Source of the DNA: an uncultured Caldisericota bacterium
GTDB taxonomy: Bacteria > Caldisericota > Caldisericia > Caldisericales > Caldisericaceae
NCBI GenBank assembly: GCA_913055585.1
Contig: CAJXKN010000002.1
Location: 1-40,669 of the forward strand
Direction: 5' to 3'
DNA: 40,669 nucleotides
Positions 1 through 40,669 of the stretch are shown piece by piece. Position 1 is the stretch's first letter. Each line of letters starts with the position of its first letter. A program made the position numbers and the translations under genes. A model generated the notes under the pieces. That model was given only the letters and a program-made list of their open reading frames with translations, did not search any database and was not told where the DNA came from.

Positions 1-2
1 TC

Positions 3-104
3 CCGGAATCCTTTTTCAATGATTTTGCACTGTTCTGGTTTATCACCGTTGCAATTATTGGTGCACTAATGGCATTTTTTTCACGTCCTGTGCGTTTGCA
101 ATAA
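3..104 (+). CDS. C-terminal fragment of a membrane protein (possibly a transporter), truncated by window start
   Basis: Open frame from the window edge: PESFFNDFALFWFITVAIIGALMAFFSRPVRLQ*; one hydrophobic helix followed by a basic tail. Confidence 0.45.
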   Translation, partial: PESFFNDFALFWFITVAIIGALMAFFSRPVRLQ

Positions 105-108
105 AACG

Positions 109-135
109 CTTCTTACTTCCTCTAAAGGAAGTAAG
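109..135. terminator. Hairpin after the truncated CDS
   Basis: CTTACTTCCT-ctaa-AGGAAGTAAG perfect 10-bp stem; no strong T-run on the + side. Confidence 0.45.
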
Positions 136-139
136 AAAA

Positions 140-310
140 ATGATAAAGAGAGAATTAGAAGAGCGATGAAACTTGCTGCTCAAAATAGAGTAGCATATAT
201 TAAGGCATTCGCAAATGTTGAATAAGGCAAAGCTTAAGGGAATATCAGCAGTAAAAACTAATTAGGTTTCTTAATACCCTGAGAGTTTAAGAAATGTCTT
301 AAAAATAAAA
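140..310 (+). pseudogene. Decayed relic of a CodA-like amidohydrolase, paralogous to the gene at 3279-4502
   Basis: Reads RRAMKLAAQNRVAYIKAFANVE*..KAKLKGISAVK, matching RRAMKLAARNGVTHIRAFADVDNKAKLEGIKALLS of the intact gene; 2-nt deletion/frameshift at GTTGA(TA)ATAA; then ESLRNVLKN resembles ESNLREVIRN near the intact C-terminus. Confidence 0.75.
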
Positions 311-458
311 AGATTAAACTTTTTTTCTGATGCTGAAATAAGCAATGTACTCCCTGAACTTGTTTCAGGAATAATTTAGACTCTCAAATGTATGTAACTT
401 ATACAGGGGGGTTGATTTAAATATGAAAATCTGTATAATGTGTCAAAGGGGTGATAGA

Positions 459-2804
459 ATGGGATTTAAATACATAGGTAAAAATGATATACAACGTCCT
501 AATGTTATAGAAAGAGCTACAGGGAAGGCAGTTTTTATCGACGATATAAAACTTCCGAGAATGCTGTATGCTAAAATTTTATACCCTGAATATGCGCATG
601 CTAAAATTGTTTCTATTGATGTTAATGAAGCTGAAAAGATGCCAGGGGTAGTAAAGATTGTAACTGGTCAGGGATGGAAAAGAAAATTTGGTGATTGTAT
701 ACATGACAGACTTCCTATGGCAACTGATAAAGTGAGATATATTGGAGAGCCCGTTGCAGCAGTTGTCGCAGACACAGAAAGACATGCAAAAGAAGCTTTA
801 AAGAAAATCAAGGTTCAGTATGAGCCGCTGCCAGTTTATACGGATGCATTGGAAGCAATGAAAGAAGGTGCAGCATTAATTCATGAACACAGTGAGGAGC
901 ACTTTTATGTATCTCCTCTCTATGCACCGATACCGGGTACAAATATTGCTCTGAAGTATGAAATCAAAAAAGGTGATATAAAGAAAGGATTTGAAGAAGC
1001 AGATGTCACTGTAGAAAAAGAGTTTAATTTTCCTCATATGTCTTCAGTTGCAATTGAACCACATGCCACAATTGCATTAAATAAGGAAGATGGAACATTC
1101 GAGATATGGACTGCAAATGTTGGACCCTTTGCAGTGCGAGAGCAGGTAGCAGAACTATTTGAGATACCTGTTGGCGATGTGAGAGTCCATGTCCCGCATA
1201 TTGGAGGCTGTTTTGGTTACAAATCGGATCCTTCAATCGAGCCTCTTGTAGCATATATTGCAAGTTTCGTTCCTGGATATCCTGTAAAATTAAGGCTTAC
1301 AAGAAGAGAAGATTTCACAAGTACATTTATAGGTAGGGGAATCCGCTCAAAGATAAAAATCGGTGCGACAAAAGAAGGAAAGCTTGTAGCACTGGAAGAA
1401 AAATTATATCTTTCTACCGGTGCGTATGCTGATACAGGCTCAAATATTTTAATTGTTGCAGTGCAGGCTTCCGGTGGAGCATATTATTTCCCTAACGCTC
1501 ATGTAGTAGGATACTCTGTTTACACAAATACTCCTCCTGTAGGGGCTCTGCGTGCCTATGGACATCCGGAGCCTGAATTTGCTTTAGAAAGGGCAATTGA
1601 TATACTTGCAAGAAAACTTGGAATGCCAGGCACAGAGCTGAGAAGAAAGAATTTCCTTTCAGAGGGTAAATCCAACGCAGTTGGAGAAAAAATGAAGAAG
1701 AGTGACGGAAATCTTTATAAATGCCTTGATAACGTAGAAAAAGCAATTATGTCTGAAAAAACTCCAAAAGAAGATGAAAACTACTATTATGGCAAAGGTT
1801 TTGCAGCACTTATAAAGTCGCCAAAAGCTGCAACATTTGCCTCAAAAGGCTGTCACTTAAAATTTAATGTAGATGGAAGTGTTTCTTTGAATATGTCAGG
1901 TGCAGACGTAGGGCAGGGGCTCTGGGCAGTTGCAAGGCAAATTGCAGCAGAGGCGCTGAAAATACCTCCAGAAAAGATAAGAGTGTATAATGAAATTGAT
2001 ACACAGTTCTCCCCATGGGAGTGGCAAACGGTTGGCTCTGCGTTCACTTTCCAGGGAGGCAATGCAATTATACGCGCAGCAAATAAAGCAATTAAAATTC
2101 TGAAGGAAAATGCTGCAAAAGTATTGGATAGAGACCCAGATACATTGGAATATGACGGAGAATACATTTATGATGTTTCATATCCAGAAGTAAGAGTTCC
2201 TGTAAATAAGATATGTAGGGGATACGTAAAAGAGGATGGGACAACTATAGGAGAAGTAGTGGATGTTACAAGTTATTATAGGCTTCCAGGGGCGCAGAAC
2301 CCAGACCCAGAAACAGGAATGGGTAGAACAGGGGTTAGTTATACTATGGGTGTCCAGGGATGCTCGATTAGGATTGAAAAAAAGACCGGGAAAGTTTTAA
2401 TAGACAATTTTGCAACATCAATTGATGTAGGGAAAGTGATTAATCCAAAAGGTATTAGGGGACAGGTACTTGGTGGAGTAGTACAAGCGATCGGAGAAAC
2501 TCTCTCTGAACAAATTAAATTTGGGGAGGATGGCAAAATTTTAAATCCAAATCTCATAAGATATAAAATACCAGGGATATATGATATTCCGGTGAAGCAA
2601 ACGATTGAATTCGTAGAGACACCAGACGAAATTGGCCCATATGGAGCAAGAGGGGTTGGCGAGCATCCTATGATAGGAGTAGCTCCTGCTATACTTAATG
2701 CGATTTATGATGCAATTGGATATGACTTTTATGAAGTGCCTGTAACTCCGGACAAAATTAAAGCGGTATTGGAAAAGAAACAACAGGAGGAAGAGCATGA
2801 ATAG
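459..2804 (+). CDS. Molybdenum hydroxylase (xanthine dehydrogenase family), molybdopterin-binding large subunit
   Basis: Family motifs: RATGKAVFIDDI, IGGCFGYK, GARGVGEHPMIG (catalytic Glu context). ATG at 459 is preceded by AAAGGGGTG; the longer ORF start at 423 is less likely. Confidence 0.9.
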   Translation: MGFKYIGKNDIQRPNVIERATGKAVFIDDIKLPRMLYAKILYPEYAHAKIVSIDVNEAEKMPGVVKIVTGQGWKRKFGDCIHDRLPMATDKVRYIGEPVAAVVADTERHAKEALKKIKVQYEPLPVYTDALEAMKEGAALIHEHSEEHFYVSPLYAPIPGTNIALKYEIKKGDIKKGFEEADVTVEKEFNFPHMSSVAIEPHATIALNKEDGTFEIWTANVGPFAVREQVAELFEIPVGDVRVHVPHIGGCFGYKSDPSIEPLVAYIASFVPGYPVKLRLTRREDFTSTFIGRGIRSKIKIGATKEGKLVALEEKLYLSTGAYADTGSNILIVAVQASGGAYYFPNAHVVGYSVYTNTPPVGALRAYGHPEPEFALERAIDILARKLGMPGTELRRKNFLSEGKSNAVGEKMKKSDGNLYKCLDNVEKAIMSEKTPKEDENYYYGKGFAALIKSPKAATFASKGCHLKFNVDGSVSLNMSGADVGQGLWAVARQIAAEALKIPPEKIRVYNEIDTQFSPWEWQTVGSAFTFQGGNAIIRAANKAIKILKENAAKVLDRDPDTLEYDGEYIYDVSYPEVRVPVNKICRGYVKEDGTTIGEVVDVTSYYRLPGAQNPDPETGMGRTGVSYTMGVQGCSIRIEKKTGKVLIDNFATSIDVGKVINPKGIRGQVLGGVVQAIGETLSEQIKFGEDGKILNPNLIRYKIPGIYDIPVKQTIEFVETPDEIGPYGARGVGEHPMIGVAPAILNAIYDAIGYDFYEVPVTPDKIKAVLEKKQQEEEHE

Positions 2805-3282
2805 GATAACACTTACAATAAATGGCATAAAGCGGACAATAGAGTTCGAAGGGCATGAAATGCTTCTTGATATCCTTCGAGATAAACTTGGACTAACTGG
2901 AGCAAAACATGGTTGTGATACTGGAACGTGTGGAGCTTGTACAGTAGTAGTAAATGGTGAAGCAAGAACAAGTTGTAATCTTCCATTTAGAATGTTAGAT
3001 GGCGCTGAAATTCTTACAATTGAAGGACTTTCCAAAGGTAAACAACTTCATATTCTACAACGAGCATTTATTGAGGCCGATGCAATTCAATGCGGATTCT
3101 GCACTCCAGGCATTATAATGCACCTGTATGCACTGTTCAACAAAAACCCCAATGCTTCTGATGAGGAGATAAAAGAAGCTCTTTCGCACCATCTCTGTCG
3201 CTGCACAGGGTATACCCCGATTTTTGAGGCAGCAAAAATTGCACAAGAATATATAATAAAAAAAGAAAGGAGTTCTAAATGA
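2797..3282 (+). CDS. Molybdenum hydroxylase 2Fe-2S subunit
   Basis: Two [2Fe-2S] motifs: CDTGTCGACTVVVNGEARTSC and CGFCTPG...CRCTGYTPI. Confidence 0.92.
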   Translation: MNRITLTINGIKRTIEFEGHEMLLDILRDKLGLTGAKHGCDTGTCGACTVVVNGEARTSCNLPFRMLDGAEILTIEGLSKGKQLHILQRAFIEADAIQCGFCTPGIIMHLYALFNKNPNASDEEIKEALSHHLCRCTGYTPIFEAAKIAQEYIIKKERSSK

Positions 3283-4502
3283 AAGAAAATTTTGACATTG
3301 TTTTAAGAAATGCAAAAACAAGAAAGGGAGGTGATAGACTTGTAGATATTGCCATTAAAGATGGTAAAATCGCAGAAATTGCAGAGAAAGTATCGGGTAT
3401 AGGTGAAAGAGAGATTAATGCAGATGGAAGGTTGGTCACTGAATCATTTGTCAATACTCACCTTCATCTCTGCAAGGTCTACACACTGGAAATGATGGAT
3501 GAAGACGCACTAAAGGATTATCATGGGGAAACAATGGGTAAAGCAATGACTGCAATAGAACTTGCTGCAAGGGTAAAAGAAAAATATGATGAAAAATGGA
3601 TTATTAAGAATGTAAGAAGAGCAATGAAACTTGCTGCTCGGAATGGGGTAACACATATTAGAGCGTTTGCAGATGTTGATAATAAAGCAAAACTTGAAGG
3701 AATAAAAGCTCTTCTTAGTGCAAAGGAAGAATTTAAGGATGTAGTAGAGTTGCAAGTTGTGGCGTTCCCTCAGGATGGGGTTGTAAGGGAACCAGGTGCA
3801 AAGGAGCTTGTGGAAGAAGCAATCAAGATGGGAGCAGATGTGGTTGGTGGAATTCCCTGGATAGAATTTACAGATCAGGATGAGCAGTCACATATTGATG
3901 CTATGTTTGAGATTGCAAAAAAGTACAATAAAGACGTCTCAATGCTCGTTGACGATGCAGGAGACCCGGGATTAAGAACATTAGAGATGCTTGCTGTAAA
4001 AACAATTAAAGAAGGTTGGGTAGGAAGAAGCCTTGCTCATCATGCAAGGGCTATGGCTCTATACCCGGAACCATACTTTCAGAAGGTTGCAGCCTTGCTA
4101 AAAAAGGCCCAGATGGGAGTAGTAAGTGATCCACATACAGGGCCGCTTCATGCACGAGTAAGGGAGTTGGTTAAACAGGGTGTGCTTGTTGCGTTAGGGC
4201 AGGATGATATATCAGATGCATACTATCCATACGGCAGAAACAACTTACTTGAAGTTGTGTTCCTTTCCTCACACATTCTCTGGATGACCACAAGAAGTGA
4301 TATGGAGAAACTGTATGATATGGTTACAATAGATGCGGCAAAAGCAATTGGTCTTAAGAACTTTAAGTTACAAAAAGGAGCGGAAGCAAACCTTGTTGTT
4401 CTGAAAGAAAGCAATTTAAGAGAGGTAATAAGAAACCATGATGAGCCACTTTATGTTGTTAGCCATGGCAAGCTTGTAGACAAAGATAAATTTGTTAATT
4501 AA
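3279..4502 (+). CDS. Amidohydrolase, cytosine deaminase/AtzC-like
   Basis: HLHL metal motif, SLAHHARAM, GQDDISDAYYPYGRNNLLE (CodA-like GHDD..DPWYP); ATGA overlap with the upstream gene. Confidence 0.82.
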   Translation: MKENFDIVLRNAKTRKGGDRLVDIAIKDGKIAEIAEKVSGIGEREINADGRLVTESFVNTHLHLCKVYTLEMMDEDALKDYHGETMGKAMTAIELAARVKEKYDEKWIIKNVRRAMKLAARNGVTHIRAFADVDNKAKLEGIKALLSAKEEFKDVVELQVVAFPQDGVVREPGAKELVEEAIKMGADVVGGIPWIEFTDQDEQSHIDAMFEIAKKYNKDVSMLVDDAGDPGLRTLEMLAVKTIKEGWVGRSLAHHARAMALYPEPYFQKVAALLKKAQMGVVSDPHTGPLHARVRELVKQGVLVALGQDDISDAYYPYGRNNLLEVVFLSSHILWMTTRSDMEKLYDMVTIDAAKAIGLKNFKLQKGAEANLVVLKESNLREVIRNHDEPLYVVSHGKLVDKDKFVN

Positions 4503-4529
4503 TTTTTTAAAAAAAAGGAGGAAACAACT

Positions 4530-5549
4530 GTGAAAAACAGAAAAGTATTAGCATTACTCATTGCGCTGCTTATGGTAGTAGTAGTTTTTGCAGGATGTGC
4601 ACCAAAAGAACAACCACAGCAGCCAGCGCAGCCTGCAGAAAATAAGATTAAAGTTGCTGCAATTTATGCAACTCCGATTGAAGAACCCTGGGATGGTGCA
4701 ATTCATCATGCATTACTTAAGGCAAAGGATGAACTTGGAATTGATTATGAGTGGACAGAAAATGTAGGTTATTCAGATTTTGAAAGAGTGTTAAGAGAGT
4801 ATGCAGATAAAGGTTACAATGTCATTTTCGGTGATGCCTTTGGTTCAGAAGATGCGGTTAGAAGGGTTGCAAAAGATTATCCAGATATTGCGTTTGTATT
4901 TGGCTCTGGCGAAGGCCCATCTGATCCAAATCTTTCAGTATTCGATGACTGGATTCAGGAGCCTGCTTATGTTTGCGGAATGATTGCAGGAAAAATTACG
5001 AAATCCAACATTATTGGTGTTGTTGGAGGAGTCCCTGTCCCAGAAGTGAACAGGATTGTTAATGCGTTTATTGCAGGTGCAAAAGAAACAAATCCAGATG
5101 TTAAGGTAAAAGTAGCGTTTATTGGGAGTTGGTTTGATCCACCAAAGGCGAAAGAAGCAGCACTTGCTCAGATAGAGCAGGGAGCAGATGTGCTCTACGC
5201 TGAAAGGTACGGAGTAATTGATGCATGCAAAGAAAAAGGAGTTTATGCTTTTGGTAGCCTCCTTGATCAGCATTCCCTCGCACCTGATTATGTTATTTCA
5301 GGTCCAGTATGGGATATGTATCCTACTGTAAAGTATGTCATTGAATCAGTAAAGAATGGATCTTATACTGCTCAGGATTTGAAAGATTGGTCTATGATGG
5401 GGAAAGGTGGTGCAAAACTTGCACCGTTCCATGAATTTGAAGACAAGCTCCCGAAAGATGTAATCGATATGGTGAATAAACGTGTAGAAGAGATTAAGAG
5501 CGGAAAGTTCCGTGTCCCAATCAACGAAGCTACACCAAAGAGTGACTAA
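4530..5549 (+). CDS. BMP-family (PnrA/Med-like) ABC transporter substrate-binding lipoprotein
   Basis: Signal peptide with lipobox VFAGC; IYATPIEEPWDGAIHHAL, FGDAFGSEDAVRRVAKDYPDIAFVFGSG; GTG start after AGGAGG. Confidence 0.9.
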   Translation: MKNRKVLALLIALLMVVVVFAGCAPKEQPQQPAQPAENKIKVAAIYATPIEEPWDGAIHHALLKAKDELGIDYEWTENVGYSDFERVLREYADKGYNVIFGDAFGSEDAVRRVAKDYPDIAFVFGSGEGPSDPNLSVFDDWIQEPAYVCGMIAGKITKSNIIGVVGGVPVPEVNRIVNAFIAGAKETNPDVKVKVAFIGSWFDPPKAKEAALAQIEQGADVLYAERYGVIDACKEKGVYAFGSLLDQHSLAPDYVISGPVWDMYPTVKYVIESVKNGSYTAQDLKDWSMMGKGGAKLAPFHEFEDKLPKDVIDMVNKRVEEIKSGKFRVPINEATPKSD

Positions 5550-5572
5550 ATAGGGTAAAGTTCATTTAGAAT

Positions 5573-5595
5573 GGCACAGGGGATTACCCTGTGCC
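5573..5595 (+). other. Intercistronic hairpin between binding protein and ATPase genes
   Basis: GGCACAGGG-gatta-CCCTGTGCC perfect 9-bp stem; likely 3' stabilising element or partial terminator. Confidence 0.65.
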
Positions 5596-5617
5596 AAATT
5601 TATATTAAGGGGTGGCT

Positions 5618-7162
5618 ATGGAAAAGATTATAGAAATGAAGAATATCAGAAAAACCTTCTTGCATACTATAGCAAATGATAATGTAAACTTTACAGTTTA
5701 TAAAGGTGAGGTCGTATCACTTCTTGGTGAAAATGGTGCAGGGAAAACAACCCTAATGAAAATTCTCTATGGTATGTACAGCAAGGATAGTGGAGATATC
5801 TATGTAAAAGGGAGAAAAGTGGAAATTAACTCACCAAAAGATGCAATTGCTCTTGGTATTGGTATGGTACATCAACACTTTACACTTGTAAAAAGTCTTA
5901 CGGTTCTCGAAAATGTAATTCTTGGACTTCCTTCTCCAAAAGGTTTTCAGTTGGATCTAATTTCTTCCAGAAAAAAACTTTTAGATATTTCAAAAAGTTA
6001 TGGCTTAAATGTCGATGCTGATGCAAAAATATGGCAACTGTCAGTAGGAGAAAGGCAAAGAGTCGAAATTGTTAAAGCACTTTACAGAAACATCGATGTG
6101 TTGATACTGGATGAACCTACAGCAGTCCTTACCCCACAGGAGGTAGATGACCTCTTTAAAACGCTGAATCTAATGAAAAAAGAGGAGAAAAGCGTTGTTT
6201 TTATCTCACACAAACTGGATGAGGTAATGAAGATAAGTGATAGAATTGTTATTTTAAGGAATGGAATAGTGACAGGGGAACGTAAAAAAGAGGAAACAAA
6301 TAAAAAAGAACTCGCTCGTCTTATGGTGGGAAGAGAGGTGATAGAAGTATTACACAAGGAAAAAGTGAAAGTAGGCGAGCCTATCCTCAATGTGGAAAAC
6401 CTCTCCGCACTCAATGATAAGGGCGTATTGGCTTTAAAAGGAGTGTCTTTTAAACTAAGGAAGGGAGAGGTGCTTGGAGTAGCAGGTGTTGCAGGGAATG
6501 GGCAGAGAGAATTAGAGGATATTATATGTGGTGTAAGGAAGCCTAAAGATGGAAAAGTGTATTTTAATGGAGAAGATATTACAAATAAAACACCAAAGGA
6601 AATTATTAATATGGGAATTGGAAGAATTCCTGAGGATAGAATGGAAGATGGGCTTATTTTGGATATGCCTATTTTTGAAAACATTGTTATTGAATTCTAC
6701 GATAAAGAACCTTTCTCTAAAGGCATACTTATAAATTATCCTGAGATAGAGAAAACTGCGAGGAGACTTGTAAAGGAATTTAATATTAAGACATCCAGTG
6801 TTTATGCAGCAACAAAAACTCTCTCTGGGGGAAATCTGCAAAAGGTGATCCTTGCAAGAGTTTTGTCTCAAAACCCGAAAGTACTTATTGCCTCACAACC
6901 AACAAGAGGGTTGGATGTAGGAGCAATGGAGTATATCCATGAAAAGATACTGGACACAAAAAACAAAGGAACAGGCGTTCTTCTCATTTCAGAGGACTTG
7001 AATGAAATATTGAATCTTAGTGACAGGATAATGGTGATGTATGAAGGAGAGATTATGGGGATAATCGATAGACAGAAGGAAAAAGTAAATATTGAGGAGC
7101 TTGGACTTATGATGGCTGGTTCACTGAAAAGAAGGAGGGATTATGAAACTTCCGAAATTTAA
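5618..7162 (+). CDS. Nucleoside-type ABC transporter ATP-binding protein (two ABC domains)
   Basis: Walker A GENGAGKTT, LSVGERQRVEI, VLILDEPTAVLTPQE, second-domain LSGGNLQKVILARVL; ATG at 5618 follows AAGGGGTGG. Confidence 0.93.
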   Translation: MEKIIEMKNIRKTFLHTIANDNVNFTVYKGEVVSLLGENGAGKTTLMKILYGMYSKDSGDIYVKGRKVEINSPKDAIALGIGMVHQHFTLVKSLTVLENVILGLPSPKGFQLDLISSRKKLLDISKSYGLNVDADAKIWQLSVGERQRVEIVKALYRNIDVLILDEPTAVLTPQEVDDLFKTLNLMKKEEKSVVFISHKLDEVMKISDRIVILRNGIVTGERKKEETNKKELARLMVGREVIEVLHKEKVKVGEPILNVENLSALNDKGVLALKGVSFKLRKGEVLGVAGVAGNGQRELEDIICGVRKPKDGKVYFNGEDITNKTPKEIINMGIGRIPEDRMEDGLILDMPIFENIVIEFYDKEPFSKGILINYPEIEKTARRLVKEFNIKTSSVYAATKTLSGGNLQKVILARVLSQNPKVLIASQPTRGLDVGAMEYIHEKILDTKNKGTGVLLISEDLNEILNLSDRIMVMYEGEIMGIIDRQKEKVNIEELGLMMAGSLKRRRDYETSEI

Positions 7163-8207
7163 ATTAGAAAGAAGATCTACACCACCGTTGTGGTTTCAGG
7201 TACTCACTCCGGTTATAGCTGTTGCTATATCTCTTGTAATTTCTGCAATTTTTTTGCTTTTAATCCATAAGAATCCATTTACTGCTTTTTACTATATGTT
7301 CTATGGTGCAATAGGGACAAAATTTGCATTCAAGGAAATGCTTGTGAAAGCAACTCCATTATTACTCACAGGCGTTGCTGTAGCCATTGCATTTGTTGCA
7401 AAATACTGGAATATCGGGGCAGAAGGACAACTCTACGCGGGAGCATTAGCAGCGACATGGGTTGGAATAATGAATCTTCCTTTGCCACGGGCAATATATA
7501 TACTCCTCGTAATAGCTGTTGGTTTTGGTGCAGGTGCTATTTGGTCTTTGATACCCGGTTATCTTAAGGCAAAGTTCAAAGTAGACGATGTTGTTACAAC
7601 TCTTCTAATGAACTACATTATGATTTATATCGTGAGTGCTTTACTAAATGGACCATGGCGTAATCCTAAAACGATGTATCCTGAGTCCATTACGATTTCC
7701 CAAAATGCATTTTTCCCCAAACTTCTACCACATTCCAGGGTACATATGGGACTAATAGTAGCTATCCTTGCAGTACTGTTTATGTATTTTCTTGTGCGTA
7801 GAACAAAATTGGGGTTTGAAATAAGAGCAACCGGAACAAACCCAAGGGCAGCAAATTTTCTTGGAATTAATACAATAAGAGCAATCATCCTTGTTTCTAT
7901 TATTAGTGGTGGAGTTGCAGGACTTGCAGGAGTAGGAGAAGTATGTGGTGTGCACTACCATCTTATTCAAGAGATTTCTCCTGGATATGGCTACAGCGGG
8001 ATTGTTATTGCAATGCTTGGAAGACTTAATGCTTTTGGTGTTTTCCTTGCAGCGATTTACTTTGCAATTATCATAACGGGTGCACAGATGATGAGTAGGA
8101 GTATGAACATTCCTCCGTATATTGCAGACGTTATCCAGGGAGTTACTCTTATTGTAATGCTTGCTATGCTTCTTTTATTCGAATACAGGATAAGGAGGGA
8201 GAAATGA
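7143..8207 (+). CDS. ABC transporter permease (BMP/nucleoside system)
   Basis: Polytopic; WNIGAEGQLYAGALAATWVG and G.N..AA.FLGIN motifs. Confidence 0.9.
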   Translation: MKLPKFKLERRSTPPLWFQVLTPVIAVAISLVISAIFLLLIHKNPFTAFYYMFYGAIGTKFAFKEMLVKATPLLLTGVAVAIAFVAKYWNIGAEGQLYAGALAATWVGIMNLPLPRAIYILLVIAVGFGAGAIWSLIPGYLKAKFKVDDVVTTLLMNYIMIYIVSALLNGPWRNPKTMYPESITISQNAFFPKLLPHSRVHMGLIVAILAVLFMYFLVRRTKLGFEIRATGTNPRAANFLGINTIRAIILVSIISGGVAGLAGVGEVCGVHYHLIQEISPGYGYSGIVIAMLGRLNAFGVFLAAIYFAIIITGAQMMSRSMNIPPYIADVIQGVTLIVMLAMLLLFEYRIRREK

Positions 8208-9139
8208 GTAACTTCTTAACAGTGACATTTTGGGTTGGGCTTCTTGCTGCAACGGTGAGGATGGCGACCCCTTTAATTCTTGCTACACTTGGAGAAACAT
8301 TTGCTGAACGCTCTGGAATCCTTAATCTTGGAATTGAAGGGATGATGTTATTTGGCTCTTTCGCAGGATTTATTACAGTTTATTTCACAAAGAGCCTCTG
8401 GCTTGGCGTTACTTTTGCAACACTTTCTGGATTCCTCTTTGGCGTATTTATGGCATTTTTAGTTGTAACACTTGGATTAAACCAACACGTTTCGGGACTT
8501 GGTATCACAATATTTGCAAGCGGACTGGCATATTATCTTTACAGGGCAATTATCGGCTCTCCTACTGTTCCGCCTACAATCAAGGCATTTGATACTCTAA
8601 AAATTCCTTTGTTATGGAAAATTCCAGTTCTTGGCCCGATTTTATTTAATCAGTACGCCTTAACATATATTGCATTAGTTACAGTTTTTGTTGCAAGATA
8701 CGTAATTTTTAAAACGACATTTGGATTATCTTTGAGGGCTGTAGGGGAAAATCCTGAGGCGGCTGATGCAGTAGGAGTAAATGTGTACAAAACCCGTTAT
8801 ATTGCTATGATGATAGCAGGTTCACTTACAGGAATGAGCGGGGCATTCTTTACCCTCGCACAATTTAATATGTTTACATTTGATATTGTTGCTGGAAGGG
8901 GTTGGGTTGCCATCGCGCTTGTTATTTTTGCAAACTGGATTCCTGTAAGAGTGCTTTGGGGTGCTCTTCTTTTTGGGGGTATCGATTCACTTGGATTGAG
9001 GCTCCAGGGTACTGCAATCAGGATTCCATTTCAGGTTTATCTAACACTTCCATATCTTTTTACAATTATTGTTTTAATTTTCATTGCAAGAAATGCATCT
9101 TATCCTTCTGCACTTTTAAAACCGTACAGAAGAGAATAA
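8204..9139 (+). CDS. ABC transporter permease (BMP/nucleoside system)
   Basis: LGETFAERSGILNLGIEGMMLFG, LRAVGENPEAADAVGVNV; ATGA overlap with preceding permease. Confidence 0.92.
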   Translation: MSNFLTVTFWVGLLAATVRMATPLILATLGETFAERSGILNLGIEGMMLFGSFAGFITVYFTKSLWLGVTFATLSGFLFGVFMAFLVVTLGLNQHVSGLGITIFASGLAYYLYRAIIGSPTVPPTIKAFDTLKIPLLWKIPVLGPILFNQYALTYIALVTVFVARYVIFKTTFGLSLRAVGENPEAADAVGVNVYKTRYIAMMIAGSLTGMSGAFFTLAQFNMFTFDIVAGRGWVAIALVIFANWIPVRVLWGALLFGGIDSLGLRLQGTAIRIPFQVYLTLPYLFTIIVLIFIARNASYPSALLKPYRRE

Positions 9140-9168
9140 AATGTAGTAATATATATTAGGGACTCAGA

Positions 9169-9204
9169 GGGTTGAAACAAATAGTTTCAACCCCTTTATA
9201 ATTT
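9169..9204 (+). terminator. Rho-independent-like terminator after the ABC operon
   Basis: GGGTTGAAAC-aaata-GTTTCAACCC followed by CTTTATAATTT. Confidence 0.8.
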
Positions 9205-9269
9205 AAGTACAAGTGTTATTAATATTTGTATTAATGATATTTAAAAGAAGCGGTAGATAATTTCATATA

Positions 9270-9410
9270 TCCAGGATGCCCAAGGGTTAATGGGTATATA
9301 ATGGAAAGGGAGGAGGAATTCTTAACCAATTGCTCTACTATCAGAAGATATCAAACAATTTAACTCTGGTTCGGTACAATAATAATAGAACTCATAAAGG
9401 ATTGAACAGT
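9270..9410 (+). pseudogene. Transposase (integrase-core, IS481/IS3-like) C-terminal relic
   Basis: PGCPRVNGYIMEREEEFLTN then, in a shifted frame, LTLVRYNNNRTHKGLN; typical catalytic-Glu region and YN.xR.H.GL tail, frameshifted. Confidence 0.75.
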
Positions 9411-9413
9411 GTG

Positions 9414-9441
9414 TTGACAAAATTTTTCATTTTGCTATGCT
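9414..9441 (+). promoter_or_regulatory. Sigma70-like promoter, probably inside the IS relic right end
   Basis: TTGACA - 16 nt - TATGCT; same arrangement at 12863-12890. Confidence 0.65.
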
Positions 9442-9459
9442 CAAAGTGATATATGGTAT

Positions 9460-9480
9460 TGTAGTTACCCAATTGGGGGA
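9460..9480 (+). repeat. Conserved 20-bp block, copy 1 (candidate IS terminal repeat or operator/leader element)
   Basis: TGTAGTTACCCAATTGGGGGA; near-identical to 12910-12929. Confidence 0.7.
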
Positions 9481-9502
9481 ATACTAAAAAGGAGGAATTT
9501 AT

Positions 9503-10957
9503 ATGATTAGAAAAACAGTTGTTCTTATCTTGATTTTTCTATTCTTATTTTCTGGCTTTATTTCGGTAGCTTCTGCACAGAATGTAGAGGCAGAAATCAC
9601 AAAGAAATCCTTTGATGGAGAGAATTATATTATTAAAGGACATATAGCGTTGAGTGAGCTTAATCCAAAGGGACAGCTACCAGAAGCGGATGACGTCGGA
9701 ATAGCGATGGACGTAATCGAAGAAAATGGCAAATTTCCAATGTTACCTGAATCAATGTACATTAGGCAACCAGAAGGATGTGAAACTCCATACACACTAA
9801 ACGGGAAGTGCCTTACAAATGAGGAATACTATGGGAAGAACTGTAAAACGATTTCTTTATGGAGCTGGTCCGTAAGACGGAATGCATGGGAAGCGGGTGC
9901 AGGGACCGGTCCGAATGGAGGATTTAGCTATGATGCAAGTAAAGTAAAGAGCCAATATGATGCCGATTTTGAAATAAAGATTCCAAAAGAATATGCAGAT
10001 AAAACGGTAAGGATTCGTGTAGATTTGACTCATAGTTGGGGAGGGCCTTTTGCTAGTTGGCCTGCATTTTCCTTTCATCATAAAATTCTTTACAGCGGAA
10101 CGTTGAAGGATATTGTATCCACTGGACCCAAGGAAAGTCCGACAGAAGTAATGAAGAAGATTCAGAATATAGTTATAAATACAATAAAAGAGCTAAAAAA
10201 TAGAAAGAATGCTAAGGATAAAGAAAAAGAAGATAAAGGTATGCACATCTTTCCTGAGAGCAAAACAAAGCAAATCGATGAAAAAGCTAAAGAGCAAAAG
10301 GAAAAGAACGAGGAGAAAATTAAAAAAATCGCAGAAAAGAAAAAGTTGGAAGTTATAAAGATAAAAAAGATTGATGGTACAGAAAAAATTAAAATTAAGG
10401 TAGATCAAAAGCCCGGTGTTTGGGACAAAATAAAATATTACGGTTCAAAATTTACAGGGAAAGTAGCAAGCAAAATACCCGGGGTAAAGTATGTAAGTAA
10501 CAAAGTTGAGGATTTGACTACACAAGTATCTGGCCTCGACCCTGGCAAAAAGACGCAACTTGCGTTAGGTGTAGACCCTCTTGCAGCAAGTCTTTACAAC
10601 AAATTTAATCGATATGAAGATGCAGAGAAGAAATACTCTACAATAAAAACTGTAATAACTCATACTTTGGCTAAACCGTTTTCTTATGTTCTTGATAAAT
10701 TAGGATGCTCAGTAAAACAGAGAACGGCATCTGCATATGAAGCAGAATATAAAGCTGTTTTGAAACGTGTAAAAGATGAAAACGGCCAAATTGATGTAGT
10801 TCGAAGGGATATTAAAGATGATGGCGTAATTATACATAAATGGATATTTAATCCATCTACTACTGCGTCAAATGGAAGCAAGGGCAGTTTCAAGCTCCCA
10901 GAGAAACGATTTGATTACTATATTGAGTTAGCAAAGAAAAGAGGTGAATTGCCATGA
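9503..10957 (+). CDS. Secreted protein of unknown function with Lys/Glu-rich central region
   Basis: Signal peptide MIRKTVVLILIFLFLFSGFISVASAQ; SD AAGGAGG; charged coiled-coil-like segment (about 210-305 aa); no family recognised. Confidence 0.8.
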   Translation: MIRKTVVLILIFLFLFSGFISVASAQNVEAEITKKSFDGENYIIKGHIALSELNPKGQLPEADDVGIAMDVIEENGKFPMLPESMYIRQPEGCETPYTLNGKCLTNEEYYGKNCKTISLWSWSVRRNAWEAGAGTGPNGGFSYDASKVKSQYDADFEIKIPKEYADKTVRIRVDLTHSWGGPFASWPAFSFHHKILYSGTLKDIVSTGPKESPTEVMKKIQNIVINTIKELKNRKNAKDKEKEDKGMHIFPESKTKQIDEKAKEQKEKNEEKIKKIAEKKKLEVIKIKKIDGTEKIKIKVDQKPGVWDKIKYYGSKFTGKVASKIPGVKYVSNKVEDLTTQVSGLDPGKKTQLALGVDPLAASLYNKFNRYEDAEKKYSTIKTVITHTLAKPFSYVLDKLGCSVKQRTASAYEAEYKAVLKRVKDENGQIDVVRRDIKDDGVIIHKWIFNPSTTASNGSKGSFKLPEKRFDYYIELAKKRGELP

Positions 10958-12501
10958 TGAAGAAACTACTTGTAATGATTCTTATACTGGTTTTGCCTAT
11001 TTTATTTATCTCATCCGTTTATGCAGATGCAGAGACAGATATATTTAACGAATTGAAATCTATGGGTTTTAACAATGCTTATGTAGCAATTGAGGATGAC
11101 TCGCTTCTTATGCGTTTTGAAACACCTGCTATTTCTGCAAACTTTTCTGATATTTTGCTTACAATTGCAATAAAAGGATATGAAAAATATCCTGCTGCAA
11201 AAACAGTTGTTGTTGAATCATACATAAACGATTCCCCTGCTGCTGGGGTAATAGCGCGAGGTGAGGACATTGCACAGTGGAAGAAAGGTGCACTTTCAGA
11301 TAACGACCTTTATGACCGTGCTGATTTTATTGATTTAAGGAGCGAAGAACAGGAGATAAGGGACGATTTGTCCGGGTTTAATGCGCTTGCAGACGAAGTT
11401 GCTATAGGGAAAAATACTGTAAACATAACAATGAACTATTTTGGGGAAGAGAAAGACTTTTTAAATGACTTTGCTGCAATGGCATTTACTGTGGTACAAG
11501 ATGTGCCTTATGCAGATACAATTACATTTACCTATCTTCCCCAAGAGGGAGATAAATATCTTGTTATGAGAACAAATGCAAATGATATTTTGTCTTTATA
11601 TGATGGAAGTTTGCCACAGGACGATTTTCTGAACAAATTGTATACAAAAGAAACAACGAAAATTCCAGGTTCTGTTTCTGGCACAAGCATTATTACTAAT
11701 TTCTTTAAAAAGATATTTGGAGGCATAAATACACAGAGTGGAAAATTTGGTAAAAATTTTATTTCTAATCCACTTATGAATCTTTTGGCTTCTGTCATCC
11801 TCTTTCTCTTTTCTATCGTCTTCTTTTTTATGGGCCGTTCCAGGAGAAAAAGAATTGCAGGTATTGTAAAAACAAGAAAAATATCACTTTCCCATTTCCC
11901 TAATAGAGAAAAGGTATATGGAAAGCTTGTTGGTATCATTGATACAATTCAGCCTTTGCAAGCCCCATTCTCTAAAAAGAATGTTGTAATGTACAACGCA
12001 CAATTACAAGAACTTCGTACAGTAGCGGATGACGAAGATAGAGGCTCAAAAGAGTGGACTAATATATGGAGAGATAAAAAAGAAATTGATTTCTTTGTAA
12101 AAGACCTAAATGGTGATAACAGTATCTTAATCAAAAAAGATGGCAAAAAGCCAAAGATAGACTTGCCTTATACTTTTAAAAGAGAGATAAGAAATAAACA
12201 AGACCCAATTGTTCAGCCATTCGTTGGAAAAGGGATCTTTAGCTGGGGAAGGAAACGGTTTAGAGCAGTTGAGAAAGCACTTGAGAAAGGAAGGAAAGTA
12301 TTTTTCATTGGTGGCATTAAGCATACTGAAAGTGGCTTCGAATTTATTGAAAGACCTCATTATCTTAATATGATAAGCGTGCATAGCGAAAAAAGACTTA
12401 CTTCTCATTATAGGAAGCTCTCTATAGTTTTTACATTTTTTGCCATTATTTTTATACTAGTTTCTATATATCTTATATTGCGTTACTTTGGAATGATTTA
12501 A
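10954..12501 (+). CDS. Membrane protein: secreted N-terminal domain, TM, cytoplasmic GIDE/BAM-like module, C-terminal TM
   Basis: Signal peptide, TM near NPLMNLLASVILFLFSIVFFFMG, then YGKLVGIIDTIQPLQAPFSKKNVVMYNAQLQE...W.NIWRDKKEIDFFVKD...GRKVFFIGGIKH..., C-terminal TM; layout resembles the GIDE (PF12483) domain of MUL1. ATGA coupling with upstream gene. Confidence 0.65.
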   Translation: MMKKLLVMILILVLPILFISSVYADAETDIFNELKSMGFNNAYVAIEDDSLLMRFETPAISANFSDILLTIAIKGYEKYPAAKTVVVESYINDSPAAGVIARGEDIAQWKKGALSDNDLYDRADFIDLRSEEQEIRDDLSGFNALADEVAIGKNTVNITMNYFGEEKDFLNDFAAMAFTVVQDVPYADTITFTYLPQEGDKYLVMRTNANDILSLYDGSLPQDDFLNKLYTKETTKIPGSVSGTSIITNFFKKIFGGINTQSGKFGKNFISNPLMNLLASVILFLFSIVFFFMGRSRRKRIAGIVKTRKISLSHFPNREKVYGKLVGIIDTIQPLQAPFSKKNVVMYNAQLQELRTVADDEDRGSKEWTNIWRDKKEIDFFVKDLNGDNSILIKKDGKKPKIDLPYTFKREIRNKQDPIVQPFVGKGIFSWGRKRFRAVEKALEKGRKVFFIGGIKHTESGFEFIERPHYLNMISVHSEKRLTSHYRKLSIVFTFFAIIFILVSIYLILRYFGMI

Positions 12502-12559
12502 TTAAGAATGAATAAGTGCCGAATTGTATGAGATTTTTGTAAATTTCTGTGCTAGCCTT

Positions 12560-12842
12560 ATAATTGGGTGACTTCTCAAAGTTATGAAATACATTTGAAA
12601 TGAGGGAGTCACCCTTGGGCTATTATAAAAAGAAGGCCATAAACAAATGGTAAAGTAGAAAGATTATATAAAGCTGTTGGAGAGGATTTATACAATAGAA
12701 ACTTCTACCTCACCTTAGAGGATATAGGCAATGATTTAAAAAAGTATTTTGAATACTATAATAAGATTAGGTTACATAGCGTTTAACTCCTTATGAAAAG
12801 TTAAAAGAACTGCAAGAGGGAGAGGATTTCAAAAGAGTTTAA
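12560..12842 (+). pseudogene. Second IS relic: candidate left-end sequence plus transposase C-terminus
   Basis: TNGKVERLYKAVGEDLYNRNFYLTLEDIGNDLKKYFEYYNKIRLHS then frameshift to LTPYEKLKELQEGEDFKRV*; AATTGGGTGACT near 12563 resembles the reverse complement of the right-end AGTTACCCAACT. Confidence 0.75.
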
Positions 12843-12862
12843 AGTTTATAATGTGCACCCTC

Positions 12863-12890
12863 TTGACAAGATTTTTAATTTTGTTAAACT
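12863..12890 (+). promoter_or_regulatory. Sigma70-like promoter at right end of second IS relic
   Basis: TTGACA - 16 nt - TAAACT. Confidence 0.6.
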
Positions 12891-12909
12891 TACGTATAAC
12901 ATATAGTTT

Positions 12910-12929
12910 TGTAGTTACCCAACTGGGGA
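12910..12929 (+). repeat. Conserved 20-bp block, copy 2
   Basis: TGTAGTTACCCAACTGGGGA. Confidence 0.7.
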
Positions 12930-12965
12930 GGGTGCTATACAAACACATTATACAAGGAGGTATAT

Positions 12966-13691
12966 ATGAAGAAACAACCACCAGAAAAGGTGTCGCAGAA
13001 TGAAGTTGTATTTAAAGTTGAAGAGTTAGAACCATTGTTGAGTCCGCCACCAATGAGTCTAAAGCCATGGACTCCGATGTACATTGAGCTGAGAGGCGGT
13101 AAAAAAATGGTAATCAGACAGATGAAGAAAGAAGAAGCTCCTGCTCTTCTCCCTTTCATTAAAAAATTTATGGATGTGGATCATGATTTTTACGACATTG
13201 TGGGAGCAAGAGTCTATGCCGAGATTTTAGGTTGGTATAGAAATAGACTAAAAGATCCTTATCTGCTCGTTGGTGTAATCGATGGTGAGCTTGCAGCACT
13301 GGGCAATGGAAGACTTATGAATGAAGATGTTAATATTAGTCTTCATACAATGGCTTTTAAGAGAGGTTTAAGAGCAGGTGCTGCTATGTACTATGCAAAA
13401 TGTTATTACACCTTTGAGATCCTCGGACAGAAGGAATTTTGGGCAACTTACGAGAGTTACAATGGATTTAAGAGATGGGGCATTGGTATGGCACAACCTT
13501 CTTATCCTTGGCCAGAACATCAGCATGAATTGGGTGGTGCAAAGATATTTTATGTAACAAAGGAATATTGGAATGCATCAATAAAGAAATACCTTGAGGA
13601 TTATCTTGGTACAACACTTAAATCTCCGGTGCCAGAAGATCTCCTGAAATCAAGTGAACATTTTACTATTCCCTCTGAAGCAAACGTGTAA
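12966..13691 (+). CDS. GNAT-like acetyltransferase-fold protein
   Basis: MVIRQMKKEEAPALLPFIKKFM...DPYLLVGVIDGELAALGNGRL; SD AAGGAGG. Fold call is tentative. Confidence 0.6.
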   Translation: MKKQPPEKVSQNEVVFKVEELEPLLSPPPMSLKPWTPMYIELRGGKKMVIRQMKKEEAPALLPFIKKFMDVDHDFYDIVGARVYAEILGWYRNRLKDPYLLVGVIDGELAALGNGRLMNEDVNISLHTMAFKRGLRAGAAMYYAKCYYTFEILGQKEFWATYESYNGFKRWGIGMAQPSYPWPEHQHELGGAKIFYVTKEYWNASIKKYLEDYLGTTLKSPVPEDLLKSSEHFTIPSEANV

Positions 13692-13755
13692 ATAAATATT
13701 CCAGGTCCCAGGAATTAGTTTTCCTGGGACTGTTTTATTTGAAAGGAGAAAAAGG

Positions 13756-14604
13756 TTGACAGTAGCAGCAGAGCTGCAAATTATTTCAGTTGGAAACAGT
13801 GTACCTGTTAAGGACACATGGTTTACTATTCATTCTGCATTTCAACATGCAGTAAACCTTTTATGCCCTGAAGGTATTGTTTCACTTGTATCTAAAGAAA
13901 TTGGGGGCGGACCTAACAATATTGTACTGAGTGGGGTCGATTTTTTACAGTTGAAAAGTGCGAAGATAGAGCAGGGTAACCTGATTTTGGATGGTGCAAA
14001 AGCTCCTTTATCTGAAGCCAAATTATACAATTCTACTCTTCATCTTAACGATATAAGCAAAACAGATTTTCTTTCAGGCTTACAGATATTTGAAAGAATT
14101 TTGATTAGAGATGCGCATCCGTTAAGCAGTGCTTTTCTATTGGATAGGAAAAGAGAAAAGCACTTTATTATGCCGTTTGAAAAAAATTTAAGGGATAGAT
14201 TAAAAAGTGGAGTAGATAAAATGCTGGATGGTGAGCTTTCTGCAATAAAGGAAATCAGAGGATTAGGTTTTGGATTTACCCCTCAAGGTGATGATATTAT
14301 CAATGGGATGCTTTCTGCTTTATATGTGTATCAACTTCTTACAGGTCGCTCAACTACTGAAAGAAGAGAAAAAATATACAGTCTTGCAAAAGGGAAAAAT
14401 ATTATTACTAACACATTTTTGTATTTTGCATCAAAAGGGAAGTTTTTTGAAAGATTTAAACTCCTCATTTATTCATTATTTAAGGATGAAAATTCAATTA
14501 TTTCTGCTACAAGACGATTACTTGCCATTGGAGCAACGTCTGGTGCAGATATAGGAACAGGTTTCATTTTAACAAGTAAAAAATATTTAGGACTGGAGGA
14601 ATAA
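13756..14604 (+). CDS. allH: DUF2877 / AllH-like protein (putative oxamate carbamoyltransferase subunit)
   Basis: GLGFGFTPQGDDIINGMLSAL, adjacency to FdrA and DUF1116; TTG start after AAAGGAG. Confidence 0.72.
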   Translation: MTVAAELQIISVGNSVPVKDTWFTIHSAFQHAVNLLCPEGIVSLVSKEIGGGPNNIVLSGVDFLQLKSAKIEQGNLILDGAKAPLSEAKLYNSTLHLNDISKTDFLSGLQIFERILIRDAHPLSSAFLLDRKREKHFIMPFEKNLRDRLKSGVDKMLDGELSAIKEIRGLGFGFTPQGDDIINGMLSALYVYQLLTGRSTTERREKIYSLAKGKNIITNTFLYFASKGKFFERFKLLIYSLFKDENSIISATRRLLAIGATSGADIGTGFILTSKKYLGLEE

Positions 14605-16182
14605 ATGGTAATAAAAGGAATTATTAAAAAAGGCGAGTATTATGACTCTGTTACATTAATGCTCGTTGCAAGAGACGTGACAAAGCTCGAAGGCGTTGAG
14701 GATGCAGCAGTTGTTATGGGCACAGAACAGAATAAATCAATTTTGGAAACTTCAGGCATTCTTCTTGATATGTTTAAAGATGCAAAGGATTCCGATTTAC
14801 TTATCGCTGTAAAGGCAAAAGATGAATCAACGGCTAATCAAGCTATACAAAAAGTGGATGAACTTCTTAAGGCAAAACGTTCTAAATCGCAGGAAGCTGG
14901 GGAATATATGCCAAAAAGCCTTGAGGGTGCGTTGGATTTTATGCCTGATGCAAATATGGTCATTATATCAGTTGCAGGAAAGTATGCAGGTGACGAAGCA
15001 ATGAAAGCTCTTGAAAAAGGTCTTCATGTAATGCTCTTTTCTGATAATGTACCAATTGAAAAAGAGATAGAATTAAAGAAATATGGCAGAGACCAGGGAC
15101 TTTTAGTAATGGGGCCTGATTGTGGCACTGCTATTATAAACGGGGTACCACTCTGTTTTGCGAATGTTGTTAATAGGGGAGATATTGGAATTGTTGCTGC
15201 CTCGGGTACTGGACTTCAGGAAGTAAGTTCAGTTATTACAAATGAAGGAAGTGGTATATCTCAGGCTATTGGGACAGGTGGAAGAGATGTAAAGAAAGAT
15301 GTAGGTGGAATTATGTTTATGGAAGGGATTAAGGCGCTGGAAGAAGACCCTGAAACAAAATACATAGTACTTGTTTCTAAGCCACCCCATCCTGAAGTGT
15401 TGAAAAAAGTGGCAAATCTTATCAAATCAGAAATTAAAAAACCTGTTGTTGGAATTTTCCTTGGGGGGGACCCAAAAGTTGTGGAAGGAGCAGGTGCAAT
15501 ACCTTCGAATACGCTTGAGGAAGCAGGTTTAATAGCCGCATCTCTTTCCAAGGGAAAATCTATGGATGAATTTAAAAAGTTGTTGGAGGATAGAGAAAAA
15601 GAAATCCTGCAAATTGCAGAGAAAGAATCGAAAAATAAAACAGCAACACAAAAATATGTAAGAGGACTTTATACGGGAGGAACTCTCTGTGACGAAGCAA
15701 TGCTTATTTCTCGTACAATAATAGGCGAGGTCTATGGCAATGCGCCGATAAATCCTGATTTTAAACTTGAAAATTCCTGGATAAGTAAAGAAAATTCATT
15801 TGTAGATTTAGGAGAAGATGAATTTACAGTTGGTAGGCCTCATCCTATGATTGATTTTACCCTGCGTAATAAAAAGATTCTTGACGAAGTAAAAGATCCT
15901 GAAGTTGCGGTGATACTTCTGGATGTTGTACTGGGATATGGTTCAAATATGCAACCGGGTGACGAACTGAGCCCTGCTATTAAACAGGCTAGGGAATTTG
16001 CTGAGAAAGAAGGTAGGAATGTTACTTTTATATGCTCAATTACAGGAACAAACAAAGATCCACAGGATAGAAAGAAAGTAAAGGAACAGCTTGAGGATGC
16101 AGGTGCAATTGTGATGCCTTCAAATGCAGCAGCAGCTAAGCTTGCATCATACATTGTGAAAAATATTGGAGGTGTAAGATGA
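14605..16182 (+). CDS. fdrA: FdrA / AllF-like acyl-CoA synthetase-fold protein
   Basis: GLLVMGPDCGTAIINGVPLCFANVVNRGDIGIVAASGTGLQEVS...ISQAIGTGGRD. Confidence 0.88.
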   Translation: MVIKGIIKKGEYYDSVTLMLVARDVTKLEGVEDAAVVMGTEQNKSILETSGILLDMFKDAKDSDLLIAVKAKDESTANQAIQKVDELLKAKRSKSQEAGEYMPKSLEGALDFMPDANMVIISVAGKYAGDEAMKALEKGLHVMLFSDNVPIEKEIELKKYGRDQGLLVMGPDCGTAIINGVPLCFANVVNRGDIGIVAASGTGLQEVSSVITNEGSGISQAIGTGGRDVKKDVGGIMFMEGIKALEEDPETKYIVLVSKPPHPEVLKKVANLIKSEIKKPVVGIFLGGDPKVVEGAGAIPSNTLEEAGLIAASLSKGKSMDEFKKLLEDREKEILQIAEKESKNKTATQKYVRGLYTGGTLCDEAMLISRTIIGEVYGNAPINPDFKLENSWISKENSFVDLGEDEFTVGRPHPMIDFTLRNKKILDEVKDPEVAVILLDVVLGYGSNMQPGDELSPAIKQAREFAEKEGRNVTFICSITGTNKDPQDRKKVKEQLEDAGAIVMPSNAAAAKLASYIVKNIGGVR

Positions 16183-16361
16183 GAAAAATTTCAGACCTCT
16201 TTAAAAAGGAATTAAAGGTAATAAATATTGGCCTTAGTTCATTTCGTGAGGGCCCTGAAGAAGTAGGCGTAAAAGTTGTACAGGTAGATTGGAGACCTCC
16301 TGCAGCTTCAGATGAGGAGACAATGGATGCACTTAAAAAGCTATTAGGTAGTAAAAAATAA
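16179..16361 (+). CDS. 60-aa small protein between fdrA and allG
   Basis: Start overlaps the fdrA stop (ATGA); MRKISDLFKKELKVINIGLSSFREGPEEVGVKVVQVDWRPPAASDEETMDALKKLLGSKK. Confidence 0.75.
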   Translation: MRKISDLFKKELKVINIGLSSFREGPEEVGVKVVQVDWRPPAASDEETMDALKKLLGSKK

Positions 16362-16383
16362 ATTATATAAAGGAGGTATAAGT

Positions 16384-17628
16384 ATGATAGATATTGAAAA
16401 AGCCAACAAGGAAGCGCTTAATAAGTTGTTATCTGCGCGACCAATGTTAGTAGGAATGGGAAAGGCAATTGATGTAGTGCCCGGGATGAAAGAAAATTTG
16501 ATTCTTCATGCAGGGCCACCTATTACCTGGGAGAGAATGTGTGGACCACAGAGAGGCGCCGTTATTGGTGCACTAATTTATGAGGGAAAGGCAAAGGATA
16601 GGGAAGAAGCTGAAAAGATTGCGGCATCAGGTGAGATTGAATTTTCGCCTTGCCACCATCACCAGATGGTAGGGCCAATGGCAGGAATTGTTTCTCCCTC
16701 TATGCCTGTGTACATTTTAGAGAATGAAGCATTTGGCAACAAAGCCTATGCAACAATGAATGAAGGCCTTGGAAAAGTTCTAAGAATGGGGGCATACTCC
16801 CCTGATGTTATTGAGCGATTAAAATGGATGGAAAATGTAATGTATCCTGTTATGGATAGAGCAATAAGGACACTGGGTAAGATTGATCTAAAAAATATCA
16901 TTGCCCAGGCCTTGCATATGGGTGATGAACTTCATAACAGAAATAAAGGTGCAACCTCTTTATTATTCAGGCAAATTGCTCCTGCAATGGTAAAAAGTAC
17001 GAAAGATGCCTCTCAGGTTGAGAAAGTATTAAAATTTATTGATGGGAATGATCACACATTCCTTAACCTTTCTATGCCTGCTGCAAAAGTAAGTTTGGAT
17101 CCTGCAAGAAATGTTGAAGGAAGCACAATGGTAGTTGTAATGGCAAGAAATGGAACTGATTTTGGTATTCAGGTATCTGGTTTGGGTGACCAGTGGTTTA
17201 CGGCACCTGCTCCTGTTCCACCTAATGCTTTATATTTCCCTGGTTTTACGAAGGAAGATGCTAACCCCGATATTGGTGACAGCTCAATAATGGAGACATC
17301 AGGACTTGGTGGATTTGCTATTGGTGCTGCTCCTGCAATTGTACAGTTTGTTGGAGGTACACCTCAGGATGGTTTAAACAAAACATTATCAATGTATGAG
17401 ATAACAATAGGTGAGAACAACGTATATCAGGTTCCTTACCTTAATTTCAGAGGTACTCCAACTGGTATCGATATAAGAAAAGTGGTAGAAAAGAACATCC
17501 CGCCATTTATTGATACTGGTATTGCGCATAAGGAACCAGGTATTGGTCAGGTAGGTGCAGGACTTGTTGATGCACCAATGGAAGTATTTAAGAAGGCTGT
17601 AGTTGCCTTTGCAAAAAAATATTCATAA
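16384..17628 (+). CDS. allG: DUF1116 protein (YlbE/AllG-like)
   Basis: ILHAGPPITWERMCGPQRGAVIGALIYEG, FSPCHHHQMVGPMAGI; SD AAGGAGG. Confidence 0.85.
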   Translation: MIDIEKANKEALNKLLSARPMLVGMGKAIDVVPGMKENLILHAGPPITWERMCGPQRGAVIGALIYEGKAKDREEAEKIAASGEIEFSPCHHHQMVGPMAGIVSPSMPVYILENEAFGNKAYATMNEGLGKVLRMGAYSPDVIERLKWMENVMYPVMDRAIRTLGKIDLKNIIAQALHMGDELHNRNKGATSLLFRQIAPAMVKSTKDASQVEKVLKFIDGNDHTFLNLSMPAAKVSLDPARNVEGSTMVVVMARNGTDFGIQVSGLGDQWFTAPAPVPPNALYFPGFTKEDANPDIGDSSIMETSGLGGFAIGAAPAIVQFVGGTPQDGLNKTLSMYEITIGENNVYQVPYLNFRGTPTGIDIRKVVEKNIPPFIDTGIAHKEPGIGQVGAGLVDAPMEVFKKAVVAFAKKYS

Positions 17629-17642
17629 AGGAGGATTTTATT

Positions 17643-18467
17643 ATGACAAATGAGGAATTCATTAAACTTTTAACTGAATCAAAAATGTACGATTTAACTC
17701 AACCCCTTAGTATTCATACACCACCATGGCCAAGTTATATGCCTCTTGGAATTCAGTATTTTAAAAGAATTGCTGGTGCACATATGGGGCAGGGTGCAAA
17801 TGGACAGATTATTACATCAAGTAACCATGTAGGGACGCATATGGATGGTGAAATCCATTTCTTTAGTTCGGGTAGACCAATTGGTAAAGTTCCTCTTAAC
17901 GAATGGGTAGGTCCGGGTGTTGTAGTGGATATCTCGGACGAGGTTGAAGATTATAGTCTTTATACGCCTGAAATGCTGATGAAAAAAGCTGACATTAGAA
18001 AAGGTGATATCCTTATTATTAATACTGGATATCATAGGTATGCATGGGACCAGCCAGAATCTGATGAATTGCGTTATATGGTAAAACATCCAGGACCAAG
18101 TCCGGAATTTGCCGATTGGGCACTGGATATGAAACTTAAGTGGATTGGTGTTGATTGCGGTAGTGCAGATCATCCTATGAATACGATTTTGAGAGATTGG
18201 CATCCTGGATTATTCAAGGAAGCAAATAAGAAACTGAAAGAAAAATATGGTAAAGATTGGGACGAGATGTTCCCCAAGGAAAAATTCTATCAGATTATGC
18301 ACTTAAAACTCTTCCCAAAGGGACTTGTCCATGCAGAGAATATTGGTGGAGATATTGACAAATTAAACAATAAGAGGGCCTATATTGGTGCATTTGTTGT
18401 TAAAGGAATAGAAATGTCATCTGCCTGGTGTAGAGTTGTAGCCTGGGAATCACCTGAGGGAAAATAG
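17643..18467 (+). CDS. Cyclase family (kynurenine formamidase-like) metal hydrolase
   Basis: SNHVGTHMDGEIHFF (HxGTHxD..xHF motif). Confidence 0.85.
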   Translation: MTNEEFIKLLTESKMYDLTQPLSIHTPPWPSYMPLGIQYFKRIAGAHMGQGANGQIITSSNHVGTHMDGEIHFFSSGRPIGKVPLNEWVGPGVVVDISDEVEDYSLYTPEMLMKKADIRKGDILIINTGYHRYAWDQPESDELRYMVKHPGPSPEFADWALDMKLKWIGVDCGSADHPMNTILRDWHPGLFKEANKKLKEKYGKDWDEMFPKEKFYQIMHLKLFPKGLVHAENIGGDIDKLNNKRAYIGAFVVKGIEMSSAWCRVVAWESPEGK

Positions 18468-18480
18468 CAGGAGATGCTGT

Positions 18481-19362
18481 ATGAAGGAATTTGACTACTA
18501 TAAGCCATTAACTCTAAAAGAGGCAACAGCACTTTATGATAGGTATGGAGCATCTTCTAAGCTTCTTCTTGGAGGGACTGACCTTGTTGTTTTAATGAGC
18601 GATGGCGTTGTTAATCCTGATGTTGTGATAGATCTCAAAGGTATAGAAGAGCTGAAGAGACTTGAATTAAAAGATGGCTTCCTGCATATTGGTGCAAGGA
18701 CGACATTTTCTGAACTTATAGAATCAAGCGTAGTGAAAGAGAAATTTCCTATTATTTGGGAAGCATCAAGATTTATTGCATCAGTAGGAATTAGAAACAA
18801 AGCAACTCTTGTAGGAAACATCTGCAGTGCTGTTCCCTCTGCAGATTCTGCCCCTGCTCTTTTAGTAAGAGATGCTGTTGTGGTAGCGGCAAGCGAGGAA
18901 GGTAATAGAGAGATTCCAATTTCAGAGTTCTTTGTTGGACCAAGAAAAACTGTGCTTAAAAAAGGGGAAATTGTAACTGAAATTAAAGTTCCTGAAATTA
19001 AAAACAAATTTGGCGGTTCGTATATAAAGCTTGGAAGATACAGTGGAGAAGACCTTGCTCAGGTGGGAGTTGCTACATTAGCAGTTGAGGGTAACAAGTA
19101 CTCAGTGGCATTCTGTGCGGTTGCACCTGTACCTGTCCGAGCTACTGAAGTGGAGGAATTTCTTAAAGGAAAAGAGATTACAGACGAACTTCTTAACGAA
19201 GCAAAACCAATTGCACTAAAGGCGATTTCTCCCATTAGTGATGTCCGAGCAAGTAAGGAATACAGAATGCGTATGAGCGGTGTAGTATTTGCAAGGTCAA
19301 TGAAGACCTCGGTCTTAAGACTCGAAGGTAATGGTCCTGAGTACGGCGATAGGCTTGTGTGA
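18481..19362 (+). CDS. Molybdenum hydroxylase FAD-binding subunit
   Basis: LLLGGTDLVVLMSDG, ASVGIRNKATLVGNICSAVPSADSAPALL. Confidence 0.92.
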   Translation: MKEFDYYKPLTLKEATALYDRYGASSKLLLGGTDLVVLMSDGVVNPDVVIDLKGIEELKRLELKDGFLHIGARTTFSELIESSVVKEKFPIIWEASRFIASVGIRNKATLVGNICSAVPSADSAPALLVRDAVVVAASEEGNREIPISEFFVGPRKTVLKKGEIVTEIKVPEIKNKFGGSYIKLGRYSGEDLAQVGVATLAVEGNKYSVAFCAVAPVPVRATEVEEFLKGKEITDELLNEAKPIALKAISPISDVRASKEYRMRMSGVVFARSMKTSVLRLEGNGPEYGDRLV

Positions 19363-19372
19363 GGAGGAGATT

Positions 19373-19834
19373 ATGAAAAGAGAAATTAATTTTACATTAA
19401 ACGGAGACCCTGTATCAATAGAAGTACGTCCGAATGAAAAACTTCTGGATGTATTGAGAGACCATTTGGGTGTTAAAAGCCCAAAACATGGGTGTGGAAG
19501 AGGCGAATGTGGCGCTTGTTCCGTTCTCTTAAATGGTAAAAGCATACGAAGCTGTATTACACTCGCAGTTGAGGTAGATGGCCAGGAAATTGTGACTCTT
19601 GAAGGTTTAGAAAAGAATGGTTTGACAGACTTGCAAAAATCTTTTCTCAAACATAATGCATTTCAATGTGGATTCTGTGCCCCGGGTTTTACAATTTCTG
19701 CTACAGAGCTTTTAAACAATAATCCTCATCCTGATGAGAACGAAATTAGAGAGGCCATTTCTGGAAACCTCTGCCGATGCACTGGATACAAAAACATTGT
19801 TGGTGCAATATTGGATGTTGCAAAGAAGAAGTAG
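19373..19834 (+). CDS. Molybdenum hydroxylase 2Fe-2S subunit
   Basis: CGRGECGACSVLLNGKSIRSC, CGFCAPGF...CRCTGYKNI; ATG at 19373 after GGAGGAG. Confidence 0.92.
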   Translation: MKREINFTLNGDPVSIEVRPNEKLLDVLRDHLGVKSPKHGCGRGECGACSVLLNGKSIRSCITLAVEVDGQEIVTLEGLEKNGLTDLQKSFLKHNAFQCGFCAPGFTISATELLNNNPHPDENEIREAISGNLCRCTGYKNIVGAILDVAKKK

Positions 19835-19843
19835 GAGGGAACT

Positions 19844-22180
19844 ATGAAAAAATTAAAATATGTCGGGAAAAATGCTGTAAGGATAGATGGATTAGCAAAA
19901 ATTACAGGGGCAGCAGAGTATACTGATGACATAGAATTTGGCCCAAAACTTCTTTTTGTAGGAGTGCTTGAGAGTCCGTATGCACATGCATTAATTAAAA
20001 ATATTGATACAAGTGAAGCAGAAAAGGTTCCAGGAGTAAGAGCTGTAATCTCTGGAAAGGATTTCCCTGAGAAATTTGGCCTGTACCTTAAAGATAATTC
20101 CATTTTCCCTATTGACAGGGTGCGTTATGTAGGTGAGCAGGTTGCCGCTGTTATCGCAACAACACAGGAAATAGCTGATAATGCCGTAAAACTCATTAAA
20201 GTAGATTATGAGCCTCTGCCAGTACTTCAAAGCCCCCTTGATGCAATTAAGCCTGATGCAGTACTCATTCATCCTGATCTGGGTAGTTACGAAGTAGTTC
20301 CATGGTTGTATCCGCAACCGGGGACTAATATTGCACATGTCCGCAAAATTAGAAAAGGCAATGTTGATAAGGCATTTAAAGAAGCAGATTTTGTTCTTGA
20401 GGATTGGTACCATGTACCACATGTAGTGCATGCACCACTTGAGACGCATATTTCAGTCTCTCTGTTTACGCTTGATGGTCGGCTTACAATGTGGAATTCT
20501 ACACAGTCACCGCATACACAGAGAAATATTATTGCACATTCCTTGAAGATACCTCATAAAGATGTGAGAGTAATTGCATCTTTTGTTGGAGGTGGATTTG
20601 GAGGGAAAGCAGGTATCAATATGGAAGTCATAGGAGCTGTTGCAGCTATGAAGGTGCCAGGACATCCTGTTAAAGTAAGATGGACACGTAAACAAGAATT
20701 TGAGAATACATCGCAAAGGCAGGAGCTTTACGCACATATAAAAATGGGCGTTAAAAAAGATGGCACGATTACAGCTCTGGAGCATAAACTGTACTGGGAT
20801 GTTGGTGCATCTGCAGAATATGGTTCAAATGTTGTTAATGCAACAGGCTTCTCTGCTACAGGTCCATATAGAATACCAAATGTAAGTATTGACTCTTATG
20901 CAATTTATACGAATAGACCCCCTTGTGGTGCTTATAGAGGTTTTGGTTATTCAGAATTTCATTTTGGTCTGGAAAGTCATATTGATAGAATGGCAAAGAT
21001 GTTGAAAATGGACCCTGTAGAATTTAGAAAGAAAAATGCAATAAGTAGAAAGGATAAAGTTGCCTATGGAGTAGAAATGAATCCAACGGGAATTCAAGAA
21101 TGTATAGATAAGGTTGCCGAGGCAATTGAATGGGGAAAAGAGGATAAATCTCCTGACCCAAATAAAATAAGAGCTAAAGGGTTTGCTTCTGCCTGGAAGG
21201 CGCCAGCAATGCCACCTAATGAATCATCGGCAGCATTTATCAAATTCAGTGAAGACGGTAGTATAAACATTCTTGTTTCAGGGATGGAACTTGGGCAAGG
21301 ATTTATGACAGCAATGGCAAAAATTGCTGCAGAAGAGCTTTCACTGCCTCTGGAAAAAATTAGAGTGGAACTTCCAGATACAGATAGAAATCCATATGAA
21401 TGGCAAACAGTGGCAAGTCATGTTACCTGGAGCTGCGGTAATGCGGTAAGACGTGCAGCAATTGATGCAAGAAACCAGATTTTGGAAACTGTATCCAGAG
21501 CATACCATATAGATAAATCTAATCTTTACCTTGAGGATGGACAGGTGAAATCTTATACAGACTCTGAATTTAAACTCCCGTTTGAGAATTTTGTAATCAA
21601 TGGAATAGAGATGCCTGATGGTACATATAGAGGCGGACCAATTATGGGAAAAGGTATGTTTATGCCAGAGTTTTCCTCTGCGAAAGTAAATCCTGAAACA
21701 GGTCAGGGAGGACATCCAAATGTTCATTATACTACAGGTGCTGGTGCGGTGGAGATTGAAATTGACAAGGAAACAGGTAGAATAAAAGTTTTAAAAGCGG
21801 CAGAAGCATTTGATGCAGGTAAAGCAATTAATCCAGACCTTGTGAAAGACCAAATTGTTGGTGGATTTGTTCAGGGATTAGGTACCGCTCTCTGGGAAGA
21901 AGTAAAATTCGATAAAAATGGAAGGATTCTCAATCCTAATTTTACTGATTATAAAATTCCAACTGCATTGGACGTGCCACCTGTAATGATACCGATAATC
22001 GTTGAGGTTCCTCAACCAGATGGGCCATTTGGTGCAAGAGGTATTGCAGAGCACACAATGATTCCTGTGATGCCAGCTGTTGCAAATGCTGTTGAAAACG
22101 CATTAGGAGTGAGAATTAAGAGCGTACCTTTGACACCTGAGAAAATCCTTAACGCTTTAAAGGAGAAAGAAGAAAAATAG
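19844..22180 (+). CDS. Molybdenum hydroxylase molybdopterin-binding large subunit
   Basis: VGGGFGGKAG, GAYRGFGYSEFHFGLE, GPFGARGIAEHTMIPVMPA. Confidence 0.93.
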   Translation: MKKLKYVGKNAVRIDGLAKITGAAEYTDDIEFGPKLLFVGVLESPYAHALIKNIDTSEAEKVPGVRAVISGKDFPEKFGLYLKDNSIFPIDRVRYVGEQVAAVIATTQEIADNAVKLIKVDYEPLPVLQSPLDAIKPDAVLIHPDLGSYEVVPWLYPQPGTNIAHVRKIRKGNVDKAFKEADFVLEDWYHVPHVVHAPLETHISVSLFTLDGRLTMWNSTQSPHTQRNIIAHSLKIPHKDVRVIASFVGGGFGGKAGINMEVIGAVAAMKVPGHPVKVRWTRKQEFENTSQRQELYAHIKMGVKKDGTITALEHKLYWDVGASAEYGSNVVNATGFSATGPYRIPNVSIDSYAIYTNRPPCGAYRGFGYSEFHFGLESHIDRMAKMLKMDPVEFRKKNAISRKDKVAYGVEMNPTGIQECIDKVAEAIEWGKEDKSPDPNKIRAKGFASAWKAPAMPPNESSAAFIKFSEDGSINILVSGMELGQGFMTAMAKIAAEELSLPLEKIRVELPDTDRNPYEWQTVASHVTWSCGNAVRRAAIDARNQILETVSRAYHIDKSNLYLEDGQVKSYTDSEFKLPFENFVINGIEMPDGTYRGGPIMGKGMFMPEFSSAKVNPETGQGGHPNVHYTTGAGAVEIEIDKETGRIKVLKAAEAFDAGKAINPDLVKDQIVGGFVQGLGTALWEEVKFDKNGRILNPNFTDYKIPTALDVPPVMIPIIVEVPQPDGPFGARGIAEHTMIPVMPAVANAVENALGVRIKSVPLTPEKILNALKEKEEK

Positions 22181-22200
22181 TTTACCTGGAATAAATAAAT

Positions 22201-22228
22201 CAAAAGGGGGAAACACTTCCCCCTTTTG
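22201..22228 (+). terminator. Strong hairpin between hydroxylase and permease genes
   Basis: CAAAAGGGGGAA-acac-TTCCCCCTTTTG perfect 12-bp stem. Confidence 0.7.
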
Positions 22229-22241
22229 TGACCAATCTGTG

Positions 22242-22253
22242 AAAGGAGGTGAT
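22242..22253 (+). promoter_or_regulatory. Orphan extended Shine-Dalgarno (possible mRNA stabiliser)
   Basis: AAAGGAGGTGAT, about 70 nt upstream of the permease start, with no ATG/GTG/TTG at normal spacing; the permease has its own AAAGGAGG. Confidence 0.45.
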
Positions 22254-22322
22254 AAAAGGAAAATAATTTCTGAAAAGATTTTTTAAACAAATTTTTAAAC
22301 AAATCTAAAAGGAGGTTAAATT

Positions 22323-23753
22323 ATGTCGGACGAAGAGTACGGTGAAGTTAAACAGAGAATTGTGCCATGGCCAATTGATAGCTACCCACCATGGGGATTT
22401 GCCACTTTGGCAGGTGCGCAACATGTATTTACGCTTTTTGGTGCAACAACCCTTGTTCCTATTCTTTTTGGTCACGCAATGGGAATGAGTACAACAGAAT
22501 TAGGCCTATTTATAGCAACGGTGTATATGGTTATGGGCATTGCAACTCTCATTCATGTTGATGAGAGAATTGGTAGTGGACTTCCTATTGTTCAGGGTTC
22601 ATCATTCTCATTCATTCCACCATTGCTTGCAGTTTTTTCAAGTATTAAAAAGAACGGTGGCGGAGTGCCGCAAATGATGCAGGCTATGGGTGGTGCGTTG
22701 ATCTATGGTGGTATTTACGAACTTGTAGTAGGATATTCAGGGTTGATTGGTTTGTTGAAGAGATATCTTACACCGGTAGCAATTGGACCAACGATTATGT
22801 TGATTGGTTTTAGTCTTGCAGGTGTTGCAGTAAGTGATGCAGGAACAAACTGGGCTTTATCTCTTCTTGTTGTTGCACTCATCTTTACATTCTCTCTTAT
22901 TTTAAAGAGTAAAAAACTCAATCAATTCGCGGTGCTTTCCTCAGTTGTAATTGTCTATCTTGTTGCCTTGTTTGGAACTTTAGTTGGTTGGTTCCCTGCA
23001 GGAAGTGCATCACATGTTGATATTGCAGCAATTGCAAAGGCGAGGTGGATTGTATGGCCTACACTATTCCGTTATGGAGCAGCAGAAACCCTGAAGTTTA
23101 ATACGATGGCATTTACAGGGATTCTTGCAGCTTATACTGCATCAATGATTGAATCAGTTGGTGACTACTATAGTGTATGTTATGCTTCCGGTGCGCCAGA
23201 ACCATCTGAGCACGTTATCAACTGGGGTATTGGTTCAGAAGGTTTAGGCTGCATTATTTCTGGTATGATGGGTGGCGTCGGTAGCACGAGTTACACGGAG
23301 AATATTGGCGTTATTGCCATCACAGGTATTGCATCAAAAAGAGTCATTAGGATGGGCTCTATAATTCTTCTTATTATTGGCTTTATTTGGAAGTTTGGTA
23401 CTGTCGTTGCAACGATTCCAACACCTGTAATTGGCGGTGCTTACATTGCCTTATTTGGTATCATTGGCGGTTTAGGAATTCAGGTACTTGCCCGTGCAGA
23501 TCTCTCCTCTATGAGGAACATTATGATTGTTGCATTTGCATTTCTCATAGGTTTGGGGCTGCCAAACTGGATACAATCAAACCCACTTGTAATAAATCAT
23601 GCAGCTTGGCTTGCTGACATTTTGAATGGTATTCTTGGAACAGGAATGGCAGTAGGCGGTTTATCAGCCGCTATACTGGATAATATCATCCCTGGAACAG
23701 ATAGAGAGAGAGGGATTAATGCAAAAGCGCCACGTCGGGTTAAAACTTCTTAA
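22323..23753 (+). CDS. NCS2 family uracil-xanthine permease
   Basis: TLAGAQHVFTLFGATTLVPILFG, GLPIVQGSSFSFIPPLLA, SYTENIGVIAITGIASKRV. Confidence 0.93.
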   Translation: MSDEEYGEVKQRIVPWPIDSYPPWGFATLAGAQHVFTLFGATTLVPILFGHAMGMSTTELGLFIATVYMVMGIATLIHVDERIGSGLPIVQGSSFSFIPPLLAVFSSIKKNGGGVPQMMQAMGGALIYGGIYELVVGYSGLIGLLKRYLTPVAIGPTIMLIGFSLAGVAVSDAGTNWALSLLVVALIFTFSLILKSKKLNQFAVLSSVVIVYLVALFGTLVGWFPAGSASHVDIAAIAKARWIVWPTLFRYGAAETLKFNTMAFTGILAAYTASMIESVGDYYSVCYASGAPEPSEHVINWGIGSEGLGCIISGMMGGVGSTSYTENIGVIAITGIASKRVIRMGSIILLIIGFIWKFGTVVATIPTPVIGGAYIALFGIIGGLGIQVLARADLSSMRNIMIVAFAFLIGLGLPNWIQSNPLVINHAAWLADILNGILGTGMAVGGLSAAILDNIIPGTDRERGINAKAPRRVKTS

Positions 23754-23775
23754 CCTGTTATAATCTGAAACAGTT

Positions 23776-23810
23776 AGACAGGAGCCTTGTTCTGCTCCTG
23801 TCTTTTTATT
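23776..23810 (+). terminator. Rho-independent terminator
   Basis: AGACAGGAGC-cttgttct-GCTCCTGTCT then TTTTATT. Confidence 0.88.
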
Positions 23811-23889
23811 ATACAGCGATTCTTCCATTAAAAAATAGAACTATTTTATGCTCCAATCCCTTATTAATGTTTAGACGGTAAAACTCTTA

Positions 23890-23938
23890 TTGAATTTGTG
23901 GGAGGTTTTGATATAATATAGTTAAGTATATTAACTAT
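23890..23938 (+). promoter_or_regulatory. Promoter with overlapping palindromic operator candidate
   Basis: TTGAAT-16-TATAAT followed by perfect inverted repeat ATAGTTAA-gtata-TTAACTAT. Confidence 0.55.
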
Positions 23939-24168
23939 CCTAATAATTGCAGGCAGGGCAAAAAATAATTTTATAAATGGAGGTTTAATGGGCGTGCCAG
24001 AAAAAATTTGTAGTTTATTCCTGTCTAAAGTCCGATATAGGCAGAGCATAGCAAGCAGCTTATCACTAAAGTCATTTATGGGAATAATGAAATAAATGAA
24101 GATGGGAGACAGTTCTATAGGGAACGTTATCCTCACTATTACAATAAAATAAAGACGAGGAGGTTAAA

Positions 24169-24915
24169 ATGTCTAATAGGCTAAATAAGGTTAGTTTGCC
24201 AATTTCTCCTTCTACATTGCTTGTAATTGGATATATATTTGCATTTTTTGCGACTATCTTTCCTAGCAAAAGAACATTTGGCATAGTTTTATTTGTTGTT
24301 ACTGCAGTAGGACATATTTTTTACTTATCTGGGCCTGAGCAGAAAGCTATAAGAGCTCTTACTTCTGCGAAAAAGTACCTGGATAAAGGAAACAGTGAAA
24401 AAGGAGTGAAACTGTTATTAAATACTGTAAAGTTAACGGACAAATTTGATGATATACGTTATTTACTTAAGGGCAGATGCAAGAATCCAAAGAGTTATAG
24501 AAATGCCGCTAATATTTTAGCGAAAGAAAATGCTAATAATATTAATAGCAGTTTTTTTAAGTATCTTGTTGCCAGTATGTTTTACTATGCAGGAAACGTC
24601 AAAAAAACAGTAGAGTTATTAAATCCTATTCCTGTAGAGGAGAGTAATATTAAGATTGCACGTCTTCTTGGTGCTTCTTTGATGGATCTAAGGAGATTTG
24701 AAGATGCAATTAAGGCATTTAAAGAGTTTGAGCCTCCATTGCTTCCTATGCGTGAAGACGATCTTGCGGTGCTGTTTGGTATTGGTATATCGTACATAAA
24801 AATGGGGAATAAAGAAGATGGTAAAAAATATTTAGAGAGAGTAGCAATGAGAAACCCACGCTTTGGAGGAGTTACTAAAATTTTAGGACAGCTTGAAAAG
24901 GAAACCAATGAGTAG
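24169..24915 (+). CDS. TPR-like repeat protein with N-terminal transmembrane segments
   Basis: Two hydrophobic segments, then helical repeats (LLGASLMDLRRFEDAIKAFKEFEPP...GISYIKMGNKEDGKKYLERVAMRNP). Confidence 0.75.
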   Translation: MSNRLNKVSLPISPSTLLVIGYIFAFFATIFPSKRTFGIVLFVVTAVGHIFYLSGPEQKAIRALTSAKKYLDKGNSEKGVKLLLNTVKLTDKFDDIRYLLKGRCKNPKSYRNAANILAKENANNINSSFFKYLVASMFYYAGNVKKTVELLNPIPVEESNIKIARLLGASLMDLRRFEDAIKAFKEFEPPLLPMREDDLAVLFGIGISYIKMGNKEDGKKYLERVAMRNPRFGGVTKILGQLEKETNE

Positions 24916-25009
24916 CTAATATTTGTTATGAATCTTTCCTACTATAAAGTAGTATATCTATGCTGTAATGTTACAAAGGATATGGGAATAAATGGTATGT
25001 CTTTCAATA

Positions 25010-25240
25010 TTAAGGGTTTGTTAGACTTTTTTGCTCAGAAAATAGGTAAGATTTGCTAAATGGTGAAATATCACAATCAAGAAAATCAACCCTCGATTCC
25101 GTACAATGTAAATGTAAAGGGACTGGCAGATTAACCTCTTCCTTAAGCTTTGTAATCATTTCGTACATTACTTTTGGGGTGATTAAACCTGCCATATCTC
25201 TAATGATAATTGTATGTTTGTCCGTATTAGTCTCCTAAAA
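25010..25240 (-). pseudogene. Oxaloacetate decarboxylase/pyruvate carboxylase carboxyltransferase (OadA-like) relic
   Basis: Minus-strand reading TNTDKHTIIIRDMAGLITPKVMYEMITKLKEEVNLPVPLHLHCTES(deleted)VDFLDCDISPFSKS; resembles IKDMAGLLTP...LH.H.TSG...D..D.AISPFS with an internal deletion. Confidence 0.75.
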
Positions 25241-25264
25241 ATTTTGAAGTTAATAATTTTCGTA

Positions 25265-26404
25265 TCATTTTGCAAGTAATGTAATCATAATTCCAGCCAC
25301 AACAGCAGTGCCTATGACCCCTGCTACGTTAGGGCCCATTGCATGCATAAGTAGAAAGTTTCCTGGGTTTTCTTCCTGTCCTACACGCTGTGAAACCCTT
25401 GCTGCCATTGGGACTGCTGATACTCCTGCGGAGCCTATCAATGGATTTACCTTGCCTCCACTTAAAACATAGTAAAGCTTTCCTAATAGTATGCCACCTG
25501 CTGTGCTTCCTGCAAATGCAACGATACCCAATCCTATAATCTCTAATGTTCTTGCTGTAAGAAAAGTATCCGCATGCATTGTTGCACCAACAGTTACACC
25601 TAAAAATATCGTAACAATATTAATTAATTCATTTGATGCGGTATGCGAAAGCCTGTCTACTACTCCTGATTCTTTAAAGAGATTGCCTAACATAAGCATC
25701 CCGATGAGAGGTGCTGCAGCAGGAATAAGCAAACTCACCAGAATAGCCACAACAATGGGGAAGAGAATTTTTTCTATTTTAGAAACAGGTCTTAACTGTT
25801 CCATAACAACGCTTCTTTCTTTTTTTGTAGTAAGAAACCTCATTACAGGGGGCTGTATGATTGGGACAAGGGACATATATGTATATGCAGCAACTGCAAT
25901 AGGGCCCAGTATCTGAGGAGCAAGTTTAACGGATGTGTATATGGAAGTGGGGCCGTCAGCCCCTCCAATAATTGCAATGGACGCTGCTTCTTTTAAAGTA
26001 AACCCAAGTAATTGTGCTGAGATAAGGGCAATAAATACGCCAAATTGTGCGGCAGCTCCCAAAAGAAGCGTCCAGGGGTTTGCAATGAGTGGGCCAAAGT
26101 CTGTCATTGCACCTATTCCCATAAATATGATGAGAGGAAAAACTTCATTTGAGACCCCGTATTTGTAGAGGAAGTATAGAAGACCTGCTGGATTCAGAGG
26201 TCCATTTGGCGGATTTGTTAAGCCAGCAAGTGGAAGATTTGCTACTATGCAACCAAATCCAATTGGTAGAAGAAGGAGTGGCTCTGCTTTTTTGAATATA
26301 GCTAAATAGATGAGTATTAAACCAATGCAAATCATTATAATCTCTCCAAAGGTAAAATTATAGAATCCGCTTTGTTTAAACAGAGTTATAAGTACGTTTC
26401 CCAT
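25265..26404 (-). CDS. Na+-translocating decarboxylase beta subunit (OadB/MmdB family)
   Basis: [47 protein letters not shown]. Confidence 0.93.
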
Positions 26405-26413
26405 AGAATTTAC

Positions 26414-26857
26414 CTACTCCCCAATCTCTATCAATTTTTGTCCTGTTTCTACATAGTCGCCAGGTTTGACAAATATTTCTTTGATTGTCCCCCCTGTTGA
26501 CGCAAAGACTTCGTTTTCCATTTTCATAGCTTCTATAACAAGTAGTTGGTCTCCTTTTTTAACTGAGTTGCCTTTTTTGACATTTATTGATAAGATTTCT
26601 CCTGGAAGAGGTGCTGTAACCACTCCTTTACTGGTTTTCGTTTGGTTAGCTACTGTGCTTGATGTTGGCTTGCTCATAACGTTTTTAGTAGAAGCAGTTT
26701 CTTTTTTAGTTTCTTTTACTTCAGGCTCTCTCTCTACTGAGCTAACCAATTCTTCACTTACTTTATTTATTTTTGTAATGGTTTGCTTTGATTTGATTTC
26801 TTCTACCTCTACCTCAAAAGTTTCTCCGTCTACTGTAATTTTAAATTTTTTACCCAT
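26414..26857 (-). CDS. Biotin carrier subunit of the decarboxylase
   Basis: VVTAPLPGEIL...LLVIEAMKMENEVFA; flexible Ser/Thr/Lys linker. Confidence 0.92.
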   Translation of the reverse strand: MGKKFKITVDGETFEVEVEEIKSKQTITKINKVSEELVSSVEREPEVKETKKETASTKNVMSKPTSSTVANQTKTSKGVVTAPLPGEILSINVKKGNSVKKGDQLLVIEAMKMENEVFASTGGTIKEIFVKPGDYVETGQKLIEIGE

Positions 26858-27173
26858 TTTTCCACCTCTTTATTCTGAGTTTTTTATACGTTTCATTTCT
26901 ATAAATTTTTCTTCTATTTATTACTTTCTTTTTACTGGGGCTTAAGTTTAAATAGTAATACAGAGCTGCGCTTATTATAGCAATTTTTTTCTTGCTTATA
27001 CCAGTTTCTATTACTTCTTTTTTTACAGCTATTGCCTGTGGTTGCTTTTTTTCTCGATAAAATATAGCTTTAAACAAAAAGAGTACAGCACTAAGCATTG
27101 CAAGGACAAGGAACACACCTGTCATCGCAATAAGTCCAACTAAAACCCCATCGCCAACTGTATTAAACTGCAT
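26850..27173 (-). CDS. OadG/MmdD-like small membrane subunit
   Basis: One N-terminal TM, basic tail, KIAIISAALYYYL; position between alpha and biotin subunits. Confidence 0.8.
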   Translation of the reverse strand: MQFNTVGDGVLVGLIAMTGVFLVLAMLSAVLFLFKAIFYREKKQPQAIAVKKEVIETGISKKKIAIISAALYYYLNLSPSKKKVINRRKIYRNETYKKLRIKRWKNG

Positions 27174-27187
27174 TTAATGATTCCCTT

Positions 27188-28735
27188 TTATAATGGAATA
27201 TTGCCATGCTTTTTCTGAATAGGTTCTTCACTTTTTGTACGAAGAAATTCAAGTGCTTTGGCAATAACTACTCTTGTATCCTTTGGATCAATTATATCAT
27301 CTACATATCCTCTTTCAGCGGCTTTATATGGATTTGCAAATTGTTCTCTGTATTCTTTTATTTTTTCTTGTCTTAAAGCTTCTGGATTATCAGCATTTTT
27401 AATCTCTTTTCTAAATATAATATTTGCAGCCCCTGCGGCTCCCATAACTGCGATTTCTGCTTGTGGATAGGCAAAAACTACGTCTGCTCCAAGATGTTGC
27501 GAACACATCGCTATGTATGCTCCCCCATATGCTTTACGAAGTATAACTGTAATTTTGGGAACTGTTGCCTCTGAATATGCATATAGAACTTTTGCCCCAT
27601 GCCGTATTACGCCTCTATGTTCCTGGTCAGTGCCAGGTAAATAGCCCGGAGTATCGACAAATGTTACAAGGGGAATATTAAAAGCATCGCAGAATCGTAC
27701 AAACCGTGCAATTTTGTCTGAAGCATCAATATCAAGTACACCTGCAAGATATTTAGCCTGATTAGCAACTATTCCTACTACTCTTCCACTGATACGAGCA
27801 AATCCAACTACTGCATTTTTTGCAAATAAAGATTGAACTTCTAAAAAATCTCCATTGTCTATAACTTTTTTGATTACTTCTCTAACGTCGTAGCTTTTTG
27901 ACGGGTCTAATGGAACTATATTTCTGAGACTTATTTCTTCCCTGTCTATGGGGTCATCGCTATCTAACACTTCAGGTTCTTGAAGATAATTATCAGGAAG
28001 AAAGGTCAAAAGCTTTTTAAGTACTTCAATTGCTTCTTTGTCATCTTTAGCAAGAAAATGGGCAACTCCGCTTTTTTCATTGTGCACAAGCCCTCCTCCA
28101 AGCTGCTGATGAGTTACTTGTTCGCCCGTAACAGCCTTTACAACGTCAGGGCCTGTAATATACATAGTGGATTTTTCAGTCATTATGATAAAGTCCATAA
28201 TAGAGGGTGAGTATACAGCTCCCCCAGCTGTAGGTCCCATTATGATGGTGATTTGAGGGATTACACCCGATGCTTTAGTATTTCTTATGAATACTTCACC
28301 ATATCCACGTAGCGAATCAATGCCTTCCTGTATTCTTGCCCCACCAGAATCATTCATTCCTATAATTGGTATACCTAACTTCATAGCAAGGTCCTGCATT
28401 TTTGCAATTTTCAGAGCGTGCATTTCTCCTAAGGAGCCACCTATCACAGTGAAATCTTGAGCATAGAGTGCAACCCTCCTCCCATTTATGTATCCTACGC
28501 CAGTAACCACGCCGTCTGCAGGTATATTTTTTTTATCCAATCCGAAATATGTAGAACGTGTTCTAACGAATAAATCATATTCCTGGAAACTACCTGGATC
28601 AACCAGCAGATTTATCCTTTCTCTGGCGGTAAGCTTACCTTTAGAATGTTGTTTCTCTATTGCCTTTTCTCCGCCGCTTTTTTTTAAGAGTTCTTTTTTT
28701 TCTTCCAAATCAACCATAAAGTTCTTTTTCTCCAT
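27188..28735 (-). CDS. Methylmalonyl-CoA decarboxylase alpha / acyl-CoA carboxyltransferase (PCCB family)
   Basis: MNDSGGARIQEGIDSLRGYGEVF, IMGPTAGGAVYSPSIMDF, TFVDTPGYLPGTDQEHRGVIRHGAK; likely start MEKKNF rather than the 28825 ORF start. Confidence 0.93.
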   Translation of the reverse strand: MEKKNFMVDLEEKKELLKKSGGEKAIEKQHSKGKLTARERINLLVDPGSFQEYDLFVRTRSTYFGLDKKNIPADGVVTGVGYINGRRVALYAQDFTVIGGSLGEMHALKIAKMQDLAMKLGIPIIGMNDSGGARIQEGIDSLRGYGEVFIRNTKASGVIPQITIIMGPTAGGAVYSPSIMDFIIMTEKSTMYITGPDVVKAVTGEQVTHQQLGGGLVHNEKSGVAHFLAKDDKEAIEVLKKLLTFLPDNYLQEPEVLDSDDPIDREEISLRNIVPLDPSKSYDVREVIKKVIDNGDFLEVQSLFAKNAVVGFARISGRVVGIVANQAKYLAGVLDIDASDKIARFVRFCDAFNIPLVTFVDTPGYLPGTDQEHRGVIRHGAKVLYAYSEATVPKITVILRKAYGGAYIAMCSQHLGADVVFAYPQAEIAVMGAAGAANIIFRKEIKNADNPEALRQEKIKEYREQFANPYKAAERGYVDDIIDPKDTRVVIAKALEFLRTKSEEPIQKKHGNIPL

Positions 28736-28961
28736 TTTTTCTCCTTTCTTTAAAATAAAAAAATGTAATACTACATTGCATTCTCTATAAAACTCTATCT
28801 GTAATACATAAACATACAATTGCAATATAATTTAAGGTTTCAATTCACTTTTCGCTCCTTATCTTCTAAAAGTATATAACAATAAATTTTTTATATATCC
28901 TCCTTACATTTCGCTACGTTCCAAATAGTTTTTTGACTAAAGGTTATTCGATATGTTTTTC

Positions 28962-28989
28962 ATTATATTCTCATCTTCATTTCTGTCAA
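28962..28989 (-). promoter_or_regulatory. Sigma70-like promoter for the decarboxylase operon
   Basis: Minus strand TTGACA-16-TATAAT; implies a leader of about 220 nt. Confidence 0.6.
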
Positions 28990-29199
28990 GAGCAAATGTG
29001 AGTAGAAGGGGGTAAGATTCATAAGTTATAAGAATAAAAACCTCGTAGTAAAAATAGATATCTATATAACTTAATCATCCTCGTAAAGAAATCAATAAAA
29101 ATTAAACATTAAAATTTGCAATTTCTAAAAATTGACTATAATTTGAGAGAGTGGCAAAGAATCACTCAATTTAGGAAAAAATTAATTACAGGAGGAAAT

Positions 29200-30186
29200 A
29201 TGATTAAAGTTGGAATTTTTATGCCACACGTAAAAGGTATTAAAGCACTTTTTGATAAAGCTAAAAAAGAAATAGGGTGTAAGGAAGAAATCGTTTTGAT
29301 AGAGCCTAAAAATGATTTAGAAAAACAGGAAGCACTAAAAGAGGTGAATGTAGTTATTTCCCCACCTCTCACTATTAAAGAAATAGAGAAAGCAGAAAAA
29401 CTTAAATTTATACAGGTACCGTATGCAGGAGTAGAAGATTTTGACTTAAGTTTATTGGGAGACAGGGGCATCATACTTGCCAATGTTCATGGTAATGCAA
29501 CATCCGTTGCAGAGCATGCATTTGGTTTGCTTCTTGCACTTGCAAAAGGTATCGTGAAGGGTGACAGAGACCTGAGGCAAGGGTTCTGGCACGGCTGGAT
29601 GAGTAGAGAGCCAAACATAGAGGTAGAGGGGAAAACGCTCTGTATTATAGGATTGGGAAGTATTGGCAAGAAGCTATCGCAATTGGCAAAAGCTTTTGGT
29701 ATGTATGTCATTGGAGTGAAGAAAAATGTAACAGAATTGGAAAATGTAGATAAAGTATACGGGATAGCACACACAAAAGATGCAATTGCACAGGCAGAAT
29801 TTATCGTTATTGCAGTTCCCGTTACAGAAGAAACAAAAGGGTTCATTAATATGGATATGCTGAATCTTATGAAAGGGAAGTATCTGATCAATGTTTCAAG
29901 AGGTTCCGTAATAAATGAAAAAGATCTATTCATTGCACTGAAAAATCACATACTAAAGGGTGCAGCGATTGATACATGGTGGATATATCCCAGAAGCCCA
30001 TATGAATTTCAATATCCTTCACATTATCCATTCTGGCTGTTGGACAATATCATTCTTTCCCCTCATACGGCAGGTTATTCCGATGACAGTATCAAAAAGA
30101 ATTGGGATGATGCTGTGAAAAATGTGGTAAACTTCATTGCAGGTAAAGAAGTTAAGAATATTATAACTATTGAAAAGGGTTATTAA
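29200..30186 (+). CDS. D-isomer-specific 2-hydroxyacid dehydrogenase
   Basis: IIGLGSIGKKLSQLAKAFGM (NAD motif), LINVSRGSVINEKDL, LSPHTAGYSDDS; ATG at 29200 after GGAGG. Confidence 0.88.
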   Translation: MIKVGIFMPHVKGIKALFDKAKKEIGCKEEIVLIEPKNDLEKQEALKEVNVVISPPLTIKEIEKAEKLKFIQVPYAGVEDFDLSLLGDRGIILANVHGNATSVAEHAFGLLLALAKGIVKGDRDLRQGFWHGWMSREPNIEVEGKTLCIIGLGSIGKKLSQLAKAFGMYVIGVKKNVTELENVDKVYGIAHTKDAIAQAEFIVIAVPVTEETKGFINMDMLNLMKGKYLINVSRGSVINEKDLFIALKNHILKGAAIDTWWIYPRSPYEFQYPSHYPFWLLDNIILSPHTAGYSDDSIKKNWDDAVKNVVNFIAGKEVKNIITIEKGY

Positions 30187-30203
30187 ATTCCATAGGTGCG
30201 TAT

Positions 30204-31049
30204 ATGAATATTTTTAAGAGGAAAAAGAAAATAATTAAAGTCCCTATCGTAACAGAGGAAGAAAGAGCAAAACCAGTAAGGTGTAAATCCTGTGGCAGGC
30301 TAATTAGCTATGCTGAACTAAAGAAAAATCTTAAGGTATGTCCATACTGTGGTTATCACTTCAGGATGACTGCAGGGGAAAGGATAAATCTCATTGCAGA
30401 TGAAGATACGTTCTCAGAAATTGATACGGAAGTAAAGGCTGTTGATATGCTGAATTTCAAGGATGTAGTTACGTATAAGAATCGTATAAAACAAGCAAAA
30501 GAAAGAACAGGACTTGATAGTGCAGCAGTCACTGGAAAAGCTAAAATAGGGGGATTTGATGCGGCTATTGGAACTTTTGCTTTTGAGTTCATTGGTGGGA
30601 GCTTGGGCTCGGCAACGGGCGAGAAAATCACAAGACTCATTGAGTATGCAAAAAAAAGAGAGTTGCCTCTGGTTATTGTTTTCTCTTCTGGCGGAGAGAG
30701 AATACAGGAAGGTATTTATTCATTAATGCAGGTTGCAAAAATAATTTATGCAATAGATTCATTTAAAGAGAGCGGGGGATTGTTTATATCAATTTTGACT
30801 AATCCCACCTACTGCGGTACAGCTACCATCGCTATGGCAGGCAATGTTGTAATAGCCGAGAAGGGTGCTTCTATTAGTATTTCTGGCCCACGTCTTGCAA
30901 AGCAAGTTGCAAAGAAAAATATCCTGCCTAAATTAGAACAGGCAGAGTCTCTGATAGAAAACGGACTTCTGGATATTGTTGTTGATAGGCATCTACTCAA
31001 ATCAACCATTGTTCGTCTTCTTAAATACTATAATAGGAGAAGGATATGA
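30204..31049 (+). CDS. Acetyl-CoA carboxylase carboxyltransferase beta subunit, divergent paralog (AccD1)
   Basis: Zn ribbon CKSCGRL...CPYCGYHF; FSSGGERIQEGIYSLMQVAK; diverged oxyanion-loop region. Confidence 0.85.
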   Translation: MNIFKRKKKIIKVPIVTEEERAKPVRCKSCGRLISYAELKKNLKVCPYCGYHFRMTAGERINLIADEDTFSEIDTEVKAVDMLNFKDVVTYKNRIKQAKERTGLDSAAVTGKAKIGGFDAAIGTFAFEFIGGSLGSATGEKITRLIEYAKKRELPLVIVFSSGGERIQEGIYSLMQVAKIIYAIDSFKESGGLFISILTNPTYCGTATIAMAGNVVIAEKGASISISGPRLAKQVAKKNILPKLEQAESLIENGLLDIVVDRHLLKSTIVRLLKYYNRRRI

Positions 31050-31978
31050 AATACTTACTTCAGTTTGAAAGATCTCTAGAGCCTTTATATAAGGAGTTAG
31101 AAGAAAGAAAAAAAGAAGAAAAACCAACAATTTATACAGAGAAAAAAATTCAGCAAGAACTACAAAAAATCTACAGCAACCTTACGCCTTATCAAGTCTC
31201 GCAGATTGCACGTCATCCTGATAGGCCGCATACAACGGATTATATCAATGCACTCTTTACCGATTTTCTTGAGCTGCACGGTGACAGAAAATTTGGAGAT
31301 GACCCTGCAATTATTGCAGGAATAGGAAATTTGAGAGACATAACGATTACCGTTATAGGGAGTAGAAGAGGATATACATTAAAAGATATGCTTTCCTGCC
31401 ATTATGGTATGATACAACCAGAGGGATTCAGGAAAATGGCAAGGATTATTAATCTTGCTTCCCATACGTTTAAGAGTCCTATTGTTACATTTATTGATAC
31501 ACCCGGTGCACTTGTGTCCACAAATGCGGAGAGAAAAGGACAGATAGAAGCAATTTCCGAGCCCATACTTGCATTGTTTAAAGCAGAAGTCCCTGTTATT
31601 GCTGTCGTTATTGGCGAAGGGATTGGTTTAGGAGCTCTTAGTATGAGTATTGCAAATAAAATACTTATGCTGAAATACTCATTTTTTTCAGTAATCTCAG
31701 CGGAAGGAGGTGCATCAATCCTGTACAACGACAAAAGGAAAAGTGAAGAACTGTCATCTAACCTGAAATTCACAGCAGAAAATCTATTAAATAATGGTAT
31801 TATTGATAGAGTAATTGATGAACCAATCGGCGGCGCTCAGAGGAACAGAGAAACTGTTATAAAAGCAACCGGAGATGCAATTTATAGTGAGCTTGAAATG
31901 CTGCTCAAGGAAAATGGAAATAAGCTAAAGGAAAACCGTATAGAAAGATACAGGAAAATTGGAATCTATGCTGATTAG
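31046..31978 (+). CDS. Acetyl-CoA carboxylase carboxyltransferase alpha subunit, divergent paralog (AccA1)
   Basis: HPDRPHTTDYINALFTDFLELHGDRKFGDDPAI; GEGIGLGALSM where canonical AccA has GEGGSGGAL. Confidence 0.85.
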   Translation: MKYLLQFERSLEPLYKELEERKKEEKPTIYTEKKIQQELQKIYSNLTPYQVSQIARHPDRPHTTDYINALFTDFLELHGDRKFGDDPAIIAGIGNLRDITITVIGSRRGYTLKDMLSCHYGMIQPEGFRKMARIINLASHTFKSPIVTFIDTPGALVSTNAERKGQIEAISEPILALFKAEVPVIAVVIGEGIGLGALSMSIANKILMLKYSFFSVISAEGGASILYNDKRKSEELSSNLKFTAENLLNNGIIDRVIDEPIGGAQRNRETVIKATGDAIYSELEMLLKENGNKLKENRIERYRKIGIYAD

Positions 31979-32024
31979 TAATAAAATATTGTCTTTATTT
32001 AGAAGATGAAGTATAATGAGATGA

Positions 32025-32876
32025 ATGATGAGCTTATTTAGAAAAAGAAAAAAGATTGTTGTTCCGGTAATTACAAAAGAATACGGAGAGAATAAATGGA
32101 TTCGCTGTAAATCCTGCGGCAATCTCATTTACTATAAGGAGCTTAAGGAGAATCTGAAAGTGTGCCCGAAGTGTGGCTATCACTTCAGGCTCACAGCGCA
32201 GGAGCGACTGGAACAAATCATAGATAAAGATACATTTGAGGAATGGGATGCAGCACTTTCCTCGGATGACCCATTGAAATTTAAGGCACTGGAATCATAC
32301 AAAGAGAGATTAGAGCGTGCTGAAAAAAATAGTAAAATAAAAAGTGCAATTATCACAGGCAAAGGAAAGCTCAACGGTTATGATACTGCTATAGGAATAC
32401 TGGATTTTGGATTCATTGGGGGAAGTCTTGGCTCTGTAATGGGTGAAAAGATAAGAAGACTTGCTGAAAGAGCATCTAAAGAGAAGTTACCTCTTATTAT
32501 TGTATCTGCTTCCGGTGGTGCACGAATGCAGGAAGGTATTATCTCTCTTATGCAAATGGCAAAAACGGCTGCAGCAATTAACAGTTATAAAAAGGGTGGT
32601 GGTTTGTATATATCTGTTCTTGTCAATCCTACCTATGGAGGGACAACTGCGAGTTTTGCAATGCTTGGTGATATTAATATCGCTGAAAAAGGTGCAAAAA
32701 TTGGATTTGCAGGTCCCAGAGTTATTGAGCAAATTATGAAAAAGAAATTACCGAAAGACTTCCAATCAGCAGAATTTCTATTAAAACATGGATTTCTGGA
32801 TGCTGTTCTTGAAAGGAAATTACTGAAGCCTACACTTAGCCAGATTCTTTCATACTATCGAGGTAAAAAATGGTAA
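32025..32876 (+). CDS. accD: Acetyl-CoA carboxylase carboxyltransferase beta subunit (canonical)
   Basis: CKSCGNL...CPKCGYHF; SASGGARMQEGIISLMQMAK; FAMLGDINIAEKGAKIGFAGPRVIEQ. Confidence 0.94.
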   Translation: MMSLFRKRKKIVVPVITKEYGENKWIRCKSCGNLIYYKELKENLKVCPKCGYHFRLTAQERLEQIIDKDTFEEWDAALSSDDPLKFKALESYKERLERAEKNSKIKSAIITGKGKLNGYDTAIGILDFGFIGGSLGSVMGEKIRRLAERASKEKLPLIIVSASGGARMQEGIISLMQMAKTAAAINSYKKGGGLYISVLVNPTYGGTTASFAMLGDINIAEKGAKIGFAGPRVIEQIMKKKLPKDFQSAEFLLKHGFLDAVLERKLLKPTLSQILSYYRGKKW

Positions 32877-33802
32877 AACTTCTTTCATTTGAAAAAAGCT
32901 TAAAACCTCTCTATGAGGAATTGAAAGAGAAAAGAAAAAATGCGCAGTCAACGGATTATATAGAAGAGAAAATAGCAGAAACACTTAAAAAAATTTACAG
33001 TAACCTTACCCCCTATGACATTGTGCAGATTGCACGTCACCCTGATAGACCGCATACAACAGATTATATCAATGCACTCTTTACCGATTTTCTTGAGCTG
33101 CACGGTGATAGAAAATTTGGAGATGACCCTGCAATTATTGCAGGCATAGGATACTTTAATGGAAAGGTTACAGGTGTGATAGGACACAGAAAAGGGAGGA
33201 ATTTAAAAGAAAACTTGAGATACAACTTTGGTATGGCTGAGCCAGAAGGATATAGAAAAGCTTTGCGTGTTGCACATCTCATTTCAGAAAGATTCAAAGC
33301 GCCCATTATCACGTTGCTTGATACTCCAGGAGCCTCTCCTACAATAGGAGCGGAAGAAAGGGGACAGGCAGAGGCCATTGCATATAACCTGCAAGAATTA
33401 TTTAATATACCTACTCCCATTGTAGCTATTGTTATTGGTGAAGGTGGTAGTGGGGGTGCTCTGGGTATTGGCATAGCAGACAAACTTCTTATGCTTAAAT
33501 ATTCAATCTATTCTGTTATTTCACCAGAAGGCTGTGCATCAATCCTCTGGAGAGATGCATCCAAAGCAAAGGAAGCAGCAAATGCTTTGAAACTTACGGC
33601 AAATGACCTGTATAAGTTACATATAGTAGATAAAATTATTGAGGAGCCTGCTGGCGGAGCACATAGACATAGAGAAGAAGTCATACAAGCAGTGGGAAAG
33701 GAAGCTCAAAAAGCACTTAATACTTTATCCCGATTGAGTAAGAAAAAGCTTCTTGAAAAAAGAAAGGAAAAATTCATCAATATAGGGGTGTACAATGAGT
33801 AA
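32870..33802 (+). CDS. accA: Acetyl-CoA carboxylase carboxyltransferase alpha subunit (canonical)
   Basis: DTPGASPTIGAEERGQAEAIA, GEGGSGGALGIGIADK, SPEGCASILWRD. Confidence 0.94.
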   Translation: MVKLLSFEKSLKPLYEELKEKRKNAQSTDYIEEKIAETLKKIYSNLTPYDIVQIARHPDRPHTTDYINALFTDFLELHGDRKFGDDPAIIAGIGYFNGKVTGVIGHRKGRNLKENLRYNFGMAEPEGYRKALRVAHLISERFKAPIITLLDTPGASPTIGAEERGQAEAIAYNLQELFNIPTPIVAIVIGEGGSGGALGIGIADKLLMLKYSIYSVISPEGCASILWRDASKAKEAANALKLTANDLYKLHIVDKIIEEPAGGAHRHREEVIQAVGKEAQKALNTLSRLSKKKLLEKRKEKFINIGVYNE

Positions 33803-34259
33803 AGAAAAACAAGCTGCAAAGAAATCCATCACAGAGGAAATAGAAAGAATTATTGAAATTGCAAAGAAAAACAATCTTGAAGAATTTTCATTGAAAACAG
33901 AAAGGTTAGAAATATCCTTTAAGAGCAGGGGATGTAAGGAAATAGCAGTGCAGGCATCTCAGGACCTCTCTAACAAGAAGAAGGAAGATACTACTCCTTC
34001 TACACATTTCATTGTGCGCTCACCTCTCGTTGGAGTATTCTATCGCTCTCCTTCTCCCGGTGCACCACCTTTTGTAGAGATAGGGGACATTGTTGAACCA
34101 AATCAGACACTCTGCATTGTGGAAGCAATGAAAGTGATGAATGAAGTGTCGGCAGGTAAAGGTGGGCGAATCCTGAAGATATTCCCAGAAAATGGTGAAA
34201 TGGTAGAATTCGATGAGCCTCTATTTGAGCTTGAATTATTAAAAGAAGATGAAGATTAA
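33795..34259 (+). CDS. accB: Biotin carboxyl carrier protein of acetyl-CoA carboxylase
   Basis: VRSPLVGVFYRSPSPGAPPFVEIGD...CIVEAMKVMNEVSA. Confidence 0.94.
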   Translation: MSKEKQAAKKSITEEIERIIEIAKKNNLEEFSLKTERLEISFKSRGCKEIAVQASQDLSNKKKEDTTPSTHFIVRSPLVGVFYRSPSPGAPPFVEIGDIVEPNQTLCIVEAMKVMNEVSAGKGGRILKIFPENGEMVEFDEPLFELELLKEDED

Positions 34260-35589
34260 AAAATTACTCATTGCAAATAGGGGGGAAATTGCCCTTAGGA
34301 TTGTCCGAGCTTGCAAAGAAATGGGAATTCACTCAATCGTTACTTATTCTGTGGAGGACAGAAACACTCTTCCAGTGATGCTTGCAGATGAAGCTGTATG
34401 TATCGGCAAAGGGAGTCCGCAGGATAGTTATCTTAATTCTGCACAAATTATAAGTGCTGCTACGCTGCTCAATGTGGATGCTATTCACCCAGGTTATGGT
34501 TTCTTATCTGAGAATGCTGCTTTTGCACGGATATGCGAGGACTATAAGATAAAATTCATAGGGCCACGGGCTGATGTACTGGAAAAGATAAAAGACAAAG
34601 CACATGTAAGAAGCATTGCAAAAAAGTTGGGTGTACCCATTTTGCCAGGTAACGTTACTCCTCTTAAATCGGTTGCAGAGGCAAGAAAAACTGCGAAGGA
34701 GATTGGCTACCCAATAATGCTAAAGGCTGCGCAGGGCGGAGGCGGAAGAGGTATTAGAATAATAAATCAGGAAGATGAGCTAATAGAGCAATTCCCTCTC
34801 GCTCAGCAAGAGGCAAAGGTATCATTTGGTTCAGATAACCTATATATTGAAAAGTATCTCGAGAATCCTCGCCATGTTGAAGTGCAGGTATTGGCAGATG
34901 AGTATGGAAACGTTGTACATCTTGGAGTAAGGGAGTGCTCCATCCAGAGGAGACATCAGAAAATATTGGAAGAAGCACCTACTATGGCACTTTCAAAAGA
35001 GAAGATTGAAAAATTGGAAGAAGATGCAGTACGCCTTGCAAAAGGTATTAATTATACAAACGCAGGGACATTTGAATTCCTTGTAGATAAAGATAACTAC
35101 TATTTTATGGAAGTAAATGCAAGGATTCAGGTAGAGCATCCTGTTACAGAACAAACAACAGGTATTGACCTAATAAAAGAGCAGATCAATGTAGCAAGTG
35201 GCAAGAAACTGAGCTATAAGCAAAAGGATATTGTACAAAAAGGATGGGCAATGGAATTCAGAATCAATGCAGAAGATCCTGAAAATAATTTTAGGCCGTC
35301 TGCAGGAAGAGCAGAGCTTGTTATATTTCCCGGCGGTAGAGGCGTAAGAGTAGATTCACACATCTATTCGGGACAGGAGATTTCACATATATACGATTCT
35401 CTATTAGGCAAGTTGATTGTCTTCGGCAAGTCGAGAGAAGAATGCATCAAAATAGGGAAGCGTGCAATGGATGAAATTTTTATAAAAGGAGTAAAAACAA
35501 ATATCTCCCTGCACAAAAAAATCCTAAATGACAAAGATTTCCAGAAGGGTAATATCAGCACAAATTTTCTCAAAAGATTTACAGAGTAA
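34249..35589 (+). CDS. accC: Biotin carboxylase
   Basis: KLLIANRGEIALRIVRACKEMGI, KAAQGGGGRGIRI, ECSIQRRHQKILEEAP, MEVNARIQVEHPVTE. Confidence 0.96.
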   Translation: MKIKKLLIANRGEIALRIVRACKEMGIHSIVTYSVEDRNTLPVMLADEAVCIGKGSPQDSYLNSAQIISAATLLNVDAIHPGYGFLSENAAFARICEDYKIKFIGPRADVLEKIKDKAHVRSIAKKLGVPILPGNVTPLKSVAEARKTAKEIGYPIMLKAAQGGGGRGIRIINQEDELIEQFPLAQQEAKVSFGSDNLYIEKYLENPRHVEVQVLADEYGNVVHLGVRECSIQRRHQKILEEAPTMALSKEKIEKLEEDAVRLAKGINYTNAGTFEFLVDKDNYYFMEVNARIQVEHPVTEQTTGIDLIKEQINVASGKKLSYKQKDIVQKGWAMEFRINAEDPENNFRPSAGRAELVIFPGGRGVRVDSHIYSGQEISHIYDSLLGKLIVFGKSREECIKIGKRAMDEIFIKGVKTNISLHKKILNDKDFQKGNISTNFLKRFTE

Positions 35590-35610
35590 AAATGTAAAAT
35601 TACATTTTAC
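35586..35610. terminator. Possible bidirectional terminator between convergent accC and rdgB
   Basis: GTAAAAATGTAAAATTACATTTTAC near-perfect AT-rich inverted repeat. Confidence 0.45.
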
Positions 35611-36373
35611 CCTCTGAGTTTTTTTCGTCCTTTATTGTAATTTCTACAGTTTCAATCTTTGGCATATTTTTAAGCGTGCCAAGCAATGCAAAGATTAAAG
35701 ATTTGAATACATCATATACATACTTATTCGCTACTAATCTTTTTCCATTTATCTTTATCTCAATCATTTTATCCCCTCCTAAAAAGTTTTCTTCTATAAT
35801 CTTTTTCATTTTGTTCAATGCTTTACGTCTGTGGCTTATGCGATTTTTAATCTCTTCTCCGAGCGCAGAAAAGCTTTTATCAAATCCATCCGGCTTAAAA
35901 ATAGGGTCATATCCAAAACCACTCCCTTCCTTTTTCTCTGGTAACCTTAAAATCTCTCCTTCTACTTTTCCCTCAGTATGAAAATATTTCTTTTCTTTTG
36001 GAAGATACATCACAAGAGCTGTTTTGAAGCGTGCCTTACGATTTGATTTATCTTTGAGCAATGCTAAAATTCTTTCAATCTTTTTGTCAAATGGTGTTTT
36101 CTCGCCAAGAAAACGTGCTGAATTTATGCCAGGTGCTCCATTTAAAGCATCAATTTCCAGACCAGAATCATCTGCAAGCGTAGCAAGATGGTATTTTTCA
36201 GCGTAATGCTTTGCTTTTTTGAGTGCATTTTCAAGATATGTTTTGCCATCCTCTTTAATTATATCTCTGTCCTCTGCTGGAAGCTCTACAATATGAACGG
36301 GGAATCCCTTAAAGATTTCCTTAATCTCTTTTATTTTTCCTTTATTTTTTGTTGCAATAAGTATATCAAACAT
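35600..36373 (-). CDS. rdgB: RdgB/HAM1-type non-canonical purine NTP pyrophosphatase with C-terminal extension
   Basis: IATKNKGKIKEI, LADDSGLEIDALNGAPGINSARF, GSGFGYDPIF, ISHRRKAL; about 54 extra residues starting MIEIKINGKRLVANK. Confidence 0.92.
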   Translation of the reverse strand: MFDILIATKNKGKIKEIKEIFKGFPVHIVELPAEDRDIIKEDGKTYLENALKKAKHYAEKYHLATLADDSGLEIDALNGAPGINSARFLGEKTPFDKKIERILALLKDKSNRKARFKTALVMYLPKEKKYFHTEGKVEGEILRLPEKKEGSGFGYDPIFKPDGFDKSFSALGEEIKNRISHRRKALNKMKKIIEENFLGGDKMIEIKINGKRLVANKYVYDVFKSLIFALLGTLKNMPKIETVEITIKDEKNSEGKM

Positions 36374-36454
36374 ACTTTATTATACACAAATTTATATTTT
36401 ATAAAAAGAAATAAGCAAGAAAGGCTGATCTTCTCCATTTGATCTTAATTAATA

Positions 36455-36547
36455 TGGCGGAGAGAGTGGGATTCGAACCCACGGAAGGATTTTACTCCCT
36501 CACTCGCTTAGCAGGCGAGTGCCTTAAGCCTACTCGGCCATCTCTCC
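36455..36547 (-). tRNA. tRNA-Ser (GCT anticodon), CCA encoded
   Basis: Minus strand GGAGAGATGGCCGAGTAGGCTTAAGGCACTCGCCTGCTAAGCGAGTG...GGTTCGAATCCCACTCTCTCCGCCA; 7-bp acceptor, long variable arm, anticodon complement at 36510-36512. Confidence 0.96.
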
Positions 36548-36605
36548 TCCGACAAATTATTATATCCGACATAACAAAAAATGCAACTAAATGAATTTAA
36601 TTAAA

Positions 36606-36848
36606 TTACTGTTTTTTCTTTTCTTCTACCTCCGAAATGATAAGATAGATTATGCCTACAATCAATGCAGCTACAGAAAGTGCGCTAAAAGTATTAACTG
36701 TAAGATTAATGGCAAGAAAGCTACGGTCAAAACCATTCATAAAACTCCCATTTTCAAGGGCATAAATTGCAACCTTAAAAAAGTACTTTGAAAAAAATAA
36801 AAAAGCAGAAATAGCACAAAAAGCAACGCCTGCACCACGTTTACTCAT
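36606..36848 (-). CDS. Small membrane protein, unknown function
   Basis: 80 aa with two or more hydrophobic segments; SD-like GGAGGG upstream on the minus strand. Confidence 0.6.
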   Translation of the reverse strand: MSKRGAGVAFCAISAFLFFSKYFFKVAIYALENGSFMNGFDRSFLAINLTVNTFSALSVAALIVGIIYLIISEVEEKKKQ

Positions 36849-36872
36849 AATTTTACCCTCCTATTATTTTTA

Positions 36873-37574
36873 TTACTTCCATATGTATTTAAGATAGAAA
36901 ATCCCGACTGCTTTGCTTGCATCACCTTTGCCTACCTTATAAGCTTTGCCTATAAGTGGCTTATACATTACATCATAGTGATAAACATCATATATAGGAT
37001 ATACTTCTATTGCTCCAGATGTATTATTATGAATAGAATTATGAATAGATAAACTGCATTTAAGAGCAGGGTTATAAATTTTGGTTACACTAAATCCCAC
37101 TCTCTTAGAAATGACATTTGCAGTCGCATTTGTGTTGGTATTAAATAAATTTGGGATTGATTCTCTTCCTAACATAAATATTGTACTTGACCCAGGACCA
37201 GATCCTTCATTTGTATCAATATAGTGTGTACCCCACATTTCATATGGACCGCTTAAATTGGTTATGTAATAACGGCTGATCCCTCGATGAGACGTTGAAG
37301 GAGAAGAATTTAGTTTTACAGTATTTCTATCGTTAAAGTACACAATCTTTGTTTCAAAGTGTATAAGTTTCGCATCTTCTGGAAGGCGTTTTAAGATATA
37401 TTCTCTGAGAAATGTTGCATTATCAAGCTGCTTTACAGGTAACATCTTGTAATGATATTTGTATTTATATTCTTCAATATTAACAGCACGGGTATTACTT
37501 ACCATTGACACAACAAGCATAAATACAAGTATTATTGTAACCAAAGCAATAACTACTTTCTGCCAAGCAGACAT
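36873..37574 (-). CDS. Membrane-anchored/secreted protein, unknown function
   Basis: N-terminal TM (VVIALVTIILVFMLVVSMV); SD AAGGAGG upstream; downstream of repeat block A. Confidence 0.72.
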   Translation of the reverse strand: MSAWQKVVIALVTIILVFMLVVSMVSNTRAVNIEEYKYKYHYKMLPVKQLDNATFLREYILKRLPEDAKLIHFETKIVYFNDRNTVKLNSSPSTSHRGISRYYITNLSGPYEMWGTHYIDTNEGSGPGSSTIFMLGRESIPNLFNTNTNATANVISKRVGFSVTKIYNPALKCSLSIHNSIHNNTSGAIEVYPIYDVYHYDVMYKPLIGKAYKVGKGDASKAVGIFYLKYIWK

Positions 37575-37612
37575 TTTAGCCTCCTTGCTTAATAATTTTT
37601 ACTTCTAACTTC

Positions 37613-37775
37613 ATTTTATATTTTACACCTTCAAGCTATTTTGTCAAATTTCAAATTTAGCTCTAACAAATCCCGCACAGAAATTCTCTTACTGTCTTTC
37701 TTACATCCACTTTTCATACTTCCACTATTAAACCTTTTTCTTACCATTCCCGAGGCACTCCGGATTATCCGTTAG
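37613..37775 (-). repeat. Repeat block A, copy 1
   Basis: Shares TACACCTTCAA..., CTTACATCCACTTTT.ATACTTCCAC.ATTAAAC.TTTTTCTTACC.TTCCCGAGGCACTCCGGAT with 40289-40440. Confidence 0.8.
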
Positions 37776-37825
37776 CTACCCCCATTCAACATTCCAAACC
37801 CTTTATAGGAGCATCTACTCTTTAC

Positions 37826-38410
37826 CTAAGCGTTTCTCCCTATTACTATATTTGATGCAGTCAATAGTGTTATTATTAATAAGAGTATTCCCATTGCTCC
37901 ATTTACAGCATAAATGGTATAGTGAGAAATAAGGAAAAATTCAATAAGAAAAGCTCCTGCAAGCATAATGAAGAAGTAAGCAATTTTCATCTTAGAATAG
38001 TAATAAATCTGTACAGTGAGGGATAAGAGAAACAGAGAAACAGCAATGTACATATAGATAGTGCTAAACGATGTTGGTAAAATTGCTAATAACGATAATA
38101 GCGATAAAGCTAATAAAATTATTGCGGTTATATTACAAACAATTATAGTAATGGGGATTTTCCGTGAGATACTGTTTAGAATTGAATCATCATACACATA
38201 CTTTTTGCTGAAAATAGGTATGCCAAAGACAAAAGAGGCCATAGTAAGTATGAAGATAATTGCAAGCCAAGTATTGAATTCTCTTGTACTTATATGAACA
38301 TAATCAATTTCAAGAAGTAAAAAGCAAAAATTAATTAAAAAGAGAAATACCATAAAATTATAAGATACAACCTCTTTCGTAAGCTTTAGTATAGGTTTGT
38401 TTTCTTTCAT
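37826..38410 (-). CDS. Polytopic membrane protein, unknown function
   Basis: 194 aa with about six hydrophobic segments; coupled to a short upstream ORF. Confidence 0.72.
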   Translation of the reverse strand: MKENKPILKLTKEVVSYNFMVFLFLINFCFLLLEIDYVHISTREFNTWLAIIFILTMASFVFGIPIFSKKYVYDDSILNSISRKIPITIIVCNITAIILLALSLLSLLAILPTSFSTIYMYIAVSLFLLSLTVQIYYYSKMKIAYFFIMLAGAFLIEFFLISHYTIYAVNGAMGILLLIITLLTASNIVIGRNA

Positions 38411-38439
38411 TTCTGGTTGCTACTCCTATCATTTAGTCT

Positions 38440-38590
38440 CCATTCAACATCCATATTTACCATCTCCTTGTAGCGAAATTTTATATTTTCTAAAAACACA
38501 TTCTCTATTTTCATACAAACCGATTTTTTCATCTTATTACTATTATAATCGTTTTTTAGTCAAGAGCCCTTCAAACTCACCACTTACAAA
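38440..38590 (-). repeat. Repeat block B, copy 1 (promoter-containing)
   Basis: CTAAAAACACATTCTCTATTTTCATACAAACCGATTTTTTCATCTTATTACTATTATAATCGTTTTTTAGTCAAGAG..., matching 40525-40669. Confidence 0.82.
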
Positions 38591-38899
38591 ATCCTAACTC
38601 CCAAATCCTATATTCAACATTCATCATTCAACATCCAACATCTCTATATATAAGACACTTAACTCATAAAAAAGTTCCATCATTTTGGAAGCATTTTTAA
38701 AAATTCTTCTTCTACTATATACAATGCTTAAAATAAAAAATTACCACACAGTTTTGAGAGAAAGTTTAGAAAGATTGCATTTAATTCTATACACTGCATC
38801 TATGTTTTTAAGGAAAATTATGAGAAAAGTTTGGAGAATTACCCAGATAGAGATTTAAAGAAATATTACTCATAAAAGTTAGTAGAACATTTAGAGATA

Positions 38900-39679
38900 T
38901 TAAGGCTGAGATAATTTACTTTTTATATAACTCATTACTTCTTCCTTTGTAGGAGTTCTGCCAAGTTGTTTTCTTAAGAATTCAGGAATTGGTCCTTCCT
39001 TTGCAACCTTTCTGAAATCCTCTCCTTTAATCCCATTTTCAAAGAAATATGCCTTCGTTTCTTTTGTTATTGCGATATTCTTTGTCTTTGAATTATTATA
39101 TAAGTCTGGTTGATAAAGTGGAATTATGCAAGCCCATTTTCCATCTAAAATCTGGAAGAAATCATTGAGGGCAAATCCCTTTTTACCTGGAGGATTCATT
39201 AAGAGGTTAGCAAATGAAAAATCTGGCGCAATGAGAAACAGATAATTATCCAGTGCTTTTTTGCTTTTGATATCGTAGCACGCCCCATCATAGCAACTTA
39301 TTGTACCATTTTCAAAGGGAAGTAAAGAGTTATTACTCTCTGGTTTATAATAAACATTATTTGTTCCTTTGAAGTGAAAAGACATTTTTTTACCCTTGCT
39401 ATTTACATACACATCACAGTTAAGAGAATAAAACGTTCCATAAGTTCTTTTATTATTCTTAATTTCTTTTTTCGGAAGCCTTATGACTTTGATATTTTTT
39501 ATAGTAAGTGAACATGGCTCTATTATGTTAAAATCTTTTCCATATTGGAAGCCATTTAGTGTGATAGGCCCCGGCGATTTTAACACTATATTGGCATGAG
39601 CACCTTTGTAGATAAAAACACTCCCAATAAAAGCAATTACTATTATTGCAATTATCAAGAATTCATAATTTTTTTTCAT
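38900..39679 (-). CDS. Membrane-anchored/secreted protein, unknown function
   Basis: N-terminal TM FLIIAIIVIAFIGSVFIYKGA; SD AGGAGG upstream. Confidence 0.72.
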   Translation of the reverse strand: MKKNYEFLIIAIIVIAFIGSVFIYKGAHANIVLKSPGPITLNGFQYGKDFNIIEPCSLTIKNIKVIRLPKKEIKNNKRTYGTFYSLNCDVYVNSKGKKMSFHFKGTNNVYYKPESNNSLLPFENGTISCYDGACYDIKSKKALDNYLFLIAPDFSFANLLMNPPGKKGFALNDFFQILDGKWACIIPLYQPDLYNNSKTKNIAITKETKAYFFENGIKGEDFRKVAKEGPIPEFLRKQLGRTPTKEEVMSYIKSKLSQP

Positions 39680-39689
39680 AGCTTCCTCC

Positions 39690-40208
39690 TTACCACGTAG
39701 GATAATTTACGTCACTTATAATCTGAACTGAACCATTGCTGGTGAATGTTTCCCAGACTACATGATAAGCATCACCGTTTCCAAACCCCCAGACCCCATT
39801 AACTGGTGAGTCAATGCTTATATGCTCGCCAGGAGTCACATTGCATGGTATTCTATCCAGCCGAAATTCCAACCAACCAACTGAAATTACTGCATTATAG
39901 TTTGTAATAGTATAAGGAGAATAATTGTTATACGAATATCCGGAAAATGTTTTAACAACGAATGCGGAGGGATCTGAAGTAGAAATACTCCAGTGTGTCT
40001 CGCTGCGATTTATTAATGAGCCGTAACACATATAAAATTCATTCCAAGAATAAGGATATTGGGTGTAATCCGGATAAAGAGTGTAATCAACTTGTTGATC
40101 ATAATCGGTACAGGCAAATACTGTACTATAGTTTGCAATAAAACCAATCATTGCAAGTAACAAAATCATTGTTATCATTATAACTATTAATTTTTTATGA
40201 GTAAACAT
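39690..40208 (-). CDS. Secreted protein, unknown function (Tyr/Pro-rich N-terminal region)
   Basis: Signal peptide; CTDYDQQVDYTLYPDYTQYPYSWNEFYMC; SD AAGGAGG upstream. Confidence 0.7.
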   Translation of the reverse strand: MFTHKKLIVIMITMILLLAMIGFIANYSTVFACTDYDQQVDYTLYPDYTQYPYSWNEFYMCYGSLINRSETHWSISTSDPSAFVVKTFSGYSYNNYSPYTITNYNAVISVGWLEFRLDRIPCNVTPGEHISIDSPVNGVWGFGNGDAYHVVWETFTSNGSVQIISDVNYPTW

Positions 40209-40288
40209 TTTTACCTCCTTATTTAATAATTTTTATTTTTGCCTTTTTAGGCAATTAAATAAATATTTCCTTTTTGCATCTAACTTCA

Positions 40289-40440
40289 TTATTCTACACC
40301 TTCAAACCATTTTACCCAATCTTAAATTCTCCTGCACTAAATCCTGCTTAAAATTTTCTCACTATCTTTCTTACATCCACTTTTTATACTTCCACCATTA
40401 AACTTTTTTCTTACCTTTCCCGAGGCACTCCGGATATAGA
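40289..40440 (-). repeat. Repeat block A, copy 2
   Basis: See copy 1. Confidence 0.8.
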
Positions 40441-40524
40441 ATTTTCGCTTTCAGGTTCCGCTTTTACAAAACAAGTTTATCTGTTAGCCTCTATTCAGCA
40501 TTTAACATTTAGTATCTAACATTC

Positions 40525-40669
40525 ATATTCATCACCTCCTTGTAGCACAAATTTATACTTTCTAAAAACACATTTTCTATTTTTATACAAATCAATTTTT
40601 TCATCTTATTGTTATTATAATCGTTTTTTTTTTTTTTTAAGTCAAGAGTTCTTCAAATTCACCACTCAC
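40525..40669 (-). repeat. Repeat block B, copy 2 (runs to window end)
   Basis: CTTGTAGCACAAATTTATACTTTCTAAAAACACATTTTCTATTTTTATACAAATCAATTTTTTCATCTTATTGTTATTATAATCG(T15)AAGTCAAGAG. Confidence 0.82.

Follow-up and report, generated by a model that had tools for sequence, protein, structure and literature searches.

Two overlapping genes of a Caldisericaceae-type genome encode a lysine-rich protein with an export signal (p1) and a membrane protein (p2) in which a duplicated outside domain is joined to a GIDE/BAM domain, and the two genes were adjacent in all five genomes of the family in which they were detected. What is new here is the architecture of p2 together with its partner p1, within a prokaryotic domain family that is already known. 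We tentatively propose, with slightly less than even confidence, that p1 and p2 would bind each other and form a two-protein anchor/sensor complex of the envelope across the inner membrane in some Caldisericaceae. The window, i.e. the whole stretch of DNA analysed, comprises 40,669 nucleotides of contig CAJXKN010000002.1 from an uncultured Caldisericota bacterium. The host MAG (G000) is of the Caldisericaceae type (1.29 Mb, 140 contigs, 75.5% complete), and its named relatives are from Caldisericaceae/Caldisericales.

A conserved pair of overlapping genes

The two open reading frames were recovered at the coordinates first read from the sequence (Table 1). They are co-directional, and the overlap of four nucleotides, ATGA ('GCCATGATGAAG'), is kept in 5/5 genomes. 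Both are real genes, with homologues at 43-50% protein identity in other genera. Orthologues in G001, G004, G005 and G009 are 45-49% identical to the window protein in the case of p1 and 31-43% in the case of p2. Each gene is under purifying selection (dN/dS = 0.08 for p1 and 0.08 for p2, L023 vs L024, two close genomes).

Table 1. Coordinates of the p1-p2 pair, its predicted domains and the upstream element in the window.
Feature	Position	Strand	Description and evidence
p1	9503..10957	+	exported Lys-rich protein, 484 aa; ORF; four orthologues at 45-49% identity; dN/dS 0.08
p1 signal peptide, residues 1-25 (...VASA|Q)	9503..9577	+	hydrophobic 5-23, then AxA
p1 N-terminal Ig-like beta-sandwich domain, residues 27-205	9581..10117	+	AlphaFold pLDDT mostly 80-94
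p1 Lys-rich middle, residues 206-345	10118..10537	+	predicted helical, low confidence; pLDDT < 60 over most
p1 C-terminal helical module, residues 346-484	10538..10954	+	helices, pLDDT mostly 80-86 over residues ~410-484
p2	10954..12501	+	bitopic membrane protein, outside tandem domain and predicted cytoplasmic GIDE/BAM domain, 515 aa; ORF; orthologues; PF12483
p2 signal peptide	10954..11025	+	hydrophobic 5-23, then acidic residues
p2 outside domain repeat 1, residues 26-122	11029..11319	+	model HEEHEEHH, pLDDT ~70-90
p2 outside domain repeat 2, residues 131-234	11344..11655	+	same element order as repeat 1
p2 TM1, residues 274-292	11773..11829	+	hydropathy; 6 K/R in next 15 residues
p2 predicted cytoplasmic GIDE/BAM region, residues 296-490	11839..12423	+	PF12483; class-level profile match E 1.4e-27
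p2 TM2, residues 491-509	12424..12480	+	hydropathy, basic residues before
Promoter and hairpin/dyad element upstream of p1	9414..9489	+	-35 TTGACA, -10 TATGCT; one of 13 genome copies

A survey of gene neighbourhoods confirmed recurrent pairing. Of the two outcomes named in the earlier note as refuting its reading, no match to GIDE/BAM or genes that never co-occur in other genomes, neither was obtained. p1 was detected in 5/49 genomes of the class and full-length p2 in the same five of the 54 genomes of the phylum, the G001 copy of p2 being cut by a contig end. The genes were adjacent in every case (5/5), which is the constant pairing expected of a two-component envelope complex. Neither p1 without p2 (49 class genomes) nor full-length p2 without p1 (54 phylum genomes) was found. 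The carriers (G000, G001, G004, G005 and G009), which are heat-loving bacteria, represent four genera among 18 Caldisericaceae genomes. The genes flanking the pair differ between genera, common flanks being restricted to two genomes of the same genus, and this indicates that the pair is a conserved unit. It is missing from 13/18 genomes of the family, several of which are 99% complete, and is therefore not a core part of the envelope. The overlap is of the type found in translational coupling, and genetic coupling alone does not prove contact between the products.

p2 and the GIDE/BAM family

The earlier note had likened part of p2 to the GIDE domain of MUL1, a human mitochondrial protein with a GIDE/BAM domain and a ubiquitin-ligase part. 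Comparison with PF12483 agreed with this assignment: the profile matched residues 363-505 (12040-12468) with 31.1 bits, above the curated cut-off of 23.6 (E=1.9e-7). The p2 of G005 also passed the cut-off, and those of G004 and G009 were under it but with E < 1e-3. At E <= 1, 4/5 orthologues matched the profile, the fifth being cut by a contig end. In addition, 241-aa TM-GIDE-TM proteins from a sister family of the same class aligned to p2 over 227 columns (hhalign E=1.4e-27). Judged by these profile matches, p2 is a true GIDE/BAM-family protein. The AlphaFold model of the GIDE region, built from only five sequences, had a pLDDT < 50, and no usable PDB template match was obtained.

The layout initially deduced for p2 (an outside N-terminal domain, a TM segment, a cytoplasmic GIDE-like segment and a second TM segment, with no RING) was consistent with the sequence. 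The GIDE domain is enclosed by two TM segments (residues 274-292 and 491-509), with basic residues after the first and before the second in the full-length orthologues, and is therefore predicted to be cytoplasmic by the positive-inside rule. The protein ends after TM2 and contains no cysteine. The outside region is duplicated (hhalign P 1.7e-5 over 97 columns), and the model, in its fairly confident part, displays the HEEHEEH order twice. Foldseek revealed a weak resemblance of this tandem domain to CamS and to tandem GerMN domains.

The Pfam family name and the common GIDE domain are all that would suggest for p2 a MUL1-like activity as a membrane-bound E3 ligase of the ubiquitin/SUMO type. 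With neither a RING nor a cysteine p2 is not an E3 ligase, so that this activity is refuted by the sequence and its likelihood is negligible. BAM proteins generally lack a RING in prokaryotes, where this is the known norm (PMC4457424). p2 shares with the prokaryotic BAM/GIDE proteins (PF12483; ~241 aa in the sister family of the class) the TM-GIDE-TM arrangement, the missing RING and a GIDE domain predicted to be cytoplasmic (positive-inside), to which it adds a signal peptide, a duplicated outside domain of ~210 residues and a dedicated exported partner. In MUL1/MAPL of animals and plants the GIDE/BAM domain likewise lies between two TM segments. p2 differs from these proteins by the missing RING, by its extra outside domain and by the predicted cytoplasmic position of GIDE, whereas the BAM domain of MAPL faces the intermembrane space (PMC4457424).

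p1, a basic protein with an export signal

The first description of p1 as a secreted, Lys-rich protein agreed with its sequence. It has a signal peptide whose A25-Q26 junction is invariant, Desulfobacterota relatives included. Lysine accounts for 14.7% of the protein overall and for 26% of residues 205-345; the protein is basic and has no TM segment besides the signal peptide. The N-terminal domain contains an invariant motif, H-x-x-GGP(F/Y)A-x-WP, and gave weak Ig/arrestin-like matches in Foldseek. Foldseek returned low-TM matches only for both p1 and p2, and claims on fold are therefore limited to an Ig-like sandwich in p1 and a tandem alpha/beta domain in p2. Searches of solved structures by sequence gave nothing usable.

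That p1 matches nothing proved correct for Pfam and NCBIfam, in which no family was hit, but Desulfobacterota encode homologues of its N-terminal domain next to secreted PAN/WSC proteins. Outside the phylum the domain was detected in four genomes (L027, L028, L036 and L037); they belong to Desulfobacterota and to one small phylum, and the C-terminal parts of the proteins vary. The exported N-terminal domain is homologous to that of p1 (41% identity over the domain in L027/L028), but the C-terminal parts differ from that of p1. A gene for a secreted PAN or PAN/WSC protein is a neighbour in each of the four loci (Pfam on three), and we noticed no GIDE gene around any of these loci. The C-terminal module of p1 has so far been found in Caldisericaceae only, with no relative outside the pair.

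Other candidate assignments for p1 were rejected. The C-terminal RDIxxDGVI does not qualify as an EF-hand loop, ligand positions 3 and 12 being variable in an alignment read by eye. The idea of p1 as a LemA substitute was dropped, since its C-terminal part gave no match to the LemA profile (hhalign P 0.58). Two part-against-part comparisons gave nothing convincing for homology between p1 and p2.

These data bear on a reading in which no physical complex exists: p1 would be exported as a protein of the surface or matrix, and p2 would be a membrane factor for its export, folding or turnover, the two genes being translationally coupled. The ATGA coupling gives stoichiometric production and not necessarily binding, and the p1 N-terminal domain accompanies PAN/WSC surface proteins in Desulfobacterota without GIDE. 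However, p2 matched no protease, chaperone or translocase family, and neither p1 nor full-length p2 was seen alone in the genomes surveyed (49 of the class, 54 of the phylum). We regard this possibility as doubtful, although it keeps an appreciable share of the probability.

Gene context of GIDE in other genomes

A GIDE domain was present in 13 of 395 Desulfobacterota-type genomes. A LemA gene adjoins it in 10/10 loci with readable flanks, the other three lying near contig ends; the identity of the LemA neighbours was confirmed by Pfam in two loci. In the class of the window, a strong GIDE gene follows immediately on a PspA/IM30 gene (G026:C12; L017, L039). Both kinds of loci resemble the p1-p2 pair in that GIDE comes with an extra N-terminal region and a second envelope-related gene. 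They differ from it since the partner of p2 is p1, which has no similarity to LemA, and since p2 has no EF-hand-like insert. No LemA gene adjoins p2, the neighbours of which are p1 and unrelated genes. We found no relevant paper on GIDE with LemA or PspA, nor any direct functional data on prokaryotic GIDE proteins in the literature searched.

A further reading makes p2 a one-component receptor and p1 a bystander, the tandem outside domain sensing an external ligand and signalling via GIDE. The duplicated alpha/beta domain, which weakly resembles CamS and tandem GerMN domains, would suit such a receptor. The Desulfobacterota GIDE proteins have N-terminal regions different from that of p2, together with an EF-hand-like loop, which indicates that GIDE is a mobile module. 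Against a receptor acting alone stand the constant pairing with p1 and the lack of any kinase, cyclase or DNA-binding output domain or partner regulator gene, and we consider it improbable.

In the GIDE proteins beside LemA (L040, L041, L043, L045, L047-L050), the stretch that leads from GIDE to the last TM segment contains the EF-hand-like loop (e.g. FDLNRDGQVDTEEWE). GIDE-LemA with this loop is a possible candidate for a calcium-sensing unit.

Proposed role of the pair

The LemA and PspA neighbours point to a role of GIDE in membrane-associated work, and this guilt by association is the main support for the anchor/sensor complex that we favour. In such a complex p1 would reside outside the cytoplasmic membrane, where the Ig-like domain and the basic middle part may hold an acidic or carbohydrate-rich envelope layer. 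The C-terminal module of p1 would dock on the tandem domain of p2, and p2 would relay this contact through the membrane to a membrane-hugging GIDE domain acting at the inner leaflet. By analogy with the LemA- or PspA-linked GIDE proteins, this domain may help to maintain or scaffold the inner membrane or to report on its state. A more speculative proposal, which we hold to be rather unlikely, is that of a dedicated link through the Caldisericaceae envelope, in which a duplicated receptor domain would hold an exported, basic, adhesin-like p1 and connect it via the membrane to BAM. Attaching the membrane to the envelope, or sensing stress, would then be an ancestral role of BAM domains that predates ubiquitin.

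The earlier note had presented the pair as the best candidate for an undescribed two-component envelope system. The constant pairing speaks for this view, but RING-less prokaryotic BAM proteins had already been described and the pair is confined to 5/18 genomes of the family; the claim is plausible and unproven. The ancestral function of BAM/GIDE is an open question (PMC4457424). A RING-less bacterial GIDE protein that comes with a receptor-like outside domain of its own and a constant exported partner lends itself to direct testing. The pair also bears on a phylum whose type species has an outer-membrane-like layer by microscopy, yet in which neither BamA nor outer-membrane proteins could be detected (PMC4104836).

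Genomic surroundings

The pair sits within a purine-catabolism island, with xanthine dehydrogenase subunits, an amidohydrolase and a BmpA-type nucleoside ABC transporter to its left and AllH, FdrA, AllG, a second xanthine dehydrogenase and a xanthine/uracil permease to its right. A catabolic island between IS relics had been proposed; the island and the right relic, a decayed C-terminal fragment of a transposase (YYNKIRLHS...; FEYYNKIRLHS) at 12625-12850, were indeed present. Left of the pair no transposase fragment was found, but just a copy of the dispersed promoter/hairpin element that the right side also has (12863-12943). About 306 bp of the 12625-12850 relic region recurs in G000:C91 with 78% identity.

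The adjoining transposase relic and the patchy distribution could suggest a phage, plasmid or defence islet. However, the G+C content of the pair (33-37%) is close to that of its flanks, and no relatives were detected in phages (p1), plasmids (p1, p2), viral contigs (p1, p2), PHROGs or PADLOC. Such an origin was rejected on these searches and appears highly improbable.

The dispersed element, of ~80 nt, consists of TTGACA-N16/17-TATACT and the dyad TTTTGTAGT[TC]ACCCAATTTAGGGAACACTACAAAA. A covariance model detected 13 copies in G000, those outside the window being on C41, C91 (two), C9, C14, C11, C35, C94, C97, C27 and C25, and fewer in some relatives (G010, G006, G008). Most copies closely precede a gene of the same orientation, and the hairpin has weak covariation support. 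The element is a candidate operator, RNA leader or mobile promoter, and provides the pair with its own promoter-like sequence and hairpin. It was not found upstream of p1 in the other pair-bearing genomes, and is thus a regulatory element acquired locally that does not belong to the p1-p2 system.

Elsewhere in the window, the purine island encodes a 241-aa protein at 12966-13691 with no Pfam or NCBIfam match, and in the region 30204-33802 at least two genes (30204, 32025) encode carboxyltransferases with an ACC zinc ribbon, beside a biotin carboxylase gene.
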